Made by a program: the position numbers and the translations under genes
Assembly (NCBI GenBank): GCA_016124645.1
Contig: WGNE01000010.1
Location: 55,878 to 119,877 of the forward strand
DNA: 64,000 nt
Direction: 5' to 3'
From: Alphaproteobacteria bacterium
GTDB lineage: Bacteria; Pseudomonadota; Alphaproteobacteria; Micavibrionales; UBA2020
Part shown: in pieces, positions 1 through 64,000 of the stretch
Layout of the letters: every line of letters starts with the position of its first letter
Position numbering within the stretch: position 1 is the first letter of the stretch
The notes under the pieces: model-generated
What the model was told of the DNA's origin: nothing
The model's database searches: none
The model's input: only the letters and a program-made list of their open reading frames with translations

Positions 1-396
1 GTCGCGACCGAAAACGGGCTCATCACCCCCATCATCAAGGACGCGGCGAACAAGAGCCTGAAGGTCATCTCCAACGAGATGAAGGTTCTGGCCGCCAAGG
101 CCCGCGACGGCAAGCTGAAGCCCGAGGAATTCCAGGGCGGGACGATTTCCGTCTCCAACCTCGGCATGTTCGGCATCCGCGAATTCGCCGCCATCGTCAA
201 CCCGCCGCAGGGGGCCATCCTTGCCGTCGGCGCGGGCGAGCAGCGCGCGGTGGTGAAGGACGGCCATCTCGCCGTCGCCACGCAGATGACCGTGACCATG
301 TCCACCGACCACCGCTGCATCGACGGCGCGGTCGGCGCGGAATACCTGCAGGTCTTCAAGAAGCTGCTTGAAAGCCCGATGAGTTTGATCCTTTAA
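1..396 (+). CDS. pdhC: Dihydrolipoamide acetyltransferase (pyruvate dehydrogenase E2), C-terminal part, truncated by window edge
   Basis: Open frame from base 1: VATENGLITPIIKDAANKSL...GGTISVSNLGMFGIREFAAIVNPPQGAILAVG...MTVTMSTDHRCIDGAVGAEYLQVFKKLLESP; 2-oxoacid dehydrogenase acyltransferase catalytic domain with DHRxxDGA motif; followed by lpdA. Confidence 0.95.
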   Translation, partial: VATENGLITPIIKDAANKSLKVISNEMKVLAAKARDGKLKPEEFQGGTISVSNLGMFGIREFAAIVNPPQGAILAVGAGEQRAVVKDGHLAVATQMTVTMSTDHRCIDGAVGAEYLQVFKKLLESPMSLIL

Positions 397-400
397 ATCG

Positions 401-480
401 CGCCATCCCCGCGAAGGCGGGGATCCGGCCCGATGATTAAAATAAAAAAGTCCAGACCCGCGCCTGCGCGGGGGTGGCGG
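401..480. repeat. REP-like inverted pair (two hairpin units in opposite orientation) between pdhC and lpdA
   Basis: Unit 1 cgccatccccgcgaaggcggggatccgg (401-428, stem atccccgc/gcggggat). Unit 2 tccagacccgcgcctgcgcgggggtggcgg (451-480); its reverse complement ccgccacccccgcgcaggcgcgggtctgga aligns with unit 1. Confidence 0.7.
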
Positions 481-490
481 AGGAGGGAAA

Positions 491-1894
491 ATGTCCGAAC
501 AAACTTTTGACATCGTCGTCATCGGCGCCGGTCCCGGCGGGTACGTCGCTGCCATCCGCGCGGCGCAGCTGGGGATGAAGGTCGCCATCGTGGAGCGCGA
601 GCATCTGGGCGGCATCTGCCTGAACTGGGGCTGCATCCCGACCAAGGCGCTGCTGCGCTGCTCGGAGATCAACCACCTTTTGCACAACCTCGACGCCTTC
701 GGCTTCAAGGCTGAAAAAGTCAGCTTCGACTTCAAGAAAATCGTCGAGCGTTCGCGCAAGGTCGCGGCGCAGCTGTCGGGCGGCATCAAGCACCTGATGA
801 AGAAGAACAAGGTCACCGTGTTCGACGGTTCCGGCAAGCTGCTGGGCAAGGGCAAAATCGCCGTCACGGACAAGGACGGCAAGCCGGTCGCGGACCTGAA
901 ATCGCCGCATATCATCATCGCCACCGGCGCGCGCGCCCGCGTCCTGCCGGGGCTGGAGCCGGACGGCAAGCTGGTCTGGACCTACAAGGAAGCGATGACG
1001 CCGGAGGCCATGCCGAAATCACTGCTGGTCGTCGGCTCCGGCGCCATCGGCATCGAGTTCGCCAGCTTCTACCGCAACATGGGCGCGGAGGTCACGGTCG
1101 TGGAGGTCATGGACCGCGTGCTGCCCGTGGAAGACGCGGATATTTCCGCCTTCGCGCGCAAGGCCTTCGAGAAGCAGGGCATGAAGATCATGACCTCCGC
1201 CAAGGTCGTCAAGCTGGACAAATCCGCAGACAGCGTGACCGCGCATGTCGAGGTGGGGGGCAAGACGGAGAAGATCACCGTCGATCGCGTCATCTCCGCC
1301 GTCGGCATCGCCGCCAATACCGAAAACCTCGGCCTTGAAAACACCAAGGTCAAGCTGGACCGCGGGCATATCGTGGTGAACCAGTGGCTGGAAACGGGCG
1401 AGCCCGGCGTCTATGCCATCGGCGACGTCGTCGCGGGCCCGTGGCTGGCGCACAAGGCGAGCCACGAGGGAGTCATCTGCGTCGAGAAGATCAAGGGCGT
1501 GAACGACGTCCACCCGATGAAGACCGAGAACATTCCCGGCTGCACCTATTGCATGCCGCAGGTCGCCTCCGTTGGCCTGACCGAAGCGAAGGCGAAGGAG
1601 AAGGGCTATCAGGTCAAGGTCGGCAAGTTCCCCTTCATCGGCAACGGCAAGGCCAGCGCGCTGGGCGAACCGGAAGGTTTGGTCAAGACCGTCTTCGACG
1701 CCAAGACCGGCGAATTGCTGGGCGCACATATGGTCGGCGCGGAAGTGACGGAAATGATTCAGGGCTACGGCATCGCCAAGACGCTGGAGACGACCGAGGT
1801 CGAGCTGATGCACGCCATCTTCCCGCACCCCACGCTCTCGGAAATGATGCATGAATCCGTGCTGGACGCCTACGGCAAGGTCATCCATATGTGA
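491..1894 (+). CDS. lpdA: Dihydrolipoyl dehydrogenase (E3)
   Basis: FAD-binding GAGPGGYVAAIRAAQLG, redox-active GGICLNWGCIPTKALL, C-terminal HPTLSE motif. Confidence 0.97.
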   Translation: MSEQTFDIVVIGAGPGGYVAAIRAAQLGMKVAIVEREHLGGICLNWGCIPTKALLRCSEINHLLHNLDAFGFKAEKVSFDFKKIVERSRKVAAQLSGGIKHLMKKNKVTVFDGSGKLLGKGKIAVTDKDGKPVADLKSPHIIIATGARARVLPGLEPDGKLVWTYKEAMTPEAMPKSLLVVGSGAIGIEFASFYRNMGAEVTVVEVMDRVLPVEDADISAFARKAFEKQGMKIMTSAKVVKLDKSADSVTAHVEVGGKTEKITVDRVISAVGIAANTENLGLENTKVKLDRGHIVVNQWLETGEPGVYAIGDVVAGPWLAHKASHEGVICVEKIKGVNDVHPMKTENIPGCTYCMPQVASVGLTEAKAKEKGYQVKVGKFPFIGNGKASALGEPEGLVKTVFDAKTGELLGAHMVGAEVTEMIQGYGIAKTLETTEVELMHAIFPHPTLSEMMHESVLDAYGKVIHM

Positions 1895-1901
1895 TGACCC
1901 C

Positions 1902-1929
1902 CGTCATTCCGGCGAAAGCCGGAATCCAG
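1902..1929 (+). repeat. REP-like hairpin, left flank of GIY-YIG element
   Basis: cgtcattccggcgaaagccggaatccag; perfect 8-bp stem attccggc/gccggaat with gaaa tetraloop; inverted relative to the copy at 2236-2263. Confidence 0.85.
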
Positions 1930-1942
1930 AAGGCCTAACTGC

Positions 1943-2235
1943 ATGGAAAAACAGTATTTTGTGTATATTCTGGCCAGCAAACGGAACGGTACCCTTTACG
2001 TGGGCGTGACGCGCGACCTTGTAAAAAGGGTCTATGAGCATAAAAATGGGCTGGTCGAAGGCTTCACAAAGAAATATGGTGTAAAGCAACTGGTGCATTA
2101 TGAAACATTCGGAGAGGCCGCGAACGCCATTCACCGCGAAAATGCCTCAAGGAATGGAAGCGCCGCTGGAAAACGGATTTGATCGAAAAAGGGAAACCGG
2201 ACTGGAAAGATTTGTACAGCGGCATAGCTATGTAA
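1943..2235 (+). pseudogene. GIY-YIG (UPF0213/COG2827-type) endonuclease with probable -1 nt frameshift in an A-run (ORF as called stops at 2182)
   Basis: MEKQYFVYILASKRNGTLYVGVTRDLVKRVYEHKNGLVEGFTKKYGVKQLVHYE is a typical GIY-YIG N-terminus. Adding one A to the A4 run at 2139-2142 restores HREKCLKEWKRRWKTDLIEKGKPDWKDLYSGIAM*, the usual family C-terminus, ending at 2235. Confidence 0.8.
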
Positions 2236-2263
2236 CTGGATCCCGGCTTTCGCCGGGATGACG
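2236..2263 (-). repeat. REP-like hairpin, right flank of GIY-YIG element
   Basis: ctggatcccggctttcgccgggatgacg; reverse complement cgtcatcccggcgaaagccgggatccag differs from the left copy at two stem-paired positions only. Confidence 0.85.
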
Positions 2264-2304
2264 CTGAAAAGACTTTCCAGCGCAGAACCGGAAGACAGGA
2301 CGAA

Positions 2305-3276
2305 ATGGAAGACATCAAACAACAACCCGCCGAAAAGAAAAAATCCGAGCACCGCCACCCGGAAAAACGCAACCGGCCCGATACGCCGATTTTGCGCAAG
2401 CCGGAATGGATCCGCGTGAAGGCGCCGGTTTCGCCGGAGTACCATGAAACGACCAAGCTGATGCGTCAGCTCAACCTCGCCACCGTATGCGAGGAGGCGG
2501 CCTGCCCGAACATCGGCGAATGCTGGAAGCAGCAGCACGCGACCTTCATGATTCTGGGCGCGACCTGCACGCGCGCCTGCTCGTTCTGCAACGTGGCGAC
2601 GGGCATCCCCGACAAGCTGGACCCCTTCGAGGCCGCGCGCGTCGCCATCGGCGTGCAGAAACTGGGCCTGAAGCACGTCGTCATCACCTCCGTCGATCGC
2701 GACGACCTCGACGACGGCGGGGCGCAGCAGTTCGTGAAGGTCATCAACGAAATCCGCCGCCTGTCGCCCGGCACGACCATCGAGATCCTGACGCCCGACT
2801 TCAAGGACAAGCAGGGCGCGATCGAGGCGATCGTGGAAGCGAAGCCCGACGTCTTCAACCACAACATGGAGACGATTCCGCGGCTCTATCCCACCATTCG
2901 CCCCGGCTCGCGCTATTTCACTTCGCTCGAGCTGCTGAGCCGCGTCAAGCGCCTCGACCCCACCATCTTCACCAAGTCGGGCCTGATGGTCGGCCTTGGC
3001 GAGAGCAAGACAGAGGTCATGCAGGTCATGGACGACTTGCGCGCCGCCGACGTCGATTTCCTGACCATGGGCCAGTACCTGCAGCCCACGACCAAGCACG
3101 CCGCGGTCGAGAAGTTCGTGACGCCGGAAGAATTCAAGACCTATGAAACCATCGCGCGCGGCAAGGGTTTCCTGATGGTCTCGGCCACGCCGCTGACCCG
3201 TTCCTCCTACCACGCCGACGCGGATTTCGAGAAGCTGCGCGCCGCGCGCGAAGCGAAACTGGCCGCCGCGCAATAA
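2305..3276 (+). CDS. lipA: Lipoyl synthase
   Basis: Radical SAM motif [14 protein letters not shown]-terminal [13 protein letters not shown], standard neighbour of lpdA in alphaproteobacteria. Confidence 0.97.
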
Positions 3277-3301
3277 CCAGAGGGGAAGGGCGGCGCGCCA
3301 C

Positions 3302-3745
3302 ATGCCCACGCATCAGGAAAAACGCATCGTCCCCTATTCGCCGGAACAGCTTTTCGGCCTCGTCATGGATATCGAGAAATACCCGGAATTCCTGCCGTGG
3401 TGCATCGGCGCGCGCGTGAACGAGCGCAAGGACAACAACGTCAGCGCCGAGGTCATCGTGGGCTACAAGGTGCTGCGGGAAAAATTCGTCTCCCGCGTGC
3501 ATTTCGAGCCGAACAAGGAGATAGAGGTCGAATACCTGAAGGGACCCATGCGTCACCTGCACAACAAATGGGTCTTCCGCGCGCTGCGCGGCGGCCAGTG
3601 CGAGGTGGATTTCTACGTCGATTTTTCCCTGAACACGAAACTGCTGGAAAAGCTGGTCGATCAGTTCTTCCAGCGCGCGCTGGTCAAGATGATCAACGCC
3701 TTCGAGGCGCGCGCGCTCGCGCTTTACGGCGGCAACCGTCATTAA
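3302..3745 (+). CDS. RatA/Coq10-type ubiquinone-binding START-like protein
   Basis: MPTHQEKRIVPYSPEQLFGLVMDIEKYPEFLPWCIGARV...; typical gene after lipA. Confidence 0.92.
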   Translation: MPTHQEKRIVPYSPEQLFGLVMDIEKYPEFLPWCIGARVNERKDNNVSAEVIVGYKVLREKFVSRVHFEPNKEIEVEYLKGPMRHLHNKWVFRALRGGQCEVDFYVDFSLNTKLLEKLVDQFFQRALVKMINAFEARALALYGGNRH

Positions 3746-3751
3746 AGAAAT

Positions 3752-4507
3752 CTAGAGCTTGAAGCCTTTATGGTCCGGCGTATCCGGTTTCCCTGGCGTT
3801 TTGCGCTCGGGCGGCGTGTGGCGGGGCTTGGGCGTGACGCCTTTTTGCCGCGCTTCCAGTTCTTCCGCCTCGCGCAGCAGTCTTGCGGCTTCCTCGCGCT
3901 TTTGCTTGGCGGCGGCGGCCAGTTCTTCTGCTTCCTTTGCGGCGCGGCGCGCCTGCAGGGGCTTCAGCCTGTCCTCGATCGCCTGCGCGACGTCTTCCAT
4001 GCCTTTCTCGCGGGCGAGGGCCAGCGGCTTTTTGACGAGGGCGTAAAGGCCGTCTTCGGGCGGCAGGTTGCGCAGGCTGCCCGGCTGCAAAATCTCGCCC
4101 GGACGTTCGACGTCGATCAGCGCGTGCTTCGCCAGCAGGATTGCGATGGCGGGCTTATCCTCCTCGATCGCGGCATAAAGGTAGGAGGGCAGGAAATAGG
4201 CCTGCTTGCCGGGGTCGGCGGGGTTGTTCAGCCGGCGGAAGTCCGTGTGCCAGAAATGGGCGGTCATGCCGCCTTCCTCGGTATTCAGCAGGGCTTCGAA
4301 GATACGGGCGTCGCCCGCTTTCAGCGCCTGGCAGAGCGGCTTTTTCTTGTGACTGGAGCCGGGCATGTAGCCGGGGTCCGCGCCCGCATCCAGCGCCGCC
4401 TTGACGCCGCCGAGGTCGCGCGACTTGATGGCCCGCGCCAGCGCATTGTATTTTTTGCGGGCTTCTCGTTTTTGGGCGATCTTGTTGAATATCGACTTGA
4501 TGTTCAT
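3752..4507 (-). CDS. Ankyrin-repeat-like protein with charged coiled-coil C-terminus
   Basis: ALARAIKSRDLGGVKAALDAGADPGY and later ankyrin-like helices; Ala/Glu-rich tail. Confidence 0.6.
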   Translation of the reverse strand: MNIKSIFNKIAQKREARKKYNALARAIKSRDLGGVKAALDAGADPGYMPGSSHKKKPLCQALKAGDARIFEALLNTEEGGMTAHFWHTDFRRLNNPADPGKQAYFLPSYLYAAIEEDKPAIAILLAKHALIDVERPGEILQPGSLRNLPPEDGLYALVKKPLALAREKGMEDVAQAIEDRLKPLQARRAAKEAEELAAAAKQKREEAARLLREAEELEARQKGVTPKPRHTPPERKTPGKPDTPDHKGFKL

Positions 4508-4571
4508 GGGGCAGTTCTAGCATATTTATTAACCATAATCAAACAGCAAATAAATATTCTAAAACAGGTGG

Positions 4572-5084
4572 TTAGCCGCCTCGCGCTTCCTTCAGCAAGA
4601 TGTCCAGCGCGGTTTCGACCGTCTCCAGCCGCACGGTGGAACGGTCGCCGCCGAAGATGTTTTTCAGCGCGTAGCTCTGCCCCGTCTTCGCGTTGGCGAC
4701 GCCGAGATAGACGAGGCCGACCGGCTTGTTTTCCGTCGCGCCGCCCGGACCCGCGATGCCCGTGGCCGCCACGACGATATCCGCGCCCGAGGCTTTCAGC
4801 GCGCCCTGCGCCATTTGCAACGCGATCTCGCTGCTGACCGCGCCGGATTTTTCCAGCAGGTCGCGGTCCACGCCCAGCAGGGCGGTTTTGGAATCGTAGG
4901 AATAGGTGATGAAGCCGCGGTCCAGCACGTCGGAGGAACCGGGAATTTCCGTCAGGCAGCCCATGATGAGCCCGCCCGTGCAGGATTCCGCGGTGGCGAT
5001 GCGCAGGTTGTTCTTGCGCGCGGCGTCAAGGACGGCGGTGGCGAGCTCGGTGAGCGCCGGCGGATAAAGAGACATCGGGATCAT
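4572..5084 (-). CDS. CinA C-terminal family nicotinamide-nucleotide amidase
   Basis: LRIATAESCTGGLIMGCLTEIPGSSDVLDRGFITYSYDSKTALLGV... and AATGIAGPGGATENKPVGLVYLG. Confidence 0.93.
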   Translation of the reverse strand: MIPMSLYPPALTELATAVLDAARKNNLRIATAESCTGGLIMGCLTEIPGSSDVLDRGFITYSYDSKTALLGVDRDLLEKSGAVSSEIALQMAQGALKASGADIVVAATGIAGPGGATENKPVGLVYLGVANAKTGQSYALKNIFGGDRSTVRLETVETALDILLKEARGG

Positions 5085-5099
5085 CCTTGCTGCTTGATC

Positions 5100-5615
5100 T
5101 TAGTTGAAATGCGCCAGCGCCATGGTCGCCACGCCGGGAAAAGCGTAGATGCCGGCGACGACGTCGTCCATCATCACGTCGAAGCCGCCGCGCGACTTCT
5201 TGTCGAAGTAGGAGGCGGGCCACGGCTTGTAAATGTCGAAGATGCGGAACAGGATGAAGGCCAGCAACCAGAGCTGCAGGTCCGTCCCCGCGGGAATGGC
5301 CGCGATCCAGACGCCGACCACCTCGTCCACGACGATGGACTGGTCGTCCTTCAGCCCCGAGTGCCTGCCGTAGTAGCTGGCCGCCACGGTGCCGATGAGC
5401 AGCATGACGACGGAGGCGATGAAGAGCCCCAGCGGGCCCGAAGCGGCGGCGATGGCGTAGCCGAAGGGCAGGGCGGCGATGGTGCCCATGGTGCCGGGCG
5501 CGGGCCGCAGCCGGCCGGAGCCGAACCATGTCGCGATGAGCGAGAGCGGGTGGGCGATTGTGGTGCCGTCCGGCAGGGGCTTGATGCCCGGCTTGCATTT
5601 ATCCTTGAAGCTCAT
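5100..5615 (-). CDS. pgpA: Phosphatidylglycerophosphatase A
   Basis: ATWFGSGRLRPAPGTMGTIAALPFGYAI... and DDQSIVVDEVVGVWIA. Confidence 0.92.
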   Translation of the reverse strand: MSFKDKCKPGIKPLPDGTTIAHPLSLIATWFGSGRLRPAPGTMGTIAALPFGYAIAAASGPLGLFIASVVMLLIGTVAASYYGRHSGLKDDQSIVVDEVVGVWIAAIPAGTDLQLWLLAFILFRIFDIYKPWPASYFDKKSRGGFDVMMDDVVAGIYAFPGVATMALAHFN

Positions 5616-5619
5616 TTTT

Positions 5620-6867
5620 TCAAGTCCCCCATTTTCTGGTGTCGTCGTCCTCGGTCGCCGCAGCCATTTGAATAGCGGGCGTGAAGGGCAGGCGCACGGT
5701 GGCCACGGCCTGCGCCGCGATGCCCTCGCCCCTGCCGGTGAAGCCCAGCCCCTCGGTCGTCGTCGCTTTCAGGCTGATGCGGCTTTCGGGCAGGCAGAGG
5801 ATTTCTGCCATGCGCGCGCGCATCTTGTCGCGATGCGGTCCGATCTTCGGCGCCTCGCAGATGAGCGTCAGGTCCACATGGGTGACGACGCCGCCCCGCG
5901 CGGCGATAAGGTCCGCCGCGTGGCGCAGGAAGGCGGCGCTGTCCGCGTTTTTCCAGCGCGCGTCCTTCGGGCTGAAGTGCATGCCGATGTCGCCGTCGCA
6001 AATCGTGCCCAGCAGCGCGTCGGTCACCGCGTGCAGCCCGACGTCCGCATCCGAATGGCCTTCCAGCACCTTGTCGTGCGGGATGGCGATGCCGCAGATC
6101 ATCAGCCTGCGCAGGTCGTCCGGCGGCGGGATGAGACGGTGGACGTCATAGCCCGTGCCGGTGCGGATGTCGCCACAGCGGTTGGCCAGCGCCTGTTCCA
6201 TGCGGGCAAGATCGTCCGCCTCGGTGATCTTGAAATTGTCCTTTTCGCCCGCCACCAGCGTGACGGCATGGCCGGCTAGCTCGCAGAGCGCGGCGTCGTC
6301 CGTCACCACGGTATCGGCATGGCTTTGGTGCAGGCCGTGGATAAGCTCGAAACGGAAGCCCTGCGGCGTTTGCACGCTGTAAAGCTTCTCGCGGCTTTCG
6401 GTCTGCGTCCTGCCGTCCGGCTGCAGGCGGCGCAGCGTATCGGCGACGGGCAGGGCGGGGATGGCGGCATCCGATTCCGCCAGCGCGTCGCAGATACGGC
6501 GGATAAGATCGACGCTCAGGCCCGGCCGGGCGGCGTCGTGGATGAGCACGTAATCGGGTTTTGCAGCGTCGCTGGCGGCAATCGCCTCCAGCCCGCGGCG
6601 CACGGTTTCCTGCCGCGTTGCGCCGCCGGTGACGGGCGGCGGCAAATCCATGCCTTGCGTCGCATGAATGAAAAGCAGTTCGTGAAGCGGATTTATAACG
6701 ACATAAATATTATTTATATCAATAATTTGAGACAGTTTGTTAATGTTATACTTTAATACAGGAATCCCCAGCAAGGGCTGGTATTGCTTGGGCAGCGAAG
6801 CGCCAAAACGTTCTCCCGCACCGGCGGCGACGATCAAGGCTGCAATGACCGGCTTTTTGTTAGACAT
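5620..6867 (-). CDS. ispDF: Bifunctional IspD/IspF (MEP cytidylyltransferase / MEcPP synthase)
   Basis: IspD part IAALIVAAGAGERFGASLPKQYQPLLG; IspF part RTGTGYDVHRLIP...GHSDADVGLHAVTDALLG. Start chosen at MSNKKP. Confidence 0.93.
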   Translation of the reverse strand: MSNKKPVIAALIVAAGAGERFGASLPKQYQPLLGIPVLKYNINKLSQIIDINNIYVVINPLHELLFIHATQGMDLPPPVTGGATRQETVRRGLEAIAASDAAKPDYVLIHDAARPGLSVDLIRRICDALAESDAAIPALPVADTLRRLQPDGRTQTESREKLYSVQTPQGFRFELIHGLHQSHADTVVTDDAALCELAGHAVTLVAGEKDNFKITEADDLARMEQALANRCGDIRTGTGYDVHRLIPPPDDLRRLMICGIAIPHDKVLEGHSDADVGLHAVTDALLGTICDGDIGMHFSPKDARWKNADSAAFLRHAADLIAARGGVVTHVDLTLICEAPKIGPHRDKMRARMAEILCLPESRISLKATTTEGLGFTGRGEGIAAQAVATVRLPFTPAIQMAAATEDDDTRKWGT

Positions 6868-6994
6868 AATGCCCGTAACTGTCCTGATGGGTTGATGGGG
6901 CGGCGGCTTTCGCACTTTCCTGAAAAATACTTTAGGGCGCGGGTTTCACGCGGTCAACGCTTGTTATTTGCCTAAAAATGGGGCAGATATATGC

Positions 6995-7040
6995 CGTGCA
7001 CAAAAAATAGGCGGTAACCTTGCGTGCACAAATAACAGGC
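6995..7040 (+). promoter_or_regulatory. Two near-identical 18-bp direct repeats upstream of ntrB
   Basis: cgtgcacaaaaaataggc (6995-7012) and cgtgcacaaataacaggc (7023-7040), 16/18 identical, in the ispDF/ntrB divergent region. Confidence 0.45.
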
Positions 7041-7063
7041 AACAACAAGAAACCAAATCGTTC

Positions 7064-8188
7064 ATGCGCCCTCTGAAACAAAACAGGCAAGCCGGTCCCT
7101 CCGGCGAAGTGCAGGATATGGCGCAGGATATGGCATCACCGGAAACGATGATGCCGGCCGTGCTGCACGCGCTGCCCGACGCCGTTTTCGTGACGGATGC
7201 GGCGGGGGCGGTTTTGTTCGCCAACCACAATGCGCAGGCCTTCGCGGGTCTGGGCGGCGCGCGGCTGATGGGGCGCGACATCCGCGCCGTGCTGGGTGTG
7301 GACAATGCGGCGACCAATACGCTGAAAACACCGCAGGACGGCAAAAGCGTCACCCTGCGCGACCTGACGCTGCAGGGCAGGGCGGTGGAAAGCCTTTGCG
7401 TGGTGCCGATGGAAGAACAGGGGCTGTTCCTCTGGTCGCTGCGCTGCGCGCCCGTGCCGGTCAAGAGCGCCTGGATGGCGAACGCAAGGCGCGCGCTGAA
7501 GCCCGCGCAGCACCTCGCGCGGATGCTGGCGCATGAAATCAAGAACCCCCTTTCGGGCATTCGCGGCGCGGCGCAGCTTTTGATGCGCGCGCCCTTGTCG
7601 GAGGACGACAAGGAGCTGGCCGCGCTCATCGACAGCGAGACGCAGCGCATCTTCCGCCTTATCGACAAGGTCAATATTTTCGACGACGCGCCGCAGGGCA
7701 GCTTCGCGCCCGTCAACCTGCATAGCGTGCTGGGGCATGTGATGCGGCTGGCGTCGTCCGGTTTCGCGGCGCATGCAAATATTTCCACGCAATACGACCC
7801 CTCGCTGCCCGACATCTGGGGGAACGAGGACCGGCTGGTGCAGGCGCTGCTCAACATGGTCAAGAACGCGGCGGAGGCCGTGGGTCCGGCAGGCGGCAAG
7901 ATCACCCTGCGCAGCTATTACGACACGGCGCCGGGCTTCCACCCCGAAAGCCACGCGCGCCTGCCGATTTGCATCAACATCGAGGACAATGGCGCGGGTC
8001 TTTCGGCGGAGGCGCAACGGCATCTCTTCGACCCCTATTACACCACCAAGGCTGCGGGCGAGGGGCTGGGGCTTTCCATCGTCTCCAAGATCATCGACGA
8101 CCACGGCGGGGCGATCGACGTTTCCAGCGTACCCGGCCGCACCGTTTTCAAGCTTTCATTTCCCATGCAAAAGGACATGCCGACATGA
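7064..8188 (+). CDS. ntrB: Nitrogen regulation histidine kinase NtrB
   Basis: PAS domain then LARMLAHEIKNPLSGIRGAAQLL (H-box) and ATPase motifs; next to ntrC. Start uncertain (7064 or later ATG). Confidence 0.88.
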   Translation: MRPLKQNRQAGPSGEVQDMAQDMASPETMMPAVLHALPDAVFVTDAAGAVLFANHNAQAFAGLGGARLMGRDIRAVLGVDNAATNTLKTPQDGKSVTLRDLTLQGRAVESLCVVPMEEQGLFLWSLRCAPVPVKSAWMANARRALKPAQHLARMLAHEIKNPLSGIRGAAQLLMRAPLSEDDKELAALIDSETQRIFRLIDKVNIFDDAPQGSFAPVNLHSVLGHVMRLASSGFAAHANISTQYDPSLPDIWGNEDRLVQALLNMVKNAAEAVGPAGGKITLRSYYDTAPGFHPESHARLPICINIEDNGAGLSAEAQRHLFDPYYTTKAAGEGLGLSIVSKIIDDHGGAIDVSSVPGRTVFKLSFPMQKDMPT

Positions 8189-9645
8189 CCGCGCAGAATG
8201 CCGAAAAGACCGTGCTCATCGCGGATGACGACGCTTCCATCCGCACCGTGCTTTCGCAGGCGCTGAAGCGCGCGGGCTATGCCGTGAACGCGACCGACAA
8301 CGGCGCGACGCTTTTCCAGTGGGTCAGCGACGGGCAGGGTGACCTCGTCATCACCGACGTGATGATGCCGGGCGAGAACGGGCTCGACCTCATCCCGAAA
8401 ATCCACCAGCGCCGCCCGGGCATGAAGGTCATCGTCATGAGCGCGCAAAACGCCCTGACCACCGCCATTTCGGCGGCGGAGAAGGGGGCGCTCGACTACC
8501 TGCCCAAGCCCTTCGACATCGACGCGCTGCTCGTCACCGTGCGCAACGCCTTCCGCCAGCCCACCGTGAAGCAAACGCCGGATCAGGACAACGCGCTGAC
8601 GACGGCCGACGCGCTCGACAAATCCTTCGTCGTCGGCCAGTCCCGCGCGATGCGGGAGATTTACCGGACCATCGCCCGCCTGCGCACCTCGGACCTGACG
8701 GTGCTGATGACGGGCGAGTCGGGCACCGGCAAGGAAGTCATCGCCCGCGCGCTGCACCAGTTCAGCCGCTGGAAGGCGGGGCCCTTCGTCGCCATCAACA
8801 TGGCGGCCATCCCGCGCGAGCTGATCGAAAGCGAGCTGTTCGGCCATGAAAAAGGCGCCTTCACCGGCGCGACGCAAAAGACGGTGGGCCGGTTCGAGCA
8901 GGCGCAGGGCGGCACCCTGTTCCTCGACGAAATCGGCGACATGCCCTTCGAGGCGCAGACCCGCCTGCTGCGCGTGCTGCAGGAAGGCGAATTCACCAGC
9001 GTGGGCGGACGCAAGCCGGTCAAGACGCGGCTGCGCATCATCGCCGCCACCAACAAGAATCTTTCGGCGCTGGTCAAGGCGGGCAAGTTCCGCGAAGACC
9101 TTTATTACCGCCTCAACGTCATTCCGCTGCACATCCCGCCGCTGCGCGAGCGGGCGGAGGACATTCCCGCGCTGGTCCAGCATTTCATCGCCCGTGACGC
9201 GTCGTCAGCCGGAGTTAATGGCGTATCGCCCAAGGTCTTCGAGCCCGGCGCGATGCAGAGAATCCGCCAGCACCCGTGGCCGGGCAATATCCGCGAGCTG
9301 GAGAACTTCACCCGCCGCCTCGCCGCGCTTTGCCCGCAGGACATCATCGACGCCGAAACCGTCGGGGAGGAACTGGCGCGGCTGGGAGCTTCGCAGCCGG
9401 AAACCGCGCTTCCCGGCGACCGCGCGGGGCTGATCCGCGCCGTGCTGGACGATTTCTTCTGCATCCGCCCGCCGGAGGGCGAGGTCCATGCAAGGCTCGT
9501 CGCCGAGCTGGAAAAGCCGCTGGTCGAGCGCGTGCTGCAGATGACCAACGGCAACCAGATCCGCGCCGCGGAAATACTGGGGCTCAACCGCAACACGCTG
9601 CGCAAGAAAATCCGCGAGCTCGACATCGAAATCAGGAGAAGCTGA
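8185..9645 (+). CDS. ntrC: Nitrogen regulation response regulator NtrC
   Basis: Receiver VLIADDDASIRTVLSQAL, AAA+ GESGTGKEVIARALH and ELFGHEKGAFTGA, Fis-type HTH at C-terminus; ATGA overlap with ntrB. Confidence 0.95.
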   Translation: MTAQNAEKTVLIADDDASIRTVLSQALKRAGYAVNATDNGATLFQWVSDGQGDLVITDVMMPGENGLDLIPKIHQRRPGMKVIVMSAQNALTTAISAAEKGALDYLPKPFDIDALLVTVRNAFRQPTVKQTPDQDNALTTADALDKSFVVGQSRAMREIYRTIARLRTSDLTVLMTGESGTGKEVIARALHQFSRWKAGPFVAINMAAIPRELIESELFGHEKGAFTGATQKTVGRFEQAQGGTLFLDEIGDMPFEAQTRLLRVLQEGEFTSVGGRKPVKTRLRIIAATNKNLSALVKAGKFREDLYYRLNVIPLHIPPLRERAEDIPALVQHFIARDASSAGVNGVSPKVFEPGAMQRIRQHPWPGNIRELENFTRRLAALCPQDIIDAETVGEELARLGASQPETALPGDRAGLIRAVLDDFFCIRPPEGEVHARLVAELEKPLVERVLQMTNGNQIRAAEILGLNRNTLRKKIRELDIEIRRS

Positions 9646-11861
9646 TGACGGCGCAATCCACCCTGACATCCGTGAAGAACATCGGCGAAGGCCGGCTGAT
9701 GCGCCTGCTGCGCTTCATCGACGGGCTGACGCAGTCGCGGCGCATGATGGCGCTGCTGGCGGCGGTCACGCTGTTTTCCTGCGCGCTCACCTACGGCGTC
9801 ATGGCGCACCGCACCGGCAACATCAATACCGCCTATTGGCTGCTCAACCTTGACCTCGTGCTGCTTCTGGGGCTGGGCACGCTGGTGGCGCGGCATATCG
9901 TGCGCATCTGGACGGAGCGCAAGCGCGGCATCGCGGGCTCGAGGCTGCACGTGCGGCTCGTCGCCGTCTTCAGCGTGCTGGCGACCGTTCCGGCGATCTT
10001 GATGGCGGTGTTTTCCTCCATCTTCCTCTATTTCGGCGTGCACGCGTGGTTCAACCACCACGTCAGCACGGCCATCCGCGAATCGCAGGCGGTGGCGCAG
10101 GCTTACCTGAAGGAGCACCAGCAGGTCATGCGCGCCGACGTGCTGGCCATGGCGAACGATTTGAACCGCGAGGCGATCGAGCTGATGCAGAACCCCCGGC
10201 TGTTCAGCCAGGTGGTGGATACGCAGTCGATGCTGCGCAACCTGTCCGAAGCCATCATCGTGCATTCGGACGGCAAGGTCGTCGCGCGCTCGCATCTTTC
10301 GTTCTCGCTCGAAATGGACACGATACCGGAAAAGCTGCTGCGCCAGGCCGACCAGGGCGACGTGGTGCTGCTGACGGACGAGGGCGACCGCATCCGCGCG
10401 CTCGTCAAGCTCGACCGCTTCTTTGACACATATCTTTACGTCGGCCGGCTGGTGGATGCCGCCGTGCTGCAGCACATGCGCACGACCCAGACGGCTGTGA
10501 GCGAGTACAATACGCTAGAACAGCGCCAGACGCAGATGCAGATTACGACGACGGCGATGTTCGTCGCGGTGGCGCTTTTGCTTTTGCTGGCGGCGGTCTG
10601 GTTCGGCCTCACGTTCTCCGAGCGGCTGGTCGCGCCCATCAGCGCGCTGATACTCGCGACCGAGAAAGTGCGCATGGGCGACATGGACGCAAGGGTGACG
10701 GATACGCAGTCCGACGATGAAATCGGCATGCTGGGCCGCGCCTTCAACCGCATGACGGACCAGATACAGTCGCAGCAGACCGCGCTCATCGCCGCCAACC
10801 GGATGCTGGACGAACGCCGCCGCTTCACCGAGGCGATTTTGTCCGGCGCGTCGTCGGGCGTCATCGGCCTCGACAACCACGGCAGGATCACGCTGGCCAA
10901 CGCCATGGCGGAAGAGCTGTTGCAGGGCGTGGCGGCGAACGACGACGGGCTTTCCGGCCTTTCGCTCGGCGATTTCATTCCTGAATCGGAGGAGGTGCTG
11001 CAAAAGGCGCTGGCGCAGACGGACCGCGCATGGCCCCTGCAGCTCGAATACGCCGTGGGCAGCGGCCCGCGCAAGACGCTGTTGCTGCGCATCACGGCGG
11101 AGCAGGGGGGGCACGGGGCCGTGGCCACCATCGACGATATTTCCGCCCTCGTCTCCGCGCAGCGCAAGGCGGCATGGGCGGACGTCGCGCGGCGCATCGC
11201 GCATGAGATCAAGAACCCGCTGACCCCCATCCAGCTTTCGGCGGAAAGGCTGCGGCGCAAATACCTGCCGCAAATCCACGACGACCCCGAAACCTTCGAG
11301 AAATGCACGGAGACCATCATCCGGCAGGTGGGCGACATCGGCCATATGGTCAGCGAGTTTTCGGCATACGCGCGCATGCCCGTGCCGGTCAAGAACACCG
11401 AGAACATCGTGGCCATCTGTCAGGACGCGCTGGTGCTGCAAAGACAGGCCTACCCGGACATCGGTTTCGGCTTCATCTCGTCCGAGCCGCTCATCGAGGC
11501 GGTCGTGGACCGGCTGCAGCTCACGCAGGTCATGACCAACCTGTTGCAAAACGCGATCGATTCCATTCACGACCGCCAGCAGGTCTCTCCCGGCGACGGG
11601 CGGGTAAAGGTGGTGCTGGACGCAAAAGATGGTAATATCATTATCTCCGTCGAGGATAACGGCACCGGTTTACCAGAAAAAGTTCGCGACCAGATACTCG
11701 AGCCCTATGTGACAACGAAAAAGAAAGGCTCCGGCCTTGGCCTCGCCATCGTCAAAAAGATTATGGAAGACCATGACGGAAGTGTGATATTGGAAGATAA
11801 CATTCCCGAAAACGCCAAATCCGGCGCAAAAGCTGTTATAGTATTTCCCAAGGACGCGTAG
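9645..11861 (+). CDS. ntrY: NtrY-type membrane sensor histidine kinase
   Basis: N-terminal TM segments, HAMP, PAS, WADVARRIAHEIKNPLTPIQLSAERLRRKY. Start ATG at 9645 overlapping the ntrC stop. Confidence 0.93.
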   Translation: MTAQSTLTSVKNIGEGRLMRLLRFIDGLTQSRRMMALLAAVTLFSCALTYGVMAHRTGNINTAYWLLNLDLVLLLGLGTLVARHIVRIWTERKRGIAGSRLHVRLVAVFSVLATVPAILMAVFSSIFLYFGVHAWFNHHVSTAIRESQAVAQAYLKEHQQVMRADVLAMANDLNREAIELMQNPRLFSQVVDTQSMLRNLSEAIIVHSDGKVVARSHLSFSLEMDTIPEKLLRQADQGDVVLLTDEGDRIRALVKLDRFFDTYLYVGRLVDAAVLQHMRTTQTAVSEYNTLEQRQTQMQITTTAMFVAVALLLLLAAVWFGLTFSERLVAPISALILATEKVRMGDMDARVTDTQSDDEIGMLGRAFNRMTDQIQSQQTALIAANRMLDERRRFTEAILSGASSGVIGLDNHGRITLANAMAEELLQGVAANDDGLSGLSLGDFIPESEEVLQKALAQTDRAWPLQLEYAVGSGPRKTLLLRITAEQGGHGAVATIDDISALVSAQRKAAWADVARRIAHEIKNPLTPIQLSAERLRRKYLPQIHDDPETFEKCTETIIRQVGDIGHMVSEFSAYARMPVPVKNTENIVAICQDALVLQRQAYPDIGFGFISSEPLIEAVVDRLQLTQVMTNLLQNAIDSIHDRQQVSPGDGRVKVVLDAKDGNIIISVEDNGTGLPEKVRDQILEPYVTTKKKGSGLGLAIVKKIMEDHDGSVILEDNIPENAKSGAKAVIVFPKDA

Positions 11862-11870
11862 GTTACGGAC

Positions 11871-13271
11871 ATGAATATGAATTCAGACATACTTATCGTT
11901 GACGATCAGGACGACATTCGGATGCTGATCGAGGGCATTCTGGAGGACGAAGGCTTCGCCACGCGCTCGGCCAAGGATTCCCAGTCGGCCCTCAAGCTCA
12001 TCGCGGAGAAGGAGCCGAACCTGCTGGTGCTCGACATCTGGCTGGAAAACAGCGAGATGGACGGGATGGAGCTTTTGAAGAAACTGGTCAAGAGCCACCC
12101 GTACCTGCCCGTCATCATGATCAGCGGCCACGGCAATATCGAGACCGCGGTCTCCGCCATCCAGCTCGGCGCCTATGACTTCATCGAAAAACCCTTCAAG
12201 GCCGACCGCCTGCTGGTGCTGGCGCAGCGCGCGCTCGAGGCCGCGCGGCTGAAGAAGGAAAACCAGGAACTGCGCCTGACGGCGCTCGGCAGCGTTTCCG
12301 AGCTGCACGGCAAGTCGCAGGCGATGCAGCAGATCCGCCAGTCGCTGGAGCGCGTCGCGCCGACCAACAGCCGCGTGCTCATCACCGGCCAGCCCGGCAC
12401 GGGCAAGAGCGTGGCGGCCCGCATGATCCACACGCTGTCCAAGCGCGCGGACAAGAGCTATGTCGTGCTCAACTGCGCCATTCTGTCGCCCGACCGCATC
12501 GAGGCCGAGTTGTTCGGCGTGGAAGCCAACGGCACGGGGCCCAAGACCGGCGTTCTGGAACAGGCCGACGGCGGCACGCTGGTGCTGGACGAAGTGGCCG
12601 ACATGCCGCTGGAAACGCAGGCGAAAATCGTCCGCGTGCTGCAGGAGCAGAATTTCACCCGCATCAAGGGCACCCGCCGCATCGACGTGGACGTGCGCGT
12701 CATCGCCTCCAGCAACCAGAACCTGCAGGAGCTGATGGACGCCGGCAAGTTCAGGCAAGACCTGTACTACCGCCTCAACGTCGTGCCCATCGAAATTCCC
12801 GCGCTGCAGGAACGGCTGGAGGATATTCCCGTGCTGGCCCAGTTCTTCATGGACCTTGCCGCCCGCGCCGCCAACGCGCAGCCGCGCACCTTCGCCGATG
12901 ACGCGATGGCGCTGATGCAGTCCTATGAATGGCCGGGCAACGTGCGCCAGCTGCGCAACATCATCGAATGGCTGCTCATCATGGCCCCCGGCGCGACCGG
13001 CGCGACCATCACGGCCGATATGCTGCCGCCCGACCTGAAGCAGCAGGCGGTGGACATGATCCGCGGGCGCGAGGGCGTGGAGCTGATGTCCAAGCCGCTG
13101 CGCGAGGCGCGCGAGATCTTCGAACGCGAATACCTGCTCTCGCAGGTCAACCGCTTCGGCGGCAATATCTCCAAGACCGCGGGGTTCATCGGCATGGAAC
13201 GCTCGGCCCTGCACCGCAAGCTGAAATCTCTTGGCATACAAACGAACGAAAAAGAACGCGCAGAGGGTTAA
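11871..13271 (+). CDS. ntrX: NtrX-type sigma-54-associated response regulator
   Basis: DILIVDDQDDIRMLIEGILEDEG receiver, AAA+ domain, Fis-like C-terminus. Confidence 0.93.
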   Translation: MNMNSDILIVDDQDDIRMLIEGILEDEGFATRSAKDSQSALKLIAEKEPNLLVLDIWLENSEMDGMELLKKLVKSHPYLPVIMISGHGNIETAVSAIQLGAYDFIEKPFKADRLLVLAQRALEAARLKKENQELRLTALGSVSELHGKSQAMQQIRQSLERVAPTNSRVLITGQPGTGKSVAARMIHTLSKRADKSYVVLNCAILSPDRIEAELFGVEANGTGPKTGVLEQADGGTLVLDEVADMPLETQAKIVRVLQEQNFTRIKGTRRIDVDVRVIASSNQNLQELMDAGKFRQDLYYRLNVVPIEIPALQERLEDIPVLAQFFMDLAARAANAQPRTFADDAMALMQSYEWPGNVRQLRNIIEWLLIMAPGATGATITADMLPPDLKQQAVDMIRGREGVELMSKPLREAREIFEREYLLSQVNRFGGNISKTAGFIGMERSALHRKLKSLGIQTNEKERAEG

Positions 13272-13277
13272 CCATCA

Positions 13278-14654
13278 ATGAAAGTCGTTATTTGTGGCGC
13301 AGGGCAGGTCGGCTCCGCGATTGCCGCCTATCTGTCCGAGGAAGGCAACAACGTCTCGCTCATCGACCAGGACCCCGCGCTCATCGCGGAGGTGAATGAG
13401 AACCTCGACGTGACCGGCATCGTCGGCCATGCCTCCAACCCCGACGTGTTGAAGCAGGCGGGCACGGCGGACGCCGAAATGCTCATCGCCGCGACCTATG
13501 CGGACGAGGTCAACATGGTCGCCTGCCAGGTGGCGCATTCCCTGTTCAAGGTGCCGATGAAGATCGCCCGCGTGCGCGACCACAGCTACCTCAACCCGCA
13601 TTGGGCCGCGCTTTACAGCCGCGACCACATGCCGATCGACGTCGTCATCTCGCCGGAGCTGGAGGTGGCGAAATCCATCGCCAACCGCATCCGCGTACCG
13701 GGCGCCTTCAACATCATTCCCATGGCTGACGGCATGGTGCAGATGCTCAGCGTCATCTGCAAGCCGAACTGCCCGCTGGTCAACACGCCGCTCAAGCACC
13801 TGACCTCGCTGTTCCCGGACCTGACGCTGGAAATCGTCGCCATCGTCCGCGGGCACGAGCGCATCATCCCCACGCAGGAAGACGAGCTGGTGACGGGGGA
13901 CGAGGTTTATTTCGTGACCTCGACCGAGCACCTTTCCCGCGCCATGTCCGCCTTCGGCTACGACGACCAGCAGACCCGCCGCGTGCTCATCGTCGGCGCG
14001 GGCAAGATCGGCACGCGCCTCGCGCAGGACATCTTCGGCACCATGAAGGACATCTCCGTGCGCATGATCGAGGCGGATATCGTCAAGGCCCGGCAGGCTT
14101 CCGAAGCGCTGACCGGCGTCACCGTCGTCCACGGCGACGGGCTGAACAAGGAAATCCTCGAGGAAGTCAGCGTCGGCACGACCGAGGCCGTCATCGCCGT
14201 CATGAACCACGACGAGAGCAACATCCTCGTTTCCATGCTGGCCAAGCAGCACGGCTGCGAGCGGGCGATCACCCTCATCAACAACCACAGCTTCACCCCG
14301 CTGGTCACCAGCCTCGGAGTCGATGCGGTGGTGAACCCGCGCGCCATCACGGTTTCGACCATCCTGCAGCACGTGCGCCGCGGGCGCATCAAGGCCGCGC
14401 ACTCGCTGCGCGACGGTTTCGCGGAAATCCTCGAAATGGAGGCGCTCGACACCTCGGCCATCGTCAACACGCCGCTGAAGGAAATCAAGAAGCCGCCCAA
14501 CATGATCATCGGCCTCATCGTGCGCGGGGAGAAAATCGTGACTCCCAAGCCGAATACGGTCATCAAGCCCGACGACCGCGTCATCATCCTCGCCGCCCAC
14601 GATCAGGTGAAGAAGGTGGAGCAGATGTTCTCCGTCCGGCCGGAGTATTTTTAA
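13278..14654 (+). CDS. trkA: Trk system potassium transport NAD-binding protein
   Basis: MKVVICGAGQVGSAIAAYLSEEGNNVSLIDQD...; two TrkA-N/TrkA-C units. Confidence 0.95.
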   Translation: MKVVICGAGQVGSAIAAYLSEEGNNVSLIDQDPALIAEVNENLDVTGIVGHASNPDVLKQAGTADAEMLIAATYADEVNMVACQVAHSLFKVPMKIARVRDHSYLNPHWAALYSRDHMPIDVVISPELEVAKSIANRIRVPGAFNIIPMADGMVQMLSVICKPNCPLVNTPLKHLTSLFPDLTLEIVAIVRGHERIIPTQEDELVTGDEVYFVTSTEHLSRAMSAFGYDDQQTRRVLIVGAGKIGTRLAQDIFGTMKDISVRMIEADIVKARQASEALTGVTVVHGDGLNKEILEEVSVGTTEAVIAVMNHDESNILVSMLAKQHGCERAITLINNHSFTPLVTSLGVDAVVNPRAITVSTILQHVRRGRIKAAHSLRDGFAEILEMEALDTSAIVNTPLKEIKKPPNMIIGLIVRGEKIVTPKPNTVIKPDDRVIILAAHDQVKKVEQMFSVRPEYF

Positions 14655-14657
14655 ACC

Positions 14658-15545
14658 ATGCCGCGCATCGCCTATGTCAACGGCCGCTATGTACCGCACG
14701 CGCAGGCCAGCGTGCATGTGGAAGACCGCGGCTTCCAGTTCGCCGACAGCATCTACGAGGTCATCGCCCTGATGAACGGCCGGCTGGCGGACGAGGAGGG
14801 GCATCTGGACCGCCTTGAACGCTCGCTTTCCGAGCTGCGCATTGCCCTGCCCATGCCGCGCAAGTCCATCCGCATCGTCATGCGCGAGCTGGTGCGCCGC
14901 AACCGGCTGAAAAACGGCTCGATCTACATGCAGGTCACCCGCGGGCAGGCCCAGCGCGACTTCAAGTTCCCCAAGGGCATCTCGCCCAGCTTCGTCATGA
15001 TCGTCTATAACGCGACCTACGACACGGAGGCGCGCAAGAAAGCGGTCAAGAAAGTCGTGACGGTGCCCGACCTTCGCTGGAAGCGGCGCGACATCAAGTC
15101 CACCGCGCTTTTGCCGCAGGTGCTGGCCAAGCAGGCGGCGGCGGACAAGGGCGCCTATGAGGCCTGGATGATCGACGACGACGGCTATATCTCCGAAGGC
15201 TCCTCCAGCAACGCGTGGATCGTGGACGGCAAGGGCAATCTCGTCACCCGCCCGACGGCGAACAACCGCATCCTGAAAGGCGTGACGCGCAACGCGCTGC
15301 AGGCCTTGTGCAAGCGCGAAAAGATCAAGATCATCGAGCGCGCCTTCACCGCCAAGGAAGCTTACAAGGCGAAGGAAGCCTTCACGTCTTCCGCCACCGC
15401 CCTCATCGCGCCGGTCGGCGAGATCGACGGCCATAAAATCGGCAATGGCAAATGCGGGAAGATCACCGCCAAGCTGTTCGATCTCTACATGGATTACGCG
15501 CGCGACAACCCGCCGCCGCAGCAGGAAAGATGGAACCCGAAATGA
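14658..15545 (+). CDS. D-amino-acid aminotransferase (class IV PLP)
   Basis: AYVNGRYVPHAQASVHVEDRGFQFADSIYEVI..., EGSSSNAWIVDGKGNLVTRP; typical location between trkA and hfq. Confidence 0.9.
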   Translation: MPRIAYVNGRYVPHAQASVHVEDRGFQFADSIYEVIALMNGRLADEEGHLDRLERSLSELRIALPMPRKSIRIVMRELVRRNRLKNGSIYMQVTRGQAQRDFKFPKGISPSFVMIVYNATYDTEARKKAVKKVVTVPDLRWKRRDIKSTALLPQVLAKQAAADKGAYEAWMIDDDGYISEGSSSNAWIVDGKGNLVTRPTANNRILKGVTRNALQALCKREKIKIIERAFTAKEAYKAKEAFTSSATALIAPVGEIDGHKIGNGKCGKITAKLFDLYMDYARDNPPPQQERWNPK

Positions 15546-16240
15546 CCACGACCGCAAAAAAAACGCCCCCCGGAACCCTGCCCAAGCCGCTGGCCGTGGT
15601 TTTCGACTGGGACGACACGCTGGTCGATAACTGGGCGACCGCGCTGACATCCATGAATGCGACCCTGACCCATATGGGCATGCAGCCGTGGTCGGACGAG
15701 GAAGCGCGCCGCCATTCCGGCCCCTCCGCCCGCGACATGTTCCAGAAGCTTTTCGGCGCGCGCTGGGAAGAGGCGGACAAGGTCTATTACGACACCTTTT
15801 GCAGCCTCGTCCTGAAAAACGTCCGCGTGCATGATAACGCGCTGCAGATGCTGCAGGTTCTGGCTGACAACGGCGTCTATCTCGCCGTCGTCAGCAACAA
15901 GCGCGGCCCGCTGCTGCGGCAGGAGGTCGGGCACCTCGGCTTCGACAAGTATTTCGCCAAGGTCATCGGCGCGGGGGATGCCGCGGCCGACAAGCCGGAT
16001 CCGGCGCCGCTCATCATGGCCCTCGACGACAGCGGCGTCGCCGCCGGGCCGGAGGTCTGGTTCATGGGCGACAGCCATACGGACATGCGCTGCGCGCTCG
16101 ACGCCGGCTGCACGCCGGTGCTTATCGAGACCAAGACGCCGCCGGAAGATCTGCTGATCAAAAATCCGCCCGCCGCGCGTTTTCAAAATCACGCCCAAAT
16201 TATGGAATTATTGGCCGGATATTTCGCCCAACAGGACTGA
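15542..16240 (+). CDS. HAD-family phosphatase (phosphoglycolate phosphatase-like)
   Basis: VVFDWDDTLVDNWATAL, VVSNKRGPLL, KPDPAPL, FMGDSHTDMRCALDAG. Confidence 0.88.
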   Translation: MTTTAKKTPPGTLPKPLAVVFDWDDTLVDNWATALTSMNATLTHMGMQPWSDEEARRHSGPSARDMFQKLFGARWEEADKVYYDTFCSLVLKNVRVHDNALQMLQVLADNGVYLAVVSNKRGPLLRQEVGHLGFDKYFAKVIGAGDAAADKPDPAPLIMALDDSGVAAGPEVWFMGDSHTDMRCALDAGCTPVLIETKTPPEDLLIKNPPAARFQNHAQIMELLAGYFAQQD

Positions 16241-16358
16241 AAACCGCCCATTTCCCTTGTGATATGGGTGATTCATGATTATTAATGCTATATAATAGGC
16301 AGGCTTAAAAATGCCTCACGTCATTCATTTATAAATATATCGCCGAGGGTCACCTGAT

Positions 16359-16622
16359 ATGTCCGACAAAAGCCAGAACCTGCAGGACAAGTTTTTAAAC
16401 AAAATCCGCAAGGAAAAAATGTCCGTCACCGTATTTCTGGTGAACGGCGTCAAGCTTCAGGGAATTATCACCTGGTTTGACAATTTTTCGATGCTGCTGC
16501 GCCGCGATTCCCATTCGCAGCTGATCTACAAGCACGCCATCTCCACCATCATGCCCGCATCTCCCGTGCGCCTGCATGACGACGACAACGGGGACGGCGG
16601 CGCGGGTGACAGCGCGGATTAA
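16359..16622 (+). CDS. hfq: RNA chaperone Hfq
   Basis: [57 protein letters not shown]. Confidence 0.97.
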
Positions 16623-16673
16623 GGAAGAAAAAGGCAGCGGAAACGACAACAAGAAAAACCGCCCGTATCCACA

Positions 16674-18047
16674 ATGACCGAAAAAACCATCGTTCTACAC
16701 CCTGAGCTTCTCCACCAACGGGCCGGGGAAGGGCAGCCGCGCCGTTATGCGCGCGACCCGGACGCCGCGCTCGAGGAAGCCGTCGGCCTTGCCGCCGCCA
16801 TCGACCTCGAGGTCGTCCATGCCGAGGTCGTGCGGCTGCAGCGCGTCACGCCCGCCACGCTCATGGGCTCGGGCGTGGTCAACAGGCTGAAGGAAGTGGC
16901 GGAGGAAGAGGGGGCGGGGCTCGTCTTCGTCGATCACGCGCTTTCCCCCGTGCAGCAGCGCAACCTTGAAAAGGCCTGGCAGTGCAAGGTCATCGACCGC
17001 ACCGGGCTCATCCTCGAAATTTTCGGCGCCCGCGCGCGCACCAAGGAAGGCCAATTGCAGGTCGAGCTGGCGGCGCTCAGCTTCCAGCGCTCGCGCCTCG
17101 TGCGGTCGTGGACCCACCTTGAACGCCAGCGCGGCGGCTTCGGCTTCATGGGCGGCCCCGGCGAGACGCAGATCGAGATCGACCGCCGCCTCATCGACGA
17201 GCGCATCCGCAAGCTGCGCGGCGAGCTGGACCACGTGCGCGCCAACCGCAAGCTGCAAAGGGAATCGCGCAAGCGCGAGCCCTATCCCATCGTCGCCATC
17301 GTCGGTTATACCAACGCCGGCAAATCCACCCTGTTCAACCGCGCGACGGGGGCGGAGGTCTTCGCGAAAGACCTTCTCTTCGCCACGCTGGATACGACCA
17401 TGCGCGGGCTGAAGCTGCCCTCCGGCCGCAACGCGATTTTGTCCGATACGGTCGGGTTCATTTCCGACCTGCCGACGCATCTCGTCGCCGCCTTCCGCGC
17501 GACGCTGGAGGAGGTGCAGGAAGCCGCCGTCATCCTGCACGTGCGCGATGTGGCGCACGAGAACACAGAGGCAGAAAGGGAAGACGTGCTTTCCATCCTG
17601 CGCGACCTCGGCATCGACCCCGATACGGACGTGCGGCTCATCGAGGTCATGAACAAGATCGACTGCCTGCCCGCGCGCGAGCGCAAGGCGCTGCTGAACC
17701 GCACGAAGCGGGTGGACAACGTCTGCGCCGTTTCCGCGCTGACGGGCGAGGGGCTCGACGGGCTGCTGGAAAAGATCGACGCGCGCATCAACCGCGACCG
17801 CAAACAGAAATTCGTTGATATCGACATCGCCGACGGCAAGGCCATCGCATGGCTCTACCGCCGCGGCGAAGTGCTGGAGCGCAAGGACGACGAGACGCTG
17901 GCGCATATGAAGGTCGGGCTGGACGACGCCGATTACGAGCGCTTCACGACCCTGTTCCCCTACAAGTTCACCGAAAAGAAACCCCGCGGCAAGTCAAAAG
18001 CGGGGACGAAGAAAACCGAAAAAACCAAGCGAAAGGCGAAAGCGTGA
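16674..18047 (+). CDS. hflX: GTPase HflX
   Basis: GGPGETQIEIDRRLIDERI, GYTNAGKSTLFN; downstream of hfq. Confidence 0.96.
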   Translation: MTEKTIVLHPELLHQRAGEGQPRRYARDPDAALEEAVGLAAAIDLEVVHAEVVRLQRVTPATLMGSGVVNRLKEVAEEEGAGLVFVDHALSPVQQRNLEKAWQCKVIDRTGLILEIFGARARTKEGQLQVELAALSFQRSRLVRSWTHLERQRGGFGFMGGPGETQIEIDRRLIDERIRKLRGELDHVRANRKLQRESRKREPYPIVAIVGYTNAGKSTLFNRATGAEVFAKDLLFATLDTTMRGLKLPSGRNAILSDTVGFISDLPTHLVAAFRATLEEVQEAAVILHVRDVAHENTEAEREDVLSILRDLGIDPDTDVRLIEVMNKIDCLPARERKALLNRTKRVDNVCAVSALTGEGLDGLLEKIDARINRDRKQKFVDIDIADGKAIAWLYRRGEVLERKDDETLAHMKVGLDDADYERFTTLFPYKFTEKKPRGKSKAGTKKTEKTKRKAKA

Positions 18048-18868
18048 TGATAGAGATCGATGTTGAAAAGGTTGCGGATATCCTGCGCCATGTGGCGGCG
18101 ACGGAAGTCATGCCGCGCTTCAAGAACCTCGCCGAGGGCGAGATACGCGAGAAAAACCCCGGCGATTTCGTGACCGTGGCGGACGAGGCCTCGGAAAAGG
18201 CGCTGGCCGCGGCATTGCGCGAATACCTGCCCGGCTCCGACGTGGTGGGGGAGGAAGCCGTCGCCAAGGATATCTCCGTGCTGGAAAAGCTGAAAGGCGA
18301 CCAGCCGGTCTGGATCATCGACCCCATCGACGGCACCTATAACTTCGCGCATAACCGTAGCCACTTCGGCATCCTGCTGGCGCTGGTGCAGAACGGCGAG
18401 ACGCAATACGGCTGGGTCTATGACGCGCCCGGCGACCGCATGGCGATCGCGGTGAAGGGGCAGGGCGCCACCATCGACGGCGAGAAAGTCACCATCCGCG
18501 ACACCGCGCAGGAGCTTTCCGACATGGTCGGCATGGGCGGCGGCGGGCAAGCCTGGCACTTCGAGCAGATCAACGGCATCATCAAGGAGATCATCAACGT
18601 GCGCAGCTCGCTGCATGACTTCCTGAACCTTGCGGCGGGCGAGGTGGATTTCGTCGTCCACATCAGCCAGGTCACGCCTTGGGACCATTCGGCCACGGTG
18701 CTGCTGGCGCAGGAGGCGGGCGGCTACGTCGCGCTGGCGGGCGAGAAAACCCCCTTCAATCCGACCATGTACCAGTCCTGCGTCCTCATCGCCGCGCGCG
18801 ACGAGGCGCGCTGGCAGATGCTCTCGGACGCGCTTTACCCGAAGCTCTCGAAAAAGAAGTCGGCCTGA
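18047..18868 (+). CDS. Inositol monophosphatase family protein
   Basis: VGEEAVAKD, WIIDPIDGTYNFAHN, TPWDHSATVLLAQEAGG. Start at the ATG overlapping the hflX stop. Confidence 0.88.
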   Translation: MIEIDVEKVADILRHVAATEVMPRFKNLAEGEIREKNPGDFVTVADEASEKALAAALREYLPGSDVVGEEAVAKDISVLEKLKGDQPVWIIDPIDGTYNFAHNRSHFGILLALVQNGETQYGWVYDAPGDRMAIAVKGQGATIDGEKVTIRDTAQELSDMVGMGGGGQAWHFEQINGIIKEIINVRSSLHDFLNLAAGEVDFVVHISQVTPWDHSATVLLAQEAGGYVALAGEKTPFNPTMYQSCVLIAARDEARWQMLSDALYPKLSKKKSA

Positions 18869-18874
18869 CGGTTC

Positions 18875-20044
18875 CTATCCGGCGAGGGACAAGACGGCCT
18901 TGGCCAGCTTCTTGTAATCGGCGGCTGAGTTGTATATCTGCGCCGCGATGCGGATGTAATGCCGTCCCTTGTGCGCGAGGGGCACGCTGGCCGTTATCTT
19001 TTTCTCGCGGATAAGGATTTTCTGGATTTTCAGGCAGCCCGCGAGATCGGCGGCGAAATGCTTCGTCAGCCCAGCTGGCAGGGGCAGGGTGGTCATGCTG
19101 CCGTACATGGCGGGCGGTGTCTGCGCCTTGACCTTCCATGCGTCCGACAGAATGCCGATAGCCTGCGTGAGCAGCTCGTGATTGTGGCGGATGACGTTTT
19201 CCTCGCCATAGCCGTCCATGAAACGGAAAGCGTCGGGCACGGACATGATGCCGGTGACGTCCCGCGTGCCCGTCCAGCCGAAGCGCAGGGCGTATGACGG
19301 GTCGTTCGTGTTCCACGACATGACCGTGGGCCGCATCTTTTCGAAATGCTTGTCCGCCGTCCACATGATGCCGCAGCTGCGCGGCACGAAATACCACTTG
19401 TGCAGGTTGGCGACGTACCAGTCGGGGTTTATGTCCGCAATATCGAAGGCGACCTGTCCCGGGACGTGGGCGGCGTCCACCAGCACGGGCACGTTCTTTT
19501 TCCTGCAAGCCGCCACCATCTCGCGCACGGGCAGCACCATGCCGGTGGCGGAGGTGATATGGTCGATGATGACGAGTTTCGTGCGCTTGCCGATCGATTT
19601 TTCAAGAGCCCCCGCGTAATCCGCCGCCTTCGCGCGGCTGGTGGCGGGGAAGGGAAGCTGGGCGCGAACGATGCTTGCCCCCGCCTTTCGCGCCGTCGCT
19701 TCCGCCGCGATGTCGATGCCGCCGTAGGTCAGGTTGGTGGTGAGGATCTCGTCCTTCTCGCCAAGGTCGAGGATCTGCAAGACGGCGTTGATGCCGTCCG
19801 ACGCGTTCTGGACGAAGGTCAGGTTGTCCTTTTCCACGCGAAAGCGCGCGGCGGTTGCTGCCAGAACCTCGTGCCAGATGTCGGGGTAATCATAGGTGAA
19901 GAAAGCCTTGGGGTTTTGCTCGATGCGCCGCCGGTGTTTTTGCTGCGCCTTCGATACCGGCGCGGGCGTCACGCCGAAGCCGCCGTGGTCGAGATAGGTC
20001 ACGCCTTTTTCAAAGGTGAAATGAAAGCCGGCTTTCCTGAGCAT
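18875..20044 (-). CDS. Class V aminotransferase, isopenicillin-N epimerase-like
   Basis: YLDHGGFGVTPAPV, TNLTYGGIDIAAEAT, LVDAAHVPGQVAFDIADINPDWYVANLHKWYFVPR. Confidence 0.85.
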   Translation of the reverse strand: MLRKAGFHFTFEKGVTYLDHGGFGVTPAPVSKAQQKHRRRIEQNPKAFFTYDYPDIWHEVLAATAARFRVEKDNLTFVQNASDGINAVLQILDLGEKDEILTTNLTYGGIDIAAEATARKAGASIVRAQLPFPATSRAKAADYAGALEKSIGKRTKLVIIDHITSATGMVLPVREMVAACRKKNVPVLVDAAHVPGQVAFDIADINPDWYVANLHKWYFVPRSCGIMWTADKHFEKMRPTVMSWNTNDPSYALRFGWTGTRDVTGIMSVPDAFRFMDGYGEENVIRHNHELLTQAIGILSDAWKVKAQTPPAMYGSMTTLPLPAGLTKHFAADLAGCLKIQKILIREKKITASVPLAHKGRHYIRIAAQIYNSAADYKKLAKAVLSLAG

Positions 20045-20138
20045 CTGATCCCCCGTCGCGTCGCTGCCTTGCGTGCGAAATCATAGCACAGCCGTGCCCG
20101 CGGGGGCCACAGTTCGCGGGCAGTACGGAAATAAAGGC

Positions 20139-20540
20139 TCAGGAAAAGCGGGGGTAGCCGGGCTTGTTGTCCTTGGGCGCGGCGGCGGGCAGGGCGGGCA
20201 GGGCGGCGCGCATGTATTCCTGCACGGTCTTGAATTCCAGCGAGTTAATGTGGTCCATCGGCGTGTCCAGCTCGGACATCGGGCCGCGGTGGATGAGCGG
20301 CGGCAGGGCGCGGTTGTCCTCCGACGCGCGGTTGTAGCGCAGCACGACGAATTCATCCGCCGCGTCGTTGACGTAGATGCCGTAGATTTCCTGGCCGAAC
20401 ATGTCGCCGCCACGGAACTCGAAGCCGGACGCCGTCAGCGGGCGCAGGACGGAATCCAGCAGCTGCATTTCTGCATCGGCGGCTTTCGTGGCAACGGAAC
20501 CAAAGGCGCCCGTGAGAGCGCCGTCATTGTAGCTAGACAT
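20139..20540 (-). CDS. Hypothetical protein
   Basis: 133-aa ORF with GC-rich codon usage, isolated on the minus strand. Confidence 0.6.
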   Translation of the reverse strand: MSSYNDGALTGAFGSVATKAADAEMQLLDSVLRPLTASGFEFRGGDMFGQEIYGIYVNDAADEFVVLRYNRASEDNRALPPLIHRGPMSELDTPMDHINSLEFKTVQEYMRAALPALPAAAPKDNKPGYPRFS

Positions 20541-20709
20541 CGTGAAACACCTCAGGAAATCAATAGGTCGGATAAAAGAATCGATCCAAACGAATCAGAT
20601 TTATAGACTCATGGTCCCCATGGGTCAACAGGCGATTTCAATTAAGTTTTATCTGTCGGAAAGGGGGATTCCGGCGAAAGAATTGTGCGTTTGCGGGGGC
20701 TTTTTCGCC

Positions 20710-21576
20710 TTATTCTTTTGCTTCCTTTTCCAGCCGCTTCGCCTCGTCCCACAGGGCGCGGCGTTCTTCGCGGCTGGCGGTTTTGAAATCCTTGCCCTGT
20801 TTCTTCAGCCCCTGTTCAAGGTGGCGAAAGCGGCGCTCGAAACGGATGTTGGTGCTGCGCAGGGCGTCTTCGGCGTCGAAGCCGTACCAGCGGGCGAAAT
20901 CGACCATCATGAACATCAGGTCGCCGAATTCGGCCTGCACCCTCTCCATGTCGCGGTTTTCGGCCTCGATCTCCTCGCGCAGCTCGGCGGCTTCCTCGGC
21001 GATCTTGTCGAGCAGCATGGAGACGTCCGGCCATTCCCAGCCGGCCTTGGCCGCGCGGCCCTTCAGCTTGGCCGAACGCACCAGTGCGGGCAGGGCGTGG
21101 GAAATCTCGTCGAGGATGCTGGCGTCTTTTTCGACGATGCCTTTCTTGCGGCGTTCCTCGGCCTTGATCTCCTCCCACCGGCGGTCGATTTCCTCGGGTG
21201 TTTTCAGCGTGTTCGGCTCGTCGCCGAGGATGGTGGGATAGCGCCGCTCCAGCTTGTCGGCAATGGCCTGCGCCACGTCGTCGAAGGTGAAGGCGCCGCG
21301 CGCCTTGGCGATTTCGGCATGGAAGACGATTTGCAGCAAAAGATCGCCCAGCTCGTCGCGCAGCGCGTCGCCGTGCTGGTCCTTGTCCAGCGTCTCGGCG
21401 GTTTCATAGGCTTCCTCGATGAGGTAGGGGGTGAGGGACTTGTGGGTCTGCGCCTTGGTCCAGGCGCAGCCTTCCTCGTGCCCGCGCAGGTGAGCCATGA
21501 TGTCGAGCAGCCGGTCCATCGGCTTTTCGGCGTTGGAAATATTGCGCTTTCGGCTTTTTTCGGGCGTGGCGGTCAT
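20710..21576 (-). CDS. mazG: Nucleoside triphosphate pyrophosphohydrolase MazG
   Basis: MDRLLDIMAHLRGHEEGCAWTKAQTHKSLTPYLIEEAYETAETL...ELGDLLLQIVFHAEIA, second MazG domain. Confidence 0.95.
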   Translation of the reverse strand: MTATPEKSRKRNISNAEKPMDRLLDIMAHLRGHEEGCAWTKAQTHKSLTPYLIEEAYETAETLDKDQHGDALRDELGDLLLQIVFHAEIAKARGAFTFDDVAQAIADKLERRYPTILGDEPNTLKTPEEIDRRWEEIKAEERRKKGIVEKDASILDEISHALPALVRSAKLKGRAAKAGWEWPDVSMLLDKIAEEAAELREEIEAENRDMERVQAEFGDLMFMMVDFARWYGFDAEDALRSTNIRFERRFRHLEQGLKKQGKDFKTASREERRALWDEAKRLEKEAKE

Positions 21577-21745
21577 GTCTTTCTCCTGCTTCAAGGACAC
21601 AGGCATAGCAGAAAGCGGCGTTTGACGTAACCACAAAAATTTCCGCCGATTGCCGCCGCGCCTATAAAATGCCTATACTGGGAACGAAGAGGGGCAGTCC
21701 CGTCATCGAAGCAATTTCAAGGACCGGGTATATATTTTATAAGTC

Positions 21746-22996
21746 ATGAGCACGCAGAAATCCGACAACTATAACGTGAAAAGCGTTTCCGGCGCCTATA
21801 CCCGGATTGTCCTCGTCCTCTTCGTGCTGCTGCTGGGCGCGGGGGGGCTGCATGCCGAGACGATGCAGCTGCAGAAAAAGCTGCGCGACAACAGCGCGGC
21901 GGTCCAGCGGCTTTTCGCCATGACCCAGCGCGTCGCCATGCTGGCCCAGCTTTACCCCGTCACGCGCGACGATGCCATCATCGAGCGCATCAAGAGCACG
22001 GCCAACGACCTGATCGGCGTCAACAACATGCTGGCGCCGCAAATCGTCGCGGCGTCCGGCGGCGACGTCGCGACGGCGAAGGCGGCCATTTCCGGCATCC
22101 GCAGGTATATCGATCAGGGACTCGTCTTCGCCGCCACGGCCCAGAGCCGCGACGCGAGCAATACGGGCGGGCAGGACATCGCCGTTGCGGCGCAGGATAT
22201 CGTGACCGGCAGCTGGATACCGCTGGCGCAAAACCTGCTGGACGGCGAGGCGAAGCAGGTCCGCTACATGGATTACGGCACGCTGGCGCTGGTCGCGCTG
22301 GCGCTGCTGGCCGTGTTCTTCGAGATGAGCCGCATCACGCGGCCCGCGCTGGCGAAAATCGCGCAGCAGCAGGACGACCTCGAGCATATGTCGGCGACGG
22401 ACATGCTGACCCAGCTTTACAACCGCGGCACCCTGTTCAAGGTCGCCTCGATGCTGATGAGCGGCGCGCTGCGCCACAAGCGGGGACTGGCGGTGCTCGT
22501 CATCGACATCGACAACTTCAAGGAAATCAACGATACCTACGGCCGCACCATGGGGGATGCGACCATCCGCACCGTGGCGGCGACGCTGGACAGCATGCTG
22601 CGCACCAGCGACGTCATCGGGCGCGTCGGCGGCACCGAGTTCGCGGCCTTCCTGCCCTCGACAGACGAATACCGCGCTACCTTCGTCGCCGAAAAGCTGC
22701 GCGCCGCGATCGAGAAGCTGCCCTATGCCATCAAGGACCGCAACGTGCTTTTGCACGTCAGCATCGGCATTGCCGAAATGCAGCCCCAGCACAAGAACCC
22801 CGCGCAAATGCTCATCTCCGCCGAGGCCGCCGTGCAGCACGCCAAGCAAAGCGGCCGCAACTGCATCGTCACCCAGAGCAACATGGAAGTCGTGAAAGTG
22901 CAATTGCCCGCGGAGAGCGGCGGTCAGGCCAACGACGACGGTGCGGCGGAATACGCGGAGCCCTACGAACAATTCGAGGAGGAGGGGGCGAGCTGA
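21746..22996 (+). CDS. GGDEF-domain protein with N-terminal sensory/TM region (possible diguanylate cyclase; signature degenerate)
   Basis: DMLTQLYNRGTLFKVA, VIDIDNFKEINDTYGRTMGDATIRTVAATL, VGGTEFAAFLP at the active-site position (GGTEF rather than GGDEF). Confidence 0.85.
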   Translation: MSTQKSDNYNVKSVSGAYTRIVLVLFVLLLGAGGLHAETMQLQKKLRDNSAAVQRLFAMTQRVAMLAQLYPVTRDDAIIERIKSTANDLIGVNNMLAPQIVAASGGDVATAKAAISGIRRYIDQGLVFAATAQSRDASNTGGQDIAVAAQDIVTGSWIPLAQNLLDGEAKQVRYMDYGTLALVALALLAVFFEMSRITRPALAKIAQQQDDLEHMSATDMLTQLYNRGTLFKVASMLMSGALRHKRGLAVLVIDIDNFKEINDTYGRTMGDATIRTVAATLDSMLRTSDVIGRVGGTEFAAFLPSTDEYRATFVAEKLRAAIEKLPYAIKDRNVLLHVSIGIAEMQPQHKNPAQMLISAEAAVQHAKQSGRNCIVTQSNMEVVKVQLPAESGGQANDDGAAEYAEPYEQFEEEGAS

Positions 22997-23033
22997 CGCG
23001 CGCCCCTCTTCGCCGTTTCCTTATCCTGAAATT

Positions 23034-23522
23034 CTAGCGTGTCTTGATTTTGAACTGCAGCATGACGCCGCCGTGCTTGGGGCGCAGGGTGACATGGCTG
23101 TTGTCCGACTGCCAGACGTTGATCTCGGGCTTGATGCGCAGGGGATGCGGCTTGGCCCAGTCCATGTTGGCGAAGGCGGCGTCCATATGCGCGGAACGCC
23201 AGCCGTCCCTGTCCTTCTGCGCGCGGATTTCCTTGCCGAGGTCGAATTTGTCAGCCGTTGCATCCTTGATGGTGATGCGGTTGAACGGCCCCGCCAGCGC
23301 AAGCTTGTCGCCTGAAGGGGGGGTGACGGTCGTCGCATCCGCAGGCGTTTTTACCTTCCAGTCGATAACCGGCGGCATGACGACGGTCTTGGGCGCCTTG
23401 TCCAGCTGCTCAACCTTGGCAGGGACGACAGTCGTCGTCGTCTGCGCGAACGCGAGGTTGCCGCCGCCCAGAGCGGCAACGGCCATGAAAGCGGGCACGA
23501 TGAATCTTCTTGCTTTTTTCAT
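23034..23522 (-). CDS. Secreted hypothetical protein
   Basis: MKKARRFIVPAFMAVAALGGGNLAFAQ signal peptide; 162 aa. Confidence 0.7.
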   Translation of the reverse strand: MKKARRFIVPAFMAVAALGGGNLAFAQTTTTVVPAKVEQLDKAPKTVVMPPVIDWKVKTPADATTVTPPSGDKLALAGPFNRITIKDATADKFDLGKEIRAQKDRDGWRSAHMDAAFANMDWAKPHPLRIKPEINVWQSDNSHVTLRPKHGGVMLQFKIKTR

Positions 23523-23962
23523 AACCGCGAATATAGGCGAGAACGGGCCGAAGGTAAAGCGGAAAATAAGCCGTTCCTGCCTTTGGGGCATGTGGGTGGT
23601 TTTTGCTATCTCCGCTGCGGCAGGATTTTCGCCGGAAAGCCTGACACCTGGTTGTGGTTCTCGCGGATGAAAAGACACCCATGCCAAGGAGCCGCGATGC
23701 AGGCATATTTGTACAGAAGGATTTAAGGGTGAGGAGACGGTTTATGCATTCTAGAAAATGACGCGACTATTATCATGATAACCTATTGAAAAATATATAT
23801 CCTATTTAGTTACATTTTGTGTGATAATGTATATTATGGAAAATAATATACCAGTCCAGTCAATACCATTTATCCATTCCATACGGCATAAATCTATAAC
23901 AAAATGAAGTCTCTAGGCTTATGCTGTCTTTTTCCGCCCCTCCAGATGAAAGTCTTTTCCAC

Positions 23963-24607
23963 ATGCACCGGCATATCCTTTCCGTTATCAGCGTTCTCGT
24001 CCTTATCTGCGCGTTTCTTTTCGCGCCGCCGTCCTTCGCGCAACAGCCGGATGCACAGGACCGAAAGCTGGCCGCGCAAGAAGTCGCGGTTTCCGCCGAG
24101 ATGACCGATGCCATCAACAAGGCCGCCGCGATCATCAACCAGCCGGTCGCGCCCGTGGCTTACGATCCGTCGTTCCATGTGGGCTATTATTCGCCCGGCT
24201 GGTTCCACAAGGGCGCGATCAAGCCGAATTTCGATGCGGTGGACGTCCGAAAGACGCAGGAATTGCCCTATGCGAAGTTCGACTACGTGCGGTCGGACCT
24301 GAACCCGGATATCATGTTTCCGGGCGCGCAGCTCGAATTCAACCGCATGACCAAGTATTTCTATGCCGACCGCTCGGTGCCCAAGAAGCGCCTGACGCAG
24401 AAAGAAATGATCGAAATCAACGCGTTGTATCGCATCATCGGCAAGGATGAAAAACGGCTGACCGACATTAAAAAGGAACGGGTCGAAGGCCCGGCCGTTG
24501 GGAGTATTGACGGCGGGCCGCTAAAATCGCCCGTCGCCATCATCTGCCTGATCGGCGCAGTTCTGGTGGCGGGGTATTTTCTGGCACGCGGAAAGAAAAA
24601 TGCCTGA
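23963..24607 (+). CDS. Hypothetical protein with signal peptide and C-terminal TM anchor
   Basis: MHRHILSVISVLVLICAFLFAPPSFAQQ at the N-terminus; SPVAIICLIGAVLVAGYFLARGKKNA at the C-terminus. Confidence 0.7.
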   Translation: MHRHILSVISVLVLICAFLFAPPSFAQQPDAQDRKLAAQEVAVSAEMTDAINKAAAIINQPVAPVAYDPSFHVGYYSPGWFHKGAIKPNFDAVDVRKTQELPYAKFDYVRSDLNPDIMFPGAQLEFNRMTKYFYADRSVPKKRLTQKEMIEINALYRIIGKDEKRLTDIKKERVEGPAVGSIDGGPLKSPVAIICLIGAVLVAGYFLARGKKNA

Positions 24608-24618
24608 AAGATATGTAA

Positions 24619-25254
24619 ATGAAAAAGCCGTTTTTCATCGCGGCTCTGATAGTTGCCGCCCTTGCCGCCATGGCCGTCCTCCCGGCGCCCGCGCAAGGCT
24701 ATACGCCCAGCGCACAGATGATTTTCGACTGTGCGAACGGCAGGCCTTCCGCCACCAATGAAATGAAACGCAACTGCCGCGCGCTTATAGTCGGTGCCTT
24801 CCGCAGCGAGGCCGAGGGCTATGCCGGCGGCTTGTGCGTGCCGCCTGTCCTGACGGATGAATCGATATATCTTTCCATGCGCGATTTCTACAACCGTCAG
24901 CCGCGTGCCGCACATGACGCGGATTATACGCGGTTCGTGCGCGACGGATTGTATGCCACCTTTGCCTGCAGCGCTAACGATAGAAAAAATTACATCAATA
25001 AAACAAAACAAGCAGATGAAAAAACAGAATTTATTCGGTTTGCGGAACATGATTTCAATAATCTTGCCTACCACAGTCAGCAGTCCGGCATAAACTTCTG
25101 CGTTCCACTGAGTCAGGAAGGTACCGATTTTTTCAACTTTCTGCGCCGCCACCCGGTATCCACGCCGCAGCAGTGGCGCCAGCTCAACCTGCCGGCCTTG
25201 CTGCGTGCCGATTACCCCTGCCGTCGCGGCATTGCGGGACATCGCCCTGAATAA
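24619..25254 (+). CDS. Secreted protein resembling the Rap1a/Tai immunity-protein family
   Basis: Signal peptide; CRALIVGAFRSEAEGYAGGLCVPPVLTDESIYLSMRDFYNRQP...GLYATFAC pattern, then a second partial copy CVPLSQEGTDFFNFLRRHP...ALLRADYPC. Confidence 0.5.
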   Translation: MKKPFFIAALIVAALAAMAVLPAPAQGYTPSAQMIFDCANGRPSATNEMKRNCRALIVGAFRSEAEGYAGGLCVPPVLTDESIYLSMRDFYNRQPRAAHDADYTRFVRDGLYATFACSANDRKNYINKTKQADEKTEFIRFAEHDFNNLAYHSQQSGINFCVPLSQEGTDFFNFLRRHPVSTPQQWRQLNLPALLRADYPCRRGIAGHRPE

Positions 25255-25273
25255 TCGTTGTGATCTGCAATCG

Positions 25274-25298
25274 CGTCATAAAACTTCGTCATAAAACT
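25274..25298 (+). promoter_or_regulatory. Tandem direct repeat upstream of graspetide precursor
   Basis: cgtcataaaact (25274-25285) and cgtcataaaact (25287-25298), with a further gtcata at 25304. Confidence 0.45.
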
Positions 25299-25306
25299 CT
25301 ATTGTC

Positions 25307-25351
25307 ATATGCCGGGCAAGCTGCTAGCTTGCCCGCAGTTTCCCGGCATAT
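25307..25351 (+). promoter_or_regulatory. Two-part inverted repeat / 5' leader hairpin upstream of graspetide precursor
   Basis: Outer atatgccggg...cccggcatat (25307-25316 / 25342-25351); inner gggcaagct-gct-agcttgccc (25314-25334). The ggg at 25314-25316 is shared by both pairings. Confidence 0.6.
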
Positions 25352-25373
25352 TTCAACAAAAAGGATTATTGCG

Positions 25374-25772
25374 ATGTCCAAACCCTCCATGAACGATTTC
25401 ATCAAGGCGCTGCGCAGCGACGCTTCCCTCAGCGACGATTTCGCGAAAGCCGTCAGCGCGCTGGCGAAGAAATCGGGCTTCGACGTGACCGAGGAAGACG
25501 TCAGGAACTTCGTCGATGAGCAACCCGTCCGCCGCCCCCTTCCCGGCCACGGCGGCGCGACCACGATGGCCCTCGGCGAAGAAGGCAAGCCGCCGCGCTT
25601 TGACAACGACGACATGCCCAGCGTCACCCTTGCCATCGGCGAGGAAGACGGCCGCAAGAAAGACCCCAAGCCGCAGCCGCCGAAAGACGACGACTGGCGC
25701 CGCCGCGTCACCACGCTGGCCATGGGCGAGGAAGGCAAGCGTCCGCAGCCGCCGAAAGGCCCGGGCAAGTAA
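25374..25772 (+). CDS. Graspetide (omega-ester peptide)-like RiPP precursor with Nif11-like leader and three core repeats
   Basis: MSKPSMNDFIKALRSDASLSDDFAKAVSALAKKSGFDVTEEDVRNF (Nif11-like), then TTMALGEE, VTLAIGEE, TTLAMGEE; ATP-grasp gene 6 bp downstream. Start chosen at ATG 25374 (aaaggatt RBS-like). Confidence 0.82.
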   Translation: MSKPSMNDFIKALRSDASLSDDFAKAVSALAKKSGFDVTEEDVRNFVDEQPVRRPLPGHGGATTMALGEEGKPPRFDNDDMPSVTLAIGEEDGRKKDPKPQPPKDDDWRRRVTTLAMGEEGKRPQPPKGPGK

Positions 25773-25778
25773 GCCGCC

Positions 25779-26660
25779 ATGCTGCTCATCGTCGGCGACA
25801 GCCGTGACCACAACATCCGCAGGCTCGAGGATGCCGCGCAATGGCGCGGCGCGGAATATCGCGTCATCCATACCGACGGCGACCCCGCGCCCGCCGTCAG
25901 CTGGCGGCCCGGCAGCGACGCGCTGACCGTGAACGGCGAAACCTTCCGCGCGAAAGACACCGCGCTGTTCCTGCGCTACGACGTGTTCAGCGAGCAGGCG
26001 CAGGAAACGAAGGCCGCGCTGTTCGACGCCTTCGCCGGCTGGGCGCAGGCGAACCGCGGCGTGGGCATGCTCAACCGCGGCAACGAGACGCTGGAGGTCA
26101 ACAAGCCGCGCGCGCTGGCGCTGGCGAAGGAATGCGGCTTCGAGATTCCCGAGACATGGATCACCGCCGACTTCAACCGCTTCGCCGACAAGGAAGCCTA
26201 TATCGCCAAGCCCGTTGCGGGCGGCGCCTTCACGCGCAAGCTTTCGGACATGCCGGAGACTGCCGAGAAGCCCTATATCGTGCAGGAAAAGCTGGACTAC
26301 CCGGAAATGCGGCTGTTTCGCGTGGGCGGGCATTACTTCGCCTTCCGCATCGAAAGCGGCGCGATAGATTACCGCGCGACGGATGATTTCACGCTGGTGG
26401 AAGTCGAGCCGCCCAAGGCGCTGGTGACCGCCATGGAAAAGCTGAGCGACCGGCTGGGGCTGGACTACGCGGCGGCGGACCTGAAGACCGATCCGAAAAC
26501 CGGCGCGCTGCGCTTTCTTGAGATCAATTCCATGCCCATGTTCACGGGCTATGACGACGCGGCGCAGGGCCGCCTGTCTGACGCGCTGTTCCTGACTTTG
26601 AAGAAGCTTGCCGCCGGCGGGAAAAAGCCGGGGCCGGGATTCAAAGCGGCATCTCCATGA
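25779..26660 (+). CDS. ATP-grasp ligase, predicted graspetide macrocyclase (MvdD/RimK-like fold)
   Basis: LNRGNETLEVNKPRALALAKECGFEIPETWITADF, YIAKPVAGGAFTR, YIVQEKLDYPEMRLFRVGGHYFAFRIES, LGLDYAAADLKTDPKTGALRFLEINSMPMF. Confidence 0.85.
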   Translation: MLLIVGDSRDHNIRRLEDAAQWRGAEYRVIHTDGDPAPAVSWRPGSDALTVNGETFRAKDTALFLRYDVFSEQAQETKAALFDAFAGWAQANRGVGMLNRGNETLEVNKPRALALAKECGFEIPETWITADFNRFADKEAYIAKPVAGGAFTRKLSDMPETAEKPYIVQEKLDYPEMRLFRVGGHYFAFRIESGAIDYRATDDFTLVEVEPPKALVTAMEKLSDRLGLDYAAADLKTDPKTGALRFLEINSMPMFTGYDDAAQGRLSDALFLTLKKLAAGGKKPGPGFKAASP

Positions 26661-27162
26661 ACACCGTATCGAAGCTCTGGCCCGCGACGTCGAAGGTCTG
26701 GCGCTTCGTTTCGAGGAAGCCGAGACGCTTGTAAAGGCCGATGGCAGCCTGCTGCGTCACGGTCACGTGCAGCTCCAGAAAATCGTATTTGAACATCTTC
26801 GCATCGTCGATGAGCGCATAGGCCATGCGCTTGCCCATCCCCTGCCCTTGGTATTCGGGCAGCAGGTGCAGGTTGCAAAGCTCCACGCGCACGGGGTCCT
26901 TGGGCTTCAACCCGCCCATGCCGATCATTTTGCCGTCATGCGTGAACAGCCCCAGCATCTCGCCGCCGGTGGTCTGGTATTCGCGCGCGCGTTCGGCGAT
27001 GTCGCCGTGGTGCGTCGGGTTCTGGATGAAGCCGTCGGGGTTGAGTTCCAGCGATTTGGCGTAAAGCGCGCGCAGCTGCGCGTCGTCATCCGGCCCCACC
27101 GGGCGCAGGACCGGGCTGAGGCGCGGGTCGTTTTGAAGCGGGTTTTCGCTGCTGCTGGCCAT
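26641..27162 (-). CDS. GNAT family N-acetyltransferase
   Basis: VELCNLHLLPEYQGQGMGKRMAYALIDDAK...LHVTVTQQAAIGLYKRLGFLETKRQ. Confidence 0.88.
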   Translation of the reverse strand: MASSSENPLQNDPRLSPVLRPVGPDDDAQLRALYAKSLELNPDGFIQNPTHHGDIAERAREYQTTGGEMLGLFTHDGKMIGMGGLKPKDPVRVELCNLHLLPEYQGQGMGKRMAYALIDDAKMFKYDFLELHVTVTQQAAIGLYKRLGFLETKRQTFDVAGQSFDTVFMEMPL

Positions 27163-28522
27163 AGTTTTTCACCGTTTCCTTGAAGATTTCACGAAGGTTG
27201 ACGAGGTCGTCAAGCGCGGCGCGCTCGTCAATCTGGTGCATGCCGCCGCGGGAAAGATAATCTTCGGGCTTGTGCTTTTCGCAGGCGATGCCGCCGCGCT
27301 CGGGCAGGCCCAGCTCGATGATTTCGGCCTTCGGGAAGACCTGCGCGGCGAAGCGCCCGTCGGTCGTGCCGCCGCTGCCGTCCAGTTCGGCGTCCTTGCC
27401 CAGCACGGTCTTCACCGCCTTCTGCGCGGAAAGCGCGAGGTCGGCGGGTTCGCTGTAATACGGCACCGATGCCGTGTCCTTGTTTGCGGTCACGGTGATG
27501 TTCTTCAGCAAGGGCGCGTCCGGGTGGTTCTTCGCCCAGTCGGGCGGATTGGCGAGCGCGTCCTTGATCCATTTCTCGAGCCCGTCCGGCGTCTGGTCGG
27601 GCGTGAAGCGGATGTTCCACATCATCTCCGCCTTGCCGGGGATGATGGCGCTGGCGTTGAAGTCGCCGGATTTCAGCGCGACGGCCTCGAAATTCGTGTT
27701 CGGGAAGTGCTCGTTCCCGTCCTTCCATTCGTGGCTGTTCAGGATGGCGATAGCAAGCGCGAGGGCGCGGTTCGGATTCTCGAAAAGTTCCTGATAGGCC
27801 GCGTGGCCCTGCACGCCCGCGACGTTGAAGGTGCCGACAAGGCTGCCGCGGCGGCCGATTTTGATATGGCTGCCAAGTTCGTCCTGCGAGCTGGGCTCGC
27901 CCACGATGAAGGCGTCGGGCGCCTCGCCTTTTTGCTTGAGCCATTGCAGGACTTTGTTGGTGCCGTTGACGGCGGCCCATTCCTCGTCTGTCGTCAGGAT
28001 CATGCTGATCTTGACCTTGCCGCCGGCTTTGAGTTCTTTTTGCAGGTCTTCGACGGCGGTGATGAAGGCGGCGACGCTGCCCTTCATGTCGGTCACGCCG
28101 CGGCCGTGCAGATAGCCGTCCTTGATCGTGCCGCTGAACGGGTCTTGCGTCCACTTGGCGGCATCGCCCGGCGGCACCACGTCGAGGTGGCCGATGTAGC
28201 AGATGTGCCTGACGGGTTCGCCGTCGTCATCGTTTGCGGGGCCGAGGTTCCATTCCAGATAGACGTTTTCGACCGGGTAATCCCATTTCGGGTGGTCGCC
28301 TTCGAATTCCATGCGGGTCGCGGTCGCGCCGGATTTCTCCGCCGCCTCGACGGCAAGGTCGATGCTGCGGCGCGATTCAGGCTGGTCTTCCGCCTTCAGC
28401 GCGGTCACGCTGGCCACGCGCACCAGTTCCTGCGCCAGTTTCACCGTCGCGTCCTGCGCGTGGCGGTCATGGTCGTGCCGGGCGTGGTCGTGCTTCGCGG
28501 TTTTTTTGTCAGGCTGCGGCAT
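27086..28522 (-). CDS. dapE: M20 metallopeptidase, DapE-type (succinyl-diaminopimelate desuccinylase-like)
   Basis: YIGHLDVVPPGDAAKWTQDPFSGTIKDGYLHGRGVTDMKGSVAAF, TTDEEW, GRRGSLVGTFNVAGVQGHAAYQ, GGTTDGRFAAQVFPKAEIIELG. His/Asp-rich N-terminal extension. Confidence 0.88.
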   Translation of the reverse strand: MPQPDKKTAKHDHARHDHDRHAQDATVKLAQELVRVASVTALKAEDQPESRRSIDLAVEAAEKSGATATRMEFEGDHPKWDYPVENVYLEWNLGPANDDDGEPVRHICYIGHLDVVPPGDAAKWTQDPFSGTIKDGYLHGRGVTDMKGSVAAFITAVEDLQKELKAGGKVKISMILTTDEEWAAVNGTNKVLQWLKQKGEAPDAFIVGEPSSQDELGSHIKIGRRGSLVGTFNVAGVQGHAAYQELFENPNRALALAIAILNSHEWKDGNEHFPNTNFEAVALKSGDFNASAIIPGKAEMMWNIRFTPDQTPDGLEKWIKDALANPPDWAKNHPDAPLLKNITVTANKDTASVPYYSEPADLALSAQKAVKTVLGKDAELDGSGGTTDGRFAAQVFPKAEIIELGLPERGGIACEKHKPEDYLSRGGMHQIDERAALDDLVNLREIFKETVKNYGQQQRKPASKRPAPQPGPAPGGAG

Positions 28523-29366
28523 TCATCGTATCCGGTTCGTAATAGCGGGTGGTGTTGATGCGGCGCGGGTCCATCGCCGTCTTAGCGATTTGGCGGAAGC
28601 CGGAGGTCGGCAGCTCCGCCGCTTTATACAGGAACTGGTAGGCGCCCTCGGAATCGCGCACCATGAGCGCGCCCTGATGGTGGCGGCGCAGCCGGCTATA
28701 GACCTGCTCCCTGCCCTGCAGCAGGCTGGCGCAGATCACCAGCTCGTTGTCGCGCGGGTCGTATTGCAGCGCGTCCATACAGCGGACATCGACGCGGTCG
28801 GACAGGTCGAGCTTTTGGCCCAGCTGGCGGGCGAGGTCGCAGGCCTCGCTGTCGTAATCGACGCAGACGATCTGCGCGTCCGGCACGCTGTAGGCCAGCA
28901 GGAAAGCGGTGATGGGCAGCGCGCCCGCGCCAAGGAAGCTGATGGTCGAAAAGCTGCGGTTTTCGAACAGCTCTTTTTCCGCGCGGCAGAGCTCGCGGTA
29001 TTCGGGGTAGTACCAGAATTCGTCAAGGTGGCAGTCCGCGCGGGAGATCAGGTTGCGTGCCCAGAATTTCTCCATCTCGCATTCCGCCTGCCCGCAAAGG
29101 CCGGGCAGGGTTTCGCGCTCCTCCGACAGCTCGGGGGTCTGCAGCAGGTAGCCCGAAACATCCGGCGACTGGCAGCGCGTCAGGGTGCGCACAAGGTGGG
29201 TGAGCGAGCGGTTCACGCGCTCGTTCTGCGGCGAGAGGTTTTGCTCTGCCGACAGCAGCGCGTAGCTTTCACGAATGGCCTGTTCGGCTTCTTTGCGGAG
29301 TTCCATGGGCGTCACACTCTTGAGTACCGTTTGGGGCGTTAACATATTGTCAGAAAAATCTGTCAT
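28509..29366 (-). CDS. Nicotianamine synthase-like (NAS/CntL-type aminobutanoyl transferase-like) protein
   Basis: STISFLGAGALPITAFLLAYSVPDAQIVCVDYDSEACDLARQLGQKLDLSDRVDVRCMDALQYD...ICASLLQG...GALMVRDSEGAYQFLYKAAEL resembles the NAS signature (GSGPLP...IDxDxxAn.A..., LMLRSAHGxRxFLYP). Confidence 0.78.
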   Translation of the reverse strand: MTDFSDNMLTPQTVLKSVTPMELRKEAEQAIRESYALLSAEQNLSPQNERVNRSLTHLVRTLTRCQSPDVSGYLLQTPELSEERETLPGLCGQAECEMEKFWARNLISRADCHLDEFWYYPEYRELCRAEKELFENRSFSTISFLGAGALPITAFLLAYSVPDAQIVCVDYDSEACDLARQLGQKLDLSDRVDVRCMDALQYDPRDNELVICASLLQGREQVYSRLRRHHQGALMVRDSEGAYQFLYKAAELPTSGFRQIAKTAMDPRRINTTRYYEPDTMNAAA

Positions 29367-29400
29367 ATTCCAGCTTTAAAACCGGCGTTTCCGGTCGGGC

Positions 29401-29460
29401 ATCCCTCTCCTGCCGCCACCGTGTTTCACGAAGCTGAAAACATGATGGCGGCAGGGGGAT
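29401..29460 (-). other. Inverted repeat/hairpin in the leader of the NAS-like operon
   Basis: cctgccgcca (29409-29418) ... tggcggcagg (29446-29455), extended by atccc/ggggat. Confidence 0.5.
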
Positions 29461-29537
29461 CTTCACTTACACGACGAAGCTCGGTTTGAATCTGCCGGTC
29501 GGCACGCGTCCAGACGTCCGACCTTGAGTAATTGATA

Positions 29538-29560
29538 TTGCAAATCATTCTCATTTGTAA
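29538..29560. promoter_or_regulatory. Fur-box-like sequence
   Basis: ttgcaaatcattctcatttgtaa; reverse complement core ACAAATGAGAATGATTTGC matches 16/19 of GCAAATGATAATCATTTGC-type Fur boxes; in AT-rich divergent intergenic region. Confidence 0.65.
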
Positions 29561-29759
29561 AGTGTTTTATTGAGTTAAATAAAATATAATATAATTCATA
29601 TATTTATTTTGTTTTATTAAAGTAATTTTAAGTGTCGGAATTGCGCCGTCGCGGACGATTTGGCCAATTCCTTGCCCTGCCCCGCTATCGCCCCATATAC
29701 TTGGGTATCAGATTTTTTACCCGCATTTCATTTTCACAAATCCCCAAAGGAGAATAGCC

Positions 29760-30725
29760 ATGCATAAACGCAAACTCGGAAACTCGGGCCTCGAGGTCAT
29801 GCCCGTCTGCTTCGGCGGCAACGTCTTCGGCTGGACGATCGACGAGGCGACGTCCTTCACCATCCTCGACGCCTTCGTCGGCGAAGGGCTGGATTTCATC
29901 GACACGGCGGACGTCTATTCCCGCTGGATCGAGGGCAACAAGGGCGGCGAGTCCGAAACCATCCTCGGCAACTGGTTCGCGAAAAGCGGCAAGCGCAAGG
30001 ACGTCGTGCTGGCCACCAAGGTCGGCATGGAGACCGAGCTTGGCACGGGGCTGCGCAAGGAGCACATCATGGCCTCGGTCGAGGCCTCGCTGAAGCGGCT
30101 GCAAACGGATTACATCGACCTCTACCAGTCCCACAAGGACGACGAGAACGCGCCGATGGAAGAAACGCTGGCGGCCTACCAGCAGCTCATCAAGGACGGC
30201 AAGGTGCGCGCCATCGGCGCTTCCAACTTTTCGGCCGAGCGCCTTGCGAAGTCGCTGGAAGTCAGCAAGGAGCACGGGTTGCCCCGCTACGAAAGCCTGC
30301 AGCCCGGCTATAACCTTTACGACCGCGAGGGCTACGAAAAGGCGCTCGAGCCGCTGTGCCGCAAGGAAAACATCGGCGTCATCAGCTATTACTCCCTCGC
30401 CCGCGGCTTCCTTTCCGGCAAGTACCGGTCGGAAGCGGACCTGAACAAGAGCCCGCGCGGCAAGTCGGTCGGGGAGAATTACCTGAACGAGCGCGGCTTC
30501 GCCATCCTCGAGGCGCTCGACAACGTGGCGGGCAACCTGAACGCCACGCCCGCGCAGGTCGCCCTCGCCTGGCTCATCGCCCGGCCCGGCATCACCGCCC
30601 CCATCGTCTCGGCCACCAGCCTCGAACAGCTCAAAGACATCACGCATTCCGTGAAGATCACCCTGAGCGACGCGGATATCGCCGAGCTCGACATGGCCAG
30701 CGCGTGGCAGAAAAAAGCGGCGTAA
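29760..30725 (+). CDS. Aldo/keto reductase
   Basis: RKLGNSGLEVMPVCFGGNVFGW...FIDTADVYSRW...DYIDLYQSHKDD...VRAIGASNFSAERL. Confidence 0.94.
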   Translation: MHKRKLGNSGLEVMPVCFGGNVFGWTIDEATSFTILDAFVGEGLDFIDTADVYSRWIEGNKGGESETILGNWFAKSGKRKDVVLATKVGMETELGTGLRKEHIMASVEASLKRLQTDYIDLYQSHKDDENAPMEETLAAYQQLIKDGKVRAIGASNFSAERLAKSLEVSKEHGLPRYESLQPGYNLYDREGYEKALEPLCRKENIGVISYYSLARGFLSGKYRSEADLNKSPRGKSVGENYLNERGFAILEALDNVAGNLNATPAQVALAWLIARPGITAPIVSATSLEQLKDITHSVKITLSDADIAELDMASAWQKKAA

Positions 30726-30744
30726 CTTTTTTGACGGCTTAATC

Positions 30745-30864
30745 CCCTCTCCCGCTCGCGGGAGAGGGAGGGACCCAACCGCAAGGTTGGGAGGGAGAGG
30801 GTTTGTGCGCGTATTTGGCGCTTAAGTCCCCTCTCCCCGGCCCTCTCCCGCAGGCGGGAGAGGG
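30745..30864. repeat. Cluster of palindromic hairpins between convergent genes (bidirectional terminator and/or REP-like repeats)
   Basis: ccctctcccgctcgcgggagaggg (30745-30768), cccaaccgcaaggttggg (30774-30791), ccctctcccgcaggcgggagaggg (30841-30864). Confidence 0.7.
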
Positions 30865-30875
30865 AGTCAGCGGGT

Positions 30876-31755
30876 TTACTTGCCCGGCGGTTTCGGTTTC
30901 TGCGGGTCCGCGGCGGGGCGCGGCTTCATGCCCAGCTTGTCGTAGGGGACTTTCATGGCGTAATCGCCGAGCTTCAGCGGCAGGTCGGCGTCCGGTTCCT
31001 GCCCGATGGTCGGGATGACGATTGAGTAGTCATGCGGCACGCGGCGGTAAGCACGCTTGGGGATGCCGAAGCCGTAGCCGATATGCCCCTCGCCCGCGAT
31101 GACGACGAGTTTCTTGTCCGCGTTGTCGGGGTTGGAGAGGAAGTCGGCGACCGTCTCGGCCATCGCCTCGTCCCAGAGCACCATCATCTTGTAACGTCCC
31201 TCGGCCGCTTCGGGCGGAATGCCGGGGCCGCTGAAGAACGGCAGGTAGCGGCCGCGGTGGTAAGGGTCGTCCATGTCGAGTTCCGGCACCTCGGGGCTCG
31301 TCCCGCCGGAGCGCACGACGGCCTCGATCTCCTTCGTCGGCTTCAGCCCGACGAGGGGGATGGAATTGTCCTGAATGAAGTCCAGCACCGGCTGATAAGC
31401 CTCGCGCCAGTCGGGGGTCCATTGTTCGTCGAACAGGGCGTTCAGCTCGTCCTTGGTCATCTTGCCCTGCTCCAGCTTGTCCAGCGCGGGCTGGGCGGAG
31501 CGGCGGAACATCTCCATGCCCACGGCGACCTTGCCGGGGTTTTTCGCGAAAAGCTCCTCGATGATCTCCAGCTGGGCCTGATGCGCGGCGATATTGTCGT
31601 GCAGCTCGCTGACGTAGATGACGCGCGCGCTTGAAATCGCATCCATCATCTGCTCCTTCGTCACTTCCGTGCCGGTTTGCAGGTGAACGATGTCACCGTC
31701 CTTCATCTTGTCGATGTTCGTATAGGGCGCGGACGCATTGAATTTTTTGCGCATG
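30876..31755 (-). CDS. ChaN-like haem-binding-uptake/TIKI-superfamily protein
   Basis: ARVIYVSELHDNIAAHQAQLEIIEELFAKNPGKVAVGMEMFRRSAQPALDK...AGEGHIGYGFGIPKRAYRR. Start at 31755 or 31791. Confidence 0.78.
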
Positions 31756-31843
31756 GGACTCACGGCGAAATTCCTTCTCAAAAACGGCATTATAAAAAGA
31801 GGTGATGTAAAATACCCGCCTCTCCCGCCTTTGGCAAGGGGGG

Positions 31844-33202
31844 CTAAAGCAACGTCCCCTTCAGCAGCATACTGGCCACGCTGAAATAGATGACCAGCCC
31901 CGTCACGTCCACCAGCGTGGCGACGAAGGGGGCGGAGGCGATGGCCGGATCGACGCCGACGCGGCGCAGCAGCATGGGCAGCATGGAGCCCATGAGCGAA
32001 CCCCAGAGGACGATGCCCACCAGCGTGCCGCCCACGGCCAGCGCGATGAGCGGGTAATGCGGCCCGTAAAGCGTCGCGTGCCCGGGCCAGAGGTAGATGC
32101 GGATGATGCCGACCACGCCGAGGATGAGCCCGAGCAGCAGGCCCGACAGGCACTCCCTCAGGAACACCCGCCACCAGTCGCGCAGGCGGATCTCGCCCAG
32201 CGCCATGGCGCGGATGACCAGCGTGGTCGCCTGCGAGCCCGAGTTGCCGCCCGATGACATGATGAGCGGCACGAAAAGCGCGAGCACCACGGCCTTGGCG
32301 ATTTCGTTCTGGTAGTGGCCCATGGCGGTGGCGGTGAACATCTCGCCGATGAACAGGGCGAGCAGCCAGCCCGCGCGCTTTTTCACCATGTCGAGAATGC
32401 TGATCTTGAAATACGGCTCGTCGAAGGCCTCCATGCCGCCCATTTTCTGGATGTCCTCGGTCGCCTCCTCCTCCACGATCTGGACGATGTCATCGACGGT
32501 GACGATGCCCTTCATGTGGAACTCGTCGTCCACCACGGGCATGACGCGGTATTCGCGGTGACCGAAGATGCGGGCGATTTCCTCCTGGTCCTGATCCTCG
32601 CGGATGAAGGCCATGTCGTCGCCCGTGGTCATGATGTCGCGCACCAGCGCGAAGGGATCGGCGCTGAACAGGTCGCGCAGCGAGACGGTGCCGAGCAGCT
32701 TCTGGTTCTGGTCCAGCACATAGGCGTAGTAAATCGTTTCCACCTGCTGGCGGGTCTGGGCGCGCAGGTAGCGCAGCGCCTCCTCCACCGTGGCGTCGGG
32801 GCGCAGGCGCGCGAAACGCGGGCTCATCAACCCGCCGGCCTCGTCCTCGTGATAGGCGAGCAGCCCCTGCACTTCCATGCGCGTGGGCGTGTCCAGAAGG
32901 TCGAGCGCGGCGGGGCGTTCTTCCTCCTCCAGCTCCTGAATCAGGTCGGCGGCGTCGTCGGGCGGCAGGATGCGAATCCACGACTTGCGGCCCAGCGGGG
33001 GCAGCAGCATGAAAAGCTCGGCCTGGTCATAGGGCAGGATGCGCAGGAAAAGCTCTTCGGCCGTGCGGCGGTCGAGCGCGCGGAAAATCTGGCCGTGCTC
33101 CTCGCCGGGCATGGAGCCCCATTCGGCCAGCAGCTTGTCGAGCCGGCGCTCAGTGAGCGCGACGTGGGTCTTGCGGAAATCGTCCTTGAGCGTTTTCATC
33201 AT
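31844..33202 (-). CDS. mgtE: Magnesium transporter MgtE
   Basis: MgtE N domain, CBS pair, MSSGGNSGSQATTLVIRAMALGEI membrane motif. Confidence 0.96.
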   Translation of the reverse strand: MMKTLKDDFRKTHVALTERRLDKLLAEWGSMPGEEHGQIFRALDRRTAEELFLRILPYDQAELFMLLPPLGRKSWIRILPPDDAADLIQELEEEERPAALDLLDTPTRMEVQGLLAYHEDEAGGLMSPRFARLRPDATVEEALRYLRAQTRQQVETIYYAYVLDQNQKLLGTVSLRDLFSADPFALVRDIMTTGDDMAFIREDQDQEEIARIFGHREYRVMPVVDDEFHMKGIVTVDDIVQIVEEEATEDIQKMGGMEAFDEPYFKISILDMVKKRAGWLLALFIGEMFTATAMGHYQNEIAKAVVLALFVPLIMSSGGNSGSQATTLVIRAMALGEIRLRDWWRVFLRECLSGLLLGLILGVVGIIRIYLWPGHATLYGPHYPLIALAVGGTLVGIVLWGSLMGSMLPMLLRRVGVDPAIASAPFVATLVDVTGLVIYFSVASMLLKGTLL

Positions 33203-33277
33203 AGCGATTCTTTCCCATGGGCGTCGGCTGGGCCTTTCAGGCGTCTGGTTAAAAGCGGTTGATGAAAACGGGCGAAA

Positions 33278-33354
33278 TGGTCGGAGTGCGGGGACTCGAA
33301 CCCCGGGCCTCTTGCTCCCGAAGCAAGCACTCTACCAGGCTGAGCTACACTCCG
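33278..33354 (-). tRNA. tRNA-Pro (CGG)
   Basis: Minus strand cggagtgtagctcagcctggtagagtgcttgcttcgggagcaagaggcccggggttcgaaccccgcactccgacca: full cloverleaf, anticodon loop ttCGGga, encoded CCA. Confidence 0.96.
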
Positions 33355-33545
33355 ATTTTCGGGGAACAAAACAGACCGCTTGTTTCGCATATTTTGCGCA
33401 ATGAAGCAATCAGTTTTCGCGCCGCCGTCCTTGCCGTGCCTCGCAAGCGGCTGCAATGGCTGGGAAATCGGCGCGCGATACGGTTCGTATTGACATGAAA
33501 AGGTTAATGTTTTATTATGAAAATATTAAAGAACAATAAAAAGAC

Positions 33546-33857
33546 ATGAACGAAGAGGCACAGATGATTCCCACCCGCGAACAAAAGTTCGTGAACGATT
33601 TCAAGGCGCTGTTCAACATTGTACGCGAGCGCGACGATGCGCCCGTCTCCTCCGTCTTCGGGCGGAACATGCAATGGGACGGCATTGTGGCCACCGAATG
33701 CCGCAACGATATCCAGCTTCTGGAAGCGGACGGCATCAGCGCGCTTTTCGACGCGCGCGCGGGCCGGCTGCAATTCACCGAGGGCACGCCGAACGAGCTC
33801 AAGGCCGTGTTGACCCGTCAGTCCCGCAAGCCCGCCCCGGCCATGCAAGGCAAATAA
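33546..33857 (+). CDS. Small conserved hypothetical protein
   Basis: 103 aa, MNEEAQMIPTREQKFVNDFKALFNIVRERDDAPVSSVFGRNMQWDGIVATE... Confidence 0.6.
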   Translation: MNEEAQMIPTREQKFVNDFKALFNIVRERDDAPVSSVFGRNMQWDGIVATECRNDIQLLEADGISALFDARAGRLQFTEGTPNELKAVLTRQSRKPAPAMQGK

Positions 33858-33916
33858 ACAACAACAGTTCGGGATTTTCTTGAGGTACGGGCGGCCCGCC
33901 TGCGCGGGCTGATCCC

Positions 33917-35059
33917 TTACGTCTGCCCGTCGCCCAGCCAGCCCTTGCGCCGGAACCAGATGAGCAAGGCGAAGGCGATGACGAACATGGCCGCCAGCGC
34001 GGCCGGGTAGCCGTAGCGCAAGTGCAGTTCCGGCATATCCTCGAAGTTCATGCCGTAGATGCCGGAAATGAAGGTCAGCGGAATGAAGATGGTGGCGATG
34101 ATGGTCAGCACCTTCATGACCTCGTTCATCTTGTTGCTGACGCTGGAAAGCTGGATATCGATGAGGCCGGAGGCGATTTCGCGGTAGGTCTCGATCATGT
34201 CGATGAGCTGGATGGTGTGGTCGTAGCAGTCGCGGAAGAACAGCTTCGTTTCATGGCCGATGAAGGGCGATTCATCGCGGATGACGGCGTTCAACATTTC
34301 GCGCTGTGGCCAGACCGCGCGGCGCGCCGTCAACAGGTCGCGCTTGAGGTCGTGGATATAGGCGATATGGCCGAACTCCGGCTTTTGCACCACGTTCTGC
34401 TCGAGGTCTTCCACCTTTTCGCCATAGACTTCCATGAGCGGGAAGAAGGAGTCCACCGCCGCGTCGATGAGCGCATAGGCCAGGTAATCCGCGCCGTTCG
34501 CGCGCAGCCTTCCGCCTTCGGCCTGCAGCCGCTTGCGCACCGGGTCGAAAACGTCGCCGGGGCGTTCCTGAAACGTGAGCACGAAATCCTTGCCGAGGCA
34601 GATCGCCACCTGCTCGGTTTCCAGCTGGCCCGTGTGGGTGGCCCAGGGGGTGTCGGTGTTCGGCGTGGCCTCCCCCGTCCCCTCGTCCGGCGGCGGGTTG
34701 ACGGGCATGCGGGTGACGATGAAAAGGTATTCGGGGTACGCTTCCAGCTTGGGCCGCTGGTGGGTGTTGACGATGTCCTCCATCGCCAGCGGGTGCAGGT
34801 TGAATTTCCTGCCGATGGACTGGATGAGCTCCGCATCGCGCAGGCCCGTCACGTTGATCCAGAGCACACGGTGCGCGCCGGCGCGCGCGGGCATTTCCTC
34901 GATGGTGTTTATTTTGTTCTGGTGCAGCGCGTCCGGCCCGTAGGCGATGACCTCTATGCTCGACTGCTGCGCGTCGGGATCGGCCGTGATGGTGCCGGGG
35001 GCCGCGCCAGGCGGTGAGCGGTGGTGTTTTTTGCGCTTATGCTTTTTGAATTGCTTCAT
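33917..35059 (-). CDS. corA: Magnesium/cobalt transporter CorA
   Basis: TSFISGIYGMNFEDMPEL-type motif (LTFISGIYGMNFEDMPELHLRYGYP), two C-terminal TM helices. Confidence 0.95.
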   Translation of the reverse strand: MKQFKKHKRKKHHRSPPGAAPGTITADPDAQQSSIEVIAYGPDALHQNKINTIEEMPARAGAHRVLWINVTGLRDAELIQSIGRKFNLHPLAMEDIVNTHQRPKLEAYPEYLFIVTRMPVNPPPDEGTGEATPNTDTPWATHTGQLETEQVAICLGKDFVLTFQERPGDVFDPVRKRLQAEGGRLRANGADYLAYALIDAAVDSFFPLMEVYGEKVEDLEQNVVQKPEFGHIAYIHDLKRDLLTARRAVWPQREMLNAVIRDESPFIGHETKLFFRDCYDHTIQLIDMIETYREIASGLIDIQLSSVSNKMNEVMKVLTIIATIFIPLTFISGIYGMNFEDMPELHLRYGYPAALAAMFVIAFALLIWFRRKGWLGDGQT

Positions 35060-35065
35060 GAGTCT

Positions 35066-36103
35066 TTAGTATTGCCGTTCCACCGCGAAGACGATGAGGT
35101 CTTCGAGATCCTTGCGGAGGGCGTTCTGCGGCAGGTCTTTCAACAGCTGGATGCCTTTTTTGGCGTAGCCCCGCGCCTGCTCCAGCGACCGGCCGATGGC
35201 ATTGTGACGCTCGAAAAGGCGCACGGCCTGCGCGAGGTCGCCGTCTTTTTGTTCGAGCGCGCCCATGCAGCGCTCCCAGAAGGCCTTTTCCTCGGGCGTG
35301 GCGTTTTTCAGCGCCTTGATGACGGGCAGCGTCATCTTGCCTTCCTTGAAATCGTCGCCCAGCGATTTGCCCAGCAGCTCTTCGGAGGCGGCGTAATCCA
35401 GCACGTCGTCCGAGATCTGGAAGGCGAGGCCGAGGTAGGCGCCGTATTCGCGCATCGCGCGGCATTCGGCGGGGTCGCGCCCGGCCACCACCGCGCCCAC
35501 TTCGCAGGCGGCGGCGAAAAGCTCCGCCGTCTTGGCGGAGATGACGTCGAGGTATTGCTCTTCCGTCGTCTCGATGTTGTTGGCGGTGGAAAGCTGCAGA
35601 ACCTCCCCTTCCGCGATGACGGCGGCGGCGTTGGAAAGGATGCGCAGCACGTCGAGCGAGCCGTCCTCCACCATCAGCTGGAACGAACGGCTGAAAAGGA
35701 AATCGCCCACCAGCACCGCGGCCTCGTTGCCGAAGAGCGCGTTGGCCGAGGCCTTGCCCCGGCGCTGGTCGCTTTCGTCCACCACGTCGTCGTGCAGCAG
35801 GGTGGCGGTATGGATGAACTCGACGCAGGCGGCGAGCTTGTGCTGCCTGCCGCCGTCGTAGCCGAAGAGCGCGGCGGAAGCCAGCGTCATGACCGGGCGG
35901 ATGCGCTTGCCCCCGGCGGCGATGAGGTGGCCGGCCAGCTGCGGGATGAGCGGAATGTCGGACTGCATGCGGTCGAGGATGATGGCGTTGACCGAGGCAA
36001 GGTCGCCTTTCAGCGCCTGGGAGAGCCTTTCCAGCGGGCTGGTCTGGGCCGCGCGCGGCGGCGGGGCGGCTTTTGTGCCGGAAACGGTCTGGAGCTGTTT
36101 CAT
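35066..36103 (-). CDS. ispB: Polyprenyl (octaprenyl) diphosphate synthase
   Basis: LLHDDVVDESDQRRGKAS and FQISDDVLDY aspartate-rich motifs. Confidence 0.93.
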   Translation of the reverse strand: MKQLQTVSGTKAAPPPRAAQTSPLERLSQALKGDLASVNAIILDRMQSDIPLIPQLAGHLIAAGGKRIRPVMTLASAALFGYDGGRQHKLAACVEFIHTATLLHDDVVDESDQRRGKASANALFGNEAAVLVGDFLFSRSFQLMVEDGSLDVLRILSNAAAVIAEGEVLQLSTANNIETTEEQYLDVISAKTAELFAAACEVGAVVAGRDPAECRAMREYGAYLGLAFQISDDVLDYAASEELLGKSLGDDFKEGKMTLPVIKALKNATPEEKAFWERCMGALEQKDGDLAQAVRLFERHNAIGRSLEQARGYAKKGIQLLKDLPQNALRKDLEDLIVFAVERQY

Positions 36104-36189
36104 GCCGGATCATCTTTATTGTTTGCGAACAACTGAGCATATTGATATAGCAAAACGGCGTAACAAAAAAGCCATATAAAGGCCACGAT

Positions 36190-36417
36190 ATGCAGGAAGT
36201 TTTCAGAACGCAGGATATCCTCGAGGTCGCGTGGCTCAAGCATGTGCTGAACGAGGCCGATATCCCCTACCACATCTTCGGCGAGCATATGAACGCCATG
36301 GGCGCGGGCATGTTCGGCATGGATGCCGCCTGCTGCCGCTTCATGGTGGAAGAGGACGATTATGACGAGGCCTGCGCCCTGCTGCGCGAAGGCGGGCTGG
36401 ACCCCTATGAGCCGTGA
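36190..36417 (+). CDS. DUF2007-type putative signal-transducing protein
   Basis: MQEVFRTQDILEVAWLKHVLNEADIPYHIFGEHM...CCRFMVEEDDYDEACALLREGGL. Confidence 0.8.
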   Translation: MQEVFRTQDILEVAWLKHVLNEADIPYHIFGEHMNAMGAGMFGMDAACCRFMVEEDDYDEACALLREGGLDPYEP

Positions 36418-37180
36418 AGCGCAAGACGAAATGGAAGTTATCGAAACCACCCTGCTGGACGGGCGGGTCAGCCTGCTGCAGCCCAAGGAAGGCTTCCATG
36501 CCTCGCTCGATACGGTCCTGCTGGCCGCCGCGGTGACAGTCAAGCCGCAGGGGCAGCTGCTGGACGTGGGCTGCGGCGTGGGGTCGGCAGGCTTGTGCGC
36601 TACTTTAAGAAATAAAAATATCTATTTGACTGGAATAGATATTCAACAGGAGCTCATTGACCTTGCCATGCAAAACGCCGCGATGAACAAGATGAGCGAG
36701 CGGGCGCGGTTTTTTCAGGGCGACCTGATGAAGGAAAAGATCATCGAAGACAATGCCTTCGACGCTGTCATGATGAACCCGCCTTATCAGGAGGCGGGAA
36801 CCCATACCCCCTCGCCGCGCAAGATAAAGGCCTTTTCGCATGGCGAGGACGCCTCGGGCACCAGACTGCAGGACTGGGTGAAATACGCCCACCGCAAGCT
36901 GAAACAGGGCGGCGGGCTGACCATGATCCACCGCGCGGACCGTCTGGACGATGTGATTGCCGCCCTCACCGCCCGGCGCTGGTTCGGCAGCCTCGCGATC
37001 TGTCCCCTCTGGCCCCGCGCCGGAGAAAACGCCAAGCGCGCGATTGTTACGGCGAGAAAAGAGAGATATAAACCAATTGCTTTGCTTAATGGCTTAATAA
37101 TTCACAAGAAAAACGGTGATTATACGACTGAAGCAAATAAAATTTTGCGCGGCGGAGGAAGCCTCGACGCCGCGCAATAA
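36407..37180 (+). CDS. TrmN6/YfiC-like tRNA1(Val) adenine-N6 methyltransferase
   Basis: LLQPKEGFHASLDTVLLAA, LLDVGCGVGSAGLC, MMNPPYQ. Confidence 0.88.
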   Translation: MSREAQDEMEVIETTLLDGRVSLLQPKEGFHASLDTVLLAAAVTVKPQGQLLDVGCGVGSAGLCATLRNKNIYLTGIDIQQELIDLAMQNAAMNKMSERARFFQGDLMKEKIIEDNAFDAVMMNPPYQEAGTHTPSPRKIKAFSHGEDASGTRLQDWVKYAHRKLKQGGGLTMIHRADRLDDVIAALTARRWFGSLAICPLWPRAGENAKRAIVTARKERYKPIALLNGLIIHKKNGDYTTEANKILRGGGSLDAAQ

Positions 37181-37208
37181 CTCCGATACTTTACTTTAAA
37201 GATCCCCC

Positions 37209-37559
37209 TTAAAGTAATGCAGGCTTTGAATTGTTGTTCATCGTAACGCTCTGCTTGCGTTCCGGCCCTTTGTTCGCCAGATCCTCGGCCAGTTCGAAGG
37301 CGCCGATGATCATGCTTTCGGCCACCAGCGTGCGGAACAGGTCGCCGCGCGTATTGCCGACGACTTCGCCCCTGTTGCCCGTGACGTCCAGAATGGAACT
37401 GCCGACGCGCATTCTCGGGCCGGAGAGGTCTTCGATCAGCGCGAGGGTCGCGCCCGCCAGCATCAGCCCCTCGACCGTGCGCATCAGCTTGGAGCCGTCG
37501 CGCCCCGCGACCTCGGCCTTGTCCCCGACGGTTTGATCTACTGGTTTGCCTACATCCAT
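37209..37559 (-). CDS. Hypothetical protein
   Basis: 116-aa ORF, consistent coding composition. Confidence 0.5.
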   Translation of the reverse strand: MDVGKPVDQTVGDKAEVAGRDGSKLMRTVEGLMLAGATLALIEDLSGPRMRVGSSILDVTGNRGEVVGNTRGDLFRTLVAESMIIGAFELAEDLANKGPERKQSVTMNNNSKPALL

Positions 37560-37584
37560 CCCCTGTGTTCCTTTGTTCTTTTTA

Positions 37585-37860
37585 TTACGATGCCGCCTGA
37601 TAAGCGATATTTGTCAAATGCTTGGGCGGGTTATCCGAATCCATCACTTCAACGAGACCGATCTCGTTCTGCTCCCTTAGCCGGGTGCAGATATAGGGGC
37701 TCAGCCCCTCTTCGGCGTAGATGGTGTCCTCGTCGCTCATCAGCTCTATCTGGCTCTCGCCGATCTTGAACATGATGGGCACGTTTTTCGGCAGTTCGCC
37801 GTTGATGATCATCACCACGTTACCGGTCGAGCCGAAAACAATCACGCTTTCCGAAATCAT
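37585..37860 (-). CDS. Hypothetical protein
   Basis: 91-aa ORF MISESVIVFGSTGNVVMIINGELPKNVPIMFKIGESQIEL... Confidence 0.5.
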   Translation of the reverse strand: MISESVIVFGSTGNVVMIINGELPKNVPIMFKIGESQIELMSDEDTIYAEEGLSPYICTRLREQNEIGLVEVMDSDNPPKHLTNIAYQAAS

Positions 37861-37998
37861 TCAAATATCCTCTTCAAATCCCACACAGCACACGTCAAAG
37901 CTCACCTGACTAAAATTATATCAACATCATATGTCAAAACGGTTAACACAGCGTTAAAACGCCGTGTTTTATTTAAGATGCTGAATATAAAGGGTATC

Positions 37999-38325
37999 TT
38001 ATCCGGCTTTGACAGTGAAGGTCAGGCTTTTGGCCGGCGGCGTGCCCTTCTCCCACGGGCGGCGGTATTCGGCTTTCAGCTCGATGACGCCGTCGGACTG
38101 GGCCTGCCAGATGGTGCGCTCGACGTTGCCGCCGCCGATGGGCATCTCCCCGTTCGGCCCCGGGCGGCTGACGGGCAGCGCGTCGCGGCGCACGGCTTCC
38201 GCCTGCCCCTTGGTCACCGAAACCTCCCACAGGTAGCCGGTGGAGGCGTTGCCGGACAGCTCCACGGCGAAGAAGTCGCCCTTGCGCACGGCGATGGTGT
38301 TGAACTGTTCGGTCAGGGTCTTCAT
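37999..38325 (-). CDS. Chagasin/I42-family peptidase-inhibitor-like protein
   Basis: GDFFAVELSGNASTGYLWEVSV (NxxTGYxW loop), ...IELKAEYRRPWEKGTPPAKSLTFTV. Confidence 0.75.
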   Translation of the reverse strand: MKTLTEQFNTIAVRKGDFFAVELSGNASTGYLWEVSVTKGQAEAVRRDALPVSRPGPNGEMPIGGGNVERTIWQAQSDGVIELKAEYRRPWEKGTPPAKSLTFTVKAG

Positions 38326-38431
38326 CTGCGGCTTTCCGGGTCGCGGGAAGTTTCAAAAAATTCGGGATTTGAACGAAAATAGACCAATACAGTAGCTTTG
38401 AAAACAGCAATTTTGCTGCTAGTCTGTTGCA

Positions 38432-39379
38432 TTGCAAAAACATGGAATTATAGCAATGGCCGACGCGAAAAAGGGACTTAGCTTCCAGAAACTCATCCTC
38501 ACGCTGCACGAGTTCTGGTCGGATCAGGGGTGCCTCATCCTGCAGCCCTACGATATGGAAGTCGGCGCGGGCACTTTCCACCCCGCCACCACCCTGCGCG
38601 CGCTGGGCAAGGAGCCTTGGAACGCGGCCTATGTGCAGCCCTCCCGCCGCCCGACCGACGGGCGCTATGGCGAGAACCCGAACCGGCTGCAGCATTACTA
38701 CCAGTACCAGGTCATCATGAAGCCCTCGCCGGAGAATATCCAGCAGCTCTACCTCGACAGCCTGAAGAAGATCGGGCTGGATTCAAAATACCACGACATC
38801 CGCTTCGTCGAGGACGACTGGGAAAGCCCGACGCTGGGCGCCTGGGGTCTTGGCTGGGAAGTCTGGTGCGACGGGATGGAAGTGACGCAGTTCACCTATT
38901 TCCAGCAGGTCGGCGGCATCGAATGCAACCCCGTCTCGGCCGAGATCACCTACGGGCTCGAACGCCTCGCCATGTACATTCAGGACGTGGACAACGTCTA
39001 TGACCTCGACTTCAACGGCAAGGGCGTGAGCTACGGCGAGGTTTTCCTGCGCGCTGAGCAGGAATACACCGCCTATAACTTCGAGTTCGCGAATACCGAC
39101 GCGCTGCATCGCCATTTCGAGGACGCGGAGGCCGAATGCAAGGCCTTGCTGAACGCGACCTCCAGCCACGCCGCGCTGAAGGGCCGCAAGGGGCTCGCCC
39201 TGCCCGCCTACGACCAGTGCCTGAAGGCCAGCCACCTGTTCAACCTCATGGACGCGCGCGGCGTCATCAGCGTGGTGGAACGGCAGGCCTATATCGCAAG
39301 GGTGCGCGCGCTGGCCAAGGGCTGCTGCGAGGCATGGGCCGGCATCGATGGCGAAGAACAAAAGAAAGAGGCTGCATAA
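38432..39379 (+). CDS. glyQ: Glycyl-tRNA synthetase alpha subunit
   Basis: [44 protein letters not shown]; conserved throughout. Confidence 0.97.
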
Positions 39380-39380
39380 G

Positions 39381-41507
39381 ATGGCCGAGTTTTTGCTTGA
39401 ACTGTTTTCCGAAGAAATCCCCGCCCGCATGCAGGCGAAAGCGGCGGAGGATTTGAAGAACCTCGTCACCAAGGGGCTTGCCGAAAAAGGCCTGAACTTC
39501 GATTCCGCCGTGGCCCATTCCACCCCGCGCCGCCTCGCCCTTTCTATCGACGGCCTGCCCGAGCAGCAGCCGGACCAGCAGATCGAGAAAAAAGGCCCGC
39601 GCGTGGACGCGCCCGAACAGGCAACGCAGGGCTTTTTGAAATCCATCGGCAAGACGGATTTCGATGACAGCTGCGTGAAGGAAGAAACGCCCAAGGGAAC
39701 GTTCTGGTTTTACCGGGAGACGGTGGCGGGAGTGAGTACCGCAGCCATTTTGACAGATATAATCAGCGATATTATAAGGCGTGATTTTAAGTGGCCTAAG
39801 TCCATGAAATGGGGAAGTTACGATGTCAACTGGGTGAGGCCTCTGCACTCCGTCTTGGCAATCTTTAATGGCAAGCCATTCGCTTCAATGTCTTTTGCAG
39901 ACCATTCAGGCAATCACGAAACCTTCGTGGTTGTTTGTAGGGATAAAACAAAAGGTCATCGGTTCCTTTCACCTGAAGAATTCACGGTTATCAACTTCGC
40001 CGACTACATGGACAAGCTAAAACAACACCATGTGCTGCTGGCCCGCGCCGAGCGCAAACAGATTATCTCCGCGCAGGCGCAAAAGCTGGCCGCGGGTGCG
40101 GGGCTCGCCGTCAAGGAAGACGACGCGCTGCTGGAGGAAATCGTCGGCCTCGTCGAATGGCCGGTGCCGCTGATGGGCGAATTCGAAAAAGAATATCTGG
40201 AAGTTCCACACGAGGTGCTTGTCTCCACCATGCGCGGCAACCAGAAATACATCGCCCTGCTGGATGGCGACGGCAAGCTGGCCAACAAGTTCATCCTCGT
40301 CGCGAATACCGAGACGGAGGACGGCGGCAAGGAAGTCATCGCGGGGAACGAAAAGGTGCTGCGCGCCCGCCTGTCGGACGCGAAATTCTACTGGGATCAG
40401 GACCGCCGCCACAAGCTGGAAAGCCGCCTGCCCGCGCTCGAGCAGATCACCTTCCACCAGAAGCTGGGCACCCTGCGCCAGCGCGTGGACCGGCTGAAAG
40501 TCCTCGCCCGCGAAATCGCCGAAATGCTGGGCACGGACGCCGCCGCCGCCGAACGCGCGGCCGAGCTTTGCAAGGCCGACCTCGTTTCCGGCGTCGTCTT
40601 CCAATTCCCCGAGGTACAGGGCATCATCGGCCGTTACTACGCGCTGCACGACAAGGAAAAGCCCGAGGTCGCGCAGGCGATAGAAGACCATTACAAGCCC
40701 GCGGGCGCGAACGACGACTGCCCCGGCGCCCCCGTCAGCATCGCCGTCGCGCTGGCCGACAAGGTGGACGCGCTGGTCGGCTTCTTCGGCATCGACGAAA
40801 AGCCCACGGGATCGAAAGACCCCTTCGCCCTGCGCCGCGCCGCGCTCGGCGTCATCCGCATCATCCTCGAAAACGGGCTGAAGCTTTCATTGAACAAGCT
40901 CTTCGCCGCGGGCTGGAACCTTTACAAGATGGAAGGGCTGAAAGACCTGCGCGCCGAAAAAGACGTCTGCGACGACCTGCTCGCCTTCTTCCGCGACCGC
41001 CTGAAGGTCGCGCTGAAGGACAAGGGCGTGCGTTTCGACATCGTGGACGCCGTCTTCGCCGCCAACGGGGAGAACGACGACGTGGCCCAGACGCAGGCGC
41101 TTGCCCTCGCCCTGCAGGAGTTCATCTCGACCGAGAACGGCGCGAACCTGCTGACCGCCTACAAGCGCGCGGCCAACATCATCCGCATCGAGGAGAAAAA
41201 GGACGGCAGGGAATACAGCGGCGACGAGAAGACCATCAACGAAGGCCTGCTGAAGGAACAGCAGGAAATCGACCTCGTCAAGGCGCTGGCCAATACCTCG
41301 AACGCGATGCAGGGACTGTTCGACAAGGAAGACTTCACCGGCTGCATGACGGAAATGTCGAAACTGCGTGGCCCGGTGGATGCCTTCTTCGACAAGATCC
41401 TCGTCAACGCCGATGACGCGGCCCTGCGCGAAAACCGCCTGCACCTGCTGGCGCGGCTGCGCGATACGATGAACCCCATTGCAGACTTCTCAAAAATAGA
41501 AGGATAA
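39381..41507 (+). CDS. glyS: Glycyl-tRNA synthetase beta subunit
   Basis: MAEFLLELFSEEIPARMQAKAAEDL..., KGHRFLSPEEF; directly downstream of glyQ. Confidence 0.96.
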   Translation: MAEFLLELFSEEIPARMQAKAAEDLKNLVTKGLAEKGLNFDSAVAHSTPRRLALSIDGLPEQQPDQQIEKKGPRVDAPEQATQGFLKSIGKTDFDDSCVKEETPKGTFWFYRETVAGVSTAAILTDIISDIIRRDFKWPKSMKWGSYDVNWVRPLHSVLAIFNGKPFASMSFADHSGNHETFVVVCRDKTKGHRFLSPEEFTVINFADYMDKLKQHHVLLARAERKQIISAQAQKLAAGAGLAVKEDDALLEEIVGLVEWPVPLMGEFEKEYLEVPHEVLVSTMRGNQKYIALLDGDGKLANKFILVANTETEDGGKEVIAGNEKVLRARLSDAKFYWDQDRRHKLESRLPALEQITFHQKLGTLRQRVDRLKVLAREIAEMLGTDAAAAERAAELCKADLVSGVVFQFPEVQGIIGRYYALHDKEKPEVAQAIEDHYKPAGANDDCPGAPVSIAVALADKVDALVGFFGIDEKPTGSKDPFALRRAALGVIRIILENGLKLSLNKLFAAGWNLYKMEGLKDLRAEKDVCDDLLAFFRDRLKVALKDKGVRFDIVDAVFAANGENDDVAQTQALALALQEFISTENGANLLTAYKRAANIIRIEEKKDGREYSGDEKTINEGLLKEQQEIDLVKALANTSNAMQGLFDKEDFTGCMTEMSKLRGPVDAFFDKILVNADDAALRENRLHLLARLRDTMNPIADFSKIEG

Positions 41508-41511
41508 AACA

Positions 41512-44160
41512 ATGTCAACCAACGCAAAGCTTAAAACCATGCAACAGCAAGACGGAAAATGGGTCTATAGTTTCGGCAAGCAGCTTTGCGAGGGCGACGC
41601 CTCGATGAAGAACCTGCTGGGCGGCAAGGGCGCGAACCTTGCGGAGATGAGCCGCATCGGCCTTCCCGTCCCCCCCGGCTTCAGCATCCCGACCGAGGTC
41701 TGCACATGGTTCTACGCGCATGAAAACACCTACCCCGCCGATATCGAGCAACAGGTGGACGCGGGCCTGAAGCAGGTGGAAAAGGAAATGGACGCGCTGT
41801 TCGGCGACGCGAAAAAGCCGCTGCTGCTCTCCGTGCGCTCCGGCGCGCGGGTTTCCATGCCGGGCATGATGGACACGATCTTGAACATCGGCCTGAACGA
41901 CGAGACCGTGGCTGGCCTTGCCGGCACGGGCAACAACGAGCGTTTCGCCTATGACTGCTACCGCCGCCTGATCCAGATGTACGGCGACGTGGTGCTGGGC
42001 GTGGACCACGACCATTTCGAGGATATCCTCGACACCCACAAGCGCCGCAACGGCTACCGGCAGGACACCGACATTCCCGCCGAAGGCCTGAAGGAGATCG
42101 TGGACGCCTTCAAGGGGCTGGTCGAAAAGGAAACCGGCAAGCCCTTCCCGCAGGACCCGCGCGGCCAGCTCTGGGGCGCCATCGGCGCGGTCTTCAAGTC
42201 GTGGATGACGCCGCGCGCCGTGACCTACCGCAAGATCAACGGCATCCCCGGCGAATGGGGCACGGCGGTCAACGTGCAGGCCGTCGTCTTCGGCAACATG
42301 GGCGATGATTGCGGCACGGGCGTGGCCTTCACCCGCAACCCCTCGACCGGCGAAAACGCCTTCTACGGCGAATACCTCATCAACGCGCAGGGCGAGGACG
42401 TGGTGGCGGGCATCCGCACGCCCCAGACCATCGACCACCTGCAGCAAACCATGCCGGAGGTTTATAAAGAGCTCATCGACATCCGCCACCAGCTCGAAGC
42501 GCATTACAAGGACATGCAGGACATCGAGTTCACCATCCAGAACAAGACGCTCTACATGCTCCAGACCCGCACGGGCAAGCGCACGGCGCAGGCCGCGCTG
42601 AAAATCGCGGTCGATATGGTGGAGGAAAAGCTGATTTCCAAGGAACAGGCGATCAAGCGCATCAACCCGCAGTCGCTCGACCAGCTTTTGCACCCGACCA
42701 TCGACGCCAAGGCGAAAAAGACCGTGCTGGCGCGCGGCTTGCCCGCCTCCCCCGGCGCGGCGACGGGCGAGATCGTCTTCGATTCAGACGTGGCCGAGGC
42801 GCGCGGCAAGGACGGGCATAAAGTCATCCTGTGCCGCACCGAAACCAGCCCCGAGGACATTCACGGCATGCACGCGGCGCAGGGCATCCTGACCTCCCGC
42901 GGCGGCATGACCAGCCACGCCGCCGTCGTCGCGCGCGGCATGGGCAAGCCCTGCGTTTCCGGCGCGGGCGACGTGATGATCGACTACAAGGCCAAGACCA
43001 TGACCATAGGGGAGCGCACGCTTTCCGAGGGCGACGTCGTAACGCTGGACGGTTCGACCGGGGAGCTCATCCTCGGCGAAGTGAAAATGCTGCAGCCCGC
43101 CCTGACCGGCGATTTCTCCACGCTGATGGAATGGGCCGACGCCACGCGCCGCCTGAAGGTGCGTGCCAACGCGGAAACCGCGCTTGACGCCGAAACCGCC
43201 CGCAAGTTCGGCGCGGAAGGCATCGGGCTTTGCCGCACGGAGCATATGTTCTTCGATCCCGCGCGCATCCTCTACGTGCGCCAGATGATTTTGGCGGAAA
43301 CGCAGGCCGAGCGCCGCGCGGCCCTCGCCCATATCGAGCCGGAGCAGCAAAAGGACTTCGTGAAGCTGTTCCAGATCATGAAGGGGCTGCCCGTCACCAT
43401 CCGCCTGCTCGACCCGCCGCTGCACGAGTTCCTGCCCCATGCGGAAGAGGAAATCGCCGCGCTGGCGCAGTCGCTTTCGGTGAGCACGGAGAAGATCAAG
43501 CAGCGCATCGCTCGCCTGCATGAAACCAACCCCATGCTGGGCCTGCGCGGTTCGCGCCTCGGCATCGTCTATCCCGAAATCTACGAAACGCAGGTGCGCG
43601 CCATTTTCAACGCCGCGCTCGACGTGAAGAAGGAAACCGGGGAAACGGTGACGCCCGAGGTCATGGTCCCCCTCATCGCCACCAAGGCGGAGATGGATAT
43701 CCTGAAAGCGCTGGTTGACAGGCTGGCGGCGGAGACAGGCATCAAGGGCTACCTCACCGGCACGATGATCGAGCTGCCGCGCGCCGCCCTGCAGGCTGGC
43801 GTGATTGCCGAGACGGCGGAGTTCTTCAGCTTCGGCACCAATGACCTGACCCAGACGACCTACGGCATCAGCCGCGACGATGCGGGCACCTTCCTGCCCG
43901 ACTACCAGAAAGCGGGCATCTTCCCCGCCGACCCCTTCGCCTCCATCGACGTGGCGGGCGTGGGCGAGCTGGTGAAAATCGCCGCCGAGCGCGGCCGCGA
44001 AACGCGGGCGGACATCAAGCTCGGCATCTGCGGGGAGCACGGGGGCGACCCCGCCTCCATCAACTTCTTCGAAAGCGTGGGGCTGGATTACATTTCCTGC
44101 TCGCCCTACCGCGTGCCCATTGCGCGGCTCGCCGCCGCGCAGGCCGCGCTGAAGGACTGA
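41512..44160 (+). CDS. ppdK: Pyruvate, phosphate dikinase
   Basis: LGGKGANLAEMSRIGLPVPPGFSIPTE, GGMTSHAAVVARGMGKPCVSGAG, GICGEHGGDPASI. Confidence 0.97.
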   Translation: MSTNAKLKTMQQQDGKWVYSFGKQLCEGDASMKNLLGGKGANLAEMSRIGLPVPPGFSIPTEVCTWFYAHENTYPADIEQQVDAGLKQVEKEMDALFGDAKKPLLLSVRSGARVSMPGMMDTILNIGLNDETVAGLAGTGNNERFAYDCYRRLIQMYGDVVLGVDHDHFEDILDTHKRRNGYRQDTDIPAEGLKEIVDAFKGLVEKETGKPFPQDPRGQLWGAIGAVFKSWMTPRAVTYRKINGIPGEWGTAVNVQAVVFGNMGDDCGTGVAFTRNPSTGENAFYGEYLINAQGEDVVAGIRTPQTIDHLQQTMPEVYKELIDIRHQLEAHYKDMQDIEFTIQNKTLYMLQTRTGKRTAQAALKIAVDMVEEKLISKEQAIKRINPQSLDQLLHPTIDAKAKKTVLARGLPASPGAATGEIVFDSDVAEARGKDGHKVILCRTETSPEDIHGMHAAQGILTSRGGMTSHAAVVARGMGKPCVSGAGDVMIDYKAKTMTIGERTLSEGDVVTLDGSTGELILGEVKMLQPALTGDFSTLMEWADATRRLKVRANAETALDAETARKFGAEGIGLCRTEHMFFDPARILYVRQMILAETQAERRAALAHIEPEQQKDFVKLFQIMKGLPVTIRLLDPPLHEFLPHAEEEIAALAQSLSVSTEKIKQRIARLHETNPMLGLRGSRLGIVYPEIYETQVRAIFNAALDVKKETGETVTPEVMVPLIATKAEMDILKALVDRLAAETGIKGYLTGTMIELPRAALQAGVIAETAEFFSFGTNDLTQTTYGISRDDAGTFLPDYQKAGIFPADPFASIDVAGVGELVKIAAERGRETRADIKLGICGEHGGDPASINFFESVGLDYISCSPYRVPIARLAAAQAALKD

Positions 44161-44184
44161 GACGCCGGTCTTCGTGATTTCTGA

Positions 44185-44646
44185 TTAAAGCTTCTGCGTC
44201 CAGGAGGTGCTGACGGTCGGCATGGGTTTTTGCGGCGGCTTTTTGGCTTCCGCATTGGCTTCGGCCAGCCTTTCCTCGACGAAGCTGGTGACGTTTTCGC
44301 AGAAGGTCTTGTATTCCTGCGATTCCTTGTCCGTTTCCAGACGGCGCAGCGTATCCTTGGTAAATTCGCGGATATAGCCGTCGCGCGTCGCTTGCGACAC
44401 CTTGCCCGTCTCGTCGAATTCGCGCGCCACGTTCAGCGAGGCGCCGATGAAAGGCTTGTGCTCTTCGGGATAGAAATAAAGGCGGTCCTTGATGGGGGTG
44501 ACGAGGTTGTTGCGGGCGATGAAGTTGAAGCCGGGCGCTTTCAGGTCATAGGCGGCCAGCGCCATGACGACGGTGCGGGCAAAATCGTCGTCCGGTATCC
44601 CCTTCATCACGGCGACATCGGGAATATTCGCTTGCAGATCGCTCAT
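44185..44646 (-). CDS. Hypothetical protein
   Basis: MSDLQANIPDVAVMKGIPDDDFARTVVMALAAYDLKAPGFNFIARNN... Confidence 0.6.
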   Translation of the reverse strand: MSDLQANIPDVAVMKGIPDDDFARTVVMALAAYDLKAPGFNFIARNNLVTPIKDRLYFYPEEHKPFIGASLNVAREFDETGKVSQATRDGYIREFTKDTLRRLETDKESQEYKTFCENVTSFVEERLAEANAEAKKPPQKPMPTVSTSWTQKL

Positions 44647-44770
44647 GGAACCCTCCTCAACAAATCCGGCCCCGGCCGGAAAATCCAACGTCATTTATGA
44701 TACGCCGGCGTTATTATTATGTCAAACTATACCGGCGCAAATCATCCTTACCCGCAACTTTTTGAAAAGA

Positions 44771-45859
44771 CTAGAAAATATGTTCCTGAGAGAGGCCGAT
44801 ATGCTTGCGGGCCTCGTTTTCCATGGCCTTGAGCTGTTCCAGCCCCGGCTCCATCTCCGTCAGCACGTATTGCGCGCGCGTCGCGGGCCCCCCGCCCTTG
44901 CTGTTGTCGGGAAATTCATGCGACCAGTTGCGCACCTTGACCACCAGACCGCAGAGCACCGCGCCCATGCCGACGTGGTTTTCCTCGATCTCCTTGCGCA
45001 GCTGGGCGAAGCTTTCGCGGTTGATGTCGGTCCAGAAGCTGTCGAAACCCGCCTGGAACTTTGACAGCCGCTCGCGGATGGAGGAAGAGACGAAACGCAA
45101 CGATTCCTCGACCTTGCGGCAGCTCGTCATCGTCCGCGCAGAGCCCAGCGCGTCGCGCTGCTGGCGCAATTCGCCCAGCCAGAGCCACAGGCGGTTGATG
45201 TCGGGCACGACGGAATGGAAGGTGTGGCGGTAATAGGCGACGGACAGGAACACGTCGTTGTATTCCTCCAGAAATGCGGGGATCTCCGCCAGCGGCACGC
45301 CGGTCTTTTCGGCCATGGTGCGCAGGCGGCTTTGCACCAGCGCCTTGTCGGGGTCGCTGAACATGTTGCGCAGCGTATCCGGCCCGCGGCTGCCGTCGGT
45401 CGGCGCGGCTTCGGGGCCGAAGATGTGCTCGATGATCGGGCGGGTGAATTCCAGCGTGTACTTGTGCAGCACGCCCTTCATGTCCTCGGAAAGTTCCAGC
45501 ACCGTTTCATCCACCGGAATGCCGAGGTTTTTCAGCCCGCTGCGCAGCGAATAAACGTCATAGCTTCCGAGCGTGGCGAGCTTGCTGATGATCTTCTGGT
45601 CGCCCTCGCTGTTGGCGAAGGTCTTGCTGATGTCCTCCGGCGAGATCTGCAGGCTGCCCGAAACCGGGTCGTTGTGCAGCTCCACCGTCGTTTCAAGGCG
45701 GGAATTCTTGATGAGCTTGGCCGTGCGCAGCGCGCTGCTGCTCAGGGGAATGATCGACAACGGCAGCGTGTCTATCGCATCGCTGTCGCTAATGACGGCT
45801 TTTTTGCCGGCATCTTTATTGCCCCCGGCCGTTGTACTGTCTTTCGTGCTGTCCGCCAT
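44771..45859 (-). CDS. Hypothetical protein, 362 aa, predicted mostly helical
   Basis: Long ORF with native codon usage; no recognised motif. Confidence 0.6.
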   Translation of the reverse strand: MADSTKDSTTAGGNKDAGKKAVISDSDAIDTLPLSIIPLSSSALRTAKLIKNSRLETTVELHNDPVSGSLQISPEDISKTFANSEGDQKIISKLATLGSYDVYSLRSGLKNLGIPVDETVLELSEDMKGVLHKYTLEFTRPIIEHIFGPEAAPTDGSRGPDTLRNMFSDPDKALVQSRLRTMAEKTGVPLAEIPAFLEEYNDVFLSVAYYRHTFHSVVPDINRLWLWLGELRQQRDALGSARTMTSCRKVEESLRFVSSSIRERLSKFQAGFDSFWTDINRESFAQLRKEIEENHVGMGAVLCGLVVKVRNWSHEFPDNSKGGGPATRAQYVLTEMEPGLEQLKAMENEARKHIGLSQEHIF

Positions 45860-45907
45860 CCCCGCAACCGTCTTATAAACCTGAGTAACATTCTAACAGA
45901 AAAATGG

Positions 45908-46762
45908 TTAATGATTAACTAGGGATAAATAAGCAGGCACATGAATTTTCACGGTTTTTCCGTCAGGCAGGCATGGCTCCGGCCCGGAATGGCTCAAAAC
46001 CGCGGTTTTGAACAGGGCCAGCGCATGGCGCCTGTCGCCGGAAACATGGCGGATCCGGCCGGCTTCGGCCTCTCCCGCGCGCAGGACGGCGCCCGTTTCA
46101 AGGTTTTCGCCTTCCAGCAGCACAAGGCGCTTTTTGGCGAGATTCCGGTGGTGCATGCGCGCCGCCACCTCCTGCCCGATGAAGCAGCCCTTGTCCCATG
46201 CGACCGCATTCAGCAGGTCGAGGTTTGCATCCGCCATCACGTCCCGGCCCCTCTCGATCGCCTTGCCGGCGCAGGGCACGCCGAGGGAAATGCAGTAATC
46301 GTCATAAGCCTGCGTCGCGGCAGGCGTTACGTCGTCTTGCGCCAGCTTGCCGTAAAGCCGCCTTCCCAGTTCCGGCAGGCGCGGATCGGGGTATGCCGCC
46401 ATATCCGCCGGGCGCGTGACCTCGCCGATAGCGGCATACGCGTGCATGGCGTCTTCCGCCGAGATCGTGACCTTCGCGCGCAGTTTGAAAATCGTCAGGC
46501 GGCGCAGCAAATCGTCATGGCCTTCCTTTTCGACATCCAGCAGGTAGCCGCCTTCCGGCGCGGTGAAGATGAAGAAATCATGCAGCCATTGCCCCTGCGG
46601 GGACAGCAGGCAGGCATAGAGCAATCCGCCCGGCGCCAGCCGGTTCATGTCGTTGGTGATGATATTCTGCAGGAAATCAAACGCATCCTCGCCCGTCACG
46701 CGCAACAGGCGGCGGTCGTCGAGCGCGGCGATGAAATCATGCGGCGGATTTTGATTCGTCAT
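45908..46762 (-). CDS. ygfZ: YgfZ/GcvT-like folate-binding protein
   Basis: DDRRLLRVTGEDAFDFLQNIITNDM..., WDKGCFIGQEVAARMHHRNLAKKRL (KGCYxGQE motif variant). Confidence 0.92.
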   Translation of the reverse strand: MTNQNPPHDFIAALDDRRLLRVTGEDAFDFLQNIITNDMNRLAPGGLLYACLLSPQGQWLHDFFIFTAPEGGYLLDVEKEGHDDLLRRLTIFKLRAKVTISAEDAMHAYAAIGEVTRPADMAAYPDPRLPELGRRLYGKLAQDDVTPAATQAYDDYCISLGVPCAGKAIERGRDVMADANLDLLNAVAWDKGCFIGQEVAARMHHRNLAKKRLVLLEGENLETGAVLRAGEAEAGRIRHVSGDRRHALALFKTAVLSHSGPEPCLPDGKTVKIHVPAYLSLVNH

Positions 46763-48197
46763 AGGCCCTCAATGCCCGGTTCCGGGCTTCACTGTGATCG
46801 ACGATCGGGTGCGGATAGGTTTCGCCCAGCGTGACCCGCGCCTCGGCAAGAACATCGGGCGGCGCTTCCCAGGGCGCGTGCAGGTATTTGGCGGGCATGT
46901 CTTTCAGCTCCGGCACATAGGCGCGGATGTAATCCCCCTCCGCATCGAACTTGCGGCTTTGCAGGACGGGGTTGAAAATGCGGAAATAAGGCGCGGCATC
47001 CGCCCCGCAGCCGGCGATCCACTGCCAGCCCGCGGCGTTGTTGGCAAGGTCGGCGTCCACCAGCGTATCCCAGAACCAGTCCTCCCCCGCGCGCCAGTGC
47101 AGCAGTAGGTTCTTGACGAGGAAGGAACCGACGATCATCCGCACGCGGTTGTGCATCCAGCCCGTCCGCCAGAGCTGGCGCATGCCGGCATCGACGATGG
47201 GATAGCCGGTTTGCCCGCGCTGCCAGCGGCGCAGCAGGTCTTCGTCCTCCATCCACGGGAAGTTCGCGAATTGCTTGTTCCACGGCTGCTCGGGGAAATC
47301 TGGCGCATGATAGAGCAGATGCCACGAAAACTCCCGCCAGATAAGCTGGCGCAGGTAGGCCTGCGCATTGGCGATGAACCGTCCGTCTTTCGACTTGGCG
47401 ATGCGCGCGCTGACGGCGTGCCAGACGGTATGCGGGCTGACCTCGCCGAAATGCAGGTGCGGCGAAAGGCGCGAGACGCCTTCGCGCCCGGGAAAGTCGC
47501 GCTCCGCCTTGTATTGGCCGACGCCGCCGTCGAGAAATTCGTTCAGGCGCTTTTTGGCGCCCGCCTCGCCCGGCTGCCATTGCGCGGCCATGCCTTCATA
47601 CCATTTTATTTCCGGCATCAGGCCCAGCGCTTCCAGCGGCCGTCCTTCGGCCAGGGGTTTTGCGGGTTTTGTTCCCTTGACCGCGTCTTGCAACGGCGGG
47701 CGGATGGCGCCGCTTTTCTCCAGCAACGCCTTTGAAAACGGGGTGAAGACGCGGTAGGGCTGGCCGCTCTTGTTCTGGATTTCCCAAGGCTCGAACAACA
47801 GCGCGGCGGCGAAGCTGTGGACCGCCACGCCGCTTTCTTTCAAATCCTGCTTCAAGGCCTTGTCGCGGGCGATGGCATAGGGCGCGTAGCAGCGGTTCCA
47901 GTAAACCTCCGTGGCCGACGTCGCTTTGACGAGTTTTTTCAGTTCCTCATCCGCCGCGCCTTTCAAAAAGACCAGCGGGTGCAGCCCCGCGGCCTTGATG
48001 TCTTTCGCCAGCGCGCCGAGGCTCCGGTGCAGCCACCAGCGGCTCGCCCCGCCGGGCTTCCAGATGCCGGGAGTTTTTTCGTCGTGGATATAGACGGGGA
48101 CCACGGCGCGGCCCGTTTGCAGGGCGGCCCGCAGCGCGGGGTTGTCTTTCAGCCGCAAATCGCCGCGAAACCAGAAGAGGACCGGCGCATTGCTCAT
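46737..48197 (-). CDS. phrB: Deoxyribodipyrimidine photolyase (class I CPD/cryptochrome family)
   Basis: LFWFRGDLRLKDNPAL, WREFSWHLLYH, GYPIVDAGMRQLWRTGWMHNRVRMIVGSFLVKNLLLHWRAGEDWFWDTLVDADLANNAAGWQW. Confidence 0.96.
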   Translation of the reverse strand: MSNAPVLFWFRGDLRLKDNPALRAALQTGRAVVPVYIHDEKTPGIWKPGGASRWWLHRSLGALAKDIKAAGLHPLVFLKGAADEELKKLVKATSATEVYWNRCYAPYAIARDKALKQDLKESGVAVHSFAAALLFEPWEIQNKSGQPYRVFTPFSKALLEKSGAIRPPLQDAVKGTKPAKPLAEGRPLEALGLMPEIKWYEGMAAQWQPGEAGAKKRLNEFLDGGVGQYKAERDFPGREGVSRLSPHLHFGEVSPHTVWHAVSARIAKSKDGRFIANAQAYLRQLIWREFSWHLLYHAPDFPEQPWNKQFANFPWMEDEDLLRRWQRGQTGYPIVDAGMRQLWRTGWMHNRVRMIVGSFLVKNLLLHWRAGEDWFWDTLVDADLANNAAGWQWIAGCGADAAPYFRIFNPVLQSRKFDAEGDYIRAYVPELKDMPAKYLHAPWEAPPDVLAEARVTLGETYPHPIVDHSEARNRALRAYDESKSAA

Positions 48198-49330
48198 TCG
48201 GCCTTGTCCCAGTAGCGAAAGCCCATTTTGTCGCGCACGTTCCTGGGCAGCTTCGGCAGCTTGGAGCGCGGGATGAGGAAGGTGGACAGCATGAACAGAT
48301 CCTTGAAGATGCGGTGCTTGCTGGCCGTGGCGGCAAGGTAGTCATGCCCGGTGGAACCGCCGCTGCCCATCTTGGTGCCCAGCATCCGCTGCGCCATGAG
48401 GGCGTGGCGGTAACGCCAGAGCGCCAGCAGCTCGTCCATGTCCATCAGGTCGTTCAGGATGCGGAACGGCAGTTGCAGCGCGGGCTGGTCGCGGTAGAGG
48501 TTGATGAGCAGGGCGGCCTGCAGGGCTTCCTGCGAAAAGCGCCAGTGCCGCGCCTCCCCTTCCTTTTCGTCGAACAGCAGGGCGAATTGCGCGCCCATGT
48601 TGTCGAGCTTTTCAAGTTCCATCTTGCGCGCCTGCGCCGTCATCTTGCGGCTTTTCCTCACCGTGTCGCGGTCGCCCTCGATCATGTCGGCCACGGCCTT
48701 GCGGTAGGACTTCCAGAAGCTGAAGCCGCTCATCTCCACGAAGGGCGTGCGCGACAGCCATTTGTCCAGCTGGTCGATGAGCGCGGGCTTTTTCATGGCG
48801 GCGTGCAGCGCGGCGCGGTCGTCGGCCGCAAGATAGTTTTCGAAGGACTGGCCGTTGTAGCCGATGCGGTCGTCGCGGCGCAGGCCGAGGCGCACTTCCA
48901 GCTCCCTGAACTGCATGCTCTGGAAGCCCGAGGCGGAGCGGAAGACGTGGCGGAAATCGAGGAAGTCGAGCGGCGTCATGGTCTCCATGATGTCGAGCTG
49001 GCGCACCAGCAGCTTCAGGATATCCACGATGCGCGTCAGGCTGGCCGAAACGACGCGCATGTCCGCATCCGCCACCACGCGCTTGCCGAAGACGGACTGG
49101 ATGCGGTCGAGCTCGAAGAGGACGAGCTTGAACCACAATTCATACGTCTGGTGGACGACGATGAACATCATCTCGTCATGCGCGTGCCGCCCGCCGCCCA
49201 CGTCGCTGATGGGATGTTGCGCGTCCAGCAGGGCCGGCAGTTGCAGGTAGGATTTATAGGTGATGTCGTCCCCGGCCCCGCCCTTTTTTTTCGCGGGTGT
49301 TTTCTTCTTTGCTGCGCTTTTCGCCATCAT
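48194..49330 (-). CDS. kynA: Tryptophan 2,3-dioxygenase
   Basis: ITYKSYLQLPALLDAQHPIS...HDEMMFIVVHQTYELWFKLVLFELD...GSGGSTGHDYL. Confidence 0.95.
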   Translation of the reverse strand: MMAKSAAKKKTPAKKKGGAGDDITYKSYLQLPALLDAQHPISDVGGGRHAHDEMMFIVVHQTYELWFKLVLFELDRIQSVFGKRVVADADMRVVSASLTRIVDILKLLVRQLDIMETMTPLDFLDFRHVFRSASGFQSMQFRELEVRLGLRRDDRIGYNGQSFENYLAADDRAALHAAMKKPALIDQLDKWLSRTPFVEMSGFSFWKSYRKAVADMIEGDRDTVRKSRKMTAQARKMELEKLDNMGAQFALLFDEKEGEARHWRFSQEALQAALLINLYRDQPALQLPFRILNDLMDMDELLALWRYRHALMAQRMLGTKMGSGGSTGHDYLAATASKHRIFKDLFMLSTFLIPRSKLPKLPRNVRDKMGFRYWDKAE

Positions 49331-49492
49331 GCCCTCGCTGGTTCTTCTGCCGCAAAATAGCATCTTTTTCCCGCGTCATAAACAAGGCATATGGGCAAGG
49401 ATTGCTGCAGCGCAATGTTTTCATGCTGCGGCGCATGATTTGTTTTTTACGGAAAAAATGCTATAATCACTTTAAGCATTCATGAGGACACT

Positions 49493-49993
49493 GTGACAGC
49501 AACACTGACAGAACAGTACCGTGAAGCCAGCACCCGCAATCCCATTGCGGGAGACGGGGAGATGAGTATCCACATAGCCACGATTGACGACGCGCCCTTC
49601 ATGTTCGAATGGCGCAAGGATACCGACCCCGAGGCAGGAACGGATTACACGCAAGAGCAACACCTGGGCTGGATGGCGCAGATGTTGCTCGATGAAAAGC
49701 GCGTGATGCTTATCGGCTCCATGCACGACCGTCCCGTCGGCGTGATGACCCTGCGCGACGACAACAACGCGCTCGACGTCACCATCGCCATGGTCAGCGG
49801 CGAGCGCGGCAAGGGTCTTGGCACGCGCATGCTGGTCCTCGCCAGCGGCACGATGCAGGAATACGACCTTTCGGCCGAGATCTGGCGCAAGAACATGGCT
49901 TCGGTCAAGCTGTTCCGCCATGCGGGTTTCGAACCCGACAAAGCCAGGCAAAGCAACGGCGTCACCTACTGGAGCCGCCCGGCCAAGAAGTAA
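49493..49993 (+). CDS. GNAT family N-acetyltransferase
   Basis: SIHIATIDDAPFMFEWRKDTDPEAG..., VTIAMVSGERGKGLGTRML, NMASVKLFRHAGFEPDK. Start may be the internal ATG at 49562. Confidence 0.8.
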   Translation: MTATLTEQYREASTRNPIAGDGEMSIHIATIDDAPFMFEWRKDTDPEAGTDYTQEQHLGWMAQMLLDEKRVMLIGSMHDRPVGVMTLRDDNNALDVTIAMVSGERGKGLGTRMLVLASGTMQEYDLSAEIWRKNMASVKLFRHAGFEPDKARQSNGVTYWSRPAKK

Positions 49994-50003
49994 ACTTCCC
50001 TTA

Positions 50004-50573
50004 TCAGTATATGAACGGATAGAGCGCTTTCGTGCGCTTCATGTAGTCGGCGTAGGCCGTGCCGAATTCGCCCAGCATCAGCTTTTCCTCCCGCTTCAGC
50101 TTGACGATATAGCCCGCCACCAGAAGGACGACGGCCACGAAAGCCTCGCGCCGCGCCGCCGCCATGGCCGTGCCCAGCGCGGCGGTGAGCAACGCGGTAT
50201 AGATGGGGTGGCGCACATAGCGGTACGGCCCCGTGTCGATGATCTTGTGTTCCTTTTTCAGCGTGACCGTGCCGCTCCAATACTTGCCGATGTGCAGCCG
50301 CGCCCAGACACCGAAGGCGAGCGAGAGCGCGGTCACCGCCACCCCCGCCCAGCCGATGAAAGCGTTGTGGTAGAAAATTCCCCAGTCGAGCGGCTTGAAG
50401 CCGCCGCGGTGAAACAGCATGATGAGCCCCAGCGTGGTCGGCACCGTATGCTGCAGCCGCGCAAGACCTTCCACCCAGCGCGTCTTGTAGGCGAATTGCG
50501 CCGCGACGACCCAGTAAAAGGCGATGGCCATCCACAGCCAGCCGCAGACGTCGAGGGGGGTGATGCCGCTCAT
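50004..50573 (-). CDS. Isoprenylcysteine carboxyl methyltransferase (ICMT)-family membrane protein
   Basis: Multiple TM segments; KKEHKIIDTGPYRYVRHPIYTALLTAALG. Confidence 0.88.
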   Translation of the reverse strand: MSGITPLDVCGWLWMAIAFYWVVAAQFAYKTRWVEGLARLQHTVPTTLGLIMLFHRGGFKPLDWGIFYHNAFIGWAGVAVTALSLAFGVWARLHIGKYWSGTVTLKKEHKIIDTGPYRYVRHPIYTALLTAALGTAMAAARREAFVAVVLLVAGYIVKLKREEKLMLGEFGTAYADYMKRTKALYPFIY

Positions 50574-50590
50574 CCTGCCGCCGCCCTTCC

Positions 50591-53500
50591 CTACATCGAG
50601 CCGACGAGGTTCACGAAAAAGCCCCGGCTGGTGTAGTTCAGGTTGGTGATGTCGTCCGAATAATCGGTGAAGTTATAGCCGACGCCGAATTTCACGTTGT
50701 CGGTGACATGGCGATAGACGCCCAGCAGCACGCCCGCCTTGCCGTCTTTCGCCGCCTCGGCGCTTAAGTAGCGGATTTCGCCGTGCGCGTCCCATTCGTT
50801 GACGATGTGCAGGTCGGTGCGGAAAATGCCGAGCCACGCCGCGCTGTCGAACCACGGGCTGCCGGGAATGCTGGTGTCGCGCAGCTGGCCGAGGCGGTAG
50901 GCGAATTTGCCGCCGACGGAAACCTTGGGTGTCACGTCATAGATGCCGTCCATGTTCAGCACGTGACTGCGCTGCTCGTAGGGATTGGCGACGCCCGCGG
51001 CCACCTGCCCCGGGCTGGAAAGGTCGGAGAGATAGCTGTATTTGAACAGCCCGTTGAAACGGTCGTTCTTCACCGGGCGATAGGCGAAACCGGCGGAAAG
51101 CTCGGTGTAGTTCGCATCCGTCGTGATGCCGCCGGAACCGTTGCTGATGCCGATTTCCGCGCCGCCCAGAAAGCGCCAGTCCGGCGTGGTCTGGTAGGCC
51201 AGCGTGTTCTTGGTCAGCCACGAATTGCGCTCGCCCGTGGTATTGCCCTTTTCATGGCGGAATTCCAGCGTGCCGCCGTATTTGACCTTGTCGTGGTTGT
51301 ACCCGGCGGAAAGCGAGGCGGCGTCGCGCTTCAAATCGCCCGTCGAAGGGTCGGAGGTCGTGCCGTCCTCCAGCTTCGCGCCCCATGTCCAGCGGTCGTT
51401 GGGCGCAAGATCCAGCCCGTAGGCATGGACGATGCCCGAGGGGCCGGCCTGCGCGAAGAGGAAGCGGTTTTCCGAATAAGTGGAAAGCGTGTCGCTGTAG
51501 CGCGTCTTGGTGCCGGTGGCGATGCTGTTGCTGCGCCCGGCGAAGCCCTGGTCCGTGCGCTCGGTATCGGCGACGTAGTTGATGTACATGCTCTTGCGGT
51601 CGGAGACGGAATAATCGAGCCCCGCCTTGCCGCCCCATCCTTCGTTGCCGCCCGTCACTTCGCCGTTCAGGGTCATGCGGTCGTTTATGCGGTATTCCGC
51701 GCCGCCGCCGTAGCGGTTGTTGGGCTCGCGCGTGTCGGCGCGCTCGAGCGTGCCTTGGGTCAGGCCATAGACCTTGTAGCGTCCGGCCATGTCGCCGTCC
51801 GCGCGCGGGGCGTAGGTCAGCTTGGCCAGCATGTCGGTGCGCTGGCCGGTCTCCGCCAGAATCGCGCTGCTGCCCGCCGCCAGCGCCGTATCGCGGTCAT
51901 CGTGGCGCAGCCCCAGCGACAGCGCGGTGGTGGGGATGATCTGGTAGCTGCCGCCCGCTTCCGCGCTGACGGTCTTGCCCGAAAGCGCGCCGTCCTTGTA
52001 ATCCGCCGTGCCGTAGAGCGACAGGTCTTGCGTGACCGGCAGTGTCAGCTTGCTGCCTGCCTGCTGGACGCCCTCGTTCGTCAGCTCCCCGGGCGCGGAA
52101 TAGCCGTTTTCACGCTTCATCCAGTAGCTTGTCAGCCTGCCCTGCCGGCGGCCGTCCGTCAGTTCTGCGAAGTCGATCGCGGTTTCGGCGCGGTAGGCAT
52201 GGGCGTTGATGTTGGGCGTGGTCGTCTGCGGCACCGCGCCGAAGTCGAAGCCGCCGTTCTGCGAGGACAGCGCGCCCGTGCCCTTCCCGTCCGATTTCGC
52301 GGCCTCCATCTTCAGGTAGGTGCCGGGCTTGTAGCGCAGGATGACGTCGCCGCCGCCGATGCTCTGGCCGACGCTGCTGCCCTTCTGGCTATAGCCCGTC
52401 GCGCCGAGGCGCAGGTGGTCGCCGAACCAGTGGCTGACGCGCCCGCCCTTGGTGAAATTGTCGATGGCGGTGACGGAGGGCGTGTATTCGTATGACGCGA
52501 CGAGGAAGACCTGATTGCCCGTGGTGGTGCCCTGCTGCACCAGCGACGAAGAATCCGAAGTCGAGGACAGGGGCTGCGTCAGCACCACGCGGCCCTGAAT
52601 GTAGTTGATGTCGTAATCTTCGCCGTAGGTCAGCGTCTTGGTCGAAAGGACGATGCCCGAGTTCTGGTCGCGCACCTCGATGCGCAGGCGTTCGGAGCCC
52701 GTCACGACGTCCTGGTTGTGCAGGTAATAGAGCGAGCCGCCCGTGCCGCGGAACTGCTCGATTGAATCGAGGGTGCCGGGGTCGGCGGCGAAAACCTCGG
52801 CCTCGGTCTTGTGCTCGCCGTAGGTGGTGGTCTTCTGGCTGTCGAAGCGCGCATCGCCGCCGTAAAGGCTGCGGCGGTAGTCCATGAGGTCCGTGCCGGT
52901 GATTTTCGTCTGGAAGTTGCCCCACATCACCTGCGCGCCCTTGCGCTGCGCCTTGACGTAGAAACGGCCTTCCGTCGGCGCGTCTTCCACGGCGGTCGAG
53001 TCATCGCCATAGACGGGGTAGTAATTCTTCGCGTCCAGCCGTTTCAGCAGGCTTTGCGGATCCTTGCGGCCGAAGTTGGAGAACAGGTCTTCCAGCTCGT
53101 ATTCCTGCGTATCCGCGCTCGAGGTCAGCTGCCAGTCGTCCTTCACCTTGCCCTTGAAGTAATAGGCGAGACGGCCGGCGGCGTAGTAATCCCCGCCGGT
53201 GCGGTGGCTGTTTTCCTGCGTGACCAGCGCCTCGGGCCCGGAAACGTAGTTGCGTCCCAGCGTCAGGTCGGCGATGCCGACGTAGAACCAGTCGTTCTTC
53301 GGAATGTTCACGTCGCGCGTATAGCTGCGGTGTCCGCCGTCTTTCGTTCCCGTCTCGATCTCGACCAACTGGTCGCCGGGCGGCAATATCTGGCGGGTGG
53401 CGAATTTGCCGTTGGCGTCAACCGGCACTTTCTGGCCCATGACGGTCACCGAGCGGCCCGGCGGCACGTTCGCGCCGTTCACGCTGATCATGCCGCCGTG

Positions 53501-54277
53501 CAGCGGGATGTTCTGCATGCCAAGGTGGTTTTCGCCGTAGCCGATGAGCTCCTCGCGCGTTTTCGTGTCCGGCTTTTCCGCCGGGCGGCGCGCATCAAGG
53601 ACATCAAGCTTCTTGGGCGTGGTTTCGTCGAAATTGCCGTGCTTGCCATAGACGCGCAGCACATAGGCGAGCGGCGCGCCGTCGAGGTTTTCCGGCGCCT
53701 TCCATCCCGCGCTGCCGTCCAGCCGCTTGACGGGAATGACGGCCAGCGGCTCTTTTTGCGTGGAGGCGCCGAATTTGAAGATGCGCACCTCGGCATGGTC
53801 GATGAAGGCGGCGTAGTTGCTGTAGGGCGTGAAGGTCTCGACCTCGCCCCTCACCGCGCCTTCGGGATAGACGGTGACGTTCAGCGCGGGCTCCGCCTTC
53901 AGCCCGTCGAAGCGCACCTGTATGTCGTCGTCGGCCAGCGCGGCATCCGTGCAGCGCGTGACGTCGGCCGAATTGGGCGCGCTCCCGGCGCCCTGCGGTT
54001 CACCATCGATGGAGATGCTGAAGGGGGAGTCATCCGCCGCTGGAACGGCGTCCTTGCAGGCGGCCTTGTTCCCTTTTTTCTTCTCGGGGGATTTTTCCTT
54101 GTCCGTCCGGCGCTGCTCGGTATTGGGCGCGGGCGTCGTTTGCGTCACGCGGGAGACATAGGCGACAGCCCCCTTGCCGCTGTCGTCGCCCTGTGCCAGC
54201 GCGGTGGAGCTGAGCAACGCGAGCCCTGCCGTCAGCGCGCCGCAAAGGAAGATATATTTGCCCCCTGCCCTCATCAT
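50591..54277 (-). CDS. Large predicted outer-membrane protein (signal peptide, periplasmic N-terminus, predicted C-terminal beta-barrel)
   Basis: MMRAGGKYIFLCGALTAGLALLSSTALAQ signal; many alternating amphipathic strands (e.g. LRLGATGYSQKGSS, KYGGTLEFRHEKGN, VKFGVGYNFTDYSDD); 4-bp overlap with the upstream giant ORF. Confidence 0.78.
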   Translation of the reverse strand: MMRAGGKYIFLCGALTAGLALLSSTALAQGDDSGKGAVAYVSRVTQTTPAPNTEQRRTDKEKSPEKKKGNKAACKDAVPAADDSPFSISIDGEPQGAGSAPNSADVTRCTDAALADDDIQVRFDGLKAEPALNVTVYPEGAVRGEVETFTPYSNYAAFIDHAEVRIFKFGASTQKEPLAVIPVKRLDGSAGWKAPENLDGAPLAYVLRVYGKHGNFDETTPKKLDVLDARRPAEKPDTKTREELIGYGENHLGMQNIPLHGGMISVNGANVPPGRSVTVMGQKVPVDANGKFATRQILPPGDQLVEIETGTKDGGHRSYTRDVNIPKNDWFYVGIADLTLGRNYVSGPEALVTQENSHRTGGDYYAAGRLAYYFKGKVKDDWQLTSSADTQEYELEDLFSNFGRKDPQSLLKRLDAKNYYPVYGDDSTAVEDAPTEGRFYVKAQRKGAQVMWGNFQTKITGTDLMDYRRSLYGGDARFDSQKTTTYGEHKTEAEVFAADPGTLDSIEQFRGTGGSLYYLHNQDVVTGSERLRIEVRDQNSGIVLSTKTLTYGEDYDINYIQGRVVLTQPLSSTSDSSSLVQQGTTTGNQVFLVASYEYTPSVTAIDNFTKGGRVSHWFGDHLRLGATGYSQKGSSVGQSIGGGDVILRYKPGTYLKMEAAKSDGKGTGALSSQNGGFDFGAVPQTTTPNINAHAYRAETAIDFAELTDGRRQGRLTSYWMKRENGYSAPGELTNEGVQQAGSKLTLPVTQDLSLYGTADYKDGALSGKTVSAEAGGSYQIIPTTALSLGLRHDDRDTALAAGSSAILAETGQRTDMLAKLTYAPRADGDMAGRYKVYGLTQGTLERADTREPNNRYGGGAEYRINDRMTLNGEVTGGNEGWGGKAGLDYSVSDRKSMYINYVADTERTDQGFAGRSNSIATGTKTRYSDTLSTYSENRFLFAQAGPSGIVHAYGLDLAPNDRWTWGAKLEDGTTSDPSTGDLKRDAASLSAGYNHDKVKYGGTLEFRHEKGNTTGERNSWLTKNTLAYQTTPDWRFLGGAEIGISNGSGGITTDANYTELSAGFAYRPVKNDRFNGLFKYSYLSDLSSPGQVAAGVANPYEQRSHVLNMDGIYDVTPKVSVGGKFAYRLGQLRDTSIPGSPWFDSAAWLGIFRTDLHIVNEWDAHGEIRYLSAEAAKDGKAGVLLGVYRHVTDNVKFGVGYNFTDYSDDITNLNYTSRGFFVNLVGSM

Positions 54278-57200
54278 CGGCTACCCGCTTTGCCCTTGGT
54301 GAGCAGTTCTTCTTCGATCTGCAGTTCATGCCTGCCGGATGATTTTTTCCACAGCTTGCGCAGCCGGTCGGCCACGGCCTTCAGGCGTTTGCGCGCCAGC
54401 TTCTCGCCCTCGCCCGTCTCGACGTAGCCGAGGCGCAGGATGGAGGGCGTCTCTTTCAGCTTCGCGGGCAGCGCGTCGAATTGTTTCGCGTAACCCGGCT
54501 TCAGCTCGGTCGAGCCCGGCAGGAAAGCGTCGTCGCGCATGTTGACCCGCACCACGCGGCGCAGGGCCGCGCCGAAGTTCAGCTTCACCATCTTGCCGCG
54601 CGTGGCGCGGACGATGCGCGGGTTTTCCGTGGTGACGCGGAAGCCGGTGGGCAGCGTGCGCGTGTCCAGCTTCATGATGAAGTTGCTGCCGCGCTCGGAA
54701 TCGGGTATCGCGGCGCAGGCGATGTGGAAGCGGCCATCGGCGTCCGTCGTGACCAGCAGGCCGTTGACCGTCGCCACGCGCACGGCGGGAATGCCGGGCT
54801 CGCCCTCGTCCTCGTAGCCGTTGGCGTTCTTGTCGTTGAAGACCTTGCCGATGATGTCGGTGCAGTCGAACAGCGGGTCGGGCGTCACGTTCACCGTCGC
54901 CGTGGCCGTATTGGAAACGGCGGTGGTCACGATGTTGTTGATGGCCTGCGCCGCGTTCACGTATTTGCCCGGCTGCACGCCCGCGCCCACCACCAGCAGC
55001 ATTTTCAGCGTGCGCGTCGCGCCGATGGCGAGGGTCAGGTTCGGCACCGTCAGCGTGCGGCCCGAGACGGTGGGCGTGACGGCCACGCCGTCCAGCGTCG
55101 CGCTGCCGGTCTTGTACTTGAAGCCGGGCGGCAGCGTATCCACGATGTCGATGTTGCTGAGCGCGGCGGAAAGCGTGTTATGCGCCGTAATCGTATAAGG
55201 CACCAGCTGGCCCGTCGTCACGTTGACCAGCGGCGTCGTCTTGGTCAGCTGCACCGCGCCGCCCAGAATGGGGTCGAGCGGGATGTGGTTGTTGACCACG
55301 TCGCCCGAGGTCGCGGGGTCGATGGTGAAGCTCATGTAATATTGCGTCGTCGCCTGGTTCGCGGGCGCGAGCGCGGCGGTGCTGGCCGGGCAGGTCGTCG
55401 GGTCGTGTATCGTGGCGCCGGAGGTCGGCGCGGGCGCGGCGGACTGGATCAGCGCGGGGTCGGGCGCCGCGCCCACGGCCAGCGTGTTGTTGCACACCGC
55501 AATGAAAGTCGAAGGCACGGGCAGGTAGCCGCCGGGATAGGTGGAAACGGTGATGGTATAGGTGCCCGAAGGCGCCGCCGGGGTCAGCAGGAACTGGTAG
55601 GAACCGTCCGCCGGCGTCGTCACCGTCGCGGAGCCGCCGACGAGCTGGGTCGCGGGGTTGAAGCCCGCGGGGCCCGTCAGGGTGAGCTGCGCGCCCTGCA
55701 CCGGCGCGCGGGTGATCGCGTCATAGACCACGCCCGAGGGGTCGAGCGGCAGGCTCTGCTGGATGATGTTGTCGCCCGCCAGCAGGTTCATGCTGGGCAG
55801 CGTGCCGTTCGCGGACGACAAATCCGCCCCCGCCGGGTTGCCGGTATTCGTGCCGCTGTTGACGGTGGTGCTGCCCGTATCGCGCACGCCGTTGGTGGGT
55901 GTGATGCCCTGCTCGTTCGTGACCGCGTTGCCGAAGACGATGCCGGTCGTGGGCTCGACGAAGAGCAATTGATAACCCGAGCCCGGCGAGATGCCGGTGA
56001 AACTGTAGGCGCCGCTGGCGTCGGTCGTCGTGGTGTCAACGGTGACGCCGGAAAGCTTCAGCTGCACTTCCCATCCCTGCACCAGTTCCTCGCCGCTGTC
56101 GATCTGGCGGTTGTGGTTGGTGTCGCGCCAGACCGTGCCGCTGACGCTGGCCGTGGTGGTGATGGCGACGGTGTCGCTGGCCGAATTGTTGCCGCCGAAG
56201 CCGGGCGGCTCCCCGCCGCCGGAAATGGTGACGTTGTTGACCAGCAGCATGCCCGCATAGCCCGAACCGACCGTGACCGGCAGGGTGATGACGTTGCCCG
56301 TGCCGCTGGCGGAGATGACGTCGGTCGAGGTGCAGGTGGAAGTGCTGTCGCCCGCCACGCCCGTGCAGGTCCAGCCCGTGCCGGTGGGGGTGGACTTCAG
56401 CGTCATGCCCGTCGGCAGCGTATCGACCACCGTGATGGCGCCCGAGGTATCCTGCGCGCCGACGTTGGAGGGCGTGATGGTGAAATAGCCGGTGCTCGAC
56501 CCCTCCCCGAAGCTGGCGGGCGTGTGGGTCTTGGCGATGGTCAGGTCGGGCGCGGCGCCCGGCACCTCGGCGAAGAGGTTGGCGGTGGAAACGCTGCCCG
56601 CGGTCGTCAGGTCGATGTTCGCGATGCGGCTGGTCGTGCCCGTGGGGTTGCTTGGGGTGCCGCCCGCGCTGCCCGCCGTCGTGGTGCCGTTAGTGGTGCC
56701 CGTCGGCTGGGCGGGCTGGTCGATGGTATAGGTGCCGCTGGGCAGTGCGGTGAAGGTGAAATCGCCGTTCGTATCGGTCGTCGTCGTAGCGCTGACGGGG
56801 TTGCTGCTGACGTCCGTGCCGGTCAGGTTGACGGTCTGGCCGGAAATGCCATAGTCGGAGCCGTTCTTGGTCCCGTCGTTGGCGTAATCGAGGAAGACCG
56901 TGCCCGAAAGCGTGTGACCGTTCGGCAGCTCGGCGAAGTTATTGCCCGATGCCGTGGTGTCGGGCGGCAGGATGATGGCGCTGATCTGGCTGGGCACCGT
57001 CGTCGTGCCGGTCACGGAACCCGCCGTGCCGCCGTTGGGCACGCTGCCCGCCACCGTCAGCCCGTTGGAGGTATTGGCGGGCTGCGTCGGCTCGGTCACC
57101 GTATAGGTGCCGGGCTGCAGGCTGGCGAAGCTGTAGCTGCCGTCGCTGGCGGTGGTGGTCGATGTGCTGACGGCATTGCTGTTCACGTCCGTACCGGTCA

Positions 57201-60200
57201 GGTTCACGGTCACGCCGGAAAGGCCGGTGTCCGACCCGTTCTGCACGCCGTTGTTGTTCTGGTCCTCGAACACCGTGCCCGAAATGGTGGAGGGAATGAT
57301 CTCGGCGAAGTCGTTGCCGCCGGAACCGCTGACCTCGCTGCCGCTGCCGTCGGCGTTCAGCACGATGGTGACGATCTGGCTGGTGGTGGATGTGGGGTTG
57401 GATGCTGCGCCCGCCGTGCCGGTCGAACCGGAAACGGAGGTGATGGCGCCCGCCGTCGTCGTGCCGTTGGTGGTGCCTGTGGGCTGCGTCGGCTCGCAGA
57501 CCGAATAGGTGCCGCCCGCAAGCCCGCTGAATGTATAGTTGCCCGCCGCATCCGTCGTCTGGGAAGTCAAGAGCCCGCTCGAGCAGCTCGACCCGCTGTG
57601 CAGCTCGATGGAAACGCCGGACAAGGCGCTGTCCGTCCCGCTTTCAAAGGTGCCGTTGGGCGTCACGTTGTTGTCGGCGAAGACGCGGCCCGAAATGTAG
57701 CCCAGCGTGCTGATGGTCAGCCCCGCGTTGGCGGGCTGCTGGTTGTTGCCGAAGGTCGTCGTCAGCGCGCCCGCCGGAATGTTGTTGGTGTAATCGCCGG
57801 AAACGCTGCCCGTCACGTCCACGGTATAGGAGCAACCGCCCGCCGGCACGCTCGCGCCGTTCGCATAGGTGACGGTGCCCGAGCTTGCTGCCGCCGTCAC
57901 CGTGCCCGGGCAGGTCTTGGTGATGTTCGGCGTCGATGCCACCACGATGTTGCCGGGCGCGGTCGGCAGCGTGTCCGTCAGCGCCGAGGTCAGCGTGAAG
58001 GCCGAGGTATTGTCGTTGCTGATGAAGACCGTCATGTGCGAGATGCCCGAGGGCGGAATGACGGCGGGATCGAACTGCTTGGTCACGACCGGTGGCGTCG
58101 AAACGGCCAGCGCGGCGGAAGTCGGCTCGTCGTTCGTCACGCCCTCGAAGGTGGTGAGCGCGCTCGCCGGAATGGTGTTGGTATAGGTCGCGGAGACGTT
58201 GGAGAGCACGTTCACCGTCACCGTGCAGGAGCCGCTGGCCGGGATCGTCGCCCCGGTCAGGGAGATTTGCGTGGCAGATGCCGGGGCCGTCACCGTGCCG
58301 CCCGAACAGGTCGTGGAGGCCGAAGGCGTCGTCGCCACGGCAAGGCCGGAGGGGAACGTGTCGGTAAAGGCGGCTTCGGTCAGCGCGGCGCTGTTGGGGT
58401 TGGTCAGCTTGATGGTCATGGTGGCGGCGCTGCCGGGCGTGCGCGTGGCCGTGCCGGTGGTGAAGCCCGCGGGGTTGCCGCTGTCCAGCGTATCGCCGTC
58501 AATCGCCTTGTTGATGGTGACGGGCGTCTTGACGTGCAGCGTGTCGCTGGCCGGCTGCGAGTTCTTGGCGGGCGCGCCGCCGATGGTCGCCGTGACGCCG
58601 TTGGCGGGAATGGTGTTGACGTAGTCTCCCTCGCTCGAAGACGTCACGTCGATCTCCGCATAGCACGAAGCCGGCGTGCTGCCGGATGCGGCGGGAATGT
58701 TGCCGCCGGAAACTTCGACCTGATTGGAGGCGGGAGAGGAAACCGTCGCCCCCGCGCAGGTCGTCACCGCGTTCGGGCCGGAGGGCACCGTCACGCCCGA
58801 GGGCAGCGTATCCGTCACCGCCACGCCGGAGGCCGGCTGCGCCGTCGGGTTGAAGAAGGTGATGCGCAGGCGCGAGCGGTCGCCCGGCTCGATGATGTTG
58901 GGCGTGAACTGCTTGGTCACGCCAAGGTTGCTCTGGGTCGTCAGACTGGTCGAGGCCTGCCCGCTGTTGGTGATGCCCTGATCGGTGGAGATGGAGCCCG
59001 CCGGGATGAAGTTGGTGATGCCGCCCACCTTCGTCGCGCTGACGTTGACGCTGACGGTGCAGGTCGCGTTCGCGGCGAGGCTGGCCCCGGACAATTGCAC
59101 TTGCGTGCCACCCGCGCTGGCCGTGACCGCGCCGCCCGGACAGGTCGTGGAGGCGGCGGGCGTGGGCGCGATGACCATGCCGTTCGCGCTGCCGCCAGAG
59201 GTGCCGTCGGCCGTGAAATAATCCGTAAAGCCGAGGTTGGTCGTCGCCAGCGTGCCGTTCATGACGGTGATGGTGAGCTGGCTCACCTGCCCCGGGAAGG
59301 TCAGGGTCGAGGGGCTGGTCGCCTTGGCCACGGTGATGTCCGTCGGCGGGTCATAGGTCAGCGTGCCTGTCACGGCCGTCTGGTTGGAAACGCCGCTGTC
59401 CGCGGTGATGTTGCCGATGGGGATGGTGTTGATCCAGTCGGCGCTGCCGGTCGCCACGACGTCGAACTGCAAATCGCAGGTGCCGCCGCCCGCCAGCGAG
59501 CCGCCGGTCATGGAGATGGAGGACGCCCCCGCCGCGCCTGTGATGACGGGCGAGCCCGCGCAGGTGGTATGGGAATTGACCGGGCTGGCCAGCACCATGC
59601 CCGAGGGCAGCGGGTCCGTCGCGCTGACGTTTGTCAGGCCGCCGGACCCGCTGTTCGTCAGCCGCAGCGTCACGGTGGACAGGCCGCCGGAAGAGACGCT
59701 CGCCGGGCTGAAGCTCTTGGTGGCCGAGAGCGCGGAGTTATAGGTGATGGAGGCATTCGCATTGACCGGGCCGACCGAGGTCGTCGATCCGTCGCCCTGC
59801 GTTTCCGTCCCTGCCGCCGTGCCGGTGTTGGTGTAGCTGCCCGCGGGGCCGACGACATCGACCTGCAGGATACAGGTGCCGTTGCTGCCCGTGCCGCTGG
59901 AAGCGCGCGCGGGCACGGTCGCCCCGTTCATGGAGACGGAGGTGGAGCCTGCCGTGGCGGTTATCGTCGGCGTGCCGCAGGTGCTGGCGGCGTTCGCCGG
60001 GCTCGCCACGCGCAATTGCCCGCCGCTGCCCGCCACCGGCAGCGTGTCGGAAAGCGATACGGCGGTCAGGGCGTTGGCCGAGCGGTTGGTGAAGGTGAAG
60101 GTCATCCGCGTGATCGTGCCCTCGGACAGCGGCCCGGCCGGGCTGAAAGCCTTGGCAAGGCTGAGGACGGCGGTCGTGATCGTGCCGCTGACGGTGTTGG

Positions 60201-62049
60201 ACGAGCCGCCGTTGCAGGTCGCGCCGCTGTTGTAGCAGACGTCGCCCGCGGAAATCACGTTGCTGTAGCTCGACCCGTTGCTCGCGGAAGGATTGGTCAT
60301 GGCCCAGAAGGTGATGGTGCAGGCGCTGGGCGTGTTGGTATCGACGCGGGCGGGTATGGTGGTGACGGTGAAGGCCGGGTCCGTATCCCCCGTCGCGGCG
60401 GAGCTCGAAAGCCCGCTGCAGCCCGTGCCGGAAAGCGAGGGGGAGAAGTCCAGCCCGTTGATGGTGCCGGTCAGATAGGTCTGGCTGTTCGTCAGGTGGT
60501 CCGTCACCGCCGTGTCGGACAGCGCGGAACCCGAATAGTTCTGCACCGTCACCGTATATTTCACCGGGTTGCCGGGCGCGGCCGAGGTGGGGCTGATGGT
60601 CTTGGTGACGCGCAGGTTGTCCGCGACCAGCACGGAGGCCGAGGCGTTCTGGCTCACGACCCCCGCCGTGGCTGTGCCCACCGCCCCCGCCGCGATGCTG
60701 TTGGTGTAGCTGACGGGGGTATTGGCCGTCTGCACCGTTGCCGTGAAGGGCACGGTGATGACGCAGTTGCCGCCGCCCGCAATCGTCGTGTCCGCCGTCT
60801 GGGTCACGCCGGTATTGCCCGCCGTCGCCGCATAGGTGCCCGCCGTGCCCGCGCCGGAACAGACGACGGAAGGCGAACCCGACACCTTGAGGCCGTAGCC
60901 GGCATTGCCGATGCCGTCGATGGGGTCGTCGGTGAAGGAATTGACGGTCAGCGCGCTGGTGCCCGTATTGCTCAGGGTGATGGACAGCGTGTCGGACTGC
61001 CCGTCCGAGACGGAGGAATGCGCGAAGGATTTGGAAACGTTGAGCGGCGAGCGCGTGCGGATGTTTGCGCTTGCGTTGGCGGGCACGATGCCGATGTCGC
61101 TGCTGAAGTCGCTGGCGCCGTTGATGGTATTGCTTGAAAAGCCGGTCAGGTACGCGCCGTTGGTATGGTTGGCGACGACGGCGACGGTGATGGTGCAGCT
61201 GCCGTTCGCCTCCACCGTGCCCCCCGTCGCGCTCAGGCTGACGTCGTCAGCGGAGGGCGAGAAAGCCGGGGCCGTGCCCGAGCCCGTACAGGTCGAGGTC
61301 GCCGCGGGCGCGGAAGCGACCTTGATGAGCGGCGTGCCGCCCTGCAGCGGGAAAGTGTCGGATATGTCGAAATTCGGCAGGGCGACGGGGTTGCTGTTGG
61401 TGACCTTCAAGGTCAGCGTCACCGCAGAGCCGCCCAGAACGGCGGTCGAGTTGCTGAAGGTCTTGGTGATGACGGGCTTGGTAAGGGCGCGGATGTTCAC
61501 GCTCTGGCTCACTGCGCCCGAGTTGGCGACGGCCGTGCCGTCATCCCCCGTCACGCTCCCGTCGGGTATCGTATAGGTATAGGTCGTTGCGTTGCCCGTG
61601 CTGGTGCCGGCCGTGACGGGGATGGTGATGGTGCAGGTGCCGTCCGTGCTGTTGGCGCGCGCGGGAATAATCCCGCCGGACAGGCTGATGGCCTGGGTGC
61701 CGTCCGCCGCCGTCAGCGTACCGGCACCCGCCCCCGTCGTCGGTCCCGAAGGGTCCGTGCAGGTATAGGTCGCCGCGCCGGAAATCTTCAGCCCGTTGGG
61801 CAATGTCCCCGGCAGGCTGGCGCTGAAGGCGACGTTGCTGACCGACGCGCTGGTGTTGTTGTTCGACAGCGTGATCTGTATCTGCGTGATTTCACTGGGG
61901 TAGATCGTCGTCGGCTGCCCGCTGGCCAGCGTAACGGACGCGCCCAAGGCTGCGAAAGCCGCATGGCTCGACAGTAAAAGGAACAGCCCCAGCACGAAAC
62001 CGGCAAAACGGGCATATCTGCCGGAAAATTTGGCCCCTGACGAATGCAA
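54274..62049 (-). CDS. 2591-aa secreted DUF11/SdrD_B-like repeat protein with OmpA-like C-terminal segment
   Basis: Signal peptide; at least ten DUF11-like repeats (DTLPxG...TTCxG...CTxxV); Cna-B/SdrD_B repeats (SGTVFEDQNNNGVQNGSDTGLSGVTVNLTGTD...GSYSFASLQPGTYTVTEP); C-terminal DDAFLPGSTELKPGYAKQFDALPAKLKETPSILRLGYVETGEGEKLARKRLKAVADRL. Confidence 0.85.
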   Translation of the reverse strand: MHSSGAKFSGRYARFAGFVLGLFLLLSSHAAFAALGASVTLASGQPTTIYPSEITQIQITLSNNNTSASVSNVAFSASLPGTLPNGLKISGAATYTCTDPSGPTTGAGAGTLTAADGTQAISLSGGIIPARANSTDGTCTITIPVTAGTSTGNATTYTYTIPDGSVTGDDGTAVANSGAVSQSVNIRALTKPVITKTFSNSTAVLGGSAVTLTLKVTNSNPVALPNFDISDTFPLQGGTPLIKVASAPAATSTCTGSGTAPAFSPSADDVSLSATGGTVEANGSCTITVAVVANHTNGAYLTGFSSNTINGASDFSSDIGIVPANASANIRTRSPLNVSKSFAHSSVSDGQSDTLSITLSNTGTSALTVNSFTDDPIDGIGNAGYGLKVSGSPSVVCSGAGTAGTYAATAGNTGVTQTADTTIAGGGNCVITVPFTATVQTANTPVSYTNSIAAGAVGTATAGVVSQNASASVLVADNLRVTKTISPTSAAPGNPVKYTVTVQNYSGSALSDTAVTDHLTNSQTYLTGTINGLDFSPSLSGTGCSGLSSSAATGDTDPAFTVTTIPARVDTNTPSACTITFWAMTNPSASNGSSYSNVISAGDVCYNSGATCNGGSSNTVSGTITTAVLSLAKAFSPAGPLSEGTITRMTFTFTNRSANALTAVSLSDTLPVAGSGGQLRVASPANAASTCGTPTITATAGSTSVSMNGATVPARASSGTGSNGTCILQVDVVGPAGSYTNTGTAAGTETQGDGSTTSVGPVNANASITYNSALSATKSFSPASVSSGGLSTVTLRLTNSGSGGLTNVSATDPLPSGMVLASPVNSHTTCAGSPVITGAAGASSISMTGGSLAGGGTCDLQFDVVATGSADWINTIPIGNITADSGVSNQTAVTGTLTYDPPTDITVAKATSPSTLTFPGQVSQLTITVMNGTLATTNLGFTDYFTADGTSGGSANGMVIAPTPAASTTCPGGAVTASAGGTQVQLSGASLAANATCTVSVNVSATKVGGITNFIPAGSISTDQGITNSGQASTSLTTQSNLGVTKQFTPNIIEPGDRSRLRITFFNPTAQPASGVAVTDTLPSGVTVPSGPNAVTTCAGATVSSPASNQVEVSGGNIPAASGSTPASCYAEIDVTSSSEGDYVNTIPANGVTATIGGAPAKNSQPASDTLHVKTPVTINKAIDGDTLDSGNPAGFTTGTATRTPGSAATMTIKLTNPNSAALTEAAFTDTFPSGLAVATTPSASTTCSGGTVTAPASATQISLTGATIPASGSCTVTVNVLSNVSATYTNTIPASALTTFEGVTNDEPTSAALAVSTPPVVTKQFDPAVIPPSGISHMTVFISNDNTSAFTLTSALTDTLPTAPGNIVVASTPNITKTCPGTVTAAASSGTVTYANGASVPAGGCSYTVDVTGSVSGDYTNNIPAGALTTTFGNNQQPANAGLTISTLGYISGRVFADNNVTPNGTFESGTDSALSGVSIELHSGSSCSSGLLTSQTTDAAGNYTFSGLAGGTYSVCEPTQPTGTTNGTTTAGAITSVSGSTGTAGAASNPTSTTSQIVTIVLNADGSGSEVSGSGGNDFAEIIPSTISGTVFEDQNNNGVQNGSDTGLSGVTVNLTGTDVNSNAVSTSTTTASDGSYSFASLQPGTYTVTEPTQPANTSNGLTVAGSVPNGGTAGSVTGTTTVPSQISAIILPPDTTASGNNFAELPNGHTLSGTVFLDYANDGTKNGSDYGISGQTVNLTGTDVSSNPVSATTTTDTNGDFTFTALPSGTYTIDQPAQPTGTTNGTTTAGSAGGTPSNPTGTTSRIANIDLTTAGSVSTANLFAEVPGAAPDLTIAKTHTPASFGEGSSTGYFTITPSNVGAQDTSGAITVVDTLPTGMTLKSTPTGTGWTCTGVAGDSTSTCTSTDVISASGTGNVITLPVTVGSGYAGMLLVNNVTISGGGEPPGFGGNNSASDTVAITTTASVSGTVWRDTNHNRQIDSGEELVQGWEVQLKLSGVTVDTTTTDASGAYSFTGISPGSGYQLLFVEPTTGIVFGNAVTNEQGITPTNGVRDTGSTTVNSGTNTGNPAGADLSSANGTLPSMNLLAGDNIIQQSLPLDPSGVVYDAITRAPVQGAQLTLTGPAGFNPATQLVGGSATVTTPADGSYQFLLTPAAPSGTYTITVSTYPGGYLPVPSTFIAVCNNTLAVGAAPDPALIQSAAPAPTSGATIHDPTTCPASTAALAPANQATTQYYMSFTIDPATSGDVVNNHIPLDPILGGAVQLTKTTPLVNVTTGQLVPYTITAHNTLSAALSNIDIVDTLPPGFKYKTGSATLDGVAVTPTVSGRTLTVPNLTLAIGATRTLKMLLVVGAGVQPGKYVNAAQAINNIVTTAVSNTATATVNVTPDPLFDCTDIIGKVFNDKNANGYEDEGEPGIPAVRVATVNGLLVTTDADGRFHIACAAIPDSERGSNFIMKLDTRTLPTGFRVTTENPRIVRATRGKMVKLNFGAALRRVVRVNMRDDAFLPGSTELKPGYAKQFDALPAKLKETPSILRLGYVETGEGEKLARKRLKAVADRLRKLWKKSSGRHELQIEEELLTKGKAGSR

Positions 62050-62366
62050 TTGCGAATCTTCTTCGGATTCTTGTGAATAGCAAGTGATTGGAAGAGGTTA
62101 TTGGAGATGACAGGCTTAATCAAGGCCGCAGCGCGGTACTTAAGTAAATCTTTTGCTTGATTTTCGCGGTTTGCAGGCCTACCGCGAGTTGTTTTCGGGG
62201 GCGATTCTCGCAACTGCCCGGCGGAACAGGCGCATTTGAATTTTTGAAGGTGCATGAATACCGGAAAAATCAGGTTTTTTTTAAAAGAATTAGTATTAAA
62301 AACAAATAGTTAGACTTTTTATATTGAACCGCGCGGCTTCAGCACGTAAAATTTACATAAATATTT

Positions 62367-63755
62367 TTGCCATTTAAGCATCTGTATATAAGGTACAAAA
62401 CTTCAGTGACAGCGTCCGGCAACAGATCGCAAACAAACAAAACGACAGGCGCGAAGAACGCCGCAATCTGCGATATCGCCGTCGTGGGCGCGGGCATGGC
62501 CGGCATGGCCGCTGCGCTGCGGCTGCAGGACGAGGCCGATGCGCCCCTCTCCATCCTCCTGCTCGAAGCCTGTGATGCGGTCGGCGGGCGCATGAAAACG
62601 CGCGAGATCGGCGGCGTGCCTTGCGATACCGGCGCGCACTGGTTTCACGGCGGCCATGAGAACCCCCTCTTCCGCTGGATGACGCAAAGATACCCGCAGC
62701 TGGAAACCGCCTTTGATGATGTTTCGAGGCAGTTCAGCGTTGAAAAGGGACAGGTTCACGGGCCTGCCTTCCGTTCCGGCAATCTCGAGATGATGGATGC
62801 CGCCTATACGGCTTTCAAAAAGGAAAACCCCGGCAAGGATACTTCGCTTGCCGACATCGCGCGGCGCACGGGCGATGGCGGCGCGCTTGAAACGGCGGCT
62901 TTCTTCGCCCGCTGCTGGATGGCGGAGGACGATGCGGAAAAAGTCTCCGCCGATGAATTCTTCGGCTGCCCCTATTCCGTGGGCGGCGGCGTCGTCAAGG
63001 GCGGCGTGTCGCGGCTTATCGACGCCATGAAGGAAGAACTTGAGGCGCGCGGCGCGCGGATCCTGACGGGCTGCGCCATATCTTCCATCGAACAGGATGC
63101 ATCGAAGGTCACGCTGGCGGATGCGCAGGGCGGCATATATGAAGCGGCCCATGCCATCGTGGCCCTTCCTCTCGGCGTGCTGAAGGCGGGCAAGGTCCGT
63201 TTCGCCCCCGCCCTGTCGCGCGGAACGCAGGAATACATTGACGCCACCAGCATCGCCTGCTTTACGAAGATCGTCATTCCCGTCGATGCGGGGTTTTTTG
63301 CCGCGCAAAACATCGCACCCGATACGCATATCGACATTCTGGACGAAAAGACCTTTTGCCACTGCCATACCGGCGGCGCGCCTTTCATCACCCTGATGGC
63401 GGGCGGACGCGACGCGCGGGCCGTCGAAAAGATGGACGAAAAGGATTTGCAGGCCTTCATCGCGAAAAGCCTTGATGCCGTGCCACCGCTGTCCGGCTGG
63501 CGCGATGCCCTGCGCGGAACGCCCGTCGTCACGGGCTGGAACAATGCCCCCGAAACGCTGGGCGCTTATACGGCGGTGAAGATCAGCGGCAAACGGCGCG
63601 ACGCGCAACGCGAAGGCCGGATCATTCTATGCGGCGAGGCTTTCGCCGGCGAAAAAGACGAAGCGGAGGGCGCCAGCATGACTGTGGGCGCATGGTTTTC
63701 CGGCCGCAGGGCGGCGGATATGACGATGGCGGAACGGATGAGGGAGGCTGCATGA
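62367..63755 (+). CDS. FAD-dependent flavin monoamine oxidase-type protein
   Basis: CDIAVVGAGMAGMAAALRLQ...LLEACDAVGGRMKTREIGGVPCDTGAHWFHG...LCGEAFAGEKDEAEGASMTVGAWFSGRRAA. Confidence 0.85.
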   Translation: MPFKHLYIRYKTSVTASGNRSQTNKTTGAKNAAICDIAVVGAGMAGMAAALRLQDEADAPLSILLLEACDAVGGRMKTREIGGVPCDTGAHWFHGGHENPLFRWMTQRYPQLETAFDDVSRQFSVEKGQVHGPAFRSGNLEMMDAAYTAFKKENPGKDTSLADIARRTGDGGALETAAFFARCWMAEDDAEKVSADEFFGCPYSVGGGVVKGGVSRLIDAMKEELEARGARILTGCAISSIEQDASKVTLADAQGGIYEAAHAIVALPLGVLKAGKVRFAPALSRGTQEYIDATSIACFTKIVIPVDAGFFAAQNIAPDTHIDILDEKTFCHCHTGGAPFITLMAGGRDARAVEKMDEKDLQAFIAKSLDAVPPLSGWRDALRGTPVVTGWNNAPETLGAYTAVKISGKRRDAQREGRIILCGEAFAGEKDEAEGASMTVGAWFSGRRAADMTMAERMREAA

Positions 63756-64000
63756 CAGTCAAGGACGCGGACACGAAAAAAGCGGCGGGCGAGATGCTGC
63801 AAAACGCGCGGAACGCGATGGAGGAGATGACCCGCCAGCTTGCCGAAGCCAAGGACGTGCTGCACCGCTACGTCGAGGACGAAGAACTCGACGTCGATAA
63901 CGAGGCCGATGTGCAAGAGGCCAAGAGACGCTACCAGTCCTCGCTGAGGGTCACCGTCATCGAGGACCCGGCCGTGCGCGGCGCGAAGGCGCTGATGGAG
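63752..64000 (+). CDS. Hypothetical protein, truncated by window end
   Basis: ATG overlapping the upstream stop; open frame MTVKDADTKKAAGEMLQNARNAMEEMTRQLAEAKDVLHRYVEDEELDVDNEADVQEAKRRY... to the window edge. Confidence 0.55.
   Translation, partial: MTVKDADTKKAAGEMLQNARNAMEEMTRQLAEAKDVLHRYVEDEELDVDNEADVQEAKRRYQSSLRVTVIEDPAVRGAKALME

Follow-up and report, generated by a model that had tools for sequence, protein, structure and literature searches.

Plesiocin, which is built of repeated hairpin units, inhibits serine proteases, and its potency rises with the number of units (PMC13097080). It belongs to the group 2 graspetides (PsnA2/PsnB). Its core unit, TTLAIGEE (precursor chain 7drm_E), is preceded by the fragment LGKVTGGKGGPY, which carries a Gly-Gly motif. 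Group 2 systems frequently, not universally, include a peptidase-containing NHLM-type transporter. Recently, 19 new graspetide groups were described; long repeat precursors are frequent in groups 34 and 35, and clusters of groups 27, 28 and 35 often comprise no more than synthetase and precursor (PMC13097080). Precursors of lanthipeptides and of azole peptides are known to carry Nif11 leaders. In the N11P family (TIGR03798) a Nif11 domain leads a RiPP precursor; the partners reported were TOMM cyclodehydratases and LanM lanthionine synthases, and ATP-grasp enzymes were not mentioned (Haft 2010; PMC2887384).

The window, i.e. the entire 64,000-nucleotide stretch of alphaproteobacterial DNA analysed here, contains a precursor gene followed by a gene for an ATP-grasp ligase (Table 1). 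The source is probably related to the predatory bacterium Micavibrio and so probably of the order Micavibrionales; the NCBI taxonomy places Micavibrio elsewhere. We consider this most probably (roughly 0.8) a minimal two-gene graspetide cluster, in which a precursor with a Nif11 leader would receive plesiocin-like rings from the ATP-grasp enzyme, the product likely being a protease inhibitor. The leader, the array, the family and fold of the enzyme and the conserved pairing come from sequence and prediction. As in plesiocin, tandem units are combined with a single ATP-grasp, and TTMALGEE and TTLAMGEE are nearly identical to the plesiocin unit. In contrast, the leader is unlike the corresponding plesiocin fragment, and an NHLM-type transporter is absent. 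With N11P the precursor shares the leading Nif11 domain; it differs by a missed TIGR03798 cutoff and by the lack of paralogous expansion, of a conserved Gly-Gly and of an adjacent PCAT transporter.

Table 1. Features of the cluster in the window and of related loci.
Feature	Position	Strand	Basis
Putative ribosome-binding site AAGGA, 5' of the precursor ATG at 25374	25361..25365	+	sequence reading
Precursor ORF, 132 aa (leader and three core units with P/K/R/D-rich linkers)	25374..25772	+	
Nif11-type leader, residues 1-47, predicted three-helix domain	25374..25514	+	PF07862, AF2, conservation in relatives
Core unit 1, TTMALGEE, residues 63-70	25560..25583	+	
Core unit 2, SVTLAIGEED, residues 83-92, Ser-Val-Thr variant	25620..25649	+	
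Core unit 3, TTLAMGEE, residues 113-120	25710..25733	+	
Graspetide-type ATP-grasp ligase, 293 aa, starting 6 bp past the precursor stop	25779..26660	+	
Related locus with other leader	L009:5068-5979		
Related locus with other leader	L010:1263-2159		
Related locus with other leader	L023:2404-3348	-	
Viral locus	L025:2655-4355		
Viral locus	L026:4788-5878		
Viral locus	L027:4779-6745		

The precursor reads MSKPSMNDFIKALRSDASLSDDFAKAVSALAKKSGFDVTEEDVRNFV, a linker, and then the three units, which are separated by linkers rich in Pro, Lys, Arg and Asp. An earlier note, made from the DNA letters, had proposed that the first 47 or so residues fit a Nif11-like leader fused to a TTxxxxEE array. The leader assignment was borne out in a Pfam scan: PF07862 (Nif11) scored 27.7 bits against a gathering cutoff of 23.8 (E 3.3e-6). 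The match covered residues 1-42 and 47 of the 48 profile positions and was the sole Pfam match in the precursor. An hmmscan against Nif11 models, which the note had suggested as a check, thus succeeded with Pfam and fell short of the stricter TIGR03798, which aligned to residues 1-46 with 22.9 bits (E 7.7e-5; cutoff 32.3). By sequence we assign the N-terminus to Nif11, though not formally to N11P. The term 'fused' holds insofar as both parts lie in one ORF; this is the ordinary leader-plus-core arrangement and not a fusion of two genes. The array, too, is present as proposed, with two of three units starting with TT and the second one departing from the pattern. None of 200,000 leader shuffles matched a hand-made Nif11-like pattern to which the leader conforms, a weak check as the pattern was devised with the leader known.

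The AlphaFold model of the precursor predicted helices at residues 6-15, 17-34 and 40-48 with block-mean pLDDT values of 81-93 and a disordered core. A fold search with this model, of which only the leader part is confident, returned no significant match, and a PDB search with the precursor sequence gave chance matches only. In comparison with two relatives, dN/dS of the leader was about 0.17-0.24 wherever dS was unsaturated, indicating purifying selection. No second Nif11 domain was found in the 2.85 Mb source genome.

Searches detected the ATP-grasp in five more genomes, four from the order and one from elsewhere in the class. In all five relatives it is immediately preceded, on the same strand, by a precursor of 4-8 units. 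Nif11 was the top Pfam match in all six precursors and exceeded the cutoff in four of them (27.7 bits in the window, 28.1 in L002, 25.4 in L003, 25.2 in L005); L004 and L012 remained below it with 14.6 and 17.6 bits. Within the order, Nif11 above cutoff was present in 5 of 136 genomes, one copy per genome and without paralogous expansion, and the ATP-grasp in 5 of 143. Both occurred together in four genomes, always adjacent (hypergeometric 1.8e-6, about 136 genomes). The association of a Nif11 precursor with the ATP-grasp recurs beyond the source genome and is not a one-off. In the fifth Nif11 genome of the order (G485; L017) a 69 aa protein stands alone on a short contig with no adjoining ATP-grasp; this contig is probably a cyanobacterial contaminant.

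Could the Nif11 likeness of the leader be a convergence of a generic short helical bundle in front of a real graspetide core? The leader is short, TIGR03798 stayed below its cutoff, the two weakest leaders (L004, L012) missed that of Pfam, and the leader model matched nothing significantly in the fold search. We regard convergence as unlikely because six divergent precursors share Nif11 as their top Pfam match, four of them above cutoff, because Nif11 is scarcely found elsewhere in the order and because the match in the window spans nearly the full profile length.

The AlphaFold model of the ATP-grasp had a pLDDT of 88 and a pTM of 0.84. With this model Foldseek returned PsnB as best match, and the first 31 matches were all graspetide synthetases; ArgX, LysX and RimK ranked lower, RimK from rank 35. 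A profile built from five ATP-grasp sequences hit PsnB (7drm) at E 2.3e-22, followed by CdnC, AMdnB, 9bou, 5ig8 and 5ig9, the latter two being MdnB and MdnC as named in the Foldseek list. PsnB, PruB, MdnC, AMdnB and CdnC head the profile and fold lists. By both, PsnB is the nearest solved enzyme, with only about 25% sequence identity in the structural alignment. The NCBIfam graspetide models matched only in part and scored below their cutoffs; the best was TIGR04187 (E 8.6e-16; cutoff 350). Residues K109, K144, R178, D234, E248 and N250, which we take to be ATP and magnesium ligands, are invariant in eight aligned ATP-grasps. This is consistent with an active ATP-grasp site. Alternatively, the enzyme could be RimK-like and extend the acidic repeats with glutamate instead of closing rings: RimK-family models matched, though weakly, and RimK structures do appear further down the fold list. 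This is very improbable in view of the long run of graspetide synthetases that precedes RimK in the fold list, the preference of the sequence search for PsnB and the plesiocin unit carried by the repeat.

The six precursors, from the window and its five relatives, contain 35 units. Most are of the type [TS][TS]xAh[GP]EE, and 29 of the 35 start with two T/S residues. Five are SVTLAhGEED units, found in the window precursor and in L002, L003 and L004. An Asp directly follows all five SVT units and 9 of the 30 others (Fisher 0.006; the five units are from related precursors and are not independent). One may speculate from these sequences that in SVT...EED units the outer ring is shifted to the Ser and the following Asp or Glu.

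Next to the cluster neither a C39 peptidase nor a transporter was detected; the C39 matches of this genome lie on other contigs. Downstream lie a gene for an acetyltransferase and, two genes away from the cluster, one for an M20 peptidase on the other strand. The two upstream genes (23921-25254) were rejected as cluster members; they matched no recognised family and were not seen in the inspected flanks of the relatives. One of them (24619-25254) codes for a signal-peptide-like protein with no confident family match. Elsewhere in the window, an ORF at 28509-29366 (-) matched nicotianamine synthase (PF03059, 87.8 bits) and is possibly a metallophore gene. The window precursor has GHGG before the core (GHGG-ATT). 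In the relatives GHGG is absent from this place, and a conserved Gly-Gly cleavage site was not found across the six precursors. PCAT-type cleavage at GHGG was therefore rejected as a general feature. PADLOC found nothing, a promoter scan yielded nothing above chance, and a plasmid collection searched with precursor and ATP-grasp contained no match.

Similar cores also occur behind other leaders. Related ATP-grasps of Notoacmeibacter (L009), Nitratireductor (L010) and another alphaproteobacterium (L023) adjoin acidic-repeat precursors; that of L023 has about 15 units of the TTxxxGEEG type (TTLAIGEEG-like). In place of Nif11 these three precursors have a different N-terminal region of about 110-130 aa, in which a Pfam scan gave no credible match. 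On three IMG/VR viral contigs a distant graspetide-type ATP-grasp is directly followed by an ORF with TTMAVGEE/TTxAVGED arrays. A recognisable leader was absent from these array ORFs, the proteins scanned on the three contigs matched neither Pfam nor PHROG, and a search of phage GenBank entries with the viral ATP-grasp found no match. In a tree of the ATP-grasps a single label change suffices for the six Nif11-type enzymes, at weak bootstrap (56/96) and with long branches present; PsnB stands on a long branch apart from them. Since related ATP-grasps lie beside similar cores with another leader or none, core and enzyme appear more stable than the leader, and the leader may not be essential.

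Within the preferred reading of a two-gene graspetide cluster, we infer docking, ring pattern, cleavage and bioactivity as follows. The Nif11-derived three-helix leader would dock on the neighbouring ligase, a single ATP-grasp enzyme. This enzyme would phosphorylate Glu side chains in each TTxxxxEE unit, and the activated Glu would be esterified to side chains of Thr or Ser. Each unit would become a nested two-ring hairpin as in plesiocin, which gives up to six rings for the window precursor; the outer ring of the SVT unit may instead link Ser with the Glu or Asp that follows. Then the leader would be removed by an enzyme encoded elsewhere. As the potency of plesiocin grows with unit number (PMC13097080), a multivalent serine-protease inhibitor is our best guess for the product.

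The earlier note had called the pairing of a Nif11 leader with an ATP-grasp-linked TTxxxxEE array unusual. This agrees with the main texts searched, none of which described Nif11 paired with graspetides. Where the graspetide papers checked mention Nif11, they either cite Haft or speak of it in another connection. Possibly the cluster belongs to a graspetide group that is already catalogued, its Nif11 leader being recorded in supplementary tables. The new groups with long repeat precursors make such a tabulated precedent conceivable: groups 34 and 35 resemble the window cluster in this respect, and group 35, like 27 and 28, often has just synthetase and precursor. The main text gives no leader type for these groups (PMC13097080). 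That this text does not mention Nif11 and that the pairing was not met elsewhere in the literature searched speak against an existing entry, which we hold to be the less probable case, albeit a serious one. What appears to be new, judged by sequence, is a Nif11-type leader on an otherwise plesiocin-like graspetide system. We give about even odds to the wider proposal that Micavibrio-like Alphaproteobacteria harbor an undescribed plesiocin-like graspetide lineage with a Nif11-derived leader, whose relatives combine a similar core with an unrelated leader or none.

If Nif11 leaders also serve an ATP-grasp macrocyclase, one docking module would be common to chemically unrelated enzymes. A module shared in this way across enzyme classes would be useful for the design of hybrid RiPP pathways. 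Related enzymes beside similar cores under different leaders constitute a natural test of the leader requirement of graspetide synthetases. The proposed Nif11-leader lineage would represent a natural case in which leaders were exchanged while core and enzyme stayed the same.
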